DNA of 64,000 nt from Bergeyella sp. (GTDB lineage: Bacteria; Bacteroidota; Bacteroidia; Flavobacteriales; Weeksellaceae). Shown piece by piece: positions 1 to 64,000 of the stretch; the first letter of the stretch is position 1, and every line of letters starts with the position of its first letter. The stretch spans positions 372,001-436,000 of the forward strand of contig SZYB01000002.1 of the NCBI GenBank assembly GCA_030263285.1, in the 5' to 3' direction. The notes under the pieces were generated by a model. It did not search any database, was not told the origin of the DNA, and worked only from the letters and a program-made list of their open reading frames with translations. The position numbers and the translations under genes are program-made.

Positions 1-20
1 ACGATTCCAAACCAGAATAA

Positions 21-509
21 ATGTCGTTGGGAAGATCTCGGAGGTCGTTCGCTTTTGATGATATTAAGAAGAAACTGGAAAGATTTTGTATCTATCAAGA
101 GAGGTGTCATGTGGAGGTAGAAAACAAGATGAAGGAGTTTCTGCTGATTCCGGAAGCAAGAGACAGGCTTTATCTCCATCTTATACAGGAAGGTTATCTG
201 AATGAAGAGAGGTTTACGCGGAATTATGTGAGGGGTAAATTTCGTCAGAAGAAATGGGGAAGAATAAAAATAATTCAGTCGCTTAAGCAAAAAAAAATTG
301 CAGAAAACCTTATAAGAAAAGGATTGGAAGAAATAGATGAAGAAGACTACAGAGAGACTCTTTTTAATCTATATGAGTCTTGTGAAGAAAAGATAAAGGA
401 ACCCGATAAGGGGAAAAAAATAAATAAAATCACAAGATATCTTTTGTCTAAGGGGTATGAGTACGAGGTAATATGTAAGGTGGGAGAAACTCTGAGAAAG
501 AAGGTTTGA
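21..509 (+). CDS. recX: Regulatory protein RecX
   Basis: RecX binds RecA filaments in the cytoplasm and modulates recombination. The 162-residue product has the length and the repeated three-helix pattern of the family: an N-terminal repeat with the CxYQxRCHxEVxxKM signature near residues 23-38, then the 'YLNEERF' and 'RGKFRQKKWGRIKI' segments near residues 58-83. The family assignment is by recognition of these conserved segments. The start is the first ATG after an upstream stop, but conserved similarity begins only around residue 10, so a later start is possible. It lies just upstream of the polysaccharide locus on the same strand, separated by about 80 bases that include no clear terminator. 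Confidence 0.85.
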   Translation: MSLGRSRRSFAFDDIKKKLERFCIYQERCHVEVENKMKEFLLIPEARDRLYLHLIQEGYLNEERFTRNYVRGKFRQKKWGRIKIIQSLKQKKIAENLIRKGLEEIDEEDYRETLFNLYESCEEKIKEPDKGKKINKITRYLLSKGYEYEVICKVGETLRKKV

Positions 510-588
510 AAACAAAAAATATAAAATAGGGGTTCTTTAGGGGGATATTTTAATCTCAAAAATTAAGAGAGAACGATTGGTAATCCAT

Positions 589-2532
589 ATGAGTTTTTTA
601 CGAGACGCCAAGAATAAAATATACAGCGGGGATAATATTGTAAGCCTTTCGGACATTCGATATTTACCGAGGTGGGTTATTCTGATTATTGATTTGGTTA
701 TTGTTTTTTTTGCTGCTGTTTTTTCTAACCTCATTACGAAAAGAATAGGACATCAGACGGTTTTTTATGATAATTTTCTGGTATTCACCTTGATTCTCTC
801 TGTGAGTCTTTTTTTCATGTTTGTTTTTAAGACTTATTCGGGGATTATTCGCCATTCTACTTTTATTGACTTATTTAAACTGATCATTTCTACCTTTTGT
901 TCTGTCATTGCTCTTGGGGTTTTTCAAGGGATTTTTTACAGTATACTAGACGTAGAAATTATTTTCACTCCTTTTGCATTTTTGTCTATTTATGGGGCAC
1001 TTGCTATCATTTTTTTGTTTCTCTTTCGTCTCACGGTCAAAGAGTTTTTTTATTTTGCCAGAGAGTTCAGGAGAAGCGGACTGAAGAAAAGAGTTTTGGT
1101 ACTGGGGATCGGAGAGCAGTCTATTGCCATTGCAAGAGCGATTATAGATAACCCCGCCATGCCCTATTCTGTAGAAGGGTTTATCACGCAGCGTAAAGAT
1201 TATAATAGAGCGAAAATACTGGGCAGGAAGATTTATTTTAAAAAGAATATAGAAAAAAAATCGAAAGAAAATTTAGGGGTAGAGGGAGTAATTATTATTA
1301 AAGAAACGGTATCTCGGGATGAAATGATTCACTGGGTCAATTTATTTCTTGAGAAAGGCATCCAGGTTTTCAAGGCGCCTTCTGTACAAAAATTAAGAGA
1401 TCATGAGGTTGCTAACTCAATCAGGAATTTACAAATAGAAGATTTACTCAACAGAAAACCCATAATAATAAACAATACAGAGGTAAGCAAAACTCATTTT
1501 AACAAGAACATTTTGGTAACTGGAGGAGCGGGATCTATCGGATCGGAAATCGTGAGGCAAGTCGCCAAATTTAAGCCTGCTCTTATTGTGGTACTGGATC
1601 AGGCGGAGACGCCTTTGCACGACATAGAGAGGGAGCTTAAGAGCACGCTCCCTCATGTCAGGATGCGGTTTGTATTAGCTGATATTACGAATGCGAAACG
1701 AATGGAAAGTCTTTTTAAGAAAATGCATTTTTCCATGGTATATCACGCCGCTGCATATAAACACGTACCTACGGTGGAAGACAATCCTCATGAAGGGGTT
1801 TTTGTAAATGTTTGTGGGACCAAAAACCTAGCCACACTCGCCAGCAGGTATAAGGTAGACCGGTTTGTTATGATTTCTACGGATAAGGCTGTAAATCCTT
1901 CTAATGTAATGGGCGCCTCTAAGAGGGTGGCAGAACTTTTTGTTCAGGCTCTGCAGAAAGAGGAGGGAAATCACACGAAATTTATCACTACCCGATTTGG
2001 AAATGTTCTGGGGTCCAATGGTTCTGTGATTCCGTACTTTAAAAAGCAAATAGACGGAGGGGGTCCCGTGACCATAACGCATCCGGAAATCGTTCGTTAT
2101 TTCATGATAATTCCTGAAGCTTGTGAACTGGTATTGGAAGCGGGCACTATGGGAAAGGGTGGGGAAATTTATGTTTTTGACATGGGGGAGCCGGTCAAAA
2201 TTATAGATTTGGCAAAACGAATGATTCGTCTTTCCGGCTTTGAACCAGAAGTAGACATAAAGATTGTGTATACGGGGCTTAGACCGGGAGAAAAGCTTTA
2301 CGAAGAACTTTTGAGTGACAATTCGAAGACGGTGCCTACACACAATGACAAAATATTGATATCCAGAGATCAGGCTATGGAATACAAAAAGATAAAACGT
2401 TATGTTGATTTTCTTACGAGGGCAGTGCTGGAAGAAGAGTGCAATGAAGTGGTTAAAATTCTTAAAATGATAGTTCCGGAGTACAAAAGCAGGAATTCGT
2501 CTTTTGAAATGCTGGACCGAGAAATAGATTGA
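589..2532 (+). CDS. Membrane-anchored UDP-GlcNAc 4,6-dehydratase (CapD/WbpM/PglF family)
   Basis: The N-terminal part holds about four hydrophobic segments (roughly residues 20-160), followed by a CoA-binding-like domain and a C-terminal short-chain dehydrogenase domain. The NAD site TGGAGSIGSE is near residue 310. The catalytic region carries MGASK (Met about 441, Lys about 445), the Ser-Met-Lys variant typical of WbpM/FlaA1/PglF enzymes in place of Ser-Tyr-Lys. The family converts UDP-GlcNAc to the UDP-4-keto-6-deoxy sugar. With the PglE-like aminotransferase at 25.6 kb and the PglD/NeuD-like acyltransferase at 19.9 kb it would supply UDP-2-acetamido-4-amino-2,4,6-trideoxyglucose. The ATG at 589 is preferred over the in-frame TTG at 577. 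It is the first gene of the polysaccharide locus. Confidence 0.85.
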   Translation: MSFLRDAKNKIYSGDNIVSLSDIRYLPRWVILIIDLVIVFFAAVFSNLITKRIGHQTVFYDNFLVFTLILSVSLFFMFVFKTYSGIIRHSTFIDLFKLIISTFCSVIALGVFQGIFYSILDVEIIFTPFAFLSIYGALAIIFLFLFRLTVKEFFYFAREFRRSGLKKRVLVLGIGEQSIAIARAIIDNPAMPYSVEGFITQRKDYNRAKILGRKIYFKKNIEKKSKENLGVEGVIIIKETVSRDEMIHWVNLFLEKGIQVFKAPSVQKLRDHEVANSIRNLQIEDLLNRKPIIINNTEVSKTHFNKNILVTGGAGSIGSEIVRQVAKFKPALIVVLDQAETPLHDIERELKSTLPHVRMRFVLADITNAKRMESLFKKMHFSMVYHAAAYKHVPTVEDNPHEGVFVNVCGTKNLATLASRYKVDRFVMISTDKAVNPSNVMGASKRVAELFVQALQKEEGNHTKFITTRFGNVLGSNGSVIPYFKKQIDGGGPVTITHPEIVRYFMIIPEACELVLEAGTMGKGGEIYVFDMGEPVKIIDLAKRMIRLSGFEPEVDIKIVYTGLRPGEKLYEELLSDNSKTVPTHNDKILISRDQAMEYKKIKRYVDFLTRAVLEEECNEVVKILKMIVPEYKSRNSSFEMLDREID

Positions 2533-2568
2533 GAAGTCGTATATTTGGAAAATTTTCAAAAGAGGAGA

Positions 2569-3381
2569 ATGAGGTTTAAATTAGCGTCGTTTATACGATT
2601 ATTTGTTTTGTTATACATCATCGCTTCTTGTCACTCGGTAGAGGTTACTTATTTGCAAGATATTGACGAGGTAAATAATTTGTCTGACACAAAAAAAATT
2701 CAAAAAAATACCACGAAGATTAAGACCGGAGACGAATTGGTGATAATGGTATCGGCGGAAGATAGGGATGTTGTTAAGCCGTTTAATCAGAATTATTCTT
2801 CTGGTGAGATCATTAGAAATACCGTAAACTCCGGTAACGTACAACCCACTGTGGATAGTACGCCGGCGCCTACTTATATAGTGGATAGCAACGGGAATAT
2901 TGATTTCCCTACTTTAGGGAATATAAAGGCGAGCGGGTTGACCACAGAGGGGCTGAAAGACAATCTGCACAAAATTCTTTCTCGGTACATTAGGGAGCCT
3001 TTGGTAAGCGTAAGGCTGAGAAATTTTAAAGTTTCTGTTTTGGGTGAGGTAAAACAACCCGGAGAGTATACACTTTATGAGGGAAATGGGACAGTATTAA
3101 GAGCAATTGCTTTGGCAGGAGATCTTACTATGTATGGAAAAAGAGAAGATGTACTTCTTTTAAGAAAAGAAGGGAATGGAGACTTAAGAAAAACTCGCTT
3201 GGATTTAACCAAGTCAGATTTTTTATTTTCACCTTACTACAATTTACAACAGGGGGATATCATTTACATTTCACCAAACAAAGTGCAGCAGAAAAACGCA
3301 AAAAGAGACCCAAATTTGGGAATTTATGTTTCTCTGGCGACGGTTTTAATTTCTGTATTGACTTTATTAAGAATAAAATAG
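2569..3381 (+). CDS. Polysaccharide export outer-membrane lipoprotein (Wza-like)
   Basis: This is a predicted SLBB/poly-export lipoprotein that forms the outer-membrane channel for surface polysaccharide. The ATG at 2569 follows AGAGGAGA and gives a type II signal peptide with the lipobox IIASC (Cys about residue 20), so it is preferred over the upstream in-frame TTG at 2545. A Poly_export domain follows ('[15 protein letters not shown]'), then an SLBB segment ('[17 protein letters not shown]') and a hydrophobic C-terminal stretch that may be the membrane-spanning helix. It is immediately followed by its natural partner, the Wzc-like kinase. Confidence 0.88.
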
Positions 3382-3403
3382 TATTCTATTGAGTGATTTT
3401 ACA

Positions 3404-5779
3404 ATGGAGCAAAGCGAAAAAAATAGCGATATAGAAGAGCTGGATTTACACGAGATTATTCAGCCCTATAAGAGAAATTGGATATGGTTTATTTTAGTTC
3501 CTATGCTCGTGTTGGTCTTTACTCTTTTTGTTCTCAGGTTTATTGTTCCGAAGTATGAGATAAAGTCTTCGGTTCTTATAAAGGAAGCGAAGAATTCCCC
3601 TGGGATAGCGGGTGAAGGACTCAGTTTGCTCCAGGGGCTTTCCGGTCTTGGAGGAATGCAGACGAACAGCATCCAGAACGAGATAGAGATTTTTAAGTCC
3701 AGAAAGTTGATGGGGGAGGTGATTAAGAAGAATAATTTGCAAGCGACCGTTACAATAAAGGAGGGATTTCGGGATAAAGAGCTCTACAAAGATACCTCGC
3801 CTGTAGAAGTTGTCATTTTAAGAGAAAAGTTTCCCAAATACCTCTCCAATAGGCCTTTTTATATCAAAATTAGTGGCGAAAATATAGAGGTGAGCTCGGA
3901 GGTTCTCAACAAAACGATTCTCTCTGGGTGGGGTAGGACGATAAATACGCCTTTGGCAGATTTTATTTTGGTCAAGAATTCTAGATTCAACGGATCGGGC
4001 TTAAAGGAAGGCGAAAGGCTGAAAGTTTTTCTGTCTCCTTTCCAGAAAAAAATAAGCGAGTATCAAAAGTTAGTGCATGTTGAGCTGACAGATAAAAGCT
4101 CAACGGTACTAGACTTTTCTTTGAAATATCCCGAAATCTCCAAAGCGGAAGATCTGATTAACTCTTTGGTACAGGCTTATAACAATGACGCGGTTGCGGA
4201 TAAAAACTCTCAGTCCAAAAAAACATTAGAGTTTATTGAAGGAAGGATAAAGGGTATTATGAAGGAACTAGACGATGTGGAAAGGAGAAAAGAAAGTTTC
4301 AAGCTAAAAAATAAGCTTTCGGATATGGAGTCTCAGATCAAGATAGACCTGCAGAGTGCTGCTGGCATTGGAGTTAAACAATTGGAGACGGCTTCTCAAC
4401 TCCAGATCACAAATGCATTGTTGCAATACCTGAAAAGACAGGGGAAGTACGTGATTTTACCTGCGAATGTAGGGCTAGAGAACCCTATTGCCACCACTGA
4501 AATATCGACATTCAATCAGCTCATTTTACAGCGAAACAGATTATTACAGTCTGCTACAGAAGAAAATCCGGCAGTGGTAGATGTAACAAACCAAATTGAG
4601 GGGTTAAGGTCTTCTATATATGAGAGTTTGGAAAAAAACAGAAAGGCCCTGGAGTTAATCGAGTCAGAATTTGTCTCCGAGCAGAACAAAATAAGCAATA
4701 AGACCTCCAAAATACCTTCTATTGAGAAAGACTATAGAGAAATAGAACGACAGCAGACAATTAAAGAAAAGCTCTTTCTTCTCCTTCTGGAGAAAAGAGA
4801 GGAAACGGCCATTTCGTTGTCTATCAATGCACCCAAAGCGAGAGTAATAGATAAAGCCTACAGTTCATTAGACCCGGTTTCTCCCAAGAAAATGATAATA
4901 ATATTAGGAGCACTGGTGGTAGGTCTTTTGATTCCTTTTGCTGTAATTTATCTAAAAGAACTTTTTAATAACAAGGTGAGAACGAAGCATGATATAGAAA
5001 AATTAACCGGCAAGACCGTTCTGGCGGAGCTTCCCAATATAGGGAAGAACGATCCGGATATTATTAATGTCGGAGATGTTTCCCCTATGGCAGAAGCGTT
5101 TAGGATTCTGGTGACCAATATGAATTTTATGCTTCCCAAAAAGGAAAAGGGGAAGATTATTTATGTTACCTCTACAGTTAAAGGCGAAGGAAAAACCTTT
5201 GTTTCTATGAACCTTTCGCTCACGTTGGCTACCTCCAATAAAAAGGTAGTTATTATTGGATCAGATATAAGAAATCCGCAATTGCAGAGGTATAACCCCT
5301 TTGGAAAAAAAGTAAAAGGACTTACAGAATTTTTATATTCGGAGGATACAAGTGTTCGAGAACTGGTGCACAAAAGCACGTTCAATCCCAATTGTGATAT
5401 TGTATATTCCGGAGAGATTCCTCCTAACCCTACCGAACTTTTGGGGAACGGAAGATTTAAAGTTCTTTTGGAGAGTCTAAATGAGAGTTATGATTATATA
5501 GTGGTAGATACAGCACCGCTGCTTTTGGTTACCGATACACTTATGATTGCACACGAAGCGGATATTACGGTGTATGTGACAAGATCAGGATATACAGAAA
5601 ATGCCTTATTGGATTTTGCCAATAAAAATATTGAAGAGAAAAAGATAAAAAATGTGGGTTTTGTAATTAACGCAGTAAAACAAAACTATTTGGGTTACGG
5701 AAACAAATACGGTTACGGCTATCAAGCGAAAGAAAAAACCTGGTTGGAAAAATTCAAAGACAGATTCCGGAGAAGTTAA
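3404..5779 (+). CDS. Wzc-like chain-length determinant / tyrosine autokinase
   Basis: An inner-membrane co-polymerase and BY-kinase controlling polymerisation and export together with the Wza-like protein. Two transmembrane helices (about residues 27-50 and 498-520) flank a large periplasmic coiled-coil region. The cytoplasmic kinase domain has Walker A 'VKGEGKTF' near residue 592, Walker A' '[12 protein letters not shown]' and Walker B 'YIVVDTAP'. The C-terminus has the Tyr-rich cluster '[13 protein letters not shown]' expected for autophosphorylation. Fusion of the two domains is the proteobacterial/Bacteroidota arrangement. An ATG at 3404 and an in-frame TTG at 3389 are both possible starts. 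Confidence 0.9.
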
Positions 5780-5785
5780 TACAAT

Positions 5786-6778
5786 ATGGTAATGATTGAG
5801 AATCTGAAGAATAAAAAGATTCTTGTAACGGGAGGGGCAGGTTTTATAGGCTCTAATCTCATTGAGGAGCTTTTAAGTATCGGAGCGGCGGTAGTTTGTT
5901 TGGATAATTTTTCCACAGGTAAAAGGGAAAATATTAATTTTTTTGTTTCAAATCCGAATTTTCGTCTAGTAGAGGGCGATATAAGAGATTTTGAAACCTG
6001 CAGACAGGCTTGTGAGGGACAAAATTATGTGCTACATCAGGCCGCTTTGGGTTCTGTTCCGCGTTCTGTAGATGATCCCATTACTAGCAATGAGGTGAAT
6101 GTTGGAGGGTTTTTAAACATGTTGGTTGCAGCCAGGAATGCCAAAATAAAAAGATTTGTCTATGCCGCTTCTTCTTCTACTTATGGGGATTCTGCGATTT
6201 TACCGAAAGTTGAAGAGGATATAGGTCGTCCCCTTTCTCCTTATGCGATTACAAAATATGTAAATGAGCTCTATGCGGATATTTTTAAGAAAACATATGA
6301 TTTTGACACGATAGGTTTAAGATATTTTAACGTATTTGGGAGAAGGCAGGATCCCGATGGTCCTTACGCAGCGGTAATACCGAAATTTGTTCGGCTGTTA
6401 TTAAAACACGAGTCTCCTATTATCAATGGAAAGGGAGAATATTCCAGAGATTTTACCTATATAGATAATGTGGTACAAGTCAATCTGTTGGCTTTAACCA
6501 CCAAAAATGAAAAGGCACTCAATCAGGTATATAACGTGGCGTGTGGAGAACAAACGAGTCTCAACGAACTCTGCATATATCTAAAGGAATTTCTCTCCGA
6601 ATATGATGGAGAGATAGAAGAAATCCAACCCAGATACGGTCCGTACAGGAGAGGAGATGTATCCCATTCGTTAGCTTCCATAGAAAAAGCAAAAAAAATG
6701 CTGGGCTATCAACCAAAATTTTCTTTAAGGGCAGGGCTCGAAGAAGCGGTGAAATGGTATTGGAAAAACTTAAAGTAA
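5786..6778 (+). CDS. tviC: UDP-N-acetylglucosamine 4-epimerase (TviC/WbpP-like)
   Basis: An extended SDR-family epimerase that interconverts UDP-GlcNAc and UDP-GalNAc. The NAD motif TGGAGFIGS is near residue 15, and the catalytic YAITK (Tyr about 153, Lys about 157) follows 'AASSSTYGDS'. The 'ALGSVPRSVDDP' segment is characteristic of the WbpP/TviC subgroup, which acts on N-acetylated sugars. The following gene encodes the matching dehydrogenase, two bases downstream. Two ATGs six bases apart (5786, 5792) are equally plausible starts. Confidence 0.85.
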   Translation: MVMIENLKNKKILVTGGAGFIGSNLIEELLSIGAAVVCLDNFSTGKRENINFFVSNPNFRLVEGDIRDFETCRQACEGQNYVLHQAALGSVPRSVDDPITSNEVNVGGFLNMLVAARNAKIKRFVYAASSSTYGDSAILPKVEEDIGRPLSPYAITKYVNELYADIFKKTYDFDTIGLRYFNVFGRRQDPDGPYAAVIPKFVRLLLKHESPIINGKGEYSRDFTYIDNVVQVNLLALTTKNEKALNQVYNVACGEQTSLNELCIYLKEFLSEYDGEIEEIQPRYGPYRRGDVSHSLASIEKAKKMLGYQPKFSLRAGLEEAVKWYWKNLK

Positions 6779-6780
6779 GT

Positions 6781-8058
6781 ATGGGGAGTTTTAAGATTTC
6801 AATCATTGGTCTGGGGTACGTGGGACTTCCCTTAGCGAGAATTTTCGCTACTCGGTATCCGGTGGTAGGTTTTGATATTAGTATTCAAAGAGTGGAGGCC
6901 CTAAGAGAGGGAAGAGATGTTACTTTAGAGGTAGAAGAAAATGCTTTGCTTTCGGTTCTTGTTAAAAAAAACCCCAGTTATGGAGAGAAAGGACTTTTTT
7001 GCTCCTACGATATGGAGGATTTAGGAGACTCCAATATATATATCATTACGGTTCCTACCCCTGTAGATAAAAATAATCGTCCGGATCTTACCCCGCTTTT
7101 CAAGGCTAGCGAAACGGTAGGTAAAGTGATTAGGAAAGGGGATATTGTCATCTATGAATCCACGGTTTATCCTGGAGCAACAGAAGAAGATTGCGTTCCG
7201 ATTATTGAAAGCAGATCAGGTTTAAAATTTAATGTCGATTTTTTTGCGGGGTATTCTCCTGAAAGGATTAATCCCGGAGATAGGGAGCATACGGTAGAAA
7301 AAATTTTAAAAGTGACTTCCGGGTCTACTCCTGATATAGGCAAAATAGTGGATAGATTATATGGCTCGGTAATCCTTGCAGGAACACATTTGGCTCCTTC
7401 CATAAGGGTGGCAGAGGCAGCAAAAGTGATAGAAAATTCTCAGAGAGATATCAATATTGCTTTTGTGAATGAGCTGGCAAAGATTTTCAGCCTCATGGAA
7501 ATTGATACAAATGCGGTATTAGAGGCGGCGGGTACCAAGTGGAATTTTTTATCCTTTAGACCCGGTTTGGTAGGAGGGCATTGCATCGGGGTAGATCCTT
7601 ATTATCTGGCACAAAAAGCACAGGAGTACGGTTATCATCCCGAGATTATTTTGGCAGGAAGGAGGCTTAATGATTCTATGGGTAGTTATTTTGCACAGCA
7701 AATTATAAAGGCTATGATTAAAAAGGATATCAGGGTGAACGGTGCCGAGGCTCTAATGCTGGGCATTACGTTTAAGGAAAACTGCCCTGATATAAGAAAT
7801 ACAAAAATTATAGATGTAATTAAGGCTTTAGAGGAGTACGATATAAAAATTACCGTTTATGATCCCTTGGCAGATCTCGGAGAAGTAGAGAAGGAGTATT
7901 CCGTAACATGCACGGAACGACTCCCTGATCAAAGATATGACACCATTATTCTGGGGGTTGCTCACAAAGAATTTTTAAGTCTTAACTTTGAGGCTCTTAA
8001 AAAAGAAAATGCCGTAGTGTATGATGTGAAAGGAGTTTTGGGGAATGTAAATTTTTGA
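6781..8058 (+). CDS. tviB: UDP-N-acetylhexosamine 6-dehydrogenase (TviB/WbpO-like)
   Basis: A UDP-glucose/GDP-mannose dehydrogenase-family enzyme oxidising UDP-HexNAc to UDP-HexNAc-uronic acid with NAD. The N-terminal NAD motif is 'IIGLGYVGLPLA'. The catalytic Cys lies in 'GGHCIGVDPYY' (Cys about 268). The C-terminal UDP-binding domain contains 'FKENCPDIRNTK'. The ATG at 6781, right after the stop of tviC, is preferred because it places the Rossmann strand at the N-terminus; an in-frame GTG/ATG at 6754 would overlap tviC. Together the pair predicts GlcNAc- or GalNAc-uronate in the repeat unit. Confidence 0.87.
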   Translation: MGSFKISIIGLGYVGLPLARIFATRYPVVGFDISIQRVEALREGRDVTLEVEENALLSVLVKKNPSYGEKGLFCSYDMEDLGDSNIYIITVPTPVDKNNRPDLTPLFKASETVGKVIRKGDIVIYESTVYPGATEEDCVPIIESRSGLKFNVDFFAGYSPERINPGDREHTVEKILKVTSGSTPDIGKIVDRLYGSVILAGTHLAPSIRVAEAAKVIENSQRDINIAFVNELAKIFSLMEIDTNAVLEAAGTKWNFLSFRPGLVGGHCIGVDPYYLAQKAQEYGYHPEIILAGRRLNDSMGSYFAQQIIKAMIKKDIRVNGAEALMLGITFKENCPDIRNTKIIDVIKALEEYDIKITVYDPLADLGEVEKEYSVTCTERLPDQRYDTIILGVAHKEFLSLNFEALKKENAVVYDVKGVLGNVNF

Positions 8059-8062
8059 TCTA

Positions 8063-8088
8063 TAGCAAGACAGAAGTAGGTCTTGCTA
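8063..8088 (+). other. Intercistronic hairpin
   Basis: TAGCAAGAC (8063-8071) and GTCTTGCTA (8080-8088) form a perfect 9-bp stem with an 8-base loop in the 77-base gap between the TviB-like gene and the first cupin gene. No T-run follows, so it is not a classical terminator. It could be an mRNA processing or stability element or an attenuator. Confidence 0.5.
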
Positions 8089-8135
8089 CAAAATAATCCG
8101 GCAGAAAAGGAAAAAAAAGATAAGAGGAGTGAATT

Positions 8136-8540
8136 ATGACAGAGCCCACCATTATAAATCTCCCCAAAATATTAGACAGGCGTGGTAATCTATCTTTTTT
8201 TGAGTACCCCGGTCAGTTGCCTTTTGAGATTGCCAGGACGTATTGGATTTACGATGTTCCCGGGGGAGAAATAAGAGGAAGTCATGCTTTTAAGGAGCAG
8301 CAGGAGTTTATAATTGCGCTTTCCGGAAGTTTTGATGTTGTACTGCATGACGGCAAAAAAGGGGAAAGATTTTCTTTGAATAGATCCTACCACGGGCTTT
8401 ATATCCCCAGGATGTACTGGAGAAGTATGGAAAATTTTTCAACCAACTCCCTTGCGCTCATAATTTCTGATAAACAGTACGATGAGAACGATTATATAAG
8501 AAATTTTGAAGAGTTTAAAAAACAGAAAAACAATGTTTAA
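8136..8540 (+). CDS. FdtA/QdtA-family cupin (dTDP-4-keto-6-deoxyglucose 3,4-ketoisomerase-like)
   Basis: A 134-residue single-domain cupin of the WxcM-like/FdtA family. FdtA and QdtA move the keto group of dTDP-4-keto-6-deoxyglucose from C4 to C3 on the way to dTDP-Fuc3NAc or dTDP-Qui3NAc. The N-terminal 'DRRGNLSFFE' and the 'ARTYWIYDVP' and 'RGSHA' motifs match the family. The usual HxH pair in the active site reads His50-Ala-Phe52 here, so the second His is missing. It is followed with an 8-base overlap by a paralogue that keeps HxH. It may therefore be inactive alone, or work as part of a heteromer. Confidence 0.75.
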   Translation: MTEPTIINLPKILDRRGNLSFFEYPGQLPFEIARTYWIYDVPGGEIRGSHAFKEQQEFIIALSGSFDVVLHDGKKGERFSLNRSYHGLYIPRMYWRSMENFSTNSLALIISDKQYDENDYIRNFEEFKKQKNNV

Positions 8541-8946
8541 CGTAGAGGATTGTGACATTGTAGAATTACCGATTGTTCATAGTGAAAAGGGCAATATCAC
8601 CGTATTGGAAAACGGGGCAGGCATCCCTTTTGACATACGCAGAATATATTATTTATACGATATTCCCACGGGTGCTGGGCGCGGAGGGCATTCTCATTAT
8701 AGATTACAACAATTTGTGGTTGCCGTGGGTGGCTCTTTTACGTTTTTGCTGGATGACGGAACGCGTGAAAAGGAAGTTTTTCTAAACCGTCCGGATAAAG
8801 CATTGTTGATTAAACCAGGGATATGGAGAGAAATAAAAGATTTTTCCGGCGGCAGTATATGTCTGGTATTGGCTTCGCTGAAATATTCCGAAGATGATTA
8901 CATAAGAGATTATGGAGATTTTCTAGACTTCAGAAGAAATGGCTAA
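8533..8946 (+). CDS. FdtA/QdtA-family cupin, second copy
   Basis: A paralogue of the preceding gene, about 137 residues from the ATG at 8533. This ATG overlaps the previous stop (ATGTTTAA) and suggests translational coupling; a start at 8506 would overlap further and is less likely. It keeps the 'RGGHSH' motif (His53, His55) of the ketoisomerases but has Tyr where the family usually has Lys after the second His. The conserved '[10 protein letters not shown]' and '[10 protein letters not shown]' segments are present. It is the better candidate for the catalytic 3,4-ketoisomerase of the pair. The next gene overlaps its 3' end by 8 bases. Confidence 0.75.
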
Positions 8947-9427
8947 AATACACCCGTCATCAGACGTTCAGAGTGACAAGATTGGGGAGAACACAGTGAT
9001 TTGGCAGTATTGTGTGGTGTTAAAAGATGCCGTTATCGGTGATAACTGCAATATAAATTGTCAGGTTTTAATTGAGAACGATGTAAGGATAGGAAATAAC
9101 GTCACAATTAAGCCGGGAGTTCAGATTTGGAATGGTGTCACACTGGAGGATAATGTTTTTATAGGTCCCAACGTCACGTTCACCAATGATTTGATTCCCC
9201 GATCCAAAAAATATCCGGAAGTATTTCGTAAAACAAGAGTAAAAAGAGGAGCGTCCATAGGAGCCAACTCGACGATAATCGCAGGGAATACAATTGGAGA
9301 ACATGCCTTGATAGGAGCCGGGAGCGTGGTCACCAGGGATGTTCCGGCGAACACCGTCTGGTTTGGAAATCCGGCAAAACAAAGGGGAATAATTGATGAT
9401 CAAGGTGTTATTACTCCTCAAGACTGA
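8939..9427 (+). CDS. Hexapeptide-repeat sugar N-acyltransferase (FdtC/QdtC/WbbJ-like)
   Basis: A 162-residue left-handed beta-helix acyltransferase. Imperfect hexapeptides run through most of the protein (for example 'IGENTV', '[11 protein letters not shown]', '[10 protein letters not shown]'). The C-terminus is the usual '[22 protein letters not shown]'-type cap. By context, between the cupins and an FdtB-like aminotransferase, it should acylate the 3-amino group of dTDP-3-amino-3,6-dideoxyhexose using acetyl-CoA or another acyl donor. The sequence alone does not decide the donor. Confidence 0.82.
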
Positions 9428-9433
9428 GAGAGA

Positions 9434-10534
9434 ATGATAAAATTTCTAGATTTACAAAAGATTAATCTTGTTCATCAGCAAGAAATAGAAGAGAAAATTC
9501 TGCACACCTTTCGTTCGGGGTGGTATTTGTTGGGAGAAGAAGGAAAAAACTTCGAAGACAATCTGTCGGCATACACGGGCGCGAAATATGCCGTGGGGGT
9601 AGCCAGCGGTCTGGATGCGCTACGCCTTATTATCCGTGCTTATATGGAGTTGGGAATTATGCAAAAAGGAGACGAAGTTATTGTTCCCGCTAACACTTAT
9701 ATTGCTTCTGTTCTGGCCATTTCGGATAACGGATTGGTTCCGGTGTTGGTTGAACCCGACCTGGACAATTACAATATCGATGTTTCAAAAATCGAAGAAA
9801 AAATTACCCGTAAAACCAAAGCTGTTATGGTGGTGCACTTGTACGGCAGAATAGTTTTTTCGGAAGAACTGAGCAATATAGCCCAAAAATACGGGCTCAA
9901 AATTATCGAAGACAATGCTCAGGCAACTGGTGCAGAATATGACGGGGTAAAATCCGGAAATCTGGGAGATGCCGCAGGATGGAGTTTTTATCCCGGCAAA
10001 AATCTGGGTGCACTAGGGGATGCGGGTGCAGTGACAACGAGTGATAAAGACCTGGCAAAAACGATCAGGGTTTTGGCAAACTATGGATCCGATCAGAAGT
10101 ACATCAATGTTTATAAAGGTTTGAATTCCAGATTAGACGAAATTCAGGCAAGTGTCTTAAACGTGAAACTGAAATACATTGACGAAGAGAATGATAAAAG
10201 GAGAAAGATCGCCGAAAAATACGCTACACAGCTACAGAATCCCAAGATAATTCTTCCGGAATTACCAAAAAATGAAAAGGAACATGTTTGGCATCTTTTT
10301 GTAATCAGGACAAAAGAAAGGCGTTCACTTCAGAATTATCTTACGGATAAGGGAATTCAGACCTTGATTCATTATCCCGTTCCGCCGCATAAACAGAAAG
10401 CCTATAAGGAGCTGAACGGGTTAAGTTTTCCGGTCGCGGAGAAAATTCACGATGAAGTTTTGAGCCTGCCCATAAGCCCGGTAATGAATGAGGATGAGGT
10501 AACTAAAGTAATTGGATTTTTGAATGGGTTTTAA
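9434..10534 (+). CDS. dTDP-3-amino-3,6-dideoxyhexose transaminase (FdtB/QdtB-like, DegT/DnrJ/EryC1 family)
   Basis: A PLP-dependent sugar aminotransferase, 366 residues, full length. The PLP lysine lies in '[14 protein letters not shown]' (Lys about 189), and '[11 protein letters not shown]' holds the pyridine-contacting Asp. '[18 protein letters not shown]' is the usual C-terminal motif of FdtB/QdtB/DesV-type enzymes. It converts the 3-keto sugar made by the cupin isomerase into the 3-amino sugar. It belongs to the operon-like cluster 8136-10534, with gaps of six bases or fewer between genes. Confidence 0.87.
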
Positions 10535-10556
10535 TAATTCGGACATGAGAAAAAAA

Positions 10557-10580
10557 ATCAAAAAAAAACATTTTTTTGAT
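10557..10580 (+). other. A/T hairpin downstream of aminotransferase
   Basis: ATCAAAAAAA (10557-10566) pairs with TTTTTTTGAT (10571-10580) across the loop AACA. The stem is nearly all A-T, so it is a weak terminator candidate at most. It sits between the 3-aminosugar cluster and the first glycosyltransferase. Confidence 0.3.
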
Positions 10581-10668
10581 TTGAAGGGATTTTCGGCTGT
10601 TTATCCGAGTATTTTTTCCGCCGTTGGGCTTGAAAAGAAAAATACGTTTTATCAGAATTGTAAAGAAG

Positions 10669-11616
10669 ATGAGTCTTTCTGATCCTTTAGTTTCCGTCAT
10701 CGTGCTAACTTATAATTCGCAAGATTATGTGATAGAGACTTTAGAAAGCATTAAAAGTCAAACGTACAACAATGTTGAGTTAATCATCTCCGATGATGGT
10801 TCCGGAGATAAAACAGTTTCGGTATGCCGGGATTGGCTTTGCGAGAACAAACACAGATTTGCTGATTACAAAGTAATCACCGTAGAGAACAATTCGGGAA
10901 TACCGGCGAATTGTAACAGAGGGATAGAGGTGGCAAATGGAACATGGATAAAAATAATAGCGGGGGATGATTTGCTCACGCCCGATTGTATTTACCGGAA
11001 CCTGAAATATTCGACTTCCGATATGACCCGGAAGATCGTAATATCAGAAATGTATGCTTTTCAAGACGGTACAAAACCCATGAGGATTGTAGCACATAGA
11101 AAACCGTCGGGAGATGTGTTCTCGACTCATAACACCCCCGATGATCAGAATAAATATTTGGTGAAGACTATGTATTTTGGTAATAGTCCTTCCTTATTTT
11201 ACAGTAAAGAGGTATTTGATAAGGTAAAATTTGACGAATCTATACCGTTGATGGAAGATTACCCCTTTGCGGTATTATCTACTGCAGCAGGATTTAAGTT
11301 TAATTATTTGCCTGCAGTGACGGTCTTTTACAGAGTTCGCGAAGGTTCTGGTTATTTTAAAAATGACAATCAGATTTTTGGAAATTTTTATAAAACAAAG
11401 TTTCAGTTTGATAAAAAATACCGTCATTCGGATCTGGATTTCATTAGGCTGAATGACGAGATTTTTCGTTATAAGCTCAAGTTATTTTTTGATAAAAATG
11501 ACTGGAACAAAAATAAACCGATCTACAGAATTGTTTTCAAAGCACTAAATGCGCTGAATCCTTTTCGTTATCTACATTACCTGAAAAGGAAAATGGCTCA
11601 ATTACTAAAGAGATAA
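10669..11616 (+). CDS. Family 2 glycosyltransferase
   Basis: A GT-A fold GT2 enzyme of about 315 residues. The N-terminal 'VSVIVLTYNSQDYVIETLESI' type segment, 'ISDDGSGD' and the DxD-equivalent 'IAGDDLL' are visible within the first 110 residues. The later 'MEDYPFAV' is the usual second conserved acidic region. It should transfer one sugar of the repeat unit on the cytoplasmic face; donor and acceptor cannot be read. The ATG at 10669 is preferred over an in-frame TTG at 10624, because similarity starts right after it. Confidence 0.85.
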   Translation: MSLSDPLVSVIVLTYNSQDYVIETLESIKSQTYNNVELIISDDGSGDKTVSVCRDWLCENKHRFADYKVITVENNSGIPANCNRGIEVANGTWIKIIAGDDLLTPDCIYRNLKYSTSDMTRKIVISEMYAFQDGTKPMRIVAHRKPSGDVFSTHNTPDDQNKYLVKTMYFGNSPSLFYSKEVFDKVKFDESIPLMEDYPFAVLSTAAGFKFNYLPAVTVFYRVREGSGYFKNDNQIFGNFYKTKFQFDKKYRHSDLDFIRLNDEIFRYKLKLFFDKNDWNKNKPIYRIVFKALNALNPFRYLHYLKRKMAQLLKR

Positions 11617-11724
11617 CGTGTACCCAAAAACATAACGTGCCAAATGACAAGATAAACATACAGGCACGCGTTTTACTTGCTGTTCTCATAAACCATAGTG
11701 CCAATTTTTTTGTAGTTTTGTTAC

Positions 11725-13242
11725 GTGTATAGGAGGACTACATTTTTTTTCTTACTGAAAATTATAAAATTTCCCTTATCTATTATTTACCTTTCATTAA
11801 TTGTTAAAAATTTTGGTGTAGGACTTGATATGGATGCTTGGTTGGTTTCCTTATCGGTTACTACAATAATAGGATTAGCGGTTTGGGGATCAATGAATGA
11901 AGTATTTCGTTCTAGGTTTATAATTCTGAAAGAAAACACGGGAGCTGAAAAGGCCTTGCAGTATTCTCAATCTCTTATTTACTATGTCATTTTTTTTTCC
12001 TTTGTTCTGGTAATTCTTATAGAAATTTTTCCGTCATTCGTTGTTTCTGCTATGGCTCCAGATTTCAAGCCTAAAGATCAAGAATTTCTTGTTGGGATTC
12101 TCAGATTAGTTGCACCATGGCTAATATTCAATCAATTATCATTAATTCTCACCTCTATTCTGAATGCCTATGAGGTATTTTATGTTCCCGAATTTGCTTC
12201 GTTTTTCACTCAAGTTGTGAATATTATTATTATTTACTTTCTAGCAGGTAAATTTGGAATAAACTGCTTGGTTATTTCATTGTATGTTAGTGTTATTCTT
12301 CTTTCTTCACTTCTTTTGTATAGAATTAAAAAGCTAAAATTAAGACTATTTTCTCCCAAAGTACCTAGTTTCAAAGGATTTAAGTTTTTTTTTATTGCAT
12401 CAATACCGTTTTTTATTCCTTATTTTATGGGACAGGCTAACGGATGGGCTGAAAAGAGTTTGGCAACGGGTTTGGGAATTGGTTCTGTTTCCATTTTAGA
12501 TTTATCAAAAAAACTTCCTGACGTTTTCAATGGAATTTTGATATCTGTAACGTTGACAATTCTTACTCCAATTCTTACTAAGGCGTTTGCCAACAACGAA
12601 AAAAAAATTTACGAAACGGAGTTTACAAAGTCTTATCAGTTAAGTTTATTTTCTTTGACTGTTTTTATTGTTTTTTTTATTAATGCAAGTAATCCCTTAC
12701 TTCATTTACTATACGGGAGAGGTCCGATATCTGAGAAAGATATGTTGGAGGTTATTCGGTTAAGTAAATTTTATTCTATCACTGTTTTCTCAATTTTTTC
12801 TTACATCATATTCGGTGTCTGTATGTTATCCATTAACATGGGGAAGTTATATGCTCTTTACGGTGCAAGTGCTCAAGTGATGTCATTATTAACAAATTAT
12901 TTTTTTATAAAATTTTGGGGGCTATATGTTTTTCCGGTGTCTTGTTGTATTTCTCATTTAACCTTTGCGTTTTTTATGTTTTTAAAATATCCCTTTGGTA
13001 AAAAAAAGATTTTACTAGTTACTATTCAATATTATATTTTGGTTTTTCTATCTGTGGTGTTAGGAATTTTCTTGTTCAAATTATTTTCTTTTGAAGGTCA
13101 AAATGTGTTTTTGATGCACGTTATCAATATAATTATATCTTTTGTCATAAGTATTGTGTTAACTTCTTTTCTTGGAAAAGTTTTTAAGATCCCTGAAGTT
13201 TCCATACTTTACAACTACGCAGTAAATAAAATTTTTGGATGA
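11725..13242 (+). CDS. Wzx-type flippase (MviN/MurJ-like, MOP superfamily)
   Basis: A 505-residue integral membrane protein with about 12-14 hydrophobic helices and the MOP-superfamily layout closer to MurJ/MviN than to RfbX ('GLDMDAWLVSLSVT' near the N-terminus; 'IPYFMGQANGWAEKSLAT' in the middle). In this context it most likely flips the lipid-linked repeat unit. The GTG at 11725 keeps the whole first helix and is taken as the start, but no convincing ribosome site decides it. The following gene overlaps by four bases. From here to about 19.9 kb the DNA is visibly AT-richer than the flanks, as is usual for the serotype-specific core of such loci. Confidence 0.8.
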   Translation: MYRRTTFFFLLKIIKFPLSIIYLSLIVKNFGVGLDMDAWLVSLSVTTIIGLAVWGSMNEVFRSRFIILKENTGAEKALQYSQSLIYYVIFFSFVLVILIEIFPSFVVSAMAPDFKPKDQEFLVGILRLVAPWLIFNQLSLILTSILNAYEVFYVPEFASFFTQVVNIIIIYFLAGKFGINCLVISLYVSVILLSSLLLYRIKKLKLRLFSPKVPSFKGFKFFFIASIPFFIPYFMGQANGWAEKSLATGLGIGSVSILDLSKKLPDVFNGILISVTLTILTPILTKAFANNEKKIYETEFTKSYQLSLFSLTVFIVFFINASNPLLHLLYGRGPISEKDMLEVIRLSKFYSITVFSIFSYIIFGVCMLSINMGKLYALYGASAQVMSLLTNYFFIKFWGLYVFPVSCCISHLTFAFFMFLKYPFGKKKILLVTIQYYILVFLSVVLGIFLFKLFSFEGQNVFLMHVINIIISFVISIVLTSFLGKVFKIPEVSILYNYAVNKIFG

Positions 13243-14348
13243 AAAAAATGATTTGCCTATTTCCAATAGGTGAGAATGTTCACTTGGTTAAAGACGTTGG
13301 GATGATACCGTATATGCTCCAGAAAGAGGGATATTATAAGTCTACCATTGCATTTTACGAAGACAAAGAAAAATTGCCCTACTTGAGTGATGAAGTTGCC
13401 GGTCTGTCTTACAAAAAAATATCTAAGATATTCAGATATGAAATTTTAAATGTTTTTGTCTTTCTTTTGAAAAACCTTAACTCTTATGATGTGGTTATGA
13501 TGTTTCATCCTAGCGGGAAAAAAGTTATACTTGCCTATTTTATAAAACTCATAAGTTTTAATAAGGTTAAATTCTACTTTAAAATGGACGTTAATGATTC
13601 GGTGATTGAAATAATTAGGAGAAGCAACAGAAAAATTTTCAGTCCGTTTTCTAATAGATTAAAGAAGTGGTTTTTTGCTAAAGTGGATTTATTTACTGTA
13701 GAGTCCAGAGAGCTTAATGATTTTTTCAACAATGAATCCTATATAAAAACAAAATATTTGCCTAACGGGTTTTTAACAGAAAAAAGTGACAGACAGGACA
13801 ATATTAAAAAAGAAAATATATTTTTGGTCGTGGGGAGACTAGGTGCATATCAAAAAAATCATGAACTTTTTTTATCTGTATTGTCTAAAATAGATCTGAA
13901 GGATTGGAGTGTTTCTTTTGTCGGACCCATTGAAGACGGTTTTCATTCAGAGATAGACCGTTTTTACAGAGATTGCCCAGATAAAAAAAACAAGGTCATT
14001 TTTACGGGAAATATTTCAGATAGAGATAGACTTAATCTAGAATATGCAAAATCAAAAGTTTTTGTACTCACTTCCAGATGGGAGGGCTTTTCTCTTTCTT
14101 TAGTTGAAGCGATTGGTAATGGATGTGCAATAGTGTCTACGGATATGTCTTCTTCAAGGGACATGACCAATTGTGGAGAGTTTGGCAGATTGTTTTCAAG
14201 CAATGACGGAGAACAGTTAGCTTCTATTTTGAATGGTATAATAAATGGGAGCATCATTTTTCCTGATGAGGAAGAAATTAAAAAATTTGCAAAAAAACAC
14301 TTCGGTTGGAAGGGTATTGCAAAAAAACTGAATGGATATCTAAACTAA
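13239..14348 (+). CDS. GT4-family glycosyltransferase
   Basis: A 369-residue GT-B enzyme of the glycosyl transferases group 1 family. The C-terminal half has 'FLVVGRLGAYQKNHELFL' (donor-binding strand) and the EX7E-type motif 'RWEGFSLSLVEAIGNG' near residues 282-297. The N-terminal acceptor domain is divergent. It overlaps the flippase gene by ATGA. The sugar specificity is unknown. Confidence 0.85.
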   Translation: MKKMICLFPIGENVHLVKDVGMIPYMLQKEGYYKSTIAFYEDKEKLPYLSDEVAGLSYKKISKIFRYEILNVFVFLLKNLNSYDVVMMFHPSGKKVILAYFIKLISFNKVKFYFKMDVNDSVIEIIRRSNRKIFSPFSNRLKKWFFAKVDLFTVESRELNDFFNNESYIKTKYLPNGFLTEKSDRQDNIKKENIFLVVGRLGAYQKNHELFLSVLSKIDLKDWSVSFVGPIEDGFHSEIDRFYRDCPDKKNKVIFTGNISDRDRLNLEYAKSKVFVLTSRWEGFSLSLVEAIGNGCAIVSTDMSSSRDMTNCGEFGRLFSSNDGEQLASILNGIINGSIIFPDEEEIKKFAKKHFGWKGIAKKLNGYLN

Positions 14349-14367
14349 CAATACCCTTCTTCTTCTT

Positions 14368-15231
14368 ATGGACGTTTCTATAATTATAGTTAATTACAAT
14401 ACAAAGGAACTTACGGTTAATTGTATTAATAGCATTTATGAATATACCAAAAATATAGATTTTGAAGTCATTGTTGTAGATAACGCTTCATCAGATGGAT
14501 CTAAAGAATGTTTTGGCGCTTTTCCGGGTATCGTGTATATATATTCACATGAGAACTTAGGATTTGGAAAAGCGAATAATTTAGGTGTTCAGGTTTCAAG
14601 AGGTAAATATTTGTTTTTTTTGAATTCCGATACGCTGCTCATAAGCAATACAGTAAAAATTTTGTGTGATACTTATAAGAGAATACCTAATGCTGGGTGT
14701 TTGGGTGTCAGGTTGATAGATGGGGATCAAAATTATATTCACTCCTCAGAGAGTTTTCCTCTTTTCAAAAGGCAGCTAATCGATTTATTTAAAATTTCAA
14801 AAAAGGACAGCTATCTCAGAAAGGAATTAAGTAGATACACAGGGGGTACAATAGAGGTAGATTACGTTACTGGAGCGGATTTGTTTGTTGATAAAAGTTT
14901 ATTTATAGAATTTGGAATGTTTGATGGGGACTTCTTCATGTATTATGAGGATACCTACCTTAATTATATTTTTAAAAAAAAAGGACGTAAAAACTTCATT
15001 ATTTGCTCGGAAAAGATAATACATCTGGAGGGAATGAGTAGCAAGAAAATGTCTTTAGATAAAAGAGAGATGATATTAACCAGTCGGTTAGTTTTTAATA
15101 AAAAAGTATTGGCAAACAGTAGATTTTTAGTGATATATATACTTTTATTATTGAAAGAAATATTCTACATCACTGTCAATGAAAGAAATCAAAGAGGTTT
15201 AAATTATTTAAAGAAAATATTTTTTAAGTGA
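14368..15231 (+). CDS. Family 2 glycosyltransferase (rhamnosyltransferase-like, WbbL type)
   Basis: A 287-residue GT2 protein. It begins 'MDVSIIIVNYNTKELTVNCI', contains 'VVDNASSDGS' and 'FLNSDTLL' (metal-binding acidic motif) and later 'VTGADLFV' and 'FDGDFFMYYED', the layout of the WbbL/RfbF-like subgroup often annotated as rhamnosyltransferases. A C-terminal hydrophobic stretch could associate with the membrane. Rhamnose specificity is not proven, and no rmlD is present in this window. Confidence 0.82.
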   Translation: MDVSIIIVNYNTKELTVNCINSIYEYTKNIDFEVIVVDNASSDGSKECFGAFPGIVYIYSHENLGFGKANNLGVQVSRGKYLFFLNSDTLLISNTVKILCDTYKRIPNAGCLGVRLIDGDQNYIHSSESFPLFKRQLIDLFKISKKDSYLRKELSRYTGGTIEVDYVTGADLFVDKSLFIEFGMFDGDFFMYYEDTYLNYIFKKKGRKNFIICSEKIIHLEGMSSKKMSLDKREMILTSRLVFNKKVLANSRFLVIYILLLLKEIFYITVNERNQRGLNYLKKIFFK

Positions 15232-15237
15232 TACTTC

Positions 15238-16395
15238 ATGAATGCAAAAAAAATTGTATACATAGACACTGTCTCTACTGATGCTTTTCATGAAATGTTT
15301 AATGCCACTTTCTTGTATGTATTGTTAAATAACACAGAAGGTCCGCTAATTTATATTGCAGATAAGACGGTAATTGAATCGCTAACAAAAACACTAGCCG
15401 ATGATAAAAAATTTATCCAACTATTGGATCGTATTCGTTTTCAACATTTGAATTTATTGAAAGGAAACCGGTTTTATCATATTTTTCTCAGATTTTTTTT
15501 TGGGGCTGTCCTCAATATTTTTTATCTGGTAAAGCACCGCTCTAAAATTGTTTTTTTTTCCCAACTCAATCCCGTTTCTGCTTTTTTCATTCGCTCAATA
15601 CTGTACATGCAAAAGACCAGAGTGTACATTGTCTGTCATGGAGAGTTAAGTTTTTGCGAGGTAAAATCAAACTGGAAACAACCTGTTTTTTGGTATGGGT
15701 TATTTTTAAAGCCGTTTTTAAATTCGTCACTGCCGGGTGGTTTAAAGCTAATAGTCCTTGGTGAATCCATCTTAAGAAATATAAAAATATCCTTTCCGAG
15801 AGTCCATAAACAATGCATTGTCATGAATCACCCTTTTATTTTCAGTAAAAAAACGAATACAAATATTCGGATAAATCATTCTGAAAAATTGAATTTCGGG
15901 TGGGTGGGTGTAGTTACTTTGTCAAAAGGATTTGACAGGTTTTGTGCTCTTTCTTCGTATTTTTCTGAAAAAGGTGAAGACAGGTTTGTCTCGGTGGTGG
16001 TCGGCAGACACGGACTGGATCCGGAGAATTATCCCAAGGTAAATTTTGTGGCAAAAAAAAATACTTATTTATCTAGAAAAGAATTCAATGAAGGGGTTGA
16101 AAAATTAGATTTTATATTATTTTTTTATGATAATGAACAGTACAGACTAACTGCAAGCGGTGCTATTTTTGATGCGATAGAGCACGAGAAAGTTATTATT
16201 GCTATTCGCAATGATTATTTTGAGGAGATTTTCCAAAAATGTGGAGACTTGGGGTTTTTATGTAAAGACGATACCGAAGTTTTTGAGATTGTAAACAAGA
16301 TATTGGGGAATGAATTAGATTATTCACACGTATACGAGAATATTAGAAGAGCAAAAGAGATATACGACTATAGAAATCAAATAATTTTATTGTAG
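15238..16395 (+). CDS. Putative glycosyltransferase (GT-B-like)
   Basis: A 385-residue protein without a family that is certain from sequence alone. The N-terminal half has hydrophobic strands and basic patches. The C-terminal half has a glycine-containing 'NFGWVGVVTLSKGFDRFCAL' strand followed by 'LDFILFFYDNEQYRLTASGAIFDAI', resembling the nucleotide-sugar-binding half of GT-B enzymes, with 'GAIFDAIEHEK' in the place of the usual E-x7-E region. The position between a glycosyltransferase and the polymerase supports a transferase role. It abuts the next gene exactly. Confidence 0.6.
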   Translation: MNAKKIVYIDTVSTDAFHEMFNATFLYVLLNNTEGPLIYIADKTVIESLTKTLADDKKFIQLLDRIRFQHLNLLKGNRFYHIFLRFFFGAVLNIFYLVKHRSKIVFFSQLNPVSAFFIRSILYMQKTRVYIVCHGELSFCEVKSNWKQPVFWYGLFLKPFLNSSLPGGLKLIVLGESILRNIKISFPRVHKQCIVMNHPFIFSKKTNTNIRINHSEKLNFGWVGVVTLSKGFDRFCALSSYFSEKGEDRFVSVVVGRHGLDPENYPKVNFVAKKNTYLSRKEFNEGVEKLDFILFFYDNEQYRLTASGAIFDAIEHEKVIIAIRNDYFEEIFQKCGDLGFLCKDDTEVFEIVNKILGNELDYSHVYENIRRAKEIYDYRNQIILL

Positions 16396-17469
16396 ATGTA
16401 TTTATATATTATATATTTCATCTTTTCTTTTCTTTCTTTTTTGGAGATAGGGGGAGGGAGGAAGATTACCAGAAAATTGTTCTTTTTGTCTCTATTTCTA
16501 TTGTTTCTTTTATCCTGTTTACGCTGGGACAGAGGGACAGATTGGGAAGCATATCTGGATATTTTCAACGGAATTGAAAATGTCTTCTATTTAAAGACTT
16601 ATGAACCCGGTTTTTATTTTCTCAACTATTTTGTAAGAGAATTTACAAACAACTACACGTGGATGCTTGCAGCGCAATCTGTCATTATTTACAGCCTCAG
16701 TTATTACATTATCAAAAAATACTCATGGTCCGGTTTTATTTCATTAACCGTCTGGTTTGGATTTTTAATAGGTTCTGTTTTTTTTGTAAGGTTTCATGTC
16801 GCTTTGACGTTTATCTTTTTTTCTATTATCTACATCAGAGATAGAAAATTTTGGAAATTTTTACTTTGTGTAGTACTGGCAAGTTTATTTCATAGGACAT
16901 CAATTTTGTTTATACCAGCGTATTTTGTTTATAATAAAAATTTTTCAAGAAAATTTTTCATGATAGCAATCATTTTTTCATTTCTATTAGGTACAGTCTT
17001 TAAAAATGGTCTTATATACTTATCAGAGTTATCATTTGGCATGTTTTCAGAAAAGGCCATTGCATATTTAACAGGTGATGATAAAGAATTACTTGGAGAC
17101 AGGTCTGCAGTGGGAATTATGATTGTAGGATTTTCTTATAGAATACTCTTGATGGGTTTAATTTTGGCATTTTACTATCAATTGTACAAAAATGATGTTT
17201 TTTTTAGAGGGTTAATTAATATTTATCTGATAGGTATTTGTTTGTTCATCATAGTGACACCGGTATCGGTTCCTATGGCAAGGATGTCCATTTTCTACGA
17301 GTATTTTCAGATATTGTTTGTCCCTTATCTGGTTTTGTGGAAAAAAATATCACGGTTAAAAGGGCTCATTCTATTTTTTGTAGTTCTGTTTTATTTTGCC
17401 AGACTGGTTAACAATATTGCAGCGTACGAAGATAGATTTATTCCATATAAATCCATTATAACATTATAG
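16396..17469 (+). CDS. EpsG/Wzy-like O-antigen polymerase
   Basis: A 357-residue membrane protein with about ten predicted helices. The family hallmarks of EpsG-type polymerases are visible: 'LRWDRGTDWEAYLDIF' after the second helix, 'YEPGFYFLNYF', and 'LASLFHRTSILFIPAYFVY' in the middle. It should link repeat units in the periplasm. The start directly follows the stop of the upstream gene. It is the last gene before a 590-base gap, which may mark a boundary between two exchangeable blocks. Confidence 0.82.
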   Translation: MYLYIIYFIFSFLSFLEIGGGRKITRKLFFLSLFLLFLLSCLRWDRGTDWEAYLDIFNGIENVFYLKTYEPGFYFLNYFVREFTNNYTWMLAAQSVIIYSLSYYIIKKYSWSGFISLTVWFGFLIGSVFFVRFHVALTFIFFSIIYIRDRKFWKFLLCVVLASLFHRTSILFIPAYFVYNKNFSRKFFMIAIIFSFLLGTVFKNGLIYLSELSFGMFSEKAIAYLTGDDKELLGDRSAVGIMIVGFSYRILLMGLILAFYYQLYKNDVFFRGLINIYLIGICLFIIVTPVSVPMARMSIFYEYFQILFVPYLVLWKKISRLKGLILFFVVLFYFARLVNNIAAYEDRFIPYKSIITL

Positions 17470-18062
17470 ATGACGTATGAAAAAAAGATAAAGATTAATT
17501 AGCATTCACGATATGTAGATATATGGTTTGTGACTGTACTACATAAATTACTATATAACATATAATTACACGTGCGGCTCGGTGTGTGATCACAGTATGG
17601 GGAAGCACCGGATTTTTCCCCCAGTTTGGGATTTTGTCCTATCTTATACTTGTATTCTTTGCATATATTTAGATTTATTCTGGTAGTGTTTTTTCACATT
17701 GTTGCTGTATAAATATTACTACGGTTGGTTCAATCGTAACGATAATTTTTACAAAGACCAACTTTTTATCCCTGTCGGTTATGAGTTACCAGGTGTTCAT
17801 GGTTCTGATTAGGTTGGCTTTTTCGCTTTTTGGGATCACTTTGATGCTATCCGTTTATCAAAAATACAAATCCCCGGGATTTTCATCTAAATATTTGATA
17901 GCATGAATTGTTGGCTTTAGAGATGGTCTCAATCTTTATCATCAAGCTTAGGGAGGGGGGATTGATGCTTTTTTGTATGAAATGCTGGGCAATTTAAAAA
18001 GAGTTTTTTAATATAAAAAAAGTATAATTTTATTAAAATCAATATCGGTTAAAGTTTGAATA
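17470..18062 (+). pseudogene. Gap with possible remnants of a membrane-protein gene
   Basis: No intact gene lies in these 593 bases. Two short reading segments on the plus strand have membrane-protein character in different frames: 17597-17686 (about 29 residues, 'RIFPPVWDFVLSYTCILCIY') and 17673-17906 (about 77 residues including 'VLIRLAFSLFGITLMLSVYQ'), followed by 'MVSIFIIKL' in a third frame near 17.92 kb. Hydrophobic pieces in shifting frames fit a decayed integral membrane protein, perhaps an O-acyltransferase. The family is not certain. Confidence 0.35.
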
Positions 18063-18839
18063 ATGAAAATTTCTGTCATAATTCCGATGTTCAACGCAGA
18101 AAATACCATTGTTGAGGCGTTAGACTCTGTTGTCAATCAATCGTTCGATGGATTTTATGATGTTTGGATCATTGATGATGGATCTTCGGACAATTCGGTA
18201 AGCGTTGTTCATGATTATATTTCAAAATTCAACGATCAAAATTTTAAGTTCACACTTCTGTCTCAAAAAAACCAAGGGGTGGCAAAAGCGAGAAATATGG
18301 CATTGATGAGGGCTACAGGTGATTGGGTTGCTTTTTTGGATGCAGACGATGCATGGCATCCGCGGAAAATAGAAATTATGTCTTCTTTTTTTTCGGATAC
18401 ATATTCGGTAATTGGTCACAGCAGTGCTTTGAAGAAAGCAGCCGTTATTATTCCGTCAGTAGATCAAATCAAAATCAAAGAGATCTCTTATGTCTCCGTT
18501 TTATTGAAAAATTGTTTTGTAACCCCCGGTGTGGTAATTAAAAATGAAAAAAAATTATTTAATGAAAAGATGCGTTTTACAGAAGATCACGAGTTTTGGT
18601 TAAGATTACTCCACAGAAAAAAGGGATTGTTTGTCAATGTGCCACTGGTGCATTTGAACCGTCCCGTTTTATCAAAAGGAGGGCTAAGTTCAAGTATATG
18701 GAAAATGAGAAAGGGAGAGATCTTTATGTACTCAAATATTTATAGATACAATAAAAAAGCTATTTTTTTTGTTCCATTTCTTGTCTTATTTTCACTGCTA
18801 AAGTGTGTCAAGTTATATTTTTTTAATCAAGCCAGGTAA
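18063..18839 (+). CDS. Family 2 glycosyltransferase
   Basis: A 258-residue compact GT2 enzyme. It starts 'MKISVIIPMFNAENTIVEAL', has 'IIDDGSSDNS' and the DxD motif 'FLDADDAWHP' near residue 95, and 'FTEDHEFWLRLL' as the second acidic region. A hydrophobic C-terminus follows. It starts the second transferase group after the non-coding gap. Donor and acceptor are unknown. Confidence 0.85.
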   Translation: MKISVIIPMFNAENTIVEALDSVVNQSFDGFYDVWIIDDGSSDNSVSVVHDYISKFNDQNFKFTLLSQKNQGVAKARNMALMRATGDWVAFLDADDAWHPRKIEIMSSFFSDTYSVIGHSSALKKAAVIIPSVDQIKIKEISYVSVLLKNCFVTPGVVIKNEKKLFNEKMRFTEDHEFWLRLLHRKKGLFVNVPLVHLNRPVLSKGGLSSSIWKMRKGEIFMYSNIYRYNKKAIFFVPFLVLFSLLKCVKLYFFNQAR

Positions 18840-18908
18840 GTAAGCTAGTTGTGGTTCTACATAATTACTTGGCTGGAAAATTGTAATTTCGGTGTCATAA
18901 TTTATGTC

Positions 18909-19814
18909 ATGGGCAATAAGGTTAAAGTTCTGCTAGCAGCGTATAATGGAGAAAGATTTATTAAAGACCAAATTAAGTCTATAATAAATCAAGAAGACGT
19001 GGAAGTAAGCGTTACATTATCTGATGATTCTAGTGACGATTCTACTTTAGAAATAGTGAAAAAATATTTTGAAAATGTTGATGTTGTAGTTAATTCCCCC
19101 AGGAAAGGTTCTGCTGCAAAAAACTTCTTGGCGCAAATTCTTTCTACTTGTGATTCGGATAGGTTTGATTATTTTTCTTTTTCAGATCAAGATGATATTT
19201 GGGAGTCAAAAAAGTTGCACAGGGCGATTGAGTGTATAAAAGAAAATAAAGCGGCATTGTATGCTTCTAATCTCACCCTTTGGAATATGGAAACAAATTC
19301 CTATTCGCTTCTCAAAAAAGATTATAAACAAAAGAAGTATGATTATCTTTTCGAGGGAGGGAGTGCGGGGTGTACCTATGTAATGACCTCAGATTTTTTT
19401 AACATTTTAAAAGAAAGGGTGGGTAGGCTGGATTTTTATAGTTGGAAGGACTTGTCTCATGATTGGCTCGTCTATTTTATTGCTAGAAGCATGGGATATA
19501 AAGTCTTTATTGATTCAAAATCATACATAAAGTACAGAATTCATGGGAGCAATGTTCATGGGCATCTCAACTCGTCTTCATGGAGAGCTTTTAAGGAAAA
19601 AACTCAACGGGTACTGGGCGGATACTATCAAGAGCATGCAAAAAATTACGTTAAGTTGTTAGAGAACAAATCTCCGGAAGCGAGGATTTACAAATCATTT
19701 TTGGGAAATTATTTTGAAAGAAATTTTACAATACTGAGATATAATACTCAGCTCATGCGGAGCAATAAAAAATTTCTAGTTTTTGCTTTGCTTAACCTTA
19801 TTAAAGTAAGATGA
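18909..19814 (+). CDS. Family 2 glycosyltransferase
   Basis: About 301 residues from the ATG at 18909, chosen because GT2 similarity ('VKVLLAAYNGERFIKDQI') begins five residues later; an in-frame GTG at 18849 would add 20 unrelated residues. 'LSDDSSDDST' and 'FSDQDDIWES' are the nucleotide- and metal-binding motifs. 'DLSHDWLVYFIA' and 'KYRIHGSNVHG' match the subgroup of rhamnosyltransferase-annotated GT2 proteins. Substrate specificity is not readable. Confidence 0.83.
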   Translation: MGNKVKVLLAAYNGERFIKDQIKSIINQEDVEVSVTLSDDSSDDSTLEIVKKYFENVDVVVNSPRKGSAAKNFLAQILSTCDSDRFDYFSFSDQDDIWESKKLHRAIECIKENKAALYASNLTLWNMETNSYSLLKKDYKQKKYDYLFEGGSAGCTYVMTSDFFNILKERVGRLDFYSWKDLSHDWLVYFIARSMGYKVFIDSKSYIKYRIHGSNVHGHLNSSSWRAFKEKTQRVLGGYYQEHAKNYVKLLENKSPEARIYKSFLGNYFERNFTILRYNTQLMRSNKKFLVFALLNLIKVR

Positions 19815-19900
19815 TTTGGCTTTTTTATCTTGATGTCACCCATATCTTTTATCTTTGTTTGGTTTTTTAAAGATGTTCACTAAATTCATGTTGGAAAGTG

Positions 19901-19908
19901 TACCTTTG
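19901..19908 (+). promoter_or_regulatory. Candidate -7 element TACCTTTG
   Basis: TACCTTTG matches the Bacteroidota -7 consensus TAnnTTTG and lies 33 bases before the NeuD/PglD-like gene. No TTTG at the ideal -33 spacing is seen. If real, the acyl module and what follows would have its own promoter inside the locus. Confidence 0.4.
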
Positions 19909-19940
19909 TCCGAGATTTAAAAGAATAAACATATTTTCGG

Positions 19941-20591
19941 TTGGTGAAAAAAATTGCAATTGTTGGAGCGGGAGGACATGGGCAGGAGGTGTTTTGTTTG
20001 TGGAGAGAGAGGGTTGTTTCTGAGGAGGGGGATTTTGAGTTTATTGGTTTTTTCGATGATAACCCGGCAAAAAAGAGTAATAAATACGGAAACGTAGTAG
20101 GAAATATAGAGCGTTTGAATAGCATTGGTTATGCTGTAGGGGTGGCGATTGCTGTTGGGAATAAAGACTATGTAAAAAATATAAAGTCGAGAATTAAAAA
20201 TCCCAACATTTTTTATCCCAATATTATCCACCCGAGTGTCGCTTTTTTGGACAGAAGCAATGTTGAAATAGGGATGGGAAATATTTTATCCGTAGACTGT
20301 ATCGTAAGCTGCAATACAAAGATTGGGGATTTTAATCTTTTGAACAACCGTGTAGTTATTGGACACGATGTGAGTTTGGGTAATTTTAATATTCTTAACC
20401 CCAATGTGATGATTTCCGGATCAGTGACCATCCGGGACGAAAATTTTTTTGGGTTTAATTCGGCTGTTTTACAAGGCAGAAGAATAGGAAGTAATAATAC
20501 TCTTTCTGCTGGAAGTATTTTGTTGCGACATATCGGAGACGGACAGACTTATTTTGGCGTTCCGGCCAAGAAAATGACTTTAGAAAAGTAG
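19941..20591 (+). CDS. NeuD/PglD-family sugar O/N-acyltransferase
   Basis: A 216-residue two-domain protein. An N-terminal Rossmann-like domain ('IAIVGAGGHGQEVF') precedes a left-handed beta-helix of hexapeptide repeats. The catalytic-type His lies in 'NNRVVIGHDVSLG', as in PglD. PglD transfers acetyl from acetyl-CoA to the 4-amino group of UDP-4-amino-4,6-dideoxy-GlcNAc. Here the gene stands directly before an ACP/KAS III module, so an ACP-bound acyl donor is an attractive alternative (inference). The start is TTG at 19941 or GTG at 19944. Confidence 0.83.
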   Translation: MVKKIAIVGAGGHGQEVFCLWRERVVSEEGDFEFIGFFDDNPAKKSNKYGNVVGNIERLNSIGYAVGVAIAVGNKDYVKNIKSRIKNPNIFYPNIIHPSVAFLDRSNVEIGMGNILSVDCIVSCNTKIGDFNLLNNRVVIGHDVSLGNFNILNPNVMISGSVTIRDENFFGFNSAVLQGRRIGSNNTLSAGSILLRHIGDGQTYFGVPAKKMTLEK

Positions 20592-20597
20592 GTTATA

Positions 20598-20825
20598 ATG
20601 GAGGAAAAACAATTTTTAGAAAATTTTTCATCAATTTTTGATGAAGTGGAAGCCAATCAATTGACTATGGAGACCAAATTTAAAAACATCGGCGAGTGGA
20701 GTTCGCTATCGGCGTTGGGTCTTCTGGCGGTGATGGATGAGGAATATGGTGTCGAGCTAAATTATAATGACATAAATAATTCGGAAACTGTTCGAGATAT
20801 TTTTGATATTATAAAAAATAAATAA
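20598..20825 (+). CDS. Acyl carrier protein (first copy)
   Basis: A 75-residue acidic four-helix protein of the PP-binding family. The expected phosphopantetheine Ser is Ser36 in 'GEWSSLSALGLL'. The residue before it is Ser in place of the almost universal Asp (DSL), so the site is atypical, though the rest of helix 2 fits an ACP. It is followed with no gap by the KAS III gene, its likely partner. A holo-ACP-synthase is not present in the window. Confidence 0.75.
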   Translation: MEEKQFLENFSSIFDEVEANQLTMETKFKNIGEWSSLSALGLLAVMDEEYGVELNYNDINNSETVRDIFDIIKNK

Positions 20826-21878
20826 ATGGCATTTGTTTGTATTCCCGATGTACACATTAGGGGGCTGGCGGCTTGTGTGCCAAAAAATGTAGTCAGGAAT
20901 AGCTCTTTGACAGACGTGTTTCCTGTTGAAGAACTGGAGAAAGTCATAAGTTCTGTAGGCATAGAGGAGAGGCGTGTTGCAGATAGTGGTGTTTGTGCTT
21001 CAGATTTATGCTGTCACGCTGCCGAGAAGCTGTTTGCAGATTTAAATGTTGATCGTTCTTCTATTGACGTCTTGATTTTCATGTCTCAGACTGCAGACTA
21101 CAAAATACCTGCAACTTCTACTATCTTACAGGACAAACTGGGCTTATCCCGGGAGACCATTTGTTTTGATGTATCCCTTGCATGCAGTGGGTATGTTTAT
21201 GCTTTAACTACAGCCTTTTCATACCTGAATCTTCCTGATATTAATCAGGTATTGCTATTGGATGGCGAGACCTTTTCTAAGATAGTCAATCCGAAAGATA
21301 AAACAAATGCTTTGTTATACGGTGATGCAGGTACCGCTACACTCTTGGAAAAACATGACGGGACAGATTTTTTCTGTCAGTTAAATACCGATGGTTCGGG
21401 ATGGGATGCTGTTAACATTCCCGGGGGGGGCGGCAGAAATCCATTCAACGAAAGCAGCCTTAAGGAAGAAATCCGGGAAGACGGCAGTTGTGGGAATAAC
21501 GTACAGCTCTATATGAACGGGATTGACGTATTTAATTTTACCATGAAGGTTGTTCCCAAGAGCATTAGACAAACGCTTGAAAAAAGCAAGATGGATATGG
21601 GGATGATTGATAAGATTGTTTTTCATCAAGCAAATAAATTTATGACAGATTTTTTTATAAAAAAATTAAAATATCCTTGTGAAAATGTGCCTTACAGTCT
21701 GCACAAGTTTGGTAATACAAGTTCAGCAACCATTCCTTTAACGATTGTAAGCGAGTTGTCTGATTGGACTTCGGACAGAAAAAAGGTACTTTTGAGCGGT
21801 TTTGGTGCGGGGCTTTCATGGGCAACTGCAATAACAGATTTATCGGAAACTCACATAAGTAAAATAATTGAGGTATGA
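20826..21878 (+). CDS. 3-oxoacyl-ACP synthase III-like condensing enzyme
   Basis: A 350-residue thiolase-fold KAS III (FabH-like) protein with the full catalytic triad: Cys120 in 'SLACSGYVYAL', His267 in 'FHQANKF' and Asn297 in 'GNTSSA'. FabH enzymes condense a CoA- or ACP-bound primer with a malonyl-type ACP thioester. Located between an ACP and a VOC/FkbH pair in a polysaccharide locus, it is probably dedicated to a special acyl group and not to bulk fatty acid synthesis. A run of eight Gs (21423-21430) encodes the conserved PGGG turn. Confidence 0.83.
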   Translation: MAFVCIPDVHIRGLAACVPKNVVRNSSLTDVFPVEELEKVISSVGIEERRVADSGVCASDLCCHAAEKLFADLNVDRSSIDVLIFMSQTADYKIPATSTILQDKLGLSRETICFDVSLACSGYVYALTTAFSYLNLPDINQVLLLDGETFSKIVNPKDKTNALLYGDAGTATLLEKHDGTDFFCQLNTDGSGWDAVNIPGGGGRNPFNESSLKEEIREDGSCGNNVQLYMNGIDVFNFTMKVVPKSIRQTLEKSKMDMGMIDKIVFHQANKFMTDFFIKKLKYPCENVPYSLHKFGNTSSATIPLTIVSELSDWTSDRKKVLLSGFGAGLSWATAITDLSETHISKIIEV

Positions 21879-22270
21879 TGAGGTTGCATCATTACGGGCT
21901 TGCCACAAAATCTGTGGACAGAAGTTTAAAAGAATTTGAAAAATTGGGCTATACCAGAGTTTCCAACAATATAGTTGATCCTGTTCAGGGGGTAGAATTG
22001 TTGTTTATTGATAACAATGCTGGTCATCTTATCGAATTGGTTTCCCCGGTGTCTGATAGGAGTCCGGTTAATAGGATATTGGAAAAGGTAGGGTTGTCAA
22101 TTTATCATATTTGTTATGAAGTAGAAGATTTAGATAACGTAATTGCCGAATTCAAATCGAAGCGCTTTATTAAAGTGATGAAGCCTACTCCTGCCACAGC
22201 TTTTGGCAATAAAAGAATCTGTTTCTTATACAATGCGTTAACGGGTTTGATAGAACTATTGGAAAGATGA
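21875..22270 (+). CDS. VOC-family protein (methylmalonyl-CoA epimerase/glyoxalase-like)
   Basis: A 131-residue vicinal-oxygen-chelate protein with two beta-alpha-beta-beta-beta modules. The four expected metal ligands are visible: His near the N-terminus ('RLHHYGLA'), Glu in 'HLIELVSP', His in 'IYHICYEV' and Glu in 'LIELLER'. The closest recognised family is methylmalonyl-CoA epimerase, which suggests epimerisation at the alpha carbon of an acyl thioester. It overlaps the KAS III and FkbH-like genes by four bases on each side, consistent with coupling in one pathway. Confidence 0.72.
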   Translation: MMRLHHYGLATKSVDRSLKEFEKLGYTRVSNNIVDPVQGVELLFIDNNAGHLIELVSPVSDRSPVNRILEKVGLSIYHICYEVEDLDNVIAEFKSKRFIKVMKPTPATAFGNKRICFLYNALTGLIELLER

Positions 22271-23847
22271 GGAACTATATATACAGGAACTATACCGTAG
22301 AGCACCTTTTTGATAAAAATTATGATTTTAGCGGATATGGAGATGTGTGTAATCCATCGGGAAAAGAGTATAAAGATTCTTTTATATTTTTTCAGGTTGA
22401 CCCGTCTCTCCCCCCGAAAGAACAGATACAGGAAATAGATGAAATTGTATCGAAAGTCTCTTTCGTAATAGGAAATAATGATTATGGCAGACTTATAATA
22501 TTCACGATTTTTGAAGACAGAAATAGGGACTGGCAAGTTAAAAATCCCGATTTATTTATTGCATTAAGAAACTATAATGACTTTATTCGTGACCAATCTG
22601 CCGTAAACTCAAAAATCAAGATTTTTGATGTCAATGGGTTGTATCAAGAAGAATTTAATGTCATTGATTGGAAATTTTTTTTCACTTCTCAAATGATTGT
22701 CAGCCCAAAGCTTTCAAAGAATTTTAAGCTGTGGTTTAATCGTCAACTTGATGCCTTGGATTTAAAAAGAAAGAAGTGTCTTATTTTGGATTGTGATAAT
22801 ACGCTCTGGGGAGGAGTGGTAGGAGAAGAAGGTACTCATGGCATAAAATTAGGGCAGGATTACCCGGGCATATGTTTTTCTAATTTTCAAAAACTTTTAA
22901 AATCCTTGTCTGAAACGGGAGTCATTCTCGCTGTATGTAGTAAAAATAACCTTTCAAATGTGCAAGATGTGTGGAGGAACAACCCCAACCAGATTATTAC
23001 AGATAAAGTACTTTCTGCTTACAGAATCAACTGGCAGGATAAGGCATCAAACATAAAATCCATTGCTGAAGAATTGAATATTGGTCTTGATAGTTTAGTG
23101 TTCTTAGACGATAACCCTGCCGAGAGAGCACTTGTGAAAGAATTTTTACCTGAGGTCGAAGTACCCGAGTTTCCTAACAAACCCTACTTATTGATTGACT
23201 ATTTTTGGGAAGTATATAATTTGTATTTCAATGTTTATGAATTATCCCATGAAGATATAAAGAAAACGGATCAATACAAGGAAAACTTTTTCAGAAATGA
23301 GAGTAAGAAGGTTTTTGAAAATATCGATGACTATCTTAGGAGTTTGGATATTAAAATTGATATTATGTCTGCAAATGAGAGTAATGTTTTGAGAATTGCT
23401 CAGATGACTCAAAAAACCAATCAGTTTAACTTAACGACAAAGAGATATAGCAAGGAGGAAATAGAGAAAATTATTAACAACGGAGGAAAGGTTTATTGTG
23501 CTGGTGTAAAAGACAAGTTTGGAGATAACGGAATAACAATTGCGGCGATTATTAAAGAAGAGCCGGATTATTTTGATATAGATTCTTATTTGCTGAGTTG
23601 CAGGATTTTAGGCAGAAATATAGAAAAGGCTGTTTTGTTAAGAATACTTGATCGTCTCATCAAAGAAGGGCAGAAACCAATAAGAGCCAAATTTATTCCC
23701 ACGAGTAAAAATGCGGTGGCATCAACGTTTCTAGATGATGTTGGGTTTAAACTAATTAGAGAGGGGTTCGATGGGGTTAAATATTACGAATATTCGAAGG
23801 ATAACAAAATAAAAAATAAAGATTATTATACGATAAGCTTTTCGTAA
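22267..23847 (+). CDS. FkbH-like HAD-superfamily protein (glyceryl-ACP synthase-like)
   Basis: A 526-residue protein of the HAD-IIIC/FkbH family. An N-terminal domain of about 165 residues precedes the HAD core with 'LDCDNTLWGGVVGEEG' (nucleophile Asp about 175), 'VCSKNN' and 'VFLDDNPAERALV'. The C-terminal GNAT-like domain contains 'MTQKTNQFNLTTKRYS' and 'LSCRILGRN'. Characterised FkbH proteins take 1,3-bisphosphoglycerate and load a glyceryl (or related C3) unit on an ACP. That activity would provide a hydroxylated starter or extender for the neighbouring ACP and KAS III (inference). Confidence 0.8.
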   Translation: MRNYIYRNYTVEHLFDKNYDFSGYGDVCNPSGKEYKDSFIFFQVDPSLPPKEQIQEIDEIVSKVSFVIGNNDYGRLIIFTIFEDRNRDWQVKNPDLFIALRNYNDFIRDQSAVNSKIKIFDVNGLYQEEFNVIDWKFFFTSQMIVSPKLSKNFKLWFNRQLDALDLKRKKCLILDCDNTLWGGVVGEEGTHGIKLGQDYPGICFSNFQKLLKSLSETGVILAVCSKNNLSNVQDVWRNNPNQIITDKVLSAYRINWQDKASNIKSIAEELNIGLDSLVFLDDNPAERALVKEFLPEVEVPEFPNKPYLLIDYFWEVYNLYFNVYELSHEDIKKTDQYKENFFRNESKKVFENIDDYLRSLDIKIDIMSANESNVLRIAQMTQKTNQFNLTTKRYSKEEIEKIINNGGKVYCAGVKDKFGDNGITIAAIIKEEPDYFDIDSYLLSCRILGRNIEKAVLLRILDRLIKEGQKPIRAKFIPTSKNAVASTFLDDVGFKLIREGFDGVKYYEYSKDNKIKNKDYYTISFS

Positions 23848-23868
23848 ATCAACAACTTACAAGTAATA

Positions 23869-24093
23869 ATGAGAGAAAAAATTATAGCAGCAATGTCCGT
23901 CGTTTTTGAGTTGGAAGCAGATCGGTTTCCGGAAGAAATCTATCAGGAAAACATTGAAAATTGGGATTCTTTAAGGCATCTTAATTTGATTGTTGAACTA
24001 GAAGATAGATTTGATGTGTCTTATGAACCTGAAGAAATATCCGAAATGACTTCTCTGGATAAAATAATGGAGGTCACTAAGTCGAAAATATGA
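23869..24093 (+). CDS. Acyl carrier protein (second copy)
   Basis: A 74-residue ACP with a canonical attachment site, Ser34 in 'NWDSLRHLNLI'. It follows the FkbH-like gene by 21 bases and overlaps the SDR gene by four bases. The pairing FkbH-ACP is the standard arrangement for C3-unit loading, so this copy probably receives the FkbH product, while the first ACP may carry the other condensation partner (inference). Confidence 0.82.
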   Translation: MREKIIAAMSVVFELEADRFPEEIYQENIENWDSLRHLNLIVELEDRFDVSYEPEEISEMTSLDKIMEVTKSKI

Positions 24094-24839
24094 TGGAAGG
24101 GAAAAAAATTTTGCTGATTGGGGGATCTTCCGGAATAGGTAGTGCAACCGCTGTTCATCTATCTAAATGTGGAGCAAAGCTCGTTCTTATTTCAAGAAAT
24201 GCCAATAAGCTAAAGGAGGTAGTCAGCAAATGTCATGGAACTGGTCACGAGATATTTTCCGCTGATGTTCAGGATGATAAGGAGATTGAACTTTTTTTGG
24301 AACAAAATGTAAAAGGTACGGCTCAGTGTATTGATGGTATGGTATACTGTGTGGGAAAAGAAGGAACAATACCGGTTAAGTTATTAAAAAAGCGGACTTT
24401 AGAAGATATTATCTCCGTAAACACAGTTCCGGCAGTTTTAATTTCAAAAATTTTGCTGAAGAATGGTATTTTGAATAAAAACGGGGGGGCATTTGTTTTT
24501 ATCAGTTCTGTGATGGGGTCATTGGGACAGCCGGCTAAAGTTGCATATTGCATGTCAAAAGGGGCGTTAAATGCCGCAACAAAAGCATTGGCTTTGGAGT
24601 TAGCGCCAAAGAATATTAGAGTGAATAGCATTTCTCCTGGAATGGTAGTCACTGAGATGTCTCAGAAAATACTCAACTCTATTGACGAAGAGAGTATCAA
24701 CAATATAAAGAAGATGCATCCTCTTGGTTTGGGTTCTGTAGATGATGTGGCAAACGGTGTAGAGTTTCTCTTGTCGGATAATTCTAAATGGATCACCGGC
24801 ATAGATTTATTGATTGATGGTGGTTATAGTGCTCAATAG
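24090..24839 (+). CDS. SDR oxidoreductase (FabG-like 3-oxoacyl-ACP reductase)
   Basis: A 249-residue classical short-chain dehydrogenase. The cofactor motif is 'GGSSGIGSA' near residue 10. The catalytic Tyr153 and Lys157 lie in 'YCMSKGAL', with Ser in 'FISSVMGS'. The C-terminus 'WITGIDLLIDGGYSAQ' is typical of FabG. It would reduce the keto group after the KAS III reaction, leaving a hydroxyacyl-ACP. It is the last gene of the acyl module. Confidence 0.83.
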   Translation: MMEGKKILLIGGSSGIGSATAVHLSKCGAKLVLISRNANKLKEVVSKCHGTGHEIFSADVQDDKEIELFLEQNVKGTAQCIDGMVYCVGKEGTIPVKLLKKRTLEDIISVNTVPAVLISKILLKNGILNKNGGAFVFISSVMGSLGQPAKVAYCMSKGALNAATKALALELAPKNIRVNSISPGMVVTEMSQKILNSIDEESINNIKKMHPLGLGSVDDVANGVEFLLSDNSKWITGIDLLIDGGYSAQ

Positions 24840-24920
24840 CTTAGCAAAATGATTTCAATAATGAGGGTACAGTGTTACAAAAAAAGATTTTATACATCTG
24901 TTTTCTGAAAAAAATTAATT

Positions 24921-25529
24921 ATGTACAGACTCTTTTTTAAAAGGTTAATTGATGTACTGGTTTCTCTCTTCGCATTGGTGCTTTTAAGTCCTGTGTTTTT
25001 GGTTCTTACCATTTGTCTCTCTTTTGCAAATCGTGGAGGTCCTTTTTTTTTTCAGAAAAGACCAGGGAAAGAGGGAAAGATTTTCAGTATCGTAAAATTC
25101 AAAACGATGACGGACAAAACAGACGGTGAGGGTAATCTTTTGCCTGATGCAGTCCGACTCACCAAGCTTGGCCTTTTCGTGCGTAAGACTTCTTTGGACG
25201 AGATTCCTCAGCTTATCAATGTTTTAAAGGGAGATATGTCTTTAATTGGTCCCAGGCCTCTTTTGGTGTCTTATTTGCCGTTATATAATAGAACTCAGGC
25301 GAGAAGACATGACATAAAACCCGGTATTACGGGATGGGCACAAGTTAATGGACGTAATGCGATATCCTGGGAGCAGAAGTTTGAATATGATGTTTGGTAT
25401 GTTGATCATGTATCTTTTTGTGTGGATTTGAAAATTGTTCTTTTTACCCTTAGGAAGGTAATAAAGAAGGAAGGTATATCGGGTGAGGGACATGTGACGA
25501 TGGAAAAGTTTAAGGGGGGTCAAATATAA
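24921..25529 (+). CDS. Initiating sugar phosphotransferase (PglC/WcaJ C-terminal type)
   Basis: A 202-residue monotopic phosphoglycosyl transferase of the small PglC form. One N-terminal membrane helix is followed by 'FFQKRPGKEGKIFSIVKFKTM', 'LDEIPQLINVLKGDMSLIGPRPLL' (with the Asp-Glu catalytic pair) and 'KPGITGWAQVNGRN'. PglC attaches UDP-diNAcBac-type sugars to undecaprenyl phosphate. The adjacent PglE-like gene supports a UDP-2-acetamido-4-amino-trideoxyhexose donor. Confidence 0.87.
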   Translation: MYRLFFKRLIDVLVSLFALVLLSPVFLVLTICLSFANRGGPFFFQKRPGKEGKIFSIVKFKTMTDKTDGEGNLLPDAVRLTKLGLFVRKTSLDEIPQLINVLKGDMSLIGPRPLLVSYLPLYNRTQARRHDIKPGITGWAQVNGRNAISWEQKFEYDVWYVDHVSFCVDLKIVLFTLRKVIKKEGISGEGHVTMEKFKGGQI

Positions 25530-25554
25530 TTTTAACTTGTATGCTATCTACTAG

Positions 25555-26691
25555 GTGAATCCAAAAATCTGGCTGTCTTCCCCCCATATGGGGGGAAGTG
25601 AAATGAAATACATCAACGAGGCCTTTGATAATAATTGGGTTGCTCCTTTGGGTTCCAATGTGGACGGTCTTGAAAAGGAGATCGAAAATTATCTTGGAGG
25701 TAACTTGCATACCGCTGCCCTTTCTTCCGGAACAGCGGCGCTTCATTTGGCTTTGCTGCAGTGTGGTGTGATGCGTGGAGATGAAGTGATTTGTCAGAGC
25801 ATGACTTTTTCTGCCTCTGCAAACCCTATCGTCTACTGCGGTGCAGTACCTGTTTTTGTGGATTCAGAAAAAGATACCTGGAATATGTGTCCGGAAACTT
25901 TGCAGTTGGCGATAGAGGAGAGAATAAAAAAGGGGAAAAAACCTAAGGCTATTATTGTGGTGCACCTCTATGGCATGCCTGCCAAAATGGAGGAAATTCT
26001 CAAGGTTGCAAACGAATATGAAATTCCTGTAATAGAGGATGCAGCAGAAGCTTTGGGTTCCAGATACAAGAACCGGGCGTGCGGAACTTTTGGGCGCTTT
26101 GGTGTTTTAAGCTTTAATGGAAACAAAATCATTACCACTTCTGGCGGAGGGGCTTTGGTTTGTCATACCAAAGAGGATAAAGATAAAGCGGTGTTTTTAT
26201 CGACACAGGCGCGAGATGATGCCCCTCATTACCAACATTCAGAAATCGGATACAATTACAGAATGAGCAATATTTGCGCGGGAATAGGGAGGGGACAGAT
26301 GGAAGTTCTGGGTGACAGAGTCAAGACCCGTAGAAAGATACACGACTTTTATGCCGAGCTCTTCAGAACTGTTGACGGTGTAGAGGTTTTTTCGGCGCCT
26401 GCACGAGAATATTTTTCCAATCATTGGCTTTCGGCAATTACGATAGACCCTGATATAGCCCAAAAAACGAGAGAAGATTTGAGACTCGCACTTCTGGAAG
26501 ATAATATAGAGTCCAGACCTTTGTGGAAACCGATGCATCTTCAGCCTGTTTTTGCAGATGCCCCCTATTATGGGGGCGAGATAGGACAGTCTGTCTTTAA
26601 TAAGGGACTGTGTTTGCCTTCGGGCTCTAACCTTACAGAATACGATAAGCAGCGGATAGCAAAGAGCATCATTCAATTTTTTAAACACTAA
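25555..26691 (+). CDS. UDP-4-amino-4,6-dideoxy-GlcNAc transaminase (PglE-like)
   Basis: A 378-residue DegT/DnrJ/EryC1 aminotransferase starting at a GTG. The N-terminal 'KIWLSSPHMGGSEMKYI' and 'FDNNWVAPLG' are the hallmark of the PglE/PseC-like subgroup in surface-polysaccharide loci. The PLP Lys191 is in 'SFNGNKIITTSGGG', and the Asp is in 'VIEDAAEALGS'. With the CapD/PglF dehydratase at the start of the locus it makes UDP-2-acetamido-4-amino-2,4,6-trideoxyglucose. It lies between the two initiating sugar transferases. Confidence 0.87.
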   Translation: MNPKIWLSSPHMGGSEMKYINEAFDNNWVAPLGSNVDGLEKEIENYLGGNLHTAALSSGTAALHLALLQCGVMRGDEVICQSMTFSASANPIVYCGAVPVFVDSEKDTWNMCPETLQLAIEERIKKGKKPKAIIVVHLYGMPAKMEEILKVANEYEIPVIEDAAEALGSRYKNRACGTFGRFGVLSFNGNKIITTSGGGALVCHTKEDKDKAVFLSTQARDDAPHYQHSEIGYNYRMSNICAGIGRGQMEVLGDRVKTRRKIHDFYAELFRTVDGVEVFSAPAREYFSNHWLSAITIDPDIAQKTREDLRLALLEDNIESRPLWKPMHLQPVFADAPYYGGEIGQSVFNKGLCLPSGSNLTEYDKQRIAKSIIQFFKH

Positions 26692-26703
26692 TTCTGCTTT
26701 TTT

Positions 26704-27273
26704 ATGACATATGCAAAAAATGGCAAAGTAGTGTTTGATTATATTTTTTCATTTTTTCTTGTTCTGTTGTTCAGTCCCTTGTGCGCTGTTTTGTTGGTTC
26801 TTACCAGTATAGATACAAGGTCTTTGGGTATTTTCTATCAGAAAAGAATAGGACAATACGGGAAAAGTTTTACACTTTATAAGTTCAAAACGATTCATGA
26901 TAAAACCCATAAAATTTCTCCATTGGGAAAGTTTTTAAGGCAATTCAAAGTGGATGAGCTTCCACAGTTGTTTAATATTTTGAAGGGAGAAATGAGCTTT
27001 GTGGGTCCCAGACCTGATATAGAGGGGTATTATGATAGACTTTCGGGAGAGATGCGTACGATTTTAGAGCTTAAGCCCGGGCTTACTTCTGAAGCGAGTA
27101 TAAAATACAGACACGAAGAAGGAATACTCGCTACAAAAAAGAATCCATTAAAGTTCAATGACGAGGTGGTCTTTCCGGATAAGATAAAAATGAATCTGCA
27201 TTATCTGCAAACTTTGTCCTTTAAGAAAGATATGGTTATTCTTATAAAAACGTTTTTCAAAATATTGGCATAA
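26704..27273 (+). CDS. Second bacterial sugar transferase (phosphoglycosyl transferase family)
   Basis: A 189-residue protein with one N-terminal hydrophobic helix. It has the family motifs 'FYQKRIGQYGKSFTLYKFKT', 'VDELPQLFNILKGEMSFVGPRPD' (Asp-Glu pair present) and 'LKPGLTSEASIKYRHEE'. All core motifs of small PGT enzymes are there, so it looks active. It is distinct in sequence from the first copy at 24.9 kb. Either the two recognise different UDP-sugars, or one of them serves another glycan. Confidence 0.82.
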   Translation: MTYAKNGKVVFDYIFSFFLVLLFSPLCAVLLVLTSIDTRSLGIFYQKRIGQYGKSFTLYKFKTIHDKTHKISPLGKFLRQFKVDELPQLFNILKGEMSFVGPRPDIEGYYDRLSGEMRTILELKPGLTSEASIKYRHEEGILATKKNPLKFNDEVVFPDKIKMNLHYLQTLSFKKDMVILIKTFFKILA

Positions 27274-27304
27274 ATTTGCGGGGGTGAACTAGAGTAATTG
27301 GTAT

Positions 27305-27850
27305 ATGAGAATAGCAGAAACTCCGCTTAGAGATTGTTATATTGTAGAGACAGATGTTTTTGAAGATGAGCGGGGGTATTTTTATGAAAAATATAATGAG
27401 GCAAAATTTACAGCACTTACGGGACTTGCTGGGCATTTTGTGCAAGACAATGTATCAAAGTCTACTTATGGAGTGGTGAGGGGGCTACACTTTCAGAAGG
27501 GTGACTGTGCGCAGGCGAAACTCGTCTCTTGTCTCGAGGGAAGGGTTTGGGATGTAGCGGTAGATTTGAGGAGGTATTCGCCCACTTTTGGAAAATGGTT
27601 TGGGGTGGAACTCACTCCGGAGAATAGAAGACAGCTTTATGTGCCTAGAGGTTTTGGTCACGGGTTTTCCGTTTTGAGCCATTCGGCTGTTTTTTTCTAT
27701 AAATGCGATAATTTTTATAATAGAGCATCGGAGGGAGGAATTTTGTATAATGATTCTGCGTTGGATATAGACTGGAAGCTCCCGGAGGAGGATGTCGTCT
27801 TGTCCGAGAAAGATGGGGTACTTCCTTTGTTTGCAGAAGGAAATTTTTAA
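27305..27850 (+). CDS. rmlC: dTDP-4-dehydrorhamnose 3,5-epimerase
   Basis: A 181-residue RmlC cupin. Typical segments include 'FEDERGYFYEKYN', 'QDNVSKSTYGVVRGLHFQ' (His of the catalytic dyad), 'VWDVAVDLRRYSPTFGKW' and 'VPRGFGHGFSVLS'. It epimerises C3 and C5 of dTDP-4-keto-6-deoxyglucose. It is the first gene of rmlC-rmlB-rmlA. RmlD, needed for dTDP-L-rhamnose, is not in the window. Confidence 0.93.
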   Translation: MRIAETPLRDCYIVETDVFEDERGYFYEKYNEAKFTALTGLAGHFVQDNVSKSTYGVVRGLHFQKGDCAQAKLVSCLEGRVWDVAVDLRRYSPTFGKWFGVELTPENRRQLYVPRGFGHGFSVLSHSAVFFYKCDNFYNRASEGGILYNDSALDIDWKLPEEDVVLSEKDGVLPLFAEGNF

Positions 27851-27876
27851 ACTCATTTCGGTTTGAATTTTAAATC

Positions 27877-28959
27877 ATGAAAAATATTATAATAACGGGG
27901 GGAGCTGGATTTATAGGTTCTCATGTGGTGAGGGAATTTGTGAAGAATAATCCCGACAAGAAAATCATTAATCTTGACGCTCTTACTTATGCGGGGAATT
28001 TGGAGAATCTCAAAGATATAGAAAATGCGCCCAATTATATTTTTGAAAAAGCAGATATCACCAAAGAAGAAGAGATAGAAAAGTTGTTTAGGAGGTACAA
28101 ACCCGATTCTGTTGTGCATTTGGCGGCGGAATCTCATGTAGACAGAAGTATTGCTGATCCCAATGCCTTTATCAACACCAATGTGATTGGCACGGCGAAT
28201 TTACTGAATATGTGCAGAAAATACTGGGCACTTTCTCCGGTAGAAAGTCGTGGAAACTCTGACGGTAAAAAGAGAATGCACCTGTTTTATCACGTGTCCA
28301 CCGATGAGGTATATGGGGCATTAGGGGACACGGGTTTTTTTACTGAGCAAACGCCGTATGATCCCCAATCTCCGTATTCTGCAAGCAAAGCAGCATCAGA
28401 CCATTTGGTAAGAGCCTACGGAAATACGTACGGTGTTCCTTTTATTTTATCCAATTGCTCCAATAATTACGGGCCCAATCATTTTCCGGAAAAACTTATT
28501 CCACTCTGTATTTCTAATATTTTGCAGGAAAAGCCGCTCCCTGTTTATGGAGACGGAAACTATACGAGAGACTGGCTTTTTGTGGTAGATCATGCCCGTG
28601 CCATTCATCAGATTTTCTTTGAGGCCAAAACGGGAGAAACGTACAATATAGGAGGCTTTAATGAATGGAAAAATATAGACCTTATAAAGGAACTCATAAA
28701 ACAGATGGATGAGAAATTAGGCAGAGAAAAAGGGGCTTCGGAAAGACTCATTACTTACGTGAAGGATAGACCGGGTCATGATAAGCGCTATGCCATTGAT
28801 GCTACAAAGCTGAACAAAGACCTGGGATGGAAGCCCAGTGTGAGTTTTCAGGAGGGGCTTGGTAGGACGATAGACTGGTATCTGGAAAATCAAGAGTGGC
28901 TGAAAAATGTAACCTCCGGAGCTTATCAAAATTATTATGCGCGTCAATATTCGTCCTGA
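27877..28959 (+). CDS. rmlB: dTDP-glucose 4,6-dehydratase
   Basis: A 360-residue extended SDR. The NAD motif [11 protein letters not shown] is at the N-terminus, with '[12 protein letters not shown]', catalytic '[10 protein letters not shown]' (Tyr-x3-Lys) and '[14 protein letters not shown]' following. It makes dTDP-4-keto-6-deoxyglucose, the shared precursor for the FdtA/FdtB branch at 8.1-10.5 kb and for rhamnose. The spacing to rmlC is 26 bases. Confidence 0.95.
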
Positions 28960-28979
28960 GAAATACGTATTATGATATT

Positions 28980-29837
28980 ATGAAAGGAATAATTCTTGCG
29001 GGAGGATCTGGTACCCGGCTTTATCCGCTCACCATTTCGGTAAGTAAACAGCTGATGCCTGTTTATGACAAACCTATGATTTATTATCCTTTGTCTACAC
29101 TTCTTTTGGCAGGGGTTAGAGAGGTGCTTATCATTACCACGCCTCATGATCAAGAAGCCTTCATAAAATTGCTGGGAGACGGTTCTCAGTTGGGATGCCA
29201 CTTCGAATACAAAGCACAGCCTAGTCCGGAGGGTTTGGCTCAGGCGTTTGTCCTGGGTAAAGATTTTATAGGGGGTGATTCTGTCGCTTTGGTGTTGGGA
29301 GATAATATTTTCTATGGCACAGGTCTTCACAATCTCTTGGCAAGTAAAACGAAGGTAAAGGGAGGATGTGTTTTTGCCTATCAGGTTTCTGATCCGGAGA
29401 GGTACGGTGTGGTAGAGTTTGATAAAGATTTTAAAGTACTCTCTATAGAGGAGAAGCCTCAAAATCCGAAATCCAATTATGCTGTGCCGGGACTCTACTT
29501 TTATGACAATTCTGTAGTGCAGTATGCAGAATCACTAGCCCCTTCCTCAAGAGGGGAGTTGGAGATCACGGACATCAACAAAATATATTTGGAGAAAGGA
29601 AGCTTGGAGGTGGGGGTAATGGGGAGAGGGACGGTCTGGCTGGATACAGGGACTTTTGATTCCCTGCATGAAGCCTCAGAGTTTGTAAAGGTTCTGGAAA
29701 AAAGACAGGGGTTTAAGATTTCCTGTATTGAGGAGATCGCTTATAAGAAAGGATACATAAACGAGGAAGAAGTTTTGCGTTCTGCAGAGAAATATGGAAA
29801 AAGCGGATATGGTGCCTACCTAAGAAAAATGGTATAA
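28980..29837 (+). CDS. rmlA: Glucose-1-phosphate thymidylyltransferase
   Basis: A 285-residue nucleotidyltransferase of the short RmlA type. The signature '[16 protein letters not shown]' follows the start, with '[17 protein letters not shown]' and '[10 protein letters not shown]' later. The ATG at 28980 is used because 'MKGIILAGG' is the conserved beginning; the open frame extends upstream into rmlB. It provides dTDP-glucose to the pathway. It is the last gene of the polysaccharide locus. Confidence 0.95.
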
Positions 29838-29861
29838 AAGTGCTTATGATTTTCTTTATCT

Positions 29862-29893
29862 AACTTACCTAAGGAGAGTAAGTTTATTTATTC
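29862..29893 (+). terminator. Candidate terminator after rmlA
   Basis: AACTTAC (29862-29868) and GTAAGTT (29878-29884) form a 7-bp stem followed by the T-rich TATTTATT. It is a plausible end of the polysaccharide operon, just before the rimO promoter. Confidence 0.5.
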
Positions 29894-29894
29894 C

Positions 29895-29902
29895 TAAATT
29901 TG
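29895..29902 (+). promoter_or_regulatory. Candidate -7 element TAAATTTG upstream of rimO
   Basis: TAAATTTG matches TAnnTTTG and ends 19 bases before the rimO start. No consensus -33 box is seen at the usual distance. Confidence 0.45.
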
Positions 29903-29921
29903 CACTTTTCTATGGTAAACT

Positions 29922-31223
29922 ATGCGCACAAAATCTACGGGCAAGAAGAAAATTAGTGTAATCACTTTGGGCTGTTCCAAGAATCTTTACGATTCGGAGG
30001 TGCTTATGGGACGGTTAAAGGCAGACGGAAAAGAGGTAGTACATGAAGAGCGTGGAGATGTGGTGGTGATTAACACCTGTGGTTTTATAGACAACGCAAA
30101 GGAGGAGTCTGTCAATACTATTTTAGCGTATGTAGAGGCAAAAAAAAGAGGGGAAGTAGAGCGGTTATTTGTTACCGGATGCCTTTCAGAGCGTTATAAG
30201 TCAGACCTTATCAAAGAGATTCCGGACGTAGATCGATATTTTGGTACGAGAGATTTGCCCGTACTCCTTAAACATCTGGGAGCAGATTACAAGCACGAGC
30301 TTATAGGGGAAAGACTTACCACCACTCCCAAACATTATGCTTACCTAAAAATTTCAGAAGGTTGTGACAGACCTTGCTCTTTTTGTGCGATTCCTTTAAT
30401 GAGAGGTCGTCATATTTCCACGCCTGTGGAGCAGTTGGTGTCGGAAGCCGAAAAGCTCGCGAAAGGAGGGGTAAAAGAACTGATTCTCATTGCACAAGAC
30501 CTCACGTATTATGGGCTGGATCTTTATAAAAAAAGATATTTGGGACTACTTCTGAAAAACTTGGTAAAGGTGAAAGGGATAGATTGGATTCGGCTTCACT
30601 ATGCATTTCCTGCGGGATTTCCAGAGGAGGTTTTGGAGATTATGAGAGACGAGCCTAAAGTATGCAACTATATTGATATTCCTTTACAGCATATCAGTTC
30701 CGATATCCTGAGATCTATGAGAAGAGGAACTACGCAGGAAAAAACGAATAGGCTCTTGGAGAAGTTCAGGGAAAAAGTTCCCGATATGGCAATCAGGACC
30801 ACTCTTATTGTGGGGTATCCGGGAGAGACGGAAGAGCATTTCCAGGAATTAAAGAACTGGGTGAAAGACCAGCGGTTTGATCGTTTGGGCTGTTTTGCTT
30901 ATTCTCACGAAGAGAACACGCATGCCTATGGCTTGACAGACGATGTGACCCCAGAAATAAAAGAGAGAAGAGTGGGAGAAATCATGGCGCTCCAGTCTCA
31001 AATTTCATGGGAGAAGAATCAGGAAAAAGTAGGGAAGATCTACAGGTGTATTTTTGATAGAAAAGAAGGAAATTATTTTGTAGGGAGAACAGAGTCTGAT
31101 TCTCCGGATGTAGACAATACGGTGCTGGTAGAGGCGGAAGGAAACTACATTTCCGTGGGGAGTTTTACAGACATAAAAATAACCTCTGCCGAAGATTTTG
31201 ACCTGTGCGGGGTGCCGGTATAA
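29922..31223 (+). CDS. rimO: Ribosomal protein S12 methylthiotransferase RimO
   Basis: A 433-residue radical-SAM methylthiotransferase that modifies an Asp of ribosomal protein S12. The N-terminal MTTase domain carries the three cluster cysteines ('GCSKNLYDSEVL', 'NTCGF', 'GCLSERY'). The radical SAM motif CDRPCSFC (Cys148, Cys152, Cys155) follows, and a C-terminal TRAM domain is present. The 'LYDSE' and 'AYSHEENT' segments distinguish RimO from MiaB. It is outside the polysaccharide locus and marks its right border. Confidence 0.95.
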   Translation: MRTKSTGKKKISVITLGCSKNLYDSEVLMGRLKADGKEVVHEERGDVVVINTCGFIDNAKEESVNTILAYVEAKKRGEVERLFVTGCLSERYKSDLIKEIPDVDRYFGTRDLPVLLKHLGADYKHELIGERLTTTPKHYAYLKISEGCDRPCSFCAIPLMRGRHISTPVEQLVSEAEKLAKGGVKELILIAQDLTYYGLDLYKKRYLGLLLKNLVKVKGIDWIRLHYAFPAGFPEEVLEIMRDEPKVCNYIDIPLQHISSDILRSMRRGTTQEKTNRLLEKFREKVPDMAIRTTLIVGYPGETEEHFQELKNWVKDQRFDRLGCFAYSHEENTHAYGLTDDVTPEIKERRVGEIMALQSQISWEKNQEKVGKIYRCIFDRKEGNYFVGRTESDSPDVDNTVLVEAEGNYISVGSFTDIKITSAEDFDLCGVPV

Positions 31224-31384
31224 AAATCTTACCTCTGTACTTTTCATCATGGGAAGTTATCATCTTCTGTTTGCTCGGTCCTGTTTTAAAAGAGAAATGA
31301 CATCATAGCAAGGAGAGTCAGAAAACATACAAGACAGTATCATCGTGTCCAAAATTATTATGTTCAAGGTAATTTTACCAGATA

Positions 31385-31828
31385 ATGAAAAAATTAAGAA
31401 TACGGAATATCGGTTGGGCTATTTTGTTTATTCTTTCGACTATTTTTTTTACTTCTTTTGCAGAAAGAAAAAGCTTTGTTTTCGTCTCTTTTTACAGTGA
31501 TAGATTTAACGGAAGAAAAACAGCGAGTGGGGAGATTTTTAGCAATAAAATGATCTCTGCGGCACATAAAAAACTCTCTTTTGGGACCCAGGTAAAAATT
31601 ACCAATATAAAAAACGGAAAAAGCATCATCGTAAAAATTAACGACAGGGGACCTTATGTAAAAGGAAGAGCGTTTGATCTTTCCAAGGAAGCATTTAGGA
31701 AAATAGGGAGCCTAAAAAAAGGAGTTTTGAAGGTGAGATATGAAATACTGGGGCACAAAAAGAAGATTATTCTTCAAGCTCAACGAGTACGGGGCAATGA
31801 TCCGAGTGCATTGCCTCTTTCAAAATGA
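31385..31828 (+). CDS. RlpA-like septal ring/double-psi beta-barrel protein
   Basis: A 147-residue exported protein with an N-terminal hydrophobic helix (about residues 9-27) and an RlpA domain: 'ASGEIFSNKMISAAHKKL', 'FGTQVKITNI' and 'INDRGPYVKGRAFDLS'. RlpA proteins bind or cleave denuded peptidoglycan. No SPOR domain follows. The last 62 bases overlap the 3' end of the convergent xth gene, so the basic tail of this protein is encoded opposite the exonuclease C-terminus. Confidence 0.85.
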   Translation: MKKLRIRNIGWAILFILSTIFFTSFAERKSFVFVSFYSDRFNGRKTASGEIFSNKMISAAHKKLSFGTQVKITNIKNGKSIIVKINDRGPYVKGRAFDLSKEAFRKIGSLKKGVLKVRYEILGHKKKIILQAQRVRGNDPSALPLSK

Positions 31829-32531
31829 GTGCTCTTGTAAGTTTTTTTTTCAGAGTTTGTGTTACAAAGTGGTAATCAATCCTCCATCCCTTGTTTTTTG
31901 CTCTTGCATTTTGTCTGTAACTCCACCAAGAATATTGATCTCTCTGGGAATTAAAAAACCGAAAGGTGTCTACAAGTTTGCATTTTTCTATAAATTGTGT
32001 CATCCACTCTCTTTCTACGGGCAGAAATCCGGAAACAGATTTCAGTCGTACGGGGTCATGAATGTCCGTTTCTTTGTGACAGATATTAAAATCTCCGCTG
32101 ATGATCAGATTGGGAACTTTTTTTTGAAGTTCCAGAATATGATCTAACAGATCATCACAAAATTTTAGTTTGAAGTCCAGTCTTTCCATATTTGAAGCAC
32201 TGGGGACGTAAGTAGACACAACGGAAAATTCATCGAAGTCTGCCCGAATGATTCTTCCTTCATTGTCATAATCCTCCATTCCACAACCGAAGGCAATCCG
32301 ATTCGGTTTCTTTTTCGTTGCAATGCCTACGCCGCTATAGCCTTTTTTCACTGCTGAGTGCCAATAACTGTAATATCCGGCTTTCTCAAAACTATCTATA
32401 TCTATCTGATCCTTTTGTGCTTTACTTTCTTGAAAGCAAATAATGTCGGGATTTGCAAAACTCAACCAGTCCATAAAATCTTTTTTTAGAGCAGCCCGAA
32501 TTCCGTTGACATTGTAAGAAATAACTTTCAT
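31767..32531 (-). CDS. xth: Exodeoxyribonuclease III
   Basis: A 254-residue exonuclease III/AP endonuclease family protein for base-excision repair. It starts 'MKVISYNVNGIRAALKK' with 'CFQESKAQ' (metal-binding Glu), 'GDFNICH' and the terminal 'SDHCPV' (catalytic His). It is full length. It lies ten bases downstream of porX on the same strand and is probably co-transcribed with it, and it overlaps the convergent RlpA-like gene. Confidence 0.95.
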   Translation of the reverse strand: MKVISYNVNGIRAALKKDFMDWLSFANPDIICFQESKAQKDQIDIDSFEKAGYYSYWHSAVKKGYSGVGIATKKKPNRIAFGCGMEDYDNEGRIIRADFDEFSVVSTYVPSASNMERLDFKLKFCDDLLDHILELQKKVPNLIISGDFNICHKETDIHDPVRLKSVSGFLPVEREWMTQFIEKCKLVDTFRFFNSQRDQYSWWSYRQNARAKNKGWRIDYHFVTQTLKKKLTRALILKEAMHSDHCPVLVELEE

Positions 32532-32541
32532 ACACCGTAAT

Positions 32542-34083
32542 TTATTTGGGTTCTAGAATGGAGATGGGAACGATGCATTCTTCTAAAGAAATTCCCCCAT
32601 GTTGGTAAGTATCTTTGTAATATTGTACAAAATGGTTGTAGTTCTTAGGATAAACGAGGTAAGTATTGTTCTTTGCAAAAATATATTTTGAGCTAAGGTT
32701 TCCTTTGGGTAAAAATATTTTTTCTGGATTTGTACACGCCCAGACCTCTTTTTCGTCGTAGGTTATACTCTTTCCTGTTTTGTATCGTATGTTGGTGGAG
32801 GTTTCTTTGTCTCCAATCACCTGGCTGGGTTTTTTTACATAAATGGTGCCGTGATCCGTGGTGATCACAAGCCGGAACTTCTGTTCTGCTGCCAGCTTTA
32901 TAATGCGGAGAAGAAAAGCGTTTTCAAACCAGTTAAAGGTAAGGGATCTAAAGGTTTTATCGTCTCTTATAAGCTGGTCCACAATGGTATTATCGGTTTT
33001 TGCGTGCGAGAGGATATCGATAAAGTTGTATACAACCACCATTACATCCAGATTCTTGTACTGATTGAAGTCATCGGCGATTTTCCTTTCAAAATCGGCA
33101 TTTAGAATTTTAAAGTACCTCATGGATTTTTCAGAAAGACCCAGCCTTTTAAGCTGGTCTGCCAGAAAATCTTTTTCGAACTCGTTTTTATTTCCTTCTT
33201 CGTTATCGTTAAGCCATTTATCGGGAAATCTCCTCTGGATTTCCAGGGGCATAAGCCCTGCAAAAAAAGCATTTCTGGCATACTGTGTGGCCGTAGGAAG
33301 GATGCTGTAATACCCCTCTTCGCAGACTTCATCATAGTGCTTTGTAAAAAGAGGCTTTATCACTTTCCACTGATCATATCTCAGGTTGTCGATGACCAGA
33401 AGAAAAGTTTTTGTTTTTTCTATTTCGGGTTTTATCCTTTCCTTAAAAAGGGTATGGCTCATCAGTGGCTTATCTGCAGACTGCAACCATGAGGTATAAT
33501 TCTTTTCGATAAATTTTGCAAACTGGATGTTGGCTTCTTCTTTCTGGGATTGCAAAAGTTGTACGAATTCATTATCGAAGACTTTATCAAACTTTAGTTC
33601 CCAGGTCATAATTTTTTTATAGTATTCTATCCATTCTTCGTAAGACTTTATGGAGGAAAGCTCCATAGACAGATTCCGAAATTCCTGCTGATATTGCAGG
33701 ATGGTCTTTTGTTCTACTAAATTTTCCTCTTCCAGGTTTTTTTTTAAAGAAAGTAGGACCTGGTTGGGATTGATGGGTTTAAGAAGATAGTCGTCAATTT
33801 CAGATCCTATAGCTTCTTCCATGGTGCACTCTTCTTCGCTTTTGGTGACCATAACTATCTTTAGGGAAGAATCTTTTTCTTTTAGCAGAGGTATTGCCTC
33901 TATTCCAGAAATACCCGGCATATCTTCGTCTAGCAGAACCAGTTGGAATTTTTCTCGATTCAAGATCTCCATAGCTTCATTTGCGCTATTAGAAGTGGTG
34001 ACGGAGTATCCTTTGTTTTCTAAAAAAAATTTATGAGGCGTTAGAAAATCTATTTCATCATCTATCCAGAGTATTTTTGGCAT
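32542..34083 (-). CDS. porX: T9SS response regulator PorX (receiver plus PglZ/alkaline phosphatase domain)
   Basis: A 513-residue PorX orthologue. An N-terminal CheY-like receiver has acidic Asp8/Asp9, phospho-acceptor Asp52 in 'LLDEDMPG' and 'VMVTKSEEE'. A helical linker follows, then a PglZ-type phosphatase domain with 'LLVIDNLRYDQW' and 'TTDHGTIYVK'. PorX works with the PorY kinase and the PorV/SigP regulators to control type IX secretion in Bacteroidota. No other T9SS gene is present in the window. Confidence 0.93.
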   Translation of the reverse strand: MPKILWIDDEIDFLTPHKFFLENKGYSVTTSNSANEAMEILNREKFQLVLLDEDMPGISGIEAIPLLKEKDSSLKIVMVTKSEEECTMEEAIGSEIDDYLLKPINPNQVLLSLKKNLEEENLVEQKTILQYQQEFRNLSMELSSIKSYEEWIEYYKKIMTWELKFDKVFDNEFVQLLQSQKEEANIQFAKFIEKNYTSWLQSADKPLMSHTLFKERIKPEIEKTKTFLLVIDNLRYDQWKVIKPLFTKHYDEVCEEGYYSILPTATQYARNAFFAGLMPLEIQRRFPDKWLNDNEEGNKNEFEKDFLADQLKRLGLSEKSMRYFKILNADFERKIADDFNQYKNLDVMVVVYNFIDILSHAKTDNTIVDQLIRDDKTFRSLTFNWFENAFLLRIIKLAAEQKFRLVITTDHGTIYVKKPSQVIGDKETSTNIRYKTGKSITYDEKEVWACTNPEKIFLPKGNLSSKYIFAKNNTYLVYPKNYNHFVQYYKDTYQHGGISLEECIVPISILEPK

Positions 34084-34113
34084 GTTCTATTGTTAAGCGG
34101 TCGGTTCAGACCA

Positions 34114-34121
34114 CAAAAGTA
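34114..34121 (-). promoter_or_regulatory. Candidate -7 element TACTTTTG upstream of porX
   Basis: On the minus strand TACTTTTG matches TAnnTTTG and lies 30 bases upstream of the porX start. No -33 box is recognised at the standard distance. Confidence 0.45.
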
Positions 34122-34255
34122 CAAACTAAACCCATAATATTCAGATAAGAAATAGGTAAAAATAGGTTAAATAAAAAAGCACATTTTTCCAAACGGAAAT
34201 CGAAAAAACCAGACAAAAAATTAAGGTTATTTTAGCAGGCTAAGGAATTGGGTTT

Positions 34256-35473
34256 ATGAAACACAACAAGCTAAAGATAATAAGTGATCCGGTCTATGGA
34301 TTTATAAAGGTACCGTATGACATTTTGTTTGATGTTATGGAGCATCCTTATTTCCAGAGACTTAGAAGGATTTCACAGACAGGGCTTCTCCATCTGGTTT
34401 TTCCAGGTGCGACGCATTCCAGATTTCAGCATGCTTTGGGCGCCATGCATCTTATGTTTGTGACGCTGGAGAGTCTCAAGCATAAGGGGGTGAAAATTTC
34501 TTCTCAGGAAGAGGAGGCAGCATTGTTGGCTATATTAATGCATGATTTAGGACATGGACCTTTTTCTCATGCACTAGAGAATAAATTGGTAAAGGGTTGT
34601 CACCATGAAAAGCTTTCTCTTATTTTTATAGAGAAGCTCAATGAGTTTTTTGAGGGCAAATTGTCTACGGCTTTGGAAATGTTTATGGGGAAATACCACA
34701 GAAAATTTTTTAACCAGCTTATTTCTTCCCAACTGGATCTGGACAGACTGGATTATTTAAAAAGAGATAGTTTTTACTCAGGGGTTTCGGAAGGAAATAT
34801 CAATACCATGAGAATCATCTCTATGTTCAACGTTTCTCATGATGAGCTGGTAGTGGATGCGAAAGGAATTTATTCAATAGAAAGTTTTTTGTCTGCGAGG
34901 ATGTTTATGTATTGGCAGGTTTATTATCATAAGACAGCGATATTGGGAGAACACCTTTTGGTGAGCATTATCCAGAGAGCACAATTTTTGGCAAAAAAAG
35001 GGGAACCCCTTGACGCAGGAAAGAATTTGGCCTATTTTTTATGTGGAGAAAACTTTGATGTTTTTGAGAAAGAGACCTTAGAAGTTTTTACCAGGCTAGA
35101 TGACACAGATATCCTTCAGGCGGTAAAAACATGGCAGACTCATCCTGATTTTATTTTATCCTATTTGTGTAGATCGGTTATAGAGAGAAAATTTTCTAAA
35201 ACCGAAATGGCCTCTACCCCTTTTTCTAGAGAAATCATAGAGGAGAAAATAGCACTCACCAATCAATTGTTTTGTACAGAAGAGGGAGGGTTTTTGGTGG
35301 GAGAAGTATTCAGGAAATTTATTCCCTATCACAAAGATAGGGATCCTATTTTTTTGCTCACCAAAGAGGGAGAAAGGGTTTGTATAGATCACTCAAGCCA
35401 ACAGGTTTTGGCGGGGTCCATCGGTTCTTGTACGGAAAAGTATATCTTGATTTATCCGAGAGAAATCTCATAA
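34256..35473 (+). CDS. HD-domain phosphohydrolase
   Basis: A 405-residue protein of the dGTPase/SAMHD1-like HD superfamily, common as a conserved gene next to lpxD in flavobacteria. The metal site is visible: '[14 protein letters not shown]' (first His), '[13 protein letters not shown]' (HD) and '[15 protein letters not shown]' (distal Asp). The substrate is not known; a nucleotide triphosphohydrolase activity is likely by family. The gene precedes the lipid A operon on the same strand. Confidence 0.85.
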
Positions 35474-35517
35474 TTCGTTTCAAAAAACTGGGGGAGTGTG
35501 TTTCTTGGGGATTTTTC

Positions 35518-35525
35518 TATATTTG
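35518..35525 (+). promoter_or_regulatory. Candidate -7 element TATATTTG immediately before lpxD
   Basis: TATATTTG ends only seven bases before the lpxD ATG at 35533. If used, transcription would begin at or just before the start codon, giving a leaderless or nearly leaderless mRNA. Confidence 0.5.
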
Positions 35526-35532
35526 CAGAAGT

Positions 35533-36564
35533 ATGGAGTATAGTGCATCTCAGATAGCCGAATATATAGGTGGGGAGATAATAGGAAACCCGAATACGCT
35601 CATTACAGGGGTTTCTCCTATAGAGGAGGGGGAGAAGGGGTGTCTTTCTTTTATAGATCAAGACAGGTTTGAGCGTTTTTTAGAAGAGACGAAATGCTCT
35701 GTTGTCATTGTTTCAAAAAGATTTGTCAAAACGGGTAAATCCTACAATCCTACTCTTATCGTGGTGGAAGATGCTTACCCTTCTTTTCAGAGGCTTATGC
35801 ACCTTTATCAGGCTTCTCAGGAGAGAAGAACCGGAATAGAGCAGGGCGCGTTTATTCATGAAAATGCTCAAATAGAAGAAGGGGTCTATGTTGGCGCTTT
35901 CGCTTATATTTCAGAAAAGACCAAAGTGGGTACGGGTACCTTGATTTATCCTCAGGTCTACATAGGTAAGGGGGTAAGAATAGGAAAGAATTGTAAGGTA
36001 GATTCTGGTGTAAAAATATATGATTATTGTAGGATAGGGGATAATTGTGTGATTCATTCTAATAGTGTTATTGGAGGTGATGGCTTTGGTTTTCAGCTTA
36101 CCCCGGAGGGATTTAAGAAAATCCCGCAGTTGGGAAATGTGATTATAGAGGACGAGGTAGAGATCGGGTCAAACTGCTCTATCGACAGAGCTACCATAGG
36201 ATCTACCGTGATAGGTAAGGGATCGAAGATTGATAATCTTATACAGATCGCACACAACGTAAAGATCGGGAAAAATAACGTTATTGCTGCACAGACGGGG
36301 ATAGCAGGATCTTCTACCCTCGGGGATTGGAACCAAATTGGGGGTCAGGTGGGTATTGTAGGACACATAAAAATAGGAAATAAAGTAAAGATTCAGGCAC
36401 AGAGTGGTGTGAATAATAATCTTGCCAATGGAGAGATTGTCTACGGTTCTCCTGCATTTGCTGCCAATGATTTTAGGAAAAATTATGTACACTTCAGAAA
36501 TCTTACCCAGATAGTAAAGAGAGTAGACAGAATAGAAAAAAATAGTCTGAAAGCTCATGAGTGA
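35533..36564 (+). CDS. lpxD: UDP-3-O-(3-hydroxyacyl)glucosamine N-acyltransferase
   Basis: A 343-residue LpxD, third step of lipid A synthesis. The N-terminal uridine-binding domain ('[14 protein letters not shown]', '[16 protein letters not shown]') precedes a left-handed beta-helix with the catalytic His in '[12 protein letters not shown]'. The ATG at 35533 matches the conserved family N-terminus. The frame is open further upstream, but that region overlaps the HD gene and has no similarity. The next gene overlaps by eight bases. Confidence 0.93.
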
Positions 36565-37948
36565 CAAACAGAAAACACTAAAAAAAGAGGCGAGATTATC
36601 GGGGATAGGTTTGCATACGGGCAAGGAGGTGACCCTCACGGTAAAGCCGGCCAAAGAGAACACGGGGTTTGTTTTTGTGCGCACAGATTTGGAGGGGCAT
36701 CCACAGGTGGAGGCAGATGTGAACTACGTAAGTAACACCGAGCGTGGGACTACGCTGGAGAAGTTAGGGGTAAAGATACATACGTGCGAGCATGTTTTGG
36801 CAGCATTAGTGGGCTGTGATGTAGATAATGCCATATTGGAAATGAACAGTTCTGAGCCTCCCATATTGGACGGATCCTCACGGTTCTTCCTGGAAGCGAT
36901 AGAGAAGGTGGGCGTAGTAGAACAAAATCAGGCTCGGGAGTATTTGGTCATAAAAGAAGTGTTGAGTTATTCAGACAGTACTACAGGCTCAGAGATTACC
37001 ATTATTCCTTCGGATCGCTATGAGGTGACCACTATGGTGGATTTTGGGACAAAGGTTTTAGGCACTCAAAATGCTTATATCAAAGATATTTCTGAGTTTA
37101 AAACCGAGATTTCTAGTGCGAGAACTTTCAGCTTTTTACATGAGTTGGAAATGCTTTTGGATGCGGGTCTTATCAAGGGAGGGGACATATCCAATGCGAT
37201 TGTTTACGTAGACAAAGAACTGACCCCCGAAATCTCCGAAAAACTAAAAAAAGCTTTTGGTAAAGAGGAGGTGTCTATTCGTCCGAATGGGATTTTAGAT
37301 AATCTCACATTAAAATATCCCAATGAGGCAGCGAGACATAAACTCCTAGACGTGATAGGGGATCTTGCGTTGGTAGGGGTAAAAATCAAGGGAAAAGTGA
37401 TCGCAAACAAGCCGGGACACTACATAAACACTCAATTTGCCAAAAAGCTTAACAGACAGTGGAAGCTCCAAAAAAAGAAAAATGTTCCGGAACTGGACTG
37501 GACCAGGGAACCTTTATACGATATCAACGGAATCATGAGGTTGCTTCCTCACAGACCTCCCTTTTTGCTTATTGATAAGATTTTTGAACTTTCGGATACG
37601 CATGTTGTAGGTCTTAAGAACATTTCCATGAATGAGCCTTTTTTTGTTGGTCATTTTCCTAAAGAACCCGTTTTTCCGGGTGTACTTCAGATTGAGGCGT
37701 TGGCACAGACGGGAGGTATATTGGTTTTGGCTAATGTGCCAGATCCGGAAAATTATTCTACCTATTTCGTAAAGATAGACAAGGTAAAATTCAAAAAAAA
37801 AGTGGTTCCAGGAGATACGTTGATATTCAAGATCGAGCTTATAGAACCCATTAGGAGAGGCATTGTTCATATGCAGGGGTACGGATACGTGGGGGAGGCA
37901 GTTGTAGTGGAGGCAGAGCTCATGGCACAAGTAGCAAAAAACAAGTAA
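36557..37948 (+). CDS. lpxC-fabZ: Bifunctional UDP-3-O-acyl-GlcNAc deacetylase / 3-hydroxyacyl-ACP dehydratase (LpxC-FabZ fusion)
   Basis: A 463-residue fusion typical of Bacteroidota. Residues 1 to about 305 form LpxC, with '[12 protein letters not shown]', Zn-ligand '[12 protein letters not shown]' and '[11 protein letters not shown]'. From about residue 320 a FabZ hot-dog domain carries catalytic His in '[14 protein letters not shown]' and Glu in '[15 protein letters not shown]'. The fusion joins the committed step of lipid A with the dehydratase that competes for the same 3-hydroxyacyl-ACP pool. Confidence 0.95.
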
Positions 37949-37956
37949 CAACGCGC

Positions 37957-38745
37957 ATGATTCACCAGTTAGCGGTAGTAGACAAACGGGCGAAAATAGG
38001 AAAAAATGTTACAATAGAGCCCTTTTCTATGATTTCCGGAGATGTAGTGATAGAGGAAGGCACTTATATAGGTCCTAACGTAACGGTTATGGATGGGGCA
38101 AGAATAGGAAAGAATTGTCGGATATTCCCCGGAACGGTAATATCTGCTATTCCCCAGGATTTGAAATTTGATGGAGAAGATACGCGGGTCATTATTGGGG
38201 ATCATTCTACGATTCGGGAATGTGTCACTATCAATAGGGGAACCAAAGCATTGGGGTATACAAAACTGGGAAAAAATTGCCTAATTATGGCCACTTCGCA
38301 TATTGCACACGACTGTGTTTTGGGCGATCATGTAATTATTGTCAACGGATGCGGGATTGCGGGTCATGCCGAAATTGGAGATTATACCGTGATGGGGGGG
38401 TTAAGTGCCGTACACCAGTTTGGTAAGATCGGTAAACACGTAATGATTTCCGGCGGTACACTGGTAAGAAAAGATATTCCGCCCTACGTAAAGGTGGCCA
38501 GAGAACCAATGTGTTATGCGGGGATAAATTCAGTAGGGCTGAGAAGAAGGGGCTTCACCAACGAGAAAATTTTTGAAATTCAGAAGGTATACAGGTATTT
38601 GTTTCAGATGAAACTCAACGTTTCTCAGGCGCTAGAGTTAATAGAGAAAGAAATGCTCCCTACTTTGGAGAGAGATGAAATTCTGGAATTTATAAAAAAT
38701 TCCCCAAGAGGAATCGTGAGAGGATACGGAACAGGAAAAGATTAA
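37957..38745 (+). CDS. lpxA: UDP-GlcNAc acyltransferase
   Basis: A 262-residue LpxA, the first lipid A enzyme. It is a left-handed beta-helix from residue 1 ('HQLAVVDKRAKIGKNVTIEP') with the catalytic His in 'MATSHIAHDCVLGDH' and a C-terminal helical domain ('LRRRGFTNEKI'). It lies eight bases after the lpxC-fabZ stop. A G7 run occurs inside the coding region (38394-38400). Confidence 0.95.
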   Translation: MIHQLAVVDKRAKIGKNVTIEPFSMISGDVVIEEGTYIGPNVTVMDGARIGKNCRIFPGTVISAIPQDLKFDGEDTRVIIGDHSTIRECVTINRGTKALGYTKLGKNCLIMATSHIAHDCVLGDHVIIVNGCGIAGHAEIGDYTVMGGLSAVHQFGKIGKHVMISGGTLVRKDIPPYVKVAREPMCYAGINSVGLRRRGFTNEKIFEIQKVYRYLFQMKLNVSQALELIEKEMLPTLERDEILEFIKNSPRGIVRGYGTGKD

Positions 38746-38756
38746 CATAAAAGATA

Positions 38757-39320
38757 ATGGCAACTACATCAGATATTAGAAAAGGTCTTTGCATCAAGTA
38801 CGGCAATGACATTTACAAGGTAATAGAATTTTTACATGTAAAACCCGGTAAGGGTCCCGCCTTTGTTCGTACCAAACTAAAATCTGTTACCAGTGGGAAA
38901 GTGGTGGATAATACTTTTTCGGCAGGTCACAGAATAGACGAAGTGAAAGTAATCACAAGAAAATTTCAGTATTTGTACGATGATGAGCATGGATTTCACT
39001 TCATGAATAATGATGATTATTCGCAGATTTATATAGAAAAAGAAATGGTGGAAAATTCACAATTCATGAAAGAGGGAGAGGAGGTTACCATTATTCTTAA
39101 GGAGGAGGATGAGACGCCTTTGTCGGTAGAAATTCCTTCTGCGGTTTTTCTAGAAGTAACAGAAGCAGATCCAGGAGTAAAGGGTAATACCGCTACTAAT
39201 GCACTCAAAAGCGCGATAGTGGAGACGGGTGCCAGGGTGATGGTTCCTCTTTTTATAGAACCCGGGGATAAAATAAAGGTAAGTACAGAGGACGGCTCTT
39301 ATGTGGAACGGGTAAAATGA
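38757..39320 (+). CDS. efp: Elongation factor P
   Basis: A 187-residue EF-P with three beta-barrel domains. It rescues ribosomes stalled at polyproline. The loop 'VKPGKGPAFVRTKLK' contains the tip Lys that is modified in many bacteria, and the terminal 'GDKIKVSTEDGSYVERVK' is conserved. It is positioned between lpxA and a second lpxD-like gene, an arrangement seen in flavobacteria. Confidence 0.95.
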   Translation: MATTSDIRKGLCIKYGNDIYKVIEFLHVKPGKGPAFVRTKLKSVTSGKVVDNTFSAGHRIDEVKVITRKFQYLYDDEHGFHFMNNDDYSQIYIEKEMVENSQFMKEGEEVTIILKEEDETPLSVEIPSAVFLEVTEADPGVKGNTATNALKSAIVETGARVMVPLFIEPGDKIKVSTEDGSYVERVK

Positions 39321-39389
39321 TTTTCCGGTTCTACCTCGTGAGCAGTTTTCGGAGTATATACCCCTCTAGTGTTATGTTATTCTGTCCTA

Positions 39390-40286
39390 ATGATTTTTAG
39401 TAAACCAGAGACCTTAAGCAGCATAGCGAAGCTCATTGATGCCCGGTATGTGGGAGATAAGGATTTTCCCGTGTTGGGTGCCAATGAAATTCACAGGGTA
39501 GAGCCAGGGGATATTGTTTTTGCAAATCATCCTAAGTATTATGACAAGGCTCTCTCTTCCAGGGCAAGTGTTATTTTGATAGATAAAGAGGTCGGCTGCC
39601 CGGAGGGTAAGGCTCTTATTATATCCAAAGACCCTTTTAAAGATTTTAACAAAATCAATTGGTTTTTCTATCAAAGACAGAACGTAGAATCGGCAAAAGA
39701 TCCTGTGGTGGGGAGAGGCTCGCAGATTCATCCTACAGCAGTTTTGGAGAAAAATGTAAGAGTGGGAGAGAACTGTCGTGTTGGCTCAAATGTAGTGATA
39801 GGAGAAGGAACACTTATAGGAGATCATGTGGTTATACAGTCGGGGACCGTTCTGGGGGGCGATGCGTTCTATTATAGAAAAAAGAAGGAAAGTTTTGATA
39901 GGCTTTGCTCGGTGGGTAATGTGGTGGTTGAGGATTATGCAGAAATAGGAAATTTGTGTTCTATAGACAGAGGGGTAACCTCATCTACCATAATAGGCGA
40001 GGGGTCTGTTTTGGATAACCAGATACAAATAGGTCACGATACGGTTATTGGGAAAAGAGTACTTATTGCTTCCCAGGTGGGAATTGCAGGTTGTTGTGAC
40101 ATAGAAGACGAGGTAACCATATGGGGGCAGGTAGGCATTGCTTCAGGTACACGAATTGAAAAAGGGACGGTCCTCTTGGCAAAAACGGGGGTAATGAGTG
40201 ATCTGAAGAAGGATACTTATCTTGGGACTGTTGCACAGAATTATAGAGACTATTTGAGGGGACAAATAAAAATTAAGAAACTCTAG
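39390..40286 (+). CDS. Second LpxD-like UDP-sugar N-acyltransferase
   Basis: A 298-residue LpxD homologue that starts best at the ATG at 39390. An N-terminal LpxD-type domain ('SIAKLIDARYVGD', 'EIHRVEPGDIVFANHP') precedes the beta-helix, and the likely catalytic His is in 'IQIGHDTVIGKR'. It is shorter than the lpxD at 35.5 kb and lacks its C-terminal helix. It may acylate a related UDP-sugar or use another acyl chain; a specific role cannot be read. Confidence 0.82.
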   Translation: MIFSKPETLSSIAKLIDARYVGDKDFPVLGANEIHRVEPGDIVFANHPKYYDKALSSRASVILIDKEVGCPEGKALIISKDPFKDFNKINWFFYQRQNVESAKDPVVGRGSQIHPTAVLEKNVRVGENCRVGSNVVIGEGTLIGDHVVIQSGTVLGGDAFYYRKKKESFDRLCSVGNVVVEDYAEIGNLCSIDRGVTSSTIIGEGSVLDNQIQIGHDTVIGKRVLIASQVGIAGCCDIEDEVTIWGQVGIASGTRIEKGTVLLAKTGVMSDLKKDTYLGTVAQNYRDYLRGQIKIKKL

Positions 40287-40396
40287 TTTTGAGAAAAGTC
40301 ATAATAGACAGAAATTTGGACCAAAAGTCGTACTTTTACGCCCGGATGTTTCTAGGGAAAAAGCTTAAACAAAATTAAAACCAAACAAAGAGAACT

Positions 40397-41269
40397 ATGT
40401 CAATATTAGTAAATAAAGATTCTAAGGTAATTGTACAGGGATTTACGGGGAATGAAGGCACTTTCCATGCAGGTCAGATGATAGAGTATGGCACGCAGGT
40501 AATGGGCGGGGTGACTCCAGGCAAAGGCGGGAGCGAGCATCTTGGCAGGCCCGTATTTAATTCTGTTGCGGAGGCGGTTAAAGAGACAGGAGCAGACGTA
40601 AGTATTATATTTGTTCCCCCTGCCTTTGCCGCAGACGCCATTATGGAGGCAGCGGCGGCAGGAATTAAGGTGATTGTGGCGATCACGGAAGGCATCCCGG
40701 TAGCAGACATGGTGAAGGTGAAGTCCTACATTTCAGGTAAAGATTGCACTCTCATAGGACCAAACTGTCCGGGGATAATCACTTCAGACGAAGCAAAAAT
40801 AGGTATTATGCCGGGTTTTGTTTTCAAAAAAGGGAAAATAGGTATTGTGTCAAAATCGGGTACACTTACCTACGAGGCAGCAGATCAGGTGGTACGTTCA
40901 GGTTTTGGGATATCTACCGCGGTAGGGATTGGTGGAGACCCTATTATTGGTACCACAACGAAGGAGGCATTGGAATTATTTATTGATGATCCGCAGACAG
41001 AAGCGGTAGTGATGATAGGGGAGATCGGTGGGAACCTGGAGGCGGAAGCTGCCCGTTGGTATAAAAAAAGCGGGTCAAAAAAACCCGTAATCGGTTTTAT
41101 TGCGGGACAGACCGCTCCCAAGGGGAGAACGATGGGACACGCGGGTGCCATTGTGGGAGGGGCAGAGGATACGGCCCAAGCGAAGATGTCCATAATGAGA
41201 GAAAGTGGCATTCACGTGGTAGATTCGCCTGCAGACATAGGGGCTACAGTAAAAAAAGTAGTAGGGTAA
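40397..41269 (+). CDS. sucD: Succinyl-CoA ligase, alpha subunit
   Basis: A 290-residue TCA-cycle enzyme. The CoA-binding N-terminus '[15 protein letters not shown]' and 'GGVTPGKGG' is followed by '[20 protein letters not shown]' and the phospho-His loop '[13 protein letters not shown]'. The beta subunit (sucC) is not adjacent, as is usual in flavobacteria. It is followed by a convergent terminator. Confidence 0.96.
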
Positions 41270-41309
41270 ACGGACAGAAGCCCTTTATAAGGAAGGACCC
41301 AATTGAAAA

Positions 41310-41344
41310 CAAAAAAAGAATCTCGTAACAAGGTTCTTTTTTTG
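41310..41344. terminator. Bidirectional terminator between sucD and ABC permease
   Basis: CAAAAAAAGAA (41310-41320) and TTCTTTTTTTG (41334-41344) form an 11-bp stem, extended by a G-U and a G-C pair, with A and T runs on both sides. It can terminate both convergent transcripts. Confidence 0.7.
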
Positions 41345-41350
41345 TTTTTT

Positions 41351-42673
41351 TTATTTTTTCATCCAGGAAAAAAGATTTTTTAGGGTAGTTTTGTGGCTGT
41401 ACCTCAGAATGCCTGTTTTGTAGATTTTTCCTGCTATATAAACCATGATGAGAGTGGAGGAAAGAAGAAGGGAAAGAGAAAGCAAAAGCTCCCACGTAGG
41501 TACACCAAAAGGTATTCTGGCAACCATGCCCACAGGAGAAGTAAAAGGGATCATGGAGAGCCAAAAAGATACCGTGCCTTCCGGATTTTTGGCAATGGTA
41601 AGACTGCCATAAATTCCTATCATCAGAGGAAGTATGGCAAATATTGTAAATTGCTGTGTCTCGGTTTCGTTTTCTACCGCAGAGCCTATGGCGGCATAAA
41701 GAGAGCTGTAAAACAGGTAGCCCAGTAAAAAATATACCACAAACACAAAAATAATAAGTACTACATTTAGCTCAAGAAGTCCATGAGAAATCTCCATGAT
41801 ACCTTGCTGAATATTAGTAATATCAATTGATCTCTCTGCGGAATTCAGCGGAATATTTTTTTGTTCCAAGAATTTTATATTGAAGGCAAACACAGCAATC
41901 AGACTGATAAAAATCCAAACGAAAAATTGAGTGAGCGCCACACCTGTAACCCCCAATATCTTCCCTGTCATGAGATGAAAAGGTGGTACTGAGGAGACGA
42001 TAATCTCTACCACCCGATTGTTTTTTTCCTCCAGTATGCTTCTCATAATTCTTACACCATAGATGACAATAAACATAAAAACTACATACATCAGTACCAT
42101 GCCGAGTATACTTTTTATAAGAAAAGAAAGCTCTGAGTCTGTAGATTCTGTATTGTCAATGCTTTTTATCTCTACCGTAACATCTTTGTCTATATCTTTT
42201 ATCTGATCTTCGGTGAGGTGTAAAGACTTTATTTTTTTCTGTTGCAGAATTTTTTTCAGATCACCGGAAATCTGTCTTTTGAGCTCTATATTGAGTTTTT
42301 TTCGTACCCAAATTTCAGTTTGCTTCTCAATATCTTCTGCCGTAGTCTTTTCTATATCAGGTAAAAAAAGAAAGGCGTTGGCACTGTCTTTTAAAAGAAG
42401 AGACTTAAAATTTTTTGTTTCATGGGGGGTAGCGGGAAAATAGATGACTTTTTCTTTAGAGAGTTTACCGTAAGGAAAACTATAGGAGGACTCTACTACT
42501 TTTACATGAGCAGTAGAATTGTTTGAGGAATATAAAAATGCAACAAGAACCCCGAAACCTATTACCATAAAAGGACCTAGCAGAGTAAGAATGATAAAAG
42601 ATTTTCTGCGAACCTGTGTGAGAAATTCTCTTTTGGTTATCAGTAAAATGGTTCGAAGAGGTTGTGATTTCAT
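41351..42673 (-). CDS. ABC transporter permease (NatB/ABC-2 type)
   Basis: A 440-residue ABC-2 family permease. One N-terminal membrane helix is followed by a large extracytoplasmic domain (about residues 50-190) and five or six helices in the C-terminal half, including 'RSILEEKNNRVVEIIVSSVPPF' and 'FWLSMIPFTSPVGMVAR', hallmarks of NatB/YhaP-like Na+ or drug exporters. It overlaps the ATPase gene by four bases. The substrate is unknown. Confidence 0.87.
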   Translation of the reverse strand: MKSQPLRTILLITKREFLTQVRRKSFIILTLLGPFMVIGFGVLVAFLYSSNNSTAHVKVVESSYSFPYGKLSKEKVIYFPATPHETKNFKSLLLKDSANAFLFLPDIEKTTAEDIEKQTEIWVRKKLNIELKRQISGDLKKILQQKKIKSLHLTEDQIKDIDKDVTVEIKSIDNTESTDSELSFLIKSILGMVLMYVVFMFIVIYGVRIMRSILEEKNNRVVEIIVSSVPPFHLMTGKILGVTGVALTQFFVWIFISLIAVFAFNIKFLEQKNIPLNSAERSIDITNIQQGIMEISHGLLELNVVLIIFVFVVYFLLGYLFYSSLYAAIGSAVENETETQQFTIFAILPLMIGIYGSLTIAKNPEGTVSFWLSMIPFTSPVGMVARIPFGVPTWELLLSLSLLLSSTLIMVYIAGKIYKTGILRYSHKTTLKNLFSWMKK

Positions 42674-43587
42674 GTCTGGGTTTTAGAGTTTATGGCCCGA
42701 ATAAAAACTTCGTTCATACTGGGAATTTTCTCTTGAAAAGAAATAATACTCCCTACTTTCAGCAGGTCACTTAAAATTTTGTTGGGATTGACGACTTCAT
42801 GGATTTCAAAAGAACAGATGTCATTTTTAGCAGTTATGTGATGTGTTTTATATTTTAACATGAATTCTTTTAGCAGGAGAGGCTCTACAGAAGAGAGATG
42901 TATGCGGTATATATTTTGTCTGTACTGATCTTGAATCTCTCGCAATTTTCCGTCCAGAATTTTATGCGCATGGTGAACCAGAACAACAGAATCACAAAGT
43001 TCCTCTACGCTTTCCATTCGGTGGGTAGAAAGGATGATGGTACACCCCTGATCTCGGAGCTTGAGTATTTGGTCTCGGATAACATTTGCATTTAGGGGAT
43101 CAAATCCAGAGAAAGGTTCGTCAAAAATAAGAAGTGTAGGGCGATGCAGTACCGTAACCACAAATTGTACTTTCTGTGCCATGCCCTTGGAGAGCTCGCC
43201 TACTTTTTTTTTCCACCAAAGTTCCATTTCTAGAAGATCAAACCATTTTTTTGCTTCTCTTTTTGCCTCCTGTTTATTCATCCCTTTTAGAGCACCAAAA
43301 TAAACAAGCTGTTCTCCTATAGACATATTTTTGTACAGCCCTCTCTCTTCCGGCATATATCCTACCGTTTTTATATGTTTAGGGCTCAGGGGTTCTCCTT
43401 CTATAGTGATATGGCCAGAATCGGGAGACAAAATTTGATTTAGGATACGCAAAAAAGTAGTCTTTCCTGCCCCATTGGGGCCCAAAAGACCGCAGATGGA
43501 AGAAGCCGAAATCTCAAGAGAAAAATTCTCAAGTGCTGTTTTTTTTCCGGAGTCGTAAGTTTTACATATACAGTCTGCCTTTAGCAT
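42670..43587 (-). CDS. ABC transporter ATP-binding protein (NatA-like)
   Basis: A 305-residue ATPase with Walker A 'GPNGAGKTT', signature 'LSKGMAQKVQF', Walker B 'TLLIFDEPFSG' and the H-loop 'STHRME'. A C-terminal DUF4162-like domain follows. The ATG at 43587 is preferred because 'MLKADCICKTY' begins the ABC fold; the upstream in-frame start at 43614 overlaps dusB. Together with the permease it forms a NatAB-like exporter. Confidence 0.9.
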   Translation of the reverse strand: MLKADCICKTYDSGKKTALENFSLEISASSICGLLGPNGAGKTTFLRILNQILSPDSGHITIEGEPLSPKHIKTVGYMPEERGLYKNMSIGEQLVYFGALKGMNKQEAKREAKKWFDLLEMELWWKKKVGELSKGMAQKVQFVVTVLHRPTLLIFDEPFSGFDPLNANVIRDQILKLRDQGCTIILSTHRMESVEELCDSVVLVHHAHKILDGKLREIQDQYRQNIYRIHLSSVEPLLLKEFMLKYKTHHITAKNDICSFEIHEVVNPNKILSDLLKVGSIISFQEKIPSMNEVFIRAINSKTQT

Positions 43588-43607
43588 ATTTTCCAGAGAG
43601 TTTAATC

Positions 43608-44597
43608 TTAGCAAAACATCTTCCTTTCTTGTATCCTAATTTCTTGGATGAGATCTTCCATTTCAGAAAAGGAGCACATTTCCAGAAATTTTTTTCTGTA
43701 TTCTCTAAAATGTGGGATTCCCCTAAAATAATTGCCATAATGTTGTCTCATTTCTATAAGACCGAGATGCTCTCCCTTCCATTCCATACTCCATAGTGCA
43801 TGGTTCTTTACAGCATTTAGTCTGTCCTCAATACTCGGTTTAGAAAGCGCATTTCCTGTTTTAAAAAAATGCTTAATCTCATTAAATATCCATGGATAGC
43901 CTATTGCAGCCCTCCCTATCATGATTCCGTCACATGCGTATTTTTGTCTGTAGACCGAAGCCTTTTCCGGAGAGTCTACATCTCCGTTTCCGAAAATGGG
44001 GATTTCTATGTTAGGGTTTTCTTTTACACGGCTTATATAGTTCCAGTCGGATTCGCCCTTATACATCTGTGCCCTTGTCCTTGCATGTATGGTTAGCGCC
44101 TGTATCCCTGCATCTTGTAGTCTCAGAGCCACTTCTTCTATATTGACAGACTCGGCGTCCCAACCCAACCGAGTCTTTACGGTAACCGGCAAATCAGTGG
44201 ACCGCACTACCGCTCTGGTGAGTCTCACCATAAGCGAAACATCTTTTAACACCCCCGCACCCGCTCCTTTGCAGACGACTTTCTTTACGGGACAGCCAAA
44301 ATTTATATCCACCAGATCTGGCTGTACAGCTTCCACAATCTTTGCAGAGAGCGACATGGCCTCCTCATCCCCCCCAAAGATCTGTATACCTATGGGCTTT
44401 TCGTAATCAAAAATATCAAGTTTCTTTTTGCTTTTTACGGCCTCCCGTATAAGCCCTTCAGAAGAAATAAATTCCGAATACATAAGATCTGCTCCGTGCA
44501 TCTTGCATAATCTCCTGAAAGGAGGATCACTTACATCCTCCATAGGAGCTAGCAGCAAAGGAAACTCCGGAAGTGTTATAGAGCCTATTTTTACCAC
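43608..44597 (-). CDS. dusB: tRNA-dihydrouridine synthase DusB
   Basis: A 329-residue FMN-dependent dihydrouridine synthase. Typical segments include 'PLLLAPMEDVSDPPFR', 'VDINFGCPVKKV' with the catalytic Cys in 'VCKGAGAG', 'LTIHARTRAQMYKG' and 'IMIGRAAIGYPWIF'. It is full length. A -7 promoter element ends five bases before the ATG. Confidence 0.93.
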   Translation of the reverse strand: MVKIGSITLPEFPLLLAPMEDVSDPPFRRLCKMHGADLMYSEFISSEGLIREAVKSKKKLDIFDYEKPIGIQIFGGDEEAMSLSAKIVEAVQPDLVDINFGCPVKKVVCKGAGAGVLKDVSLMVRLTRAVVRSTDLPVTVKTRLGWDAESVNIEEVALRLQDAGIQALTIHARTRAQMYKGESDWNYISRVKENPNIEIPIFGNGDVDSPEKASVYRQKYACDGIMIGRAAIGYPWIFNEIKHFFKTGNALSKPSIEDRLNAVKNHALWSMEWKGEHLGLIEMRQHYGNYFRGIPHFREYRKKFLEMCSFSEMEDLIQEIRIQERKMFC

Positions 44598-44601
44598 GGG
44601 G

Positions 44602-44609
44602 CAAAGATA
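44602..44609 (-). promoter_or_regulatory. Candidate -7 element TATCTTTG abutting dusB
   Basis: On the minus strand TATCTTTG ends four bases before the dusB ATG. The predicted transcript would start at the initiation codon itself (leaderless), as proposed for lpxD. Confidence 0.45.
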
Positions 44610-44618
44610 GCCCTTTTC

Positions 44619-46331
44619 CTAATTTTTTGTAACCCTTCCCCTTCTCGTCCTTTTGGATCGTATTTTTTGGGGACTGATTTTTTTTGTTTTGCTATAAAAA
44701 TGGGTATAAGCATATTCTGCTGCTTTTTTTAGATCTATAATGCCTCCGGATCTGGAGAGTTGACTAAAACTTAATTTTCCTTCTTTCTCGGCTGTTTTCA
44801 CTCCTGGTTTATTTACGGTCATCACAAGCGATTCTATAATTTCTGCCGGGGTGAGCGTAGGCATATAGGCGAGTAATACAGTTGCAGCCCCTGCTACTAT
44901 GGGAGAAGCCATAGAGGTGCCTTGCAGGTATTTGTACTGGTTTTTGGGAACGGTAGAATAGATTTCTTGTCCCGGGGCAAATACATCAACCTTTATGTCA
45001 CTGTAGTTGGAAAATGAGGCTTTCAGAGAATCCGAAGTGTCAGTACTGGCTCCTACTATGATGACATTGCTGACAAACGGTTTTTTGTCTTCCAGAGAGA
45101 GGAAATTTATTGGGTAGTATGCATTTTTGTCCAAATTTTCATTTTCATTTCCCGCGGCTTTTACGAGGAGTACGTTATTTTTTTCGGCATACCGAAGAGC
45201 TTCCCAAACATGTTTTTTCCCAGGGGATACGGGTTTCCCAAAGCTCATATTGATTACTTTGGCTCCGTTGTCTACCGCATACCTTATGGCATTCGCTACA
45301 TCTTTGTCTCTTTCGTCTCCATTGGGTACCGTTCTTACAGACATGATTTTGGCCACTTTATAAGCCACTCCGTACTGATCTTTTTCTTCTTTGTTAGGAA
45401 CTCCCGCAATTATCCCTGCCACGTGAGTTCCGTGGAGAGCGTCGGGGCCTTCATAGTGATTGTTTCCGTAGATTTTTTCGCCATAGTCATTTTCGTTATC
45501 CCCCACCAACTCTTTTCGGGGATCAAAATCCAGGTTATATTGTTGGGTATACTGAGTTTTATAATGTCTGTAAGGTTCTTCTACCTCCTTTTCCAAGTAC
45601 TTTTTTACCTCTTCCGGAGATTTCCCTTTCATTTCTTCGTTTTCCAAAACGCTCTGTAATAAATTGAGTGACACTGCATCTTTCACATTCCCTATTTTCA
45701 CGGCAATTAAGGTTTCCGGAGTGAGATTTTTGTTTTGTAACAGGGAAACAGCTTTGGGGATTAAATTTTTGAGTCTAAAAAATGTTATGTAATTATTTTT
45801 GGCTTTCTGTTTTTTTTCATCAAATATTTCCTTTGATTTCTTGTACATTTCATACTCCTCTGGCATTTTTTCTCTTTGAATCTTATTTTGCAGAGAATCT
45901 GCACTTTCAAAAACAGACTGATATTTTTTTACCACTCGGGTCACCTCCATAGTATCCTCGTCGACATCCCCTTTATTGTTACCTAGAAAATTCCATCCGT
46001 GCACGTCATCTACATAGCCGTTTTTGTCATCGTCTATACCGTTATTCGGGATTTCTTTTGAATTGGTCCAGATATTTGGGGACAGCCCGGGATGATCTAT
46101 TTGCACTCCACTGTCCAGCACCCCTACGGTTACCTTTTGTGGACTTAACCCTTTTGATTCTAGAAACTGATAGGCCTCTTGGGTTCCGATTCCGTATACC
46201 TTAGTCTTTTCATAACTCTTATGATACCAGGTTTTCTTGTCATTGTCCTGCTGAGATGTTATATTGTCTTGTGCCCATGTTCCGTAGGTGAGAAGACACA
46301 TGAAGAGAGGAATAAAAAGTTTCGTTCTCAT
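44619..46331 (-). CDS. Secreted subtilisin-like serine protease (S8 family)
   Basis: A 570-residue subtilase with a signal peptide ('LFIPLFMCLLTYGTWAQ', cleavage near residue 20). The catalytic triad is Asp73 ('GVLDSGVQIDHPG'), His303 ('HGTHVAGIIAG') and Ser473 ('GTSMASPIVAG'). A charged insertion of roughly 190 residues separates the Asp and His motifs, where most subtilases have about 30-40 residues. The C-terminus is short and basic, with no obvious type IX sorting domain. It is probably periplasmic or surface-associated; the target is unknown. Confidence 0.9.
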   Translation of the reverse strand: MRTKLFIPLFMCLLTYGTWAQDNITSQQDNDKKTWYHKSYEKTKVYGIGTQEAYQFLESKGLSPQKVTVGVLDSGVQIDHPGLSPNIWTNSKEIPNNGIDDDKNGYVDDVHGWNFLGNNKGDVDEDTMEVTRVVKKYQSVFESADSLQNKIQREKMPEEYEMYKKSKEIFDEKKQKAKNNYITFFRLKNLIPKAVSLLQNKNLTPETLIAVKIGNVKDAVSLNLLQSVLENEEMKGKSPEEVKKYLEKEVEEPYRHYKTQYTQQYNLDFDPRKELVGDNENDYGEKIYGNNHYEGPDALHGTHVAGIIAGVPNKEEKDQYGVAYKVAKIMSVRTVPNGDERDKDVANAIRYAVDNGAKVINMSFGKPVSPGKKHVWEALRYAEKNNVLLVKAAGNENENLDKNAYYPINFLSLEDKKPFVSNVIIVGASTDTSDSLKASFSNYSDIKVDVFAPGQEIYSTVPKNQYKYLQGTSMASPIVAGAATVLLAYMPTLTPAEIIESLVMTVNKPGVKTAEKEGKLSFSQLSRSGGIIDLKKAAEYAYTHFYSKTKKISPQKIRSKRTRRGRVTKN

Positions 46332-46395
46332 AAAATTTTTGATTTTTTTGAATCGTTATATTGTAAGAATCTATTAAAAACGACTTGATTTTCCA

Positions 46396-46403
46396 CAAAT
46401 GTA
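46396..46403 (-). promoter_or_regulatory. Candidate -7 element TACATTTG upstream of subtilase
   Basis: On the minus strand TACATTTG fits TAnnTTTG and lies 64 bases upstream of the protease start. No standard -33 box is seen. Confidence 0.45.
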
Positions 46404-46842
46404 AAGAATAAAAATATGTTTTTCAGAGCCTGCCAAAAACTTGCTTTACTTTGTAAGTCAATTGTATGAAAGTTTTATTGCTACAGTTTTTTCTTTAAAA
46501 TTAAATTTGGGTATAATGAGGGAAGTTTACTGTTTGTCCGAATTCCGATCACTTCATTGTATGATTTTTCCATTGGTCTACCGAAGTGCTTTCTGTTTCC
46601 TCCTATTACCCAGTTCGTTCGTCAATTGTGTAGATCCGTTAGGGTATAACGATAATGCCGGTATGTTTATGTCTTAAATGAATTTGGGTCTGTTTTTTTG
46701 TGGATGAATTAAAAAAAAGGTACTCTTAAAGTCTTAAAAGATGAGAAGTGGGATATTGTTTTATAGGTTCTTTCACTGAAAGAGAAGCAGATTAAATATT
46801 GTAGATATCGTGGTTTTATAAAAAACAATTTTCTTTTTTAAC
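46404..46842. other. Intergenic stretch without a recognised gene
   Basis: Between the protease promoter and tadA there are about 440 bases. The only sizeable plus-strand frame (46441-46677, 78 codons) has a low-complexity hydrophobic composition and no family resemblance. Nothing else is supported. Confidence 0.5.
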
Positions 46843-47289
46843 ATGAAAGATGATATTCGTTTTATGAAAGAGGCTCTCCAAGAGGCGGAGTGTGCAAAGG
46901 GAAAAGAAGAAGTGCCTGTGGGGTGCATAGTGGTACGGGATAACAGGATTATTGCCAGAGCTCATAACCTTACAGAGATGCTCAATGATGTTACAGCACA
47001 TGCCGAAATACAGGCGATAACTTCTGCATCAGAATTTTTAGGGGGGAAATATCTTACAGGATGTTCTCTGTATGTAACGTTGGAACCTTGTGTGATGTGC
47101 GCCGGAGCCTTGTATTGGTCTCAGATTTCGAGGGTAATAATAGGAGCCAGAGACAAAAAAAGAGGTTTTATGGAAAAGAGACTTTCTCTCCATCCAAAAA
47201 CAAAGATAGAGGTGGGGATTTTAGAAACGGACAGTCTGAGATATTTACGAGATTTTTTCGAAGAAAAGAGAAAAAAAAAGAAATGGTAA
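46843..47289 (+). CDS. tadA: tRNA-specific adenosine deaminase
   Basis: A 148-residue zinc deaminase forming inosine at the wobble position of tRNA-Arg. The zinc site is 'TAHAEIQAI' (His, catalytic Glu) and 'EPCVMCAGAL' (two Cys). The family-specific 'VGCIVVRDNRIIARAHN' is present, and the lysine-rich C-terminus is normal. Confidence 0.93.
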   Translation: MKDDIRFMKEALQEAECAKGKEEVPVGCIVVRDNRIIARAHNLTEMLNDVTAHAEIQAITSASEFLGGKYLTGCSLYVTLEPCVMCAGALYWSQISRVIIGARDKKRGFMEKRLSLHPKTKIEVGILETDSLRYLRDFFEEKRKKKKW

Positions 47290-47360
47290 ATGGATTATAT
47301 ACTTTGTGTGTGGGGGGATGCCGTTGAAATATTAAAATTTGTATTAATATCCCCTGTTTT

Positions 47361-47392
47361 TTTGTGGTATATTGTATGAGTATATATATTTG
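47361..47392 (+). promoter_or_regulatory. Promoter of glutamine synthetase gene
   Basis: TTTG (47361-47364), a 20-base spacer and TATATTTG (47385-47392) match the Bacteroidota consensus exactly. The predicted start site lies about 17 bases before the ATG at 47416. Confidence 0.7.
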
Positions 47393-47415
47393 CGCCATAA
47401 CATCTCAAGAAGTAT

Positions 47416-49620
47416 ATGTCGTTATTAAGATTCAAAGTTTTATCTGAGCTTCCTTTTAGGAATTATAGAAGAGAAAATAAAGTAGAGATACCCAAAAAGT
47501 TATCGGAGTTGTTTTGTCAGAATGTATTTTCTGAAAACACTATGAGAGAATATCTCACGCAAGAGGCTTTTCACTCTATAAGAGATGCGATAAGAAAGGG
47601 CACAAAAATCCAAAGATATATTGCAGATCAGGTAGCGGTGGCCATGAAAGATTGGGCGTTATCCAAAGGGGTCACGCATTATACTCATTGGTTTCAGCCC
47701 CTTACGGGTTCTACTGCAGAAAAGCATGACACGTTTTTTACTCCTATAGGGGGAGGGGATGCCATAGAAAGGTTCAGCGGGAATATGCTCATACAGCAAG
47801 AACCGGATGCTTCTTCTTTTCCCAATGGTGGGATAAGAAATACTTTTGAAGCCAGAGGGTATACTGCATGGGATCCCACTTCTCCTGCTTTTATTATGGG
47901 CACTACACTCTGTATTCCTTCTATTTTTATCTCCTATACGGGCGAGACACTGGATTATAAAACTCCGCTTTTAAAGGCTATAAATGCTGTAGATGAGGCA
48001 GCTACGGATATATGTAGGTCTTTTTTTGATAAGAATGTGACAAAGGTAATCCCTACTCTGGGGTGGGAGCAAGAATATTTCCTCATTGATTTATCCCTTC
48101 AGCGTTCCCGACCTGATTTGGTGCTTACCGGGAAAACCCTTTTGGGGCACGCTCCGGCCAAGGGTCAGCAGCTGGATGATCACTATTTTGGCTCGATTCC
48201 TACACGCGCTATGAATTTTATGAAAGAATTAGAGGTAGAGTGTATGAAGCTGGGGATTCCTGTAACGACTAGACACAATGAGGTAGCGCCCAATCAGTTT
48301 GAGCTTGCACCTATGTTTGAGGAAGCTAATGTTGCAGTAGATCACAATTCGTTGCTTATGGATCTTTTGGGAAGGGTGGCGAGCAGACATCATTTTCAGG
48401 TTCTTCTTCATGAGAAACCTTTTGCAGGGGTAAACGGAAGCGGAAAACATAACAACTGGTCTTTAAGTACCGACACAGGGGAGAATCTTCTCAGTCCGGG
48501 TAAAAATCCCAAAAAGAATCTGCAGTTTCTCACATTTTTTGTAAATACCATAAAGGCGGTACACGATTATGCAGATCTTTTAAGGTCAAGTATAGCCTCT
48601 GCCAGTAATGATCATCGTTTGGGGGCGAACGAAGCGCCTCCGGCCATCATTTCTGCATTTATAGGAAGTCAGCTTTCCGAAGTTTTGGACGAGTTGGAAA
48701 AAGTGAGAGACGGAAAACTCTCGCCAGAGGAAAAGACAGAGCTAAAACTCAATGTGGTAGGCAAAATACCTGAGATTTTGCTGGATAACACAGACCGAAA
48801 CAGGACATCTCCTTTCGCTTTTACGGGAAACAAATTTGAGATAAGGGCCGTAGGTTCACAGGCAAACTGTGCAGAGCCCATGACTGTTATGAATGCCATT
48901 GTGGCAAAGCAGCTGAAAATTTTTAAAAAAGAAGTAGACACGCTTATTGATAAAAGGGGACTGAAAAAAGACGAGGCTATTTTTAATATACTGAGAGAAT
49001 ATATCAGACAATCAAAAAACATAAGATTTGAGGGAGATGGTTATTCGGGAGAATGGGAAAAAGAAGCGAAAAAAAGGGGGTTGAGTAATCTAAAAACTAC
49101 CCCGGAAGCGCTTAAAAGAGAAATGGATATTCAATTTGTTTCTCTTTATGAGGAATTGGGTATTTATTCTCGCAGAGAGATGGAAGCGAGAAACGAAATC
49201 AAGTTGGAAAAATATTCTACGGTAATAGATATAGAGGCTAGAGTTTTGGCGGATATTGCCAGAAACCACATAATACCCGCCACGCTCAGGTATCAGAATA
49301 GACTTATAGACAATGTAAAAGGATTGAAAGATATTTTTGGGGACAAAGAAGAGTATAGGTCTTTGGCAAAAGAACAAATAGAGATAATAGAAGAAATTTC
49401 AAAAAAAGTTTCTGTCATAAAACAGGGGGTGGATCAGCTTTTGATCGCCAAAGCAAAGGCAAAATCCGTTACTGATGCACAAAAACAAGCGGAGGTTTAT
49501 TGTAATGAGGTAAAAGTTTTATTTGATGGAATAAGAGAAGCCGCAGACAATCTAGAAATGATGGTAGATGATGAGCTATGGCCACTTACCAAGTATAGAG
49601 AGATGCTGTTTACCAGATAA
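47416..49620 (+). CDS. glnN: Glutamine synthetase, type III
   Basis: A 734-residue GSIII. This large form is typical of Bacteroidota. Conserved segments include 'THYTHWFQPLTGSTAEKHD', 'GGIRNTFEARGYTAWDPTSP', 'PTLGWEQEYFLID' (metal-binding Glu), 'HEKPFAGVNGSGKHNNWS' (ATP/Glu binding) and 'NRTSPFAFTGNKFEIRAVGS'. It makes glutamine from glutamate and ammonia in the cytoplasm. The gene has its own promoter and a strong terminator. Confidence 0.96.
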   Translation: MSLLRFKVLSELPFRNYRRENKVEIPKKLSELFCQNVFSENTMREYLTQEAFHSIRDAIRKGTKIQRYIADQVAVAMKDWALSKGVTHYTHWFQPLTGSTAEKHDTFFTPIGGGDAIERFSGNMLIQQEPDASSFPNGGIRNTFEARGYTAWDPTSPAFIMGTTLCIPSIFISYTGETLDYKTPLLKAINAVDEAATDICRSFFDKNVTKVIPTLGWEQEYFLIDLSLQRSRPDLVLTGKTLLGHAPAKGQQLDDHYFGSIPTRAMNFMKELEVECMKLGIPVTTRHNEVAPNQFELAPMFEEANVAVDHNSLLMDLLGRVASRHHFQVLLHEKPFAGVNGSGKHNNWSLSTDTGENLLSPGKNPKKNLQFLTFFVNTIKAVHDYADLLRSSIASASNDHRLGANEAPPAIISAFIGSQLSEVLDELEKVRDGKLSPEEKTELKLNVVGKIPEILLDNTDRNRTSPFAFTGNKFEIRAVGSQANCAEPMTVMNAIVAKQLKIFKKEVDTLIDKRGLKKDEAIFNILREYIRQSKNIRFEGDGYSGEWEKEAKKRGLSNLKTTPEALKREMDIQFVSLYEELGIYSRREMEARNEIKLEKYSTVIDIEARVLADIARNHIIPATLRYQNRLIDNVKGLKDIFGDKEEYRSLAKEQIEIIEEISKKVSVIKQGVDQLLIAKAKAKSVTDAQKQAEVYCNEVKVLFDGIREAADNLEMMVDDELWPLTKYREMLFTR

Positions 49621-49663
49621 ATAAAAATGAAAAAAACTAGATTATCTCAGGTCAAAGTAACAA

Positions 49664-49707
49664 AAACAAGGCAGGAGTAATTATTTTACCTCTTGCCTTG
49701 TTTATTA
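49664..49707 (+). terminator. Rho-independent terminator of glutamine synthetase gene
   Basis: AAACAAGGCA (49664-49673) and TGCCTTGTTT (49694-49703) form a perfect 10-bp stem, extended inward by four pairs. Flanking A and T tracts make it possibly bidirectional. Confidence 0.75.
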
Positions 49708-49843
49708 GTTTGGTAAAGAACGTACGCACACCACGGAGAGTTTCCTCACCGGTTTTTTATATCTGAGAAGTTCAATTCGTATAAAATTTTCATAAACTGC
49801 TTCTAAAATAAGCTATGGAAAATGGAATTATCCATGCTATACT

Positions 49844-50418
49844 TCATACCACGCGAAGCGGTAAAACGCACCATATTCCTCTTTTAGAAATATCCCCGTA
49901 GTAGTATTCGTATTCGTTTCCTCCCTCAGAAGAAGTTTTGTTCAGTAGCCGCAATTTATCATTAACGAATACTTTAAACCTTGCCGCACCTCCCTTTTGA
50001 TCACTTGAATTTGTACTCAAATCAAGGAAGATGTAGAATAAATCTGATAAAAACCTTATACATTGACAGTAATTTTTAGAATTATCCTCATTCACGGAAA
50101 TACTTGCCATTTTTGGTAGATATTTTAGAGAAATGTTGCGGTTTCTCTTCCACCTGTTCTAAATAAGATGTCTGGGTTTTCGAACTTCTGAATCTGCTGT
50201 CAAGCTTTGCCAAGGCATCCTGGTTAAATCATCCCATTTTGAGAGCAAGGCCTTTTCTTCCCGATGAGACGAGTATGTCCCCCTTTATTTCCTGCACTTT
50301 TGTCATCTCCACCCAAGTTCAGTTCGTCGGTAGTGGTACGGAGTTGGTTACATGGGGTTTTTTCTGTGTGGGTTGTCGTACTAATTCCTACACTCCCTAT
50401 TTGGGCAAAGACAAACAT
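49844..50418 (-). pseudogene. Decayed surface-protein gene A
   Basis: On the minus strand the frame beginning at 50418 reads 'GSVGISTTTHTEKTP' and 'ELNLGGDDKSAGNKGG', the N-terminal repeat of a flavobacterial surface-protein family (compare 'IGIGTKTPQKTLRVNG' and 'ELNVGGDDRTTGSAGNKE' in copy B). It stops at 50224. A shifted frame continues with 'WDDLTRMPWQSLTADSEV', and another (50110-49844) encodes a beta-rich segment ending 'GIWCVLPLRVV'. At least two frameshifts and stops break the gene. Confidence 0.65.
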
Positions 50419-50489
50419 CGATAAATTAGTTGTAAAAATAAAAGCTGTTTTTTCTTCCCTTCACAAAACAAAACTATTGATTTGCTGCA

Positions 50490-50497
50490 CAAATATA
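50490..50497 (-). promoter_or_regulatory. Candidate -7 element of decayed gene A
   Basis: The minus strand reads TATATTTG about 70 bases upstream of the first decayed surface-protein frame, so the promoter may survive although the gene does not. Confidence 0.35.
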
Positions 50498-50643
50498 ACT
50501 ATTTTATACAAGGTACCGTACGAAAGGAACCGCCGAATAAAATTAAAGAGCCCTGGTTTTTTTGAACCTAAAAGATAGTTTTTTGGATTATTGGTTTTTT
50601 TTGCGGACAGAAAAAAGAAAGATCAAAAGATCAATGGTTGTTT

Positions 50644-51353
50644 TTAGATGATTTATGGTTTAGTCATCAGTATTCCCAACAGAGAGGACGGCGTGGTATA
50701 GTGAGTCTGGCTTACGGTTCCTATTTGGGAACCGTAAGTTTTTCCCTGCTTAAAAACACCCCTTGACACAACGTCAAACGTATAGGTTTTGTTTTTTGTG
50801 ACCTCTATTTGACCCACGATTACAGTGCAAGCAGGATTTTTCCCAGCGTAACTTTCCCATGGGGGTTGGATATCCCGTAAAATCGTTCTTTTCTATCAAC
50901 TCTTATTATGCTTTGGGTGTTAGTAAAGCTTACGCTTAGAAATTTTCCTCTAATTCTGAATAAATAAAGCCTTGATGAGTATGTTCCGTCTGTAGCTGTA
51001 GATACAGTGTAGGCGTGTGACAGTCTAAATATGGGGTTGTTTTATGGAACCGTTGAGGTTCTCTCCCTGTGCTAAACAAATTAAAGGCAGGGATGCTTTG
51101 ACCTCCTACCTGCTACAACGGGTTTCCATACGGATGCTGCATCTGGACCTCGCGAAATCAATGTTTCTTCTTTATTTCCGGCACTGCCTGTAGTTCTGTC
51201 GTCTCCTCCTACATTCAACTCACAGGTAAAGCTGTACGGACCATTGACACGGAGCGTTTTCTGCGGGGTTTTTGTACCAATACCTATATTGCTTTTATGC
51301 AAACGCCAACCCTGATAATCTAAAACAGACGCAATGTATACTCTGATAAACAA
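50644..51353 (-). pseudogene. Decayed surface-protein gene B
   Basis: The minus-strand frame from 51353 to 51081 encodes 'NIGIGTKTPQKTLRVNGP', 'CELNVGGDDRTTGSAGNKE' and 'ISRGPDAASVWKPVVAG', then runs out of frame. A one-base shift restores 'GGQSIPAFNLFSTGRE'. A further segment in another frame (about 50860-50660) reads 'VIVGQIEVTKNKTYTFDVVSRG'. Its similarity to gene A and the general architecture of such proteins identify a paralogue that lost its frame at several points. Confidence 0.65.
50711..50738. repeat. Perfect 11-bp inverted repeat
   Basis: CTTACGGTTCC (50711-50721) and GGAACCGTAAG (50728-50738) are exact complements with a six-base loop. On the plus strand the stem is followed by TTTTTCCC. 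It lies within the 3' part of decayed gene B. Confidence 0.75.
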
Positions 51354-51800
51354 TAACTTACATTCGGTATACGTGTATATTTATATTTAGGATGAATTAT
51401 ATACTACCTAAGGTGTCTTCATTCTATATTCTTACAACAGTTCTAACTTGCAGGACAGATGGTTAATGAGAAGAATAATCCCGTTGAGTTTACAGAAATT
51501 TTGCTATTGATTTAGTATTCTGTTATGATTGAAAGTGAACCATTTATTTTATTTGATGATCAGAGATTTGTTTTCTGTTCAATCAACAGTTGAATTCTTT
51601 TATTTAGTTTAGGATTAGAGATAGGAAATTCGGAATAGGAAAAATAGCAGTACCGATTCAGCAAATCTGATATTTCTGGAATACAATAGTGGGTAAAATC
51701 AGATCAGTTTGGGCGTCTCACAAATTCCATCATCAAACATTTTGAAAGCATATTTACTTTTATTTCCTTCCACAAATTAGCAATATAAAACGTTGCAATC
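51354..51800. other. Non-coding remnant region before tRNA-Asn
   Basis: No intact gene is visible. One minus-strand open stretch without a start (51560-51703, containing 'IPEISDLLNRYCYFSYSEF') could be the end of a lost gene, but its family is not recognised. Confidence 0.4.
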
Positions 51801-51829
51801 AAAAAAAGATTTTACATTTCTGTAAAATC
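51801..51829 (-). terminator. Terminator of tRNA-Asn
   Basis: On the minus strand GATTTTACA, loop GAAA, TGTAAAATC and seven Ts form a perfect 9-bp hairpin with a T-run six bases after the tRNA. Confidence 0.8.
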
Positions 51830-51834
51830 CTCCG

Positions 51835-51908
51835 CTCCTCCTGCTGGGCTCGAACCAGCGACCCTCTGATTAACAGTCAGATGCTCTAACCAACTGAGCT
51901 AAGGAGGA
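51835..51908 (-). tRNA. tRNA-Asn (anticodon GTT)
   Basis: A 74-base cloverleaf can be folded on the minus strand. The acceptor stem is TCCTCCT/AGGAGGA with discriminator G. The D arm contains AGCTCAGTTGGTTAGAGC, the anticodon arm is CTGA-CTGTTAA-TCAG with anticodon GTT, and the T arm carries GGTTCGAGCC. The 3' CCA is not encoded. It has its own consensus promoter and terminator. Confidence 0.96.
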
Positions 51909-51929
51909 ATCAGCCTTATTTAAGTGGTG

Positions 51930-51961
51930 CAAATATAACCGCTTTTTTCATTTTCTACAAA
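51930..51961 (-). promoter_or_regulatory. Promoter of tRNA-Asn
   Basis: On the minus strand TTTG (51961-51958), 20 bases, then TATATTTG (51937-51930) fit the Bacteroidota consensus. The start site would be about 15 bases before the mature tRNA. Confidence 0.7.
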
Positions 51962-51967
51962 GAAATA

Positions 51968-53452
51968 TCAAAAATGTTTTGCCATTATTTTAAATAAATC
52001 ATTACCGAAGATAAGCAGCATGAGTCCCATCAAAAATAATACCCCGATCGTTTGTGCGTTTTCCAAAACTTTCTGAGGTACAGGTTTTCCCGTAACAATT
52101 TCCCAAAGGGTAAACATGACGTGTCCTCCATCCAGTCCCGGAATGGGCAAAAGGTTGAGGAATGCCAGCCAAACGGAGAACATGGCGGTAAATCCCCAGA
52201 AAAAAGCCCAGTCCACGGATAACTCTCCCTGATGGCCTTTTTTTACGGGCATAGCCCCTACTATGGCTATAGGTCCTCCCACGCTTTTATATCCCTGTAG
52301 TTTTGTATTAAAAATTATTTTAAACTGTTTCAGTTGCATGGTAAGGGCCCCTATGGTTCTCTCCAGCCCTCTGGGTATGGAAGCCGGTAATGAATATTTT
52401 TCCGTAGTGGTTACGTTCTCTAAACTTTTTTTATAGATATAGAAAATCCCTAGTCTACCCTCTTTATCCACCGGAGCAGCAACTGATATCTCGTCTTCCC
52501 CCCTCTTTATTCGTAACGGGATTCTCTTTCCGGAATTTTTTTTAAGAATGGGAAAAGCCTCATCCGAGAATTGTATTTTTACTCCGTCTATGGACACGAT
52601 TCGGTCTCCTTTTTTTAACCCTGCCGCCTTTGCGCTCTCCGTTGTGGAGTCCACGATCAGGGGAAGTCTGGGAAAGAGGTACCTTTTGGCTTCGTTTTGT
52701 TTCATCACCGCCAGAATTCCCTCATCATCTATCTTGATTTTCTTTATTTCTCCTGTTCTCTCTACAGCTACTTCCTTGCCAAAAAATATATTGATCAGCG
52801 CTTTGTCTAGGCTTTTTACAGGCTTTCCGTCTATGGCTAAAATTTTATCTCCATTCCTAAAACCCATTTTTTTTGCCGCTTCTGTCGTAGAAATTCCATC
52901 AGTGAATTTTCTGAGGTCTATATAGCTTTCCCCCTGGAGATAAGATAATCCGGAATAAATCACCCACGCCAAAAAAAAATTCACGGTTACCCCTCCCATC
53001 ATGATAATTAACCTTTGCCAAGCGGGTTTGGATCTGAATTCCCAAGGTTTGGCGGGTTTTTTCAGTTGTTCTAGATTCATGCTTTCATCCACCATGCCCG
53101 CAATTTTTACATAGCCCCCCAGTGGAAGCCAGCCTATACCGTATTTTGTGTTTTCAGGAGATTTTCTCCAGTCATCGTCCGGCAGGCTGTTCAGATCTAT
53201 AGGCACTTCTGCTTCTTTTCCGTTTTCTATAACTTTTTTTGTGACAGGCTGATTTTTTGCGAAAAACTTGTATCTCCATTTTCCCTGTATTTTTTTTATG
53301 GCGAAGAGCGAAAACCAAGGATCGAAGAACAGGAAGAATTTTTCTATTCGGGTTTTAAAAATTCTTGCGGGGATGAAGTGCCCTAACTCATGCAAACCTA
53401 CCAGAATGGAGATGCTTAAAATAAACTGAAATATCTTGAGTGTAATTTCCAT
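51968..53452 (-). CDS. rseP: RIP metalloprotease RseP (site-2 protease)
   Basis: A 494-residue inner-membrane zinc protease for intramembrane cleavage, such as release of anti-sigma factors. The HExxH site is His21-Glu22-His25 in 'GLHELGHFIPA', and the third ligand lies in 'NLLPIPGLDGGH'. One or two PDZ domains sit between helices ('GDKILAIDGKPVKSL' and 'GDRIVSIDGVKI'). Length and layout are normal for Bacteroidota RseP. The partner anti-sigma factor is not in the window. Confidence 0.92.
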   Translation of the reverse strand: MEITLKIFQFILSISILVGLHELGHFIPARIFKTRIEKFFLFFDPWFSLFAIKKIQGKWRYKFFAKNQPVTKKVIENGKEAEVPIDLNSLPDDDWRKSPENTKYGIGWLPLGGYVKIAGMVDESMNLEQLKKPAKPWEFRSKPAWQRLIIMMGGVTVNFFLAWVIYSGLSYLQGESYIDLRKFTDGISTTEAAKKMGFRNGDKILAIDGKPVKSLDKALINIFFGKEVAVERTGEIKKIKIDDEGILAVMKQNEAKRYLFPRLPLIVDSTTESAKAAGLKKGDRIVSIDGVKIQFSDEAFPILKKNSGKRIPLRIKRGEDEISVAAPVDKEGRLGIFYIYKKSLENVTTTEKYSLPASIPRGLERTIGALTMQLKQFKIIFNTKLQGYKSVGGPIAIVGAMPVKKGHQGELSVDWAFFWGFTAMFSVWLAFLNLLPIPGLDGGHVMFTLWEIVTGKPVPQKVLENAQTIGVLFLMGLMLLIFGNDLFKIMAKHF

Positions 53453-53497
53453 GTTTTTTATTTAAAATAATGATGTTGTCAAATTTCTTAATTGCTG

Positions 53498-53529
53498 CAA
53501 AGCTATGCATATGTCAAAACGATGCCAAA
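53498..53529 (-). promoter_or_regulatory. Promoter of rseP
   Basis: On the minus strand TTTG (53529-53526), a 20-base spacer and TAGCTTTG (53505-53498) give a full consensus match about 45 bases before the rseP start. Confidence 0.65.
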
Positions 53530-53629
53530 AAAAGCTAAACAAAGCAGCCTAAAGCGATGCATATCCTCAGATTTCGGAGAGAGTTTCGCTTTTTCTGTAG
53601 TTGGCAGGAATGAAAAACGAGAGGTCAAC

Positions 53630-55174
53630 TTATTCAATCTTAGAAAGCAGAGTGCGGAAATTGACTTTTTCGTCTATTATTTTTCTTAGGTTCTCGGTTT
53701 TTACACGTTCCTGTTTCATGGTATCCCGGTCTCTCAGAGTGACGGTATGATCCTTTAGTGAATTATGGTCTACGGTAATGCAGAGCGGAGTTCCTATAGC
53801 ATCTTGTCTTCTGTAGCGTTTTCCTATAGCGTCTTTTTCCTCATAATACATGGGAAAATCGTATTTGAGCTCATTTACGATGCCTTCTGCATATTCCGGA
53901 AGTCCGTCTTTTTTTACAAGGGGCAGAATGGCTGCCTTGAAAGGGGCTAAAGCGGGAGGCAGGGAAAGAACCGTACGGACGGACTGGTCTTCCAGGGTTT
54001 CTTCTTTAAGGCAGTGAGAGAAAAGGGCGAGAAACATTCGATCCAACCCTATAGAGGTTTCCACAACGTAAGGCACATAGTTTTCGTTTCTTTCTGGATC
54101 AAAATACTGTAATTTTTTTCCGGAGAATTTTTCATGGGCACTTAAATCAAAATCGGTTCTGGAGTGGATGCCTTCCAGTTCTTTGAATCCAAAAGGAAAT
54201 CTAAACTCTATATCTGTAGCAGCATTTGCATAATGGGCGAGTTTTTCGTGATCGTGAAATTTATAATTTTCTTTACCCAAGCCAAGTGCCAGATGCCACT
54301 TCATTCTTTTTTCTTTCCATTCTTCATAAAACATCAACTCTGTGCCCGGGGGTACAAAAAACTGCATTTCCATTTGTTCAAACTCCCTCATCCGAAAGAT
54401 AAACTGGCGGGCTACTATTTCATTTCGAAAGGCTTTTCCTATCTGTGCAATCCCAAAAGGCAGTCTCTGTCTGGAGGTTTTTTGCACATTCGGGAAATTG
54501 ACAAAAATCCCCTGTGCTGTTTCCGGACGTAGGTAGATCTCCGTAGCATTTTCCGTAGAGGCTCCCAGCTTCGTGCCAAACATCAAGTTAAACTGCCTCA
54601 CCTCTGTCCAGTTTTTTGAGCCTGTGTCAGGATCTGCTATTCCCAGTTCTTCAATGAGTTTCTTTATATCCTCCAGGTTTTCTTTTTCCAGAGACTGAGC
54701 CATTCTGGAAAGGATAGACTGTTGTTTCCCTCTGTATTCCAAAACTTTTGGGTGGGTAGTCTCGAACCGTTTTTTATCAAACGCTTTTCCGAGCCTTTTT
54801 TTTGCTTTTCCTATTTCTTTTTGGGCTTTTTCCTCCAGTCTGGCACAGTATTCTTCTATCAGAACATCTGCACGAAATCTTTTTTTGGAATCTTTGTTAT
54901 CTATAAGCGGATCGCTAAATGCCTTTACGTGTCCGGAAGCCTCCCATGTGGTGGGGTGCATGAGAATAGAGGCATCTATTCCCACGATGTTTCGGTGCAG
55001 TTGTACCATAGACATCCACCAGTATTTTTTTATGTTATTTTTCAGTTCGGTTCCGTTTTGTCCGTAGTCGTACACGGCGGAGAGTCCATCATAGATCTCA
55101 CTGGAGGAGAAAATAAAGCCATATTCTTTTGCATGAGAAATTACTTTCTTAAAAACATCTTCTTGCTTTGCCAT
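53630..55174 (-). CDS. glyS: Glycyl-tRNA synthetase (homodimeric class II)
   Basis: A 514-residue single-chain GlyRS of the alpha2 type. It starts 'FKKVISHAKEYGFIFSSSEIY' and has 'GASTENATEIYLRPETAQGIFVNF'-type motif 2, 'GIAQIGKAFRNEI' and 'VVETSIGLDRMFLAL' (motif 3), then an anticodon-binding domain. It charges tRNA-Gly. Confidence 0.96.
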   Translation of the reverse strand: MAKQEDVFKKVISHAKEYGFIFSSSEIYDGLSAVYDYGQNGTELKNNIKKYWWMSMVQLHRNIVGIDASILMHPTTWEASGHVKAFSDPLIDNKDSKKRFRADVLIEEYCARLEEKAQKEIGKAKKRLGKAFDKKRFETTHPKVLEYRGKQQSILSRMAQSLEKENLEDIKKLIEELGIADPDTGSKNWTEVRQFNLMFGTKLGASTENATEIYLRPETAQGIFVNFPNVQKTSRQRLPFGIAQIGKAFRNEIVARQFIFRMREFEQMEMQFFVPPGTELMFYEEWKEKRMKWHLALGLGKENYKFHDHEKLAHYANAATDIEFRFPFGFKELEGIHSRTDFDLSAHEKFSGKKLQYFDPERNENYVPYVVETSIGLDRMFLALFSHCLKEETLEDQSVRTVLSLPPALAPFKAAILPLVKKDGLPEYAEGIVNELKYDFPMYYEEKDAIGKRYRRQDAIGTPLCITVDHNSLKDHTVTLRDRDTMKQERVKTENLRKIIDEKVNFRTLLSKIE

Positions 55175-55202
55175 CTTTCCGTAGCGATTAAAAAGTTATG
55201 GG

Positions 55203-55210
55203 CAAAAGTA
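55203..55210 (-). promoter_or_regulatory. Candidate -7 element TACTTTTG upstream of glyS
   Basis: On the minus strand TACTTTTG fits TAnnTTTG 28 bases before the glyS start; no -33 box is seen. Confidence 0.4.
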
Positions 55211-55321
55211 ATGATTTTTGGTTAGCCAGATAATTTGGGTTTTGGGGCATTATTTGTTTTACTTATAGGTGAGGGGGATCCCGCTCGGGAAGAATACAGC
55301 CGGGTAAAGCAGGAATTTTAC

Positions 55322-55329
55322 TATCTTTG
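55322..55329 (+). promoter_or_regulatory. Candidate -7 element TATCTTTG upstream of pyrD
   Basis: TATCTTTG lies 63 bases before the preferred pyrD start at 55393. It supports that start over the upstream in-frame TTG, which would fall inside the promoter. Confidence 0.45.
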
Positions 55330-55392
55330 CGATTCTATAGAGAATACAGTACAGGGAATTATTTAGATAATAAAGCGAAGGTGCAAGATAAG

Positions 55393-56421
55393 ATGTACAA
55401 AAAAATTATCCGTCCTTTTCTTTTTTTGCTGGATGCAGAAAAAGCCCATGGATTTGCCATGTTTCTATTACGGCTTGTCAATCGTTTGCCCTTTTTGAGA
55501 AGACGGATATTTCCCCAATCTATAGAAGACAAAAGTCTTGAAAGGGAGGTTTTTGGACTTAAATTCAAGAATCCTGTGGGACTGGCTGCGGGTTTTGACA
55601 AAGATGCAAAATATTATCATGCCTTGTCACGTCTGGGCTTCGGATTTGTAGAAATAGGTACTCTTACCCCCAAGCCACAGGAGGGAAACCCTAAAAAAAG
55701 GCTTTTTAGGTTAATTGAGGATGGCGGAATTATCAATAGAATGGGGTTCAATAACGAGGGGGTGGAGGCAGCGGTAGAACGCCTAAAAAAAAAAGGAAAT
55801 ATACTGTTGGGGGGGAATATCGGAAAAAATAAAATTACCCCCAACGAGAAAGCTTTGGACGATTATATTGTCTGTTTTGAAAAACTTTTTCCCTATGTAG
55901 ATTATTTTGCAATCAACGTAAGTTCTCCCAACACGCCTAACTTAAGGGATTTACAGGGAAAAGAACCGCTTACAAAGCTTCTTATTTCTTTACAGAATCA
56001 TAATTGCAGGAAAAATTTTCCCAAGCCGATTCTCCTAAAAATCGCACCCGATTTATCAAACCCTCAGCTATTGGAGATTATAGAGATTGTGGAGAAAACC
56101 AAGATAGCGGGGGTGATTGCAACCAATACCACGCTGGAGAGAAAAGACTTGAGATCCCAAAATAAAACACAGAAAGGAGGGTTATCCGGAAAGCCATTAA
56201 AAAACAGAGCAACCGAGGTAATAAAGTTTTTGTCCGATAACAGTAAAAATTCCTTCCCGATTATAGGCGTTGGAGGCATACATTCTGCTAGAGATGCTAT
56301 GGAAAAACTGGAAGCAGGAGCCTCCCTTGTGCAGTTGTATACAGGGTTTATTTATGAGGGTCCCCGCCTCGTCCGGGAGATCAATACATCCCTGTTGGCG
56401 CATCAGAAAAAAGATTTTTGA
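55393..56421 (+). CDS. pyrD: Dihydroorotate dehydrogenase (quinone), class 2
   Basis: A 342-residue membrane-associated flavoenzyme of pyrimidine synthesis. The N-terminal helix '[20 protein letters not shown]' is the class 2 membrane anchor. The core has '[13 protein letters not shown]', '[15 protein letters not shown]' (catalytic Ser), '[11 protein letters not shown]' and '[23 protein letters not shown]'. The ATG at 55393 begins the conserved anchor. Confidence 0.94.
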
Positions 56422-56464
56422 CGGAATTATTTTTGTACGACGCATTTATAACAAAAAATTATTG

Positions 56465-56472
56465 TACATTTG
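56465..56472 (+). promoter_or_regulatory. Candidate -7 element TACATTTG upstream of rplU
   Basis: TACATTTG lies 44 bases before the rplU start and matches TAnnTTTG, consistent with a separate promoter for the ribosomal genes. Confidence 0.5.
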
Positions 56473-56516
56473 CGCACTCGAAATGGGTAAGGTTTCATCA
56501 ATAAAAATCAAGAACG

Positions 56517-56966
56517 ATGTTCGCAATTGTAGAAATAGCAGGGCTTCAATACAAAGTTGAGCAAGACCAAAGGTTGTATGTGAATCGTTTGCAGGGAGAG
56601 AGGGGGGATAAAGTTTCTTTTGACAAAGTTCTCCTTACTGTGAACGAATCTATCACCGTGGGCGCCCCAGCTGTACAAGGAATCAGTGTGAGTGCTGAAA
56701 TCCTGGATCACCTAAAGGCAGATAAGGTGATTGTCTTTAAGAAGAAAAGAAGAAAAGGCTACAAGGTGAAAAATGGTCACAGACAGCCTCTTACACAAAT
56801 TCTGATCACAGGAATCACGGGGTTTGAAGGTGGGACAAAAAAAACTGTGAAAAAAGTGGAAAGAAAGCCTAAATCGGATGCTAAGTTTGCAACGCCTCCT
56901 AAGTCAGGTGAAAAGAAAGAAACTCCCAAAGCGAATCCAAATTCGGATCACAATACTCTAAAATAG
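56517..56966 (+). CDS. rplU: Ribosomal protein L21 with C-terminal extension
   Basis: The first 103 residues or so are a normal L21 ('MFAIVEIAGLQYKVEQDQ', 'VIVFKKKRRKGYKVKNGHRQ', 'ILITGI'). About 45 extra residues follow, rich in Lys, Pro, Ser and Thr ('KKVERKPKSDAKFATPPKS'), which look disordered. L21 binds 23S rRNA. The extension probably lies on the ribosome surface and is not required by the family fold. Confidence 0.94.
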   Translation: MFAIVEIAGLQYKVEQDQRLYVNRLQGERGDKVSFDKVLLTVNESITVGAPAVQGISVSAEILDHLKADKVIVFKKKRRKGYKVKNGHRQPLTQILITGITGFEGGTKKTVKKVERKPKSDAKFATPPKSGEKKETPKANPNSDHNTLK

Positions 56967-57012
56967 CAATCCAAGCAGAATTTGAAAGACTTTTAAAAAA
57001 GAATTTAGACTG

Positions 57013-57090
57013 ATGAAAAAAATAATAATCGAAGCTTTAACACAGATTGTGTTAAATTTTCTGAAGGGATTGTTAAAAAAAACAAAGTGA
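57013..57090 (+). CDS. Possible 25-residue amphipathic peptide
   Basis: A short frame starting ATG at 57013 encodes 'MKKIIIEALTQIVLNFLKGL' followed by LKKTK. Lys residues at both ends and a hydrophobic, helix-forming middle give an amphipathic peptide. It ends in GTGA, overlapping the GTG start of the next frame by four bases. It may be a translated leader that couples to the 65-residue ORF, a membrane-active peptide, or a chance frame. Confidence 0.3.
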   Translation: MKKIIIEALTQIVLNFLKGLLKKTK

Positions 57091-57284
57091 ATTTCAGTGA
57101 AGATTATGAGTTAAATTATCATCTGAAAAAGCATAATCTCTCTCAGTCAAAAGAAAACAGAGCGGTTTTGGTCTCCTTGGGGAAAGGGTTTAGAGAGAAA
57201 TATGGCAAGGATACCCTTACCCATGAAGAGGTAGACGTTCTGATCGCCAAAAATAGTAAGGAGTTTAAAATATTTAAGAAATAA
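57087..57284 (+). CDS. Small hypothetical protein between rplU and rpmA
   Basis: A 65-residue, charged, probably alpha-helical protein starting at GTG ('NFSEDYELNYHLKKHNLSQ', 'KGFREKYGKDTLTHEEVD'). The composition is protein-like, and it is placed in line with the ribosomal genes, 14 bases before rpmA. No family is recognised. Ribosomal L21 and L27 genes are usually direct neighbours, so its presence between them is unusual. Confidence 0.55.
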   Translation: MNFSEDYELNYHLKKHNLSQSKENRAVLVSLGKGFREKYGKDTLTHEEVDVLIAKNSKEFKIFKK

Positions 57285-57298
57285 TATAAGGATAAGAT

Positions 57299-57556
57299 AT
57301 GGCACACAAGAAAGGAGTAGGCAGCTCCAAAAACGGCAGGGAATCTCACTCCAAAAGATTAGGGGTAAAGATTTTTGGAGGTCAGGAGGCCGTTGCAGGC
57401 AATATTATCGTAAGACAAAGAGGTACCCAGCATCATCCGGGAGAAAATGTAGGAATGGGGAGGGATCATACATTGTTTGCACTGGTAGATGGCAAAGTGG
57501 TGTTTAGAAAAAAAGCAAACAGCAGGTCTTTCGTATCTGTTGAGAACAACCCATAA
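57299..57556 (+). CDS. rpmA: Ribosomal protein L27
   Basis: An 85-residue L27. It begins '[20 protein letters not shown]' and has '[18 protein letters not shown]' and '[19 protein letters not shown]'. Its N-terminal tail reaches the peptidyl-transferase centre. The start is certain. Confidence 0.97.
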
Positions 57557-57579
57557 CTTATTTTGGTCAAACGGGTTGT
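57546..57579 (+). terminator. Inverted repeat after rpmA
   Basis: ACAACCC (57546-57552) overlaps the end of rpmA and pairs with GGGTTGT (57573-57579) across 20 bases. A T7 run comes only about 30 bases later, so termination here is uncertain. Confidence 0.3.
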
Positions 57580-57591
57580 GGGCTCAATTTC

Positions 57592-57621
57592 TTGGGAAGT
57601 TGGGCTTTTTTTGTAGCTTTG
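57592..57621 (+). promoter_or_regulatory. Promoter of proC
   Basis: TTG (57592-57594), 19 bases, then TAGCTTTG (57614-57621) fit the Bacteroidota consensus and lie 36 bases before the proC start. Confidence 0.6.
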
Positions 57622-57657
57622 CACTTACGATAAGGCAATTGTAAAAAGGGTAAGAGT

Positions 57658-58461
57658 ATGGATATAGTGGTATTGGGCGCCGGAAAAATGGGAACTTCTT
57701 TTTCCGCGTCGTTTTTCGGGTATGAGCAGTTATCTCCTCAATCTCTTCATTTTATCGTGAGGAAACCAGAAAAAAAAGAAAGAATATCAAAGCTTTTCCC
57801 CGGGTCCAAGGTTTCTGTTTTTTCTGAGGTAAAAGAACTGTACGCAGATATTGTAATTCTTTCCATAAAACCTCAAGATTTTTCCTACGTGTCAGAGCAC
57901 CTTCCATTCAAAATTCCCAAAGAAGCCGTTTTGTTATCCATAATGGCAGGGATTTCCGTAGAGAAGATAAAAAAAGCATTTGATCATGAGCTCGTTGTTC
58001 GTGCCATGCCTAATGCCCCCACCCTTATAGGGATGGGGATTACGGGGTACACTGCAACGTCTTCTGTTTCTTTTCGGAGGCTCATTCAGATAGAGCGCTT
58101 GCTAGCTACCACAGGGAGATCGGTTTACCTGGAGGACGAAAAGCTTTTGGATAGTCTTGCTGCGATCTCGGGAAGTGGACCTGCTTACTTCTACTATATA
58201 ATGGAAGCGATGATAAAAACGGGGATGGAAATGGGTTTCGAAGAAAATTTGTCAAAAATTTTGGTGAACCAAACCATGCTCGGAGCCTATCATCTTGTCA
58301 ATAGTTCCGATAAATCTTTGGCAGAACTCATTCAAGACGTTGCCTCCAAAGGGGGAATTACAGAGGCGGCGCTGAAATATTTTAAAGAAAATAAACTCTC
58401 CGAAATAATCGGAGGGGGTATACGTTCTGCCCAAGAGCGTGCAAAGGCACTCAACCGATAA
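57658..58461 (+). CDS. proC: Pyrroline-5-carboxylate reductase
   Basis: A 267-residue NAD(P)H-dependent enzyme, last step of proline synthesis. The Rossmann motif 'IVVLGAGKMGTS' is at the N-terminus, with 'VVRAMPNAPTLIGMG' in the middle and the C-terminal signature 'IQDVASKGGITEAAL' near the end. 'GSGPAYFYYIMEAM' covers the substrate site. Confidence 0.95.
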   Translation: MDIVVLGAGKMGTSFSASFFGYEQLSPQSLHFIVRKPEKKERISKLFPGSKVSVFSEVKELYADIVILSIKPQDFSYVSEHLPFKIPKEAVLLSIMAGISVEKIKKAFDHELVVRAMPNAPTLIGMGITGYTATSSVSFRRLIQIERLLATTGRSVYLEDEKLLDSLAAISGSGPAYFYYIMEAMIKTGMEMGFEENLSKILVNQTMLGAYHLVNSSDKSLAELIQDVASKGGITEAALKYFKENKLSEIIGGGIRSAQERAKALNR

Positions 58462-58511
58462 AGATCACTCTTCATAGATCTTTGTGGGGGATTTTTGATA
58501 TCAAAGCCTGT

Positions 58512-60137
58512 ATGAAGTATATATTCCTCTCTCTTATTTCTGCTCTGTTATTGTCTGTATCTTGGCCTACGTACGGGGTCCCTTTTTTTGTATTTATTGC
58601 GTTGGTCCCTCTGCTTCTCATGGAGCACGAAATTTCTCAATTTTCGGGAATTAAGAAAAAAGGAAGGGTGATTTTTGCTTTGTCCTATTTATGTTTTTTA
58701 GTCTGGAATATTGTCACCACGGGATGGCTTTATGGCGCAAGAAATCCCGATGGAAATCATTCTTTGGAGGCTGTTTTGTTCCCCGTAATGGTCAATTCAG
58801 TGCTTTATTCAGTGGTGTTTCAGGCCTATTACGTGTATAAGAAAACGCAGGGTACCTACTGGGGCATGGTATTTTTTGTAGCTATATGGATGGCATTCGA
58901 AAAATTTCATCTGTCCTGGGAATTATCTTGGCCGTGGCTCAATTTAGGCAATGTGTTTTCCGAATATCCCAAAATGATACAGTGGTATGATACTTTAGGC
59001 GCTACAGGGGGGAGTTTCTGGATTTTGGTGGTGAATGTTTTGGTATTTTATACCTACAGAATATGGCAAGTGAACAGAAAAAAAATGACCCTGATAAAAA
59101 ATAGTGGGTATGTTTTAGCACTCATTACATTCCCTTTATTTCTTTCTCTTTACAAATACTACACTTTTAGGGGAAGGTCTGCAGCAGGCGGCGAGGTACG
59201 TGTACTTCTTCTACAACCGGATTTGGATCCCTATACGGAGAAATACACAAAGGACAGTATGACTATCCTAAGAGATCTTTTAGGGTTGGCAAGGGGGCAA
59301 AACACAAAAGTCGATTTTTATATGGCGCCGGAAACGGCGCTTCCCGGGAGTGGTTCATTTTTGGAAAACAATTTTGATAAAAGCCTTTTGTTAGACAGTA
59401 TAAGATCTTTTTTGGGCGAGCATGCAGGGGCCGTTTTCGATTTGGGCATTTCTTCTCATCGTATGTTTACGGACAAAGAAAAGATCCCGGGTACCGCCTA
59501 CAAAACTCCGGACAAAAAATGGGTAACGCATTATAATTCGGTGATACAGATTGATCATCAAAATCCCGTGGAGGTCTACCACAAAGGCAAGTTGGTCCCA
59601 GGAGTAGAGCTGTTTCCGTACATGAAAGTCCTAAAACCGCTTTTGGGTGATGCCATGCTCAATTTAGGCGGTTCTGTTATTTCTTTGGGTAGAGACAAAG
59701 AGAGAAAGATATTTAAAAATCTTCATAACAAGGGAGTTGTAGCGCCGGTTATATGCTACGAGAGTATATACGGGGAATTTGTTACCGAATATGTTTCCAT
59801 GGGTGCCAATTTTTTAGGTATCCTTACCAACGATTCCTGGTGGGGGAGAACTCAGGGGCACCGTCAGCTTTTGTCTTATGCGCGTCTCAGAGCAATAGAG
59901 AACAGAAGGGAAGTAGCAAGGACAGCGAATAGTGGCATATCTGCCCATATCAATGCACTGGGAGAGATAGAGGAAAGCACACTCTATGGAGACCGAACGA
60001 GCCTTTTTGTCAAGATAAAGCTGTACGAGGGCAAGACGTTCTATGTAAGATCGGGGGATCTACTTTCCCGAATTTGCCTCTTTGTCTTAGGTTTTCTTGT
60101 TGTTTTTGGGATATTTAGAACGTGGAGGTTCAAATAA
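58512..60137 (+). CDS. lnt: Apolipoprotein N-acyltransferase
   Basis: A 541-residue inner-membrane enzyme that N-acylates lipoproteins. About six or seven N-terminal helices precede a periplasmic nitrilase domain with Glu ('YMAPETALPG'), Lys ('YHKGKLVPGVE') and Cys ('PVICYESIYGE') of the triad, then a last helix. The ATG at 58512 fits the first membrane helix; an upstream start at 58482 adds ten hydrophilic residues and is less likely. Confidence 0.93.
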   Translation: MKYIFLSLISALLLSVSWPTYGVPFFVFIALVPLLLMEHEISQFSGIKKKGRVIFALSYLCFLVWNIVTTGWLYGARNPDGNHSLEAVLFPVMVNSVLYSVVFQAYYVYKKTQGTYWGMVFFVAIWMAFEKFHLSWELSWPWLNLGNVFSEYPKMIQWYDTLGATGGSFWILVVNVLVFYTYRIWQVNRKKMTLIKNSGYVLALITFPLFLSLYKYYTFRGRSAAGGEVRVLLLQPDLDPYTEKYTKDSMTILRDLLGLARGQNTKVDFYMAPETALPGSGSFLENNFDKSLLLDSIRSFLGEHAGAVFDLGISSHRMFTDKEKIPGTAYKTPDKKWVTHYNSVIQIDHQNPVEVYHKGKLVPGVELFPYMKVLKPLLGDAMLNLGGSVISLGRDKERKIFKNLHNKGVVAPVICYESIYGEFVTEYVSMGANFLGILTNDSWWGRTQGHRQLLSYARLRAIENRREVARTANSGISAHINALGEIEESTLYGDRTSLFVKIKLYEGKTFYVRSGDLLSRICLFVLGFLVVFGIFRTWRFK

Positions 60138-60344
60138 CTAATTTAAATGTTAATATTCTTTTTTTAATTAATAAGGAAACTTAAAATAGGCTGTAGCTCT
60201 TCAAGATATTTTATGAACTTTCTATTTTTTTAACCTTTTTTCATGGCTGTTATCTTAAAATCATCATTTAGTCTATTCGGTAGGACCCAAAAGGGCATCA
60301 TATATAACAAGACTGGATAGGCATGGTATTTCGTACTATTTCAC
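60138..60344. other. Short non-coding stretch after lnt
   Basis: An AT-rich spacer between lnt and the decayed minus-strand gene. No gene or clear terminator hairpin is seen. Confidence 0.5.
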
Positions 60345-60691
60345 CTAGGAAAAATGTAAAGAAGCCAAGAAACGGCCAACAGCAATTATTAATTGTCCAG
60401 AATGACAAAACGATTGATAAGTATAGGTATTAGGATATTTTATTGTGGCGGATTTTATTTCTCCAGAGCTGTCTCCATCCAAGAAATAATAAGCAACTTT
60501 TATATCTTCCCAAGTAAATTTACCGTCTAATTTTCTTCCAATATGGTTTTCTCCAAATCTAAGTTGTGCTCTTTAGCCACACGGATACCCTTTCTCAAGG
60601 TAGTCTGGTTCTTTTGCTTTTATCCTGTTCTCTCGTCAAAAAATGTCGAAATTCTGCCGGATACTCCTGCAATGGCTTCGGGAAAATCCAT
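60345..60691 (-). pseudogene. Decayed gene of unknown family
   Basis: On the minus strand a frame starting ATG at 60691 reads 'DFPEAIAGVSGRISTFFDER' and meets a TAA at 60622-60620. The same frame then continues 'TTLRKGIRVAKEHNLDLEK'. A one-base shift leads into 'HIGRKLDGKFTWEDIKVAYY', 'FLDGDSSGEIKSATIKYPNT' and a stop at 60347-60345. Joined, this is a protein of about 115 residues broken by one stop and one frameshift. The family is not recognised. Confidence 0.6.
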
Positions 60692-60959
60692 AATTATTTT
60701 TTAAGATTAGTTTAAATATATGATCTAATTTGTTGTCATTTCGAGAGGACAGGTTGTTACAATAAAAAAAAAGTGATTAGGTTATATTGATTATTTTGTT
60801 GGGTTTCCATTCTCCTGAGAGTATTCAAGTACGGAATAGAAAGCAAAAAAAGTGGTTTTTTAAGAAAACATTATGCTTATTGCATAAAACAAAAACACTC
60901 ACATACCACTGTAAGTGTTTTTTAATAGCAAATACGCAGTCCTGTATGGGCTATTTTGG
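60692..60959. other. Spacer between decayed gene and surface protein
   Basis: An AT-rich stretch. A small plus-strand frame (60787-60972) has no protein-like features and overlaps the end of the surface-protein gene. Nothing is supported. Confidence 0.4.
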
Positions 60960-61802
60960 TTATTCATCATAAAACTGAAGCGTGAATCCGTAAGAATCCC
61001 TAAGACCATAGGCGCGAGACATTTTGCAGGTTATAGGTTTTGCTCCTGCAGTATTTCCCACCGCCAGCCGGATAAAATCACCGGCGTTCACTTCTATTGT
61101 TCCACTAAAAGGTATACTAATTGCATATTCCTTCACAGAATTATATGGGGCACGCTGCGCAGCCTCATATCTCCAAGTTTCCCCTTTATTGGTAGACTTT
61201 TGTATTCCTATAATCCAGTTTGGGGGGTTTTCGACGGTTACATTGCCTGTGTTAGTGAAAAATCCAAACCCGACCACTGTAAGTTTCCCCTTTTTTTTCA
61301 CAATAAAATTATAATTGTCGCCCTGCACTCTTTCAATAATCTGCGAGTTTAAGTTTTCTTTATTATCTGTAAAATTGAAAGGAAGGGGAGTGGGTCCACC
61401 ACCACAATCTATAAAAGTCTCTCTGCCCACTACATAGATATAACCCGCCAGTTGAGGAACTTTAAGCACACCCAGATCTGTCTCAAACGGAGCCCAAGTC
61501 TTTCCGTCAAAGAAATAATATTTATTAGCCGATACGGCATCCGAACCTGCGCCGGAATTACTCGTATTGTAGACAAGCAAACCCGTGGCAGGTCGTGGGA
61601 CGGTTTCCGTATCCGATTTGCCTTTGAGTGCCACCCTAGGGGGGAGGAGCCCCCTGTTTGTTGCGGTAATATCCAGGGCTGCAGAAGGATCCGGAGCAGA
61701 GGTGTTAATTCCCACATTTCCCGATTGGGCTTGGACACCCGCTGTGATACCAACAATTCCAACGAAAACAACGATTTTAAAAAAAACTTCCTCTATTATC
61801 AT
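60960..61802 (-). CDS. Secreted surface protein, flavobacterial 'NVGINTSAPDPSAALDI' type
   Basis: A 280-residue exported protein with a signal peptide ('FFKIVVFVGIVGITAGVQAQ'). The N-terminal motif 'GNVGINTSAPDPSAALDI' followed by 'GLLPPRVALKGKSDTETVPR' and 'TGLLVYNTSNSG' is common in Chryseobacterium-like surface proteins. The C-terminal half looks like a beta-sandwich ('GTIEVNAGDFIRLAVGNTAG'). It is intact, unlike the decayed relatives with a related architecture at 49.8-51.4 kb. The role is unknown; adhesion or fibre formation is possible. Confidence 0.78.
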   Translation of the reverse strand: MIIEEVFFKIVVFVGIVGITAGVQAQSGNVGINTSAPDPSAALDITATNRGLLPPRVALKGKSDTETVPRPATGLLVYNTSNSGAGSDAVSANKYYFFDGKTWAPFETDLGVLKVPQLAGYIYVVGRETFIDCGGGPTPLPFNFTDNKENLNSQIIERVQGDNYNFIVKKKGKLTVVGFGFFTNTGNVTVENPPNWIIGIQKSTNKGETWRYEAAQRAPYNSVKEYAISIPFSGTIEVNAGDFIRLAVGNTAGAKPITCKMSRAYGLRDSYGFTLQFYDE

Positions 61803-62402
61803 GATTTTTTATTATAGTTTGAGGCTAAATTACTAAATTTTTTCAAAAGAAACATTATTTAATAAATTAAATTCAGTATTATACTCTTCTCAGCATGTAT
61901 ATTCTAAAGTATAATTTTTTAGGCTTAAATATTACAATATTCTAACTCTGGGAGGGAACGTTTTTTTTTTTTTTGAATATCCCCATTTTCTTGTTTTACT
62001 CTCATCTGTCAGGGGAGCATGTAGTGGTCTGTTTTTTAAGAAGTTGTGAAGAATTAGGTAGGACTGATCCTACTTGGCTTGTTCCCTCCCGCAAGGGAGA
62101 GTTTTTTGTAACTGATAATTTGAACCATTGTTTTTGATTTTTGAGTTAAACTTTTATTATTAGGATTTGTACACACCTGTAACCTATTTTATACTACTAT
62201 CACCTAAAGATAATACTGCTATAAGCTATCTACAAAGCCCAAACATACAGATGTCTGCGTGCAGTAATAAGTAGGGGTGTTTCGTGGGAGGGTAGGGTTA
62301 AAAAAATGCTAACCCTTAATAATACTATTCATAGTACTGTACTATAGAACTGAAGCAGCAGAGGGGACTTTAGTCCCCTCTGGAAGCCTATAAGACAGGG
62401 TC
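61803..62402. ncRNA. Hairpin-rich non-coding region (candidate RNA)
   Basis: This part of the accessory region contains a T14 tract (61961-61974) and several perfect inverted repeats: GGGAGGGAAC (61950-61959) with GTTCCCTCCC (62081-62090); AGGTAGGA/TCCTACTT (62056-62075); CTCCC-GCAA-GGGAG (62086-62099) followed by AGTTTTTT; AGGGTTA/TAACCCT (62294-62316); and AGAGGGGACT/AGTCCCCTCT (62360-62381). The hairpin plus T-run at 62086-62106 resembles a plus-strand terminator. No protein-like frame is present. Confidence 0.4.
62086..62106 (+). terminator. Candidate terminator with GCAA tetraloop
   Basis: CTCCC-GCAA-GGGAG followed by AGTTTTTT. Its left arm (CTCCC) is also part of the distant pairing with 61950-61959, so the two structures exclude each other. 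Confidence 0.5.
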
Positions 62403-62403
62403 C

Positions 62404-62604
62404 ATGCTAAGATTTAGCAAAACTTTCATATCATTCTGTACGCTTTGTTTAGGTGTCATTCCTATAAGGCTAGAGAATAAATCACATCCAAGACTAACTT
62501 ATCATTTCTATTTGCCCGAAAAAAAATCTCTACAGTTGGGTGGGGAGTTGCGGATTTCTATACAAAGATGGGGGAGTTTTCTAGGGAGGATTGCACACAC
62601 ATAA
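62404..62604 (+). CDS. Short hypothetical frame ending at a terminator
   Basis: A 66-residue frame with a hydrophobic N-terminus and a basic C-terminus. No family is recognised. Its stop codon leads straight into the strong hairpin at 62603-62624, which argues that a plus-strand transcript ends here, but the frame itself may be a remnant or chance. Confidence 0.25.
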   Translation: MLRFSKTFISFCTLCLGVIPIRLENKSHPRLTYHFYLPEKKSLQLGGELRISIQRWGSFLGRIAHT

Positions 62605-62630
62605 TTTCAGAGTTGTCTGAAATTTTTTAT
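62603..62630 (+). terminator. Strong Rho-independent terminator
   Basis: AATTTCAGA (62603-62611), loop GTTG, TCTGAAATT (62616-62624), then TTTTAT. A perfect 9-bp stem with a T-run closes the non-coding region before the XRE gene. Confidence 0.7.
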
Positions 62631-62654
62631 AATTTTTTTGTGAGTTTTAATTTT

Positions 62655-62679
62655 TATATTTGACAAATTTTGACAAGAA
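62655..62679 (+). promoter_or_regulatory. Promoter and possible operator of the XRE gene
   Basis: TATATTTG (62655-62662) fits the -7 consensus, 31 bases before the regulator start. It overlaps the direct repeat TTTGACAA (62659-62666) / TTTTGACAA (62668-62676), which could be an autoregulatory binding site. Confidence 0.4.
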
Positions 62680-62693
62680 AATTAAATTCTAAA

Positions 62694-62996
62694 ATGGAGT
62701 TGAAAGACATTTTAAAGAGTGCTAGAGAAAAAAAGACACTACTCATGAGAGAATTAGCTTCTTTGATAGGAGTTGATACAGCAATGATAAGTAAATTTGA
62801 AAAAGGAGATAGAAACCCTACAAGAAATCAAATAGGGAGGTTATCTGAAATGCTAGACATTGATGAAAAAATACTGTTAAAAATATGGCTTAGAGATAAA
62901 CTCCTGAATGAGTTAGAAAATGAAGATTCAGCTTTAGAAGCACTGAGAATGGCAGAGAAAAAAATTAGAGAATTAAATAAAGAACGGCAAGTCTAG
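62694..62996 (+). CDS. XRE-family helix-turn-helix regulator
   Basis: About 100 residues from the ATG at 62694. A Cro/C1-type HTH occupies residues 8-62, with 'MRELASLIGVDTAMISKFEKG' as the core (helices 2-3). The C-terminal part 'ALRMAEKKIRELNKERQ' is a charged helix that may dimerise. Regulators of this size directly upstream of restriction or other defence genes are common in Bacteroidota. It ends six bases before the helicase start, so both are likely one operon. A start at 62670 is possible. Confidence 0.82.
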   Translation: MELKDILKSAREKKTLLMRELASLIGVDTAMISKFEKGDRNPTRNQIGRLSEMLDIDEKILLKIWLRDKLLNELENEDSALEALRMAEKKIRELNKERQV

Positions 62997-63002
62997 TGTA
63001 TT

Positions 63003-64000
63003 ATGACTCATGGAAAACTAAAAAACTGGTTACAATATTACAGAGCATCTTTAATAGATGCGTCTAGAGGTAATAGATGTGCATATTTAGGAGACCCACT
63101 GGTTAGAGATAGCTTTAACATTGAGGAATTATCTCAAGAAGAAACTAAGTTAATTTGGGATGAAAAAAATACGTACTCCTTTAAGGTTGAGGAATGTGTA
63201 GCAGATGTCAACCAATTAGAAGCTCTGTATAGTGAAGAAGATACAAGTTTTGAAATTATCAGTCTAGGTAAAGGAGGTAATGGTGTAAATTCTATTAAAT
63301 TCAATAAGATAGAAATAGCTCCCATTTTTATTCAAAATTCAAAAGAACACACAGAATTTGAAGGCAATGCTGAAATCCATTATCCTTATTGGATTCCAGC
63401 ATATTTAAGACAAGATGGAAAGCTATTTCCCCCAAAACAAGACGAAACACCTGCTTTTCTAAGAGAGTATTTAAGTCCAAATCCTAAAGATAGCCCTACT
63501 ATAGCTGAAATGAGTAGGCTAGATTCTGAACTATCAGACTTTGAGTTTAATAAAAATACTTGGAAACAATATTGGAAAGATTGTGAGATATATTTTACCA
63601 AAGTAACGGATAAAAAGTATACAGACTATCAACAGCACATTGTCAAATTAAGAATATGTAAGTATGAGGATATTAATACTACTAAACATATTCTTACTCT
63701 TTACAATGACCTAATTTACAGGAATAAGGATTCTAAAGCAAGTTACAATGTATTGGAAATGCTGTTAGATACTAATATTTCTCAAAAAATAAATGGAAGT
63801 AAAGAAATTGAAGATATTCTTATTCCCAATCACTATGGACACATGGGAGAAGAATTTCCTTTGTCTAAATCACAAAGAGAAGCATTTGCAAAATCACAAT
63901 ATAAAAGTCGGTCAGATATTTTTGCTATTAATGGTCCTCCTGGTACGGGAAAAACAACCATACTACAAAGCTTTATTGCCAATAGCTTAGTTCATGCAGT
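63003..64000 (+). CDS. SF1-type AAA ATPase/helicase, N-terminal part (cut by window end)
   Basis: The frame starts ATG at 63003 and is open to the last base (over 330 residues). The first 300 residues ('LKNWLQYYRASLIDASRGNR', 'NAEIHYPYWIPAYLRQDGK') are of an uncharacterised type. A Q-motif-like 'FPLSKSQREAFAKS' is followed by Walker A 'INGPPGTGKTTILQSF', as in AAA_11/Upf1-like superfamily 1 helicases. The downstream nuclease or helicase domains cannot be seen. Context with the XRE gene suggests a defence system. Confidence 0.72.
   Translation, partial: MTHGKLKNWLQYYRASLIDASRGNRCAYLGDPLVRDSFNIEELSQEETKLIWDEKNTYSFKVEECVADVNQLEALYSEEDTSFEIISLGKGGNGVNSIKFNKIEIAPIFIQNSKEHTEFEGNAEIHYPYWIPAYLRQDGKLFPPKQDETPAFLREYLSPNPKDSPTIAEMSRLDSELSDFEFNKNTWKQYWKDCEIYFTKVTDKKYTDYQQHIVKLRICKYEDINTTKHILTLYNDLIYRNKDSKASYNVLEMLLDTNISQKINGSKEIEDILIPNHYGHMGEEFPLSKSQREAFAKSQYKSRSDIFAINGPPGTGKTTILQSFIANSLVHA

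Follow-up and report, generated by a model that had tools for sequence, protein, structure and literature searches.

A probable glyceroyl-primed acyl-ACP cassette for amino-sugar acylation in a Bergeyella surface polysaccharide locus

Introduction

Why would a capsule/O-antigen locus carry a set of acyl-carrier enzymes that includes a protein of the FkbH type? This question is raised by a 64,000-nucleotide stretch of DNA (here called the window) on contig SZYB01000002.1 of the Weeksellaceae genome Bergeyella sp. (GCA_030263285.1). A sequence-only reading had described a six-gene cassette between a PglD-type acyltransferase and a PglC-like enzyme, some of its genes overlapping by 4 bases, and had proposed that the encoded enzymes assemble a short hydroxyacyl chain on ACP, destined for the 4-amino sugar of the polysaccharide. 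The present analysis follows up this proposal through family scores, conserved residues, comparative genomics and the literature.

Organization of the cassette

The six cassette genes were recovered as intact ORFs at 20598-24839, arranged as first described. Within the locus, the genes for PglD, ACP1, KAS III, VOC, FkbH, ACP2, SDR, PglC and the aminotransferase are closely packed. Overlaps of 4 bases occur at KAS III/VOC, VOC/FkbH and ACP2/SDR; PglD lies directly upstream of ACP1, and the PglC-like phosphoglycosyl transferase and a LegC/PglE-like aminotransferase follow directly downstream of the SDR. Genes for FabD and a phosphopantetheinyl transferase are also present in the genome. The relevant features of the window are the following:

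577..2532, + strand: PglF-type membrane UDP-GlcNAc 4,6-dehydratase; N-terminal region matching polyprenyl glycosylphosphotransferases, then TIGR03589 (PseB)
8939-9427: hexapeptide acyltransferase of the FdtA group, a gene separate from PglD
19941..20591, + strand: PglD/NeuD-type acyltransferase; TIGR03570, PF17836, Hexapep
20598..20825, + strand: ACP1; PP-binding below cut-off, Ser36
20826..21878, + strand: KAS III of the FkbH-linked clade; PF08541/PF08545
21875..22270, + strand: VOC protein (glyoxalase / methylmalonyl-CoA-epimerase fold); PF13669
22267..23847, + strand: FkbH-type HAD-IIIC protein with N-terminal, HAD and GNAT-like domains; TIGR01686
23869..24093, + strand: ACP2; PP-binding below cut-off, Ser34
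24090..24839, + strand: FabG-like SDR; PF13561
24921..25529, + strand: PglC-like phosphoglycosyl transferase; PF02397
25555..26691, + strand: LegC/PglE-like aminotransferase; TIGR04181

Family assignments and catalytic residues

The FkbH protein scored 277 bits for the TIGR01686 profile, far above the cut-off of 147. Its residues Asp175, Asp177, Cys224, Ser225, Lys226 and Asp281, which cover the HAD motif aspartates and the Cys-Ser-Lys motif, are invariant in 80 sequences, and Foldseek matched its AlphaFold2 model (pLDDT 86.6) to 3slr and to GNAT folds. Both carrier proteins are divergent: ACP1 and ACP2 scored 18.1 and 15.1 bits for PP-binding, under the Pfam gathering cut-off of 20.8, and likewise fell below the cut-offs of the NCBIfam ACP models. 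The phosphopantetheine-attachment serine is nonetheless kept in each, as Ser36 of ACP1 (invariant, n=61) and Ser34 of ACP2 (invariant, n=80).

For the KAS III, which has FabH-type domains (PF08541/PF08545), the catalytic Cys-His-Asn set had been noted as intact; it was located at Cys120, His267 and Asn297, and all three residues are invariant across 63 sequences. The SDR (PF13561, 166 bits) has Ser140, Tyr153, Lys157 and Asn111 invariant (n=39). PglD scored 154 bits against TIGR03570 (cut-off 161), exceeded the cut-offs of PF17836 (PglD_N) and Hexapep, and carries an invariant His142 (n=53). The invariance of the Cys-His-Asn set, of Ser-Tyr-Lys and of the PglD histidine fits condensation, reduction and N-acylation, respectively. 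Among the sugar enzymes, PglC (PF02397, 207 bits) adjoins PglD in many related loci, the aminotransferase scored 386 bits for TIGR04181, slightly under the cut-off of 420, and residues 309-590 of the PglF-like protein scored 195 bits for TIGR03589, below the cut-off of 408.

The VOC protein matched PF13669 with 66 bits, and its closest solved structure is 3hdp. Residues His6, Glu54, His78 and Glu127, which we take to be the four metal-ligand positions of VOC metalloenzymes, are invariant in 67 sequences. Against the methylmalonyl-CoA epimerase equivalog TIGR03081, the protein scored 58.7 bits, below the cut-off of 115. Assignment of its chemistry from ligand type (glyoxalase I versus methylmalonyl-CoA epimerase) was dropped, as the alignment fails to separate the two.

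A core module and its extension

Comparison of gene neighborhoods, which the sequence-only reading had suggested as a check, showed that the cassette gene order is repeated in Bergeyella, Chryseobacterium, Flavobacterium and Chitinophagaceae. Because the order is shared so widely, the cassette is not a chance arrangement. Linkage was counted in 65 full-context loci gathered via FkbH. ACP2 lies downstream of FkbH in 60 of these, and KAS III and ACP1 occur together in 51/51 loci and are both missing from the other 14/14; six of six independent phylogenetic pairs agree with this co-occurrence (p 0.031). Since KAS III and ACP1 come and go together, ACP1 is paired with KAS III, and ACP2 with FkbH. 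FkbH-ACP2, usually with VOC, is the core of the system, and KAS III-ACP1(-SDR) its extension. The FkbH-ACP2 core stands without the remaining cassette genes in several loci. Chryseobacterium jejuense, for example, has the full cassette, and Weeksellaceae TAE3-ERU29 the short form.

In 23 of the 51 KAS III loci, no SDR was detected up to a distance of 9 kb from FkbH; one of these loci, on inspection, had an SDR fragment at the locus edge (L090). Since some FkbH loci have a second KAS III, termed KAS-B, a single condensation per chain does not hold throughout. In Chryseobacterium-type genomes, the slot between PglC and the aminotransferase is occupied either by the present cassette (L058) or by an FkbH-less cassette with two KAS genes (L175, L178, L179); a related FkbH-ACP-VOC set in such genomes adjoins an MBOAT O-acyltransferase.

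The FkbH-linked KAS III enzymes of this type form a single clade (support 97/98) that leaves out every KAS III from FkbH-less loci, including those of the same genera. The FkbH-gathered set alone cannot exclude a KAS III of this type without FkbH; a KAS-first search, itself a sample of 395 genomes of the phylum, found, apart from the window, only FkbH-less relatives, all of them outside the clade. The clade pattern shows co-evolution of the KAS III with FkbH, but not glyceroyl specificity as such. Position 328 is Ala in 31/31 clade members and Val, Thr or Ser in 41/41 others, a fixed difference that may serve as a lead, and only as a lead, to primer specificity.

Proposed pathway

Gene content, catalytic residues, linkage patterns and clade structure are read directly from the sequences; from them we infer all substrates, chain length and stereochemistry, as well as what the VOC protein does, in the following scheme. 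The cassette probably encodes a glycolysis-primed acyl-ACP pathway that would put a 3,4,5-trihydroxypentanoyl group on the 4-amine of UDP-Qui2NAc4N for a surface polysaccharide. FkbH would dephosphorylate 1,3-bisphosphoglycerate and place the glyceroyl unit onto ACP2, where the VOC protein, as a possible epimerase, may establish or reverse the C2 configuration of the thioester. The KAS III would then condense the glyceroyl unit from ACP2 with malonyl on ACP1 to give 4,5-dihydroxy-3-oxopentanoyl-ACP1, which the SDR, acting as a 3-ketoacyl-ACP reductase, would convert to 3,4,5-trihydroxypentanoyl-ACP1. The PglF-like dehydratase is the putative source of the 4-keto sugar, to which the LegC/PglE-like aminotransferase would add the 4-amine, yielding UDP-Qui2NAc4N. 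PglD would transfer the acyl group from ACP1 to this amine, and PglC would load the acylated sugar onto undecaprenyl phosphate, with polysaccharide assembly to follow. The earlier proposal of an ACP-bound hydroxyacyl group destined for a 4-amino sugar is supported by gene content, conserved residues, the exclusive linkage of the KAS III clade to FkbH, and the PglF/PglE/PglD/PglC-type neighbors. Two elements are new relative to the sequence-only reading, namely a possible role for the VOC protein and the distinction between an FkbH-ACP2 core and a KAS III-ACP1-SDR extension.

Comparison with known systems

The O-PS locus of Flavobacterium psychrophilum, to which the sequence-only reading had pointed, contains in its R1 group wfpC-wfpG, encoding an ACP, two KAS enzymes, a ketoreductase and a PglD-like protein, and a 3,5-dihydroxyhexanoyl group has been proposed on the 4-amine of UDP-Qui2NAc4N (PMC6519341). 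The two systems share an ACP, a KAS, a ketoreductase and a PglD homolog beside PglF/PglE-type genes. However, no FkbH, VOC or second ACP is named for the R1 group (PMC6519341), whereas the window cassette combines a single KAS III, of a different clade from those of FkbH-less loci, with all three. Acetyl would serve as the starter in F. psychrophilum, while glyceroyl is proposed here. The parallel is to a sister type without a reported FkbH; functionally, the N-glyceroyl group on pseudaminic acid (Pse) of Tannerella forsythia is closer. Accordingly, the cassette extends known hydroxyacyl N-acylation, of which an FkbH-less relative is already known in F. psychrophilum and the FkbH form is a variant.

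In T. forsythia ATCC 43037 (L067), VOC-FkbH-ACP2 is placed between pseH and pseG, without KAS III, ACP1 or SDR; at a second locus (L076), the genes run pseB-pseC-pseH-VOC-FkbH-ACP2-pseG-pseI. The S-layer glycan of this strain terminates in Pse bearing N-glyceroyl (Pse5Am7Gra) (PMC6388019). In a published cluster analysis, the gene for this N-glyceroyl group was termed elusive, and the ORFs between the pse genes were given no function (PMC6120980). As in the window, VOC-FkbH-ACP2 adjoins an N-acyltransferase gene of an amino-sugar pathway, in T. forsythia with N-glyceroyl present in the glycan; in contrast, the transferase is the GNAT PseH instead of PglD, and the sugar made is a nonulosonic acid. 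VOC-FkbH-ACP2 is therefore a candidate for the missing glyceroyl genes. From the short form, which T. forsythia exemplifies, glyceroyl would be passed on without extension.

FkbH enzymes are known from polyketide pathways as well. In the glycerate-utilization operon of tetronate biosynthesis, the FkbH-like Mad7, the ACP Mad8 and the FabH-like Mad16 occur together, and glyceryl-ACP made by FkbH and a free ACP is used by the FabH-like enzyme (PMC7489565). That enzyme, however, frees a polyketide in the form of a tetronate ring, whereas in the present scheme the glyceroyl unit would be extended with malonyl, reduced and passed to an amino sugar. FK520-type methoxymalonyl-ACP synthesis employs the same FkbH loading enzyme with a free ACP, but its two dehydrogenases and O-methyltransferase are missing from the window cassette. 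A literature search of open-licence papers found none linking FkbH to O-antigen, polysaccharide or pseudaminic acid settings. A possible parallel is the flagellin glycosylation locus of Campylobacter jejuni, with its HAD-IIIC, fabH2 and ACP genes, for which the same kind of search returned no paper. As part of this parallel, di-O-methylglyceric acid on Pse has been described (PMC3068675).

Alternative explanations

The cassette might instead make two unconnected acyl groups, 3-hydroxybutanoyl from acetyl-CoA and malonyl-ACP through KAS III-ACP1-SDR and glyceroyl through FkbH-ACP2, one or both being attached to polysaccharide amino sugars. FkbH-less KAS III relatives do exist with ACP1, SDR and PglD alone, and the window locus has a second amino-sugar pathway (FdtA-like protein, aminotransferase and acyltransferase). 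Against this stand the single acyltransferase of the cassette, the interleaved genes with their conserved order, and the restriction of this KAS III clade to loci with FkbH, distinct from FkbH-less KAS III enzymes in the same genera; we regard separate products as rather unlikely. As for the attachment site, the acyl group could be an O-ester, or could sit on the 3-amino sugar of the FdtA-type genes instead of the 4-amine. The MBOAT neighbor of the Chryseobacterium-type set would fit an ester, but no MBOAT was found among the genes identified near the window cassette, and it is PglD that adjoins ACP1, whereas the FdtA group has its own, separate hexapeptide acyltransferase gene; such attachment is improbable.

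The polyketide parallels suggest two further readings. FkbH could supply an extender, with glyceroyl-ACP2 oxidized to hydroxymalonyl-ACP, by analogy to methoxymalonyl-ACP, and condensed with acetyl-CoA by the KAS III. An FkbH with an ACP is common to the methoxymalonyl-ACP pathway (PMC7489565), and the VOC protein resembles methylmalonyl-CoA epimerases; yet the cassette has no gene for an acyl-ACP dehydrogenase or 3-hydroxyacyl dehydrogenase of the FkbI/FkbK kind, and the short form is co-located with a known N-glyceroyl glycan, making this route highly improbable. The combination of FkbH, ACP and a FabH-like enzyme in tetronate clusters could also point to a secondary metabolite released in free form, for example a tetronate. 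That outcome is scarcely credible given the conserved sugar context, in which PglD, PglC and sugar genes flank the module in several genera, and the absence of a PKS among the ORFs and family matches around the cassette. Moreover, the SDR would be expected to abolish the 3-keto group required for tetronate ring closure.

Implications

Beyond the window, the glyceroyl-primed trihydroxypentanoyl pathway may be one instance of a more general acyl-ACP system across Bacteroidota, a tentative proposal in which we place somewhat less confidence. Such a system, fed directly by glycolysis, would supply polyhydroxylated N-acyl groups (glyceroyl or the C5 trihydroxy acid) for surface amino sugars, would be exchangeable with acetyl-primed modules, and would include a VOC epimerase whose substrate is a hydroxyacyl thioester carried on ACP; its core would be the missing glyceroyl pathway of T. 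forsythia. For a family of Bacteroidota polysaccharides, the predicted acyl group is 3,4,5-trihydroxypentanoyl, +90.03 Da relative to N-acetyl. A rule for reading such loci also emerges, in which FkbH-ACP2 would denote a glyceroyl starter and KAS III-ACP1 chain extension. Finally, the FkbH, ACP and VOC genes are offered as candidates for a surface modification of T. forsythia, an oral pathogen of gum disease.

The cassette and its polysaccharide locus

In the 1.68 Mb genome that holds the window, the cassette (19941-26691) runs from PglD through ACP1, KAS III, VOC, FkbH, ACP2 and SDR to PglC and an aminotransferase. The six genes described by the sequence-only reading as an acyl-ACP module (ACP1 to SDR, 20598-24839) are intact open reading frames with those boundaries, and neighbouring genes overlap by four bases in three places. 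FkbH scored 277 bits in a family search (cut-off 147), and such searches also backed the names FabH-type KAS III, VOC, SDR, PglD/NeuD, PglC and LegC/PglE-like aminotransferase. ACP1 and ACP2 scored below the curated cut-off, with the attachment serine retained in both. Across alignments of relatives, the condensing-type Cys120-His267-Asn297 of KAS III, Ser140-Tyr153-Lys157 of the SDR, His142 of PglD, the HAD aspartates and Cys-Ser-Lys motif of FkbH, four metal-ligand-like positions of VOC and both ACP serines are invariant, which supports the prediction that these proteins are working enzymes. In the structure model of FkbH (mean pLDDT 86.6, pTM 0.60), the N-terminal and HAD portions resemble 3slr, and other portions resemble GNAT folds. 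Genes for a phosphopantetheinyl transferase and for FabD are present in the genome.

Surroundings of the cassette
Upstream: PglF-type 4,6-dehydratase region
Upstream: polysaccharide export and chain-length proteins
Upstream: nucleotide-sugar enzymes
8136-10534, upstream: FdtA-like isomerase, hexapeptide acyltransferase, second aminotransferase (DegT)
Upstream, after the preceding group: glycosyltransferases
26704-27273, directly past the aminotransferase: second small gene resembling phosphoglycosyl transferases (TIGR03025 at 147 bits, under the cut-off)
Downstream: rfbC, rfbB, rfbA (named by reading translations)

Because of the gene at 26704-27273, the locus holds two candidate initiating enzymes. 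The set of PglF, LegC/PglE-like aminotransferase, PglD and PglC matches the scheme for UDP-Qui2NAc4N-acyl synthesis and undecaprenyl phosphate loading that is established in Campylobacter. The same reasoning is applied to F. psychrophilum in PMC6519341. The FdtA-like/acyltransferase/DegT group and the downstream rfbA/B/C genes suggest a second amino sugar, a dTDP-3-acylamino-3,6-dideoxyhexose, in the same polysaccharide.

A core with an exchangeable extension

Within the window's family, which takes in Bergeyella cardium and Weeksellaceae bacterium TAE3-ERU29, FkbH occurs in four other sampled genomes (59-63% identity), three of which carry the full cassette. Scanning the FkbH alignment against 84,980 species returned 174 relatives; the best 80 of these, which were kept, are mostly from Bacteroidota, including Chryseobacterium, Flavobacterium, Bergeyella, Odoribacter and Tannerella. 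Among the 65 loci with enough flank drawn from these best 80 of 174, ACP2 follows FkbH in 60, VOC is present in 55, and window-type KAS III occurs in 51, exactly those with ACP1 (51/65). The extension has been gained or lost 12 times across the FkbH tree, and at least seven of these changes fall on strongly supported branches; KAS III and ACP1 change jointly in all six independent pairs (p = 0.031), and VOC varies independently. On this evidence, FkbH-ACP2 is a core that VOC frequently accompanies, and KAS III-ACP1 is an extension that can be exchanged and that SDR often joins. The remaining one of the four family genomes carries a natural short form, PglC-PglD-VOC-FkbH-ACP2-aminotransferase, from which ACP1, KAS III and SDR are missing (L037; L057 is the same contig).

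Several variants were also observed. Rumen Prevotellaceae/Muribaculaceae loci (e.g., L090:50-11817) carry, besides the FkbH cassette, an additional pair of ACPs, a second KAS III and a 489-residue protein that looks like an AMP-dependent ligase; this combination may build longer chains. Chryseobacterium-type loci (L054:8790-14384; L045 similar) contain consecutive genes for FkbH, a methyltransferase, ACP, VOC, an MBOAT O-acyltransferase and a protein of ~310 residues without a Pfam match, a row whose logic resembles that of Dlt-type D-alanylation, with D-alanine replaced by a glyceroyl unit that may be O-methylated. Near-identical FkbH genes on very short branches in an archaeal Methanofastidiosia MAG contig (L133) and a Sedimentibacter MAG contig (L115) reflect either recent transfer or binning error.

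Possible specialization of KAS III

Window-type KAS III proteins from FkbH loci form a single clade (support 97/98) containing none from FkbH-less loci. A separate search that started from KAS and covered 395 genomes of the phylum yielded 12 new loci, all FkbH-less. All of their KAS III proteins fall outside the clade; many belong to a sister clade and are encoded next to ACP1, SDR and PglD. Position 328 is Ala in 31/31 clade members versus Val, Thr or Ser in 41/41 others. Furthermore, the FkbH cassette of one Chryseobacterium-type locus (L058) occupies the slot, between PglC and the aminotransferase, held in three others (L175, L178, L179) by an FkbH-less two-KAS cassette. Clade separation, the fixed residue and the shared slot are as expected if FkbH-ACP2 took the place of an acetyl starter, with the neighbouring KAS III becoming specific for a glyceroyl one. 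Two FkbH-less two-KAS cassettes also encode, near the SDR gene, a protein of ~360 residues with a Rieske-like CSHR motif (L175:5806-6882; L168:9040-10128), which suggests that the acyl chain may be modified by an oxygenase.

Proposed product and biological context

Use of the cassette in amino-sugar N-acylation, as originally proposed, is strongly supported, as is the division into one unit of FkbH-ACP2 and another of KAS III-ACP1. KAS III would be primed with glyceroyl, a single malonyl addition would occur per chain, and VOC might conceivably act as a C2 epimerase. The most likely product is predicted to be Qui2NAc4N bearing a 3,4,5-trihydroxypentanoyl group at its 4-amine.

A type II acyl-ACP pathway has been proposed for amino-sugar N-acylation in F. 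psychrophilum (PMC6519341), flagellin glycosylation islands contain ACP and fatty-acid genes (PMC7874193, PMC4875605), and glyceryl-ACP serves as a substrate of FabH-like enzymes in tetronate biosynthesis (PMC7489565). No literature connecting FkbH with a surface glycan was found among the open-licence papers searched.

The pseudaminic acid cluster of the Tannerella forsythia type strain (L067; PseB, PseC, PseH, PseG and PseI all above equivalog cut-offs) carries VOC-FkbH-ACP2 between pseH (8919-9542) and pseG (11850-12815), an order repeated in a second locus (L076). The S-layer glycan of this strain terminates in Pse bearing N-acetimidoyl and N-glyceroyl groups (PMC6388019); the gene behind the N-glyceroyl group has been described as elusive (PMC6120980). 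Position and enzyme family together make the short core a strong candidate source of the glyceroyl units whose supply is missing in T. forsythia, with PseH as the putative transferase.
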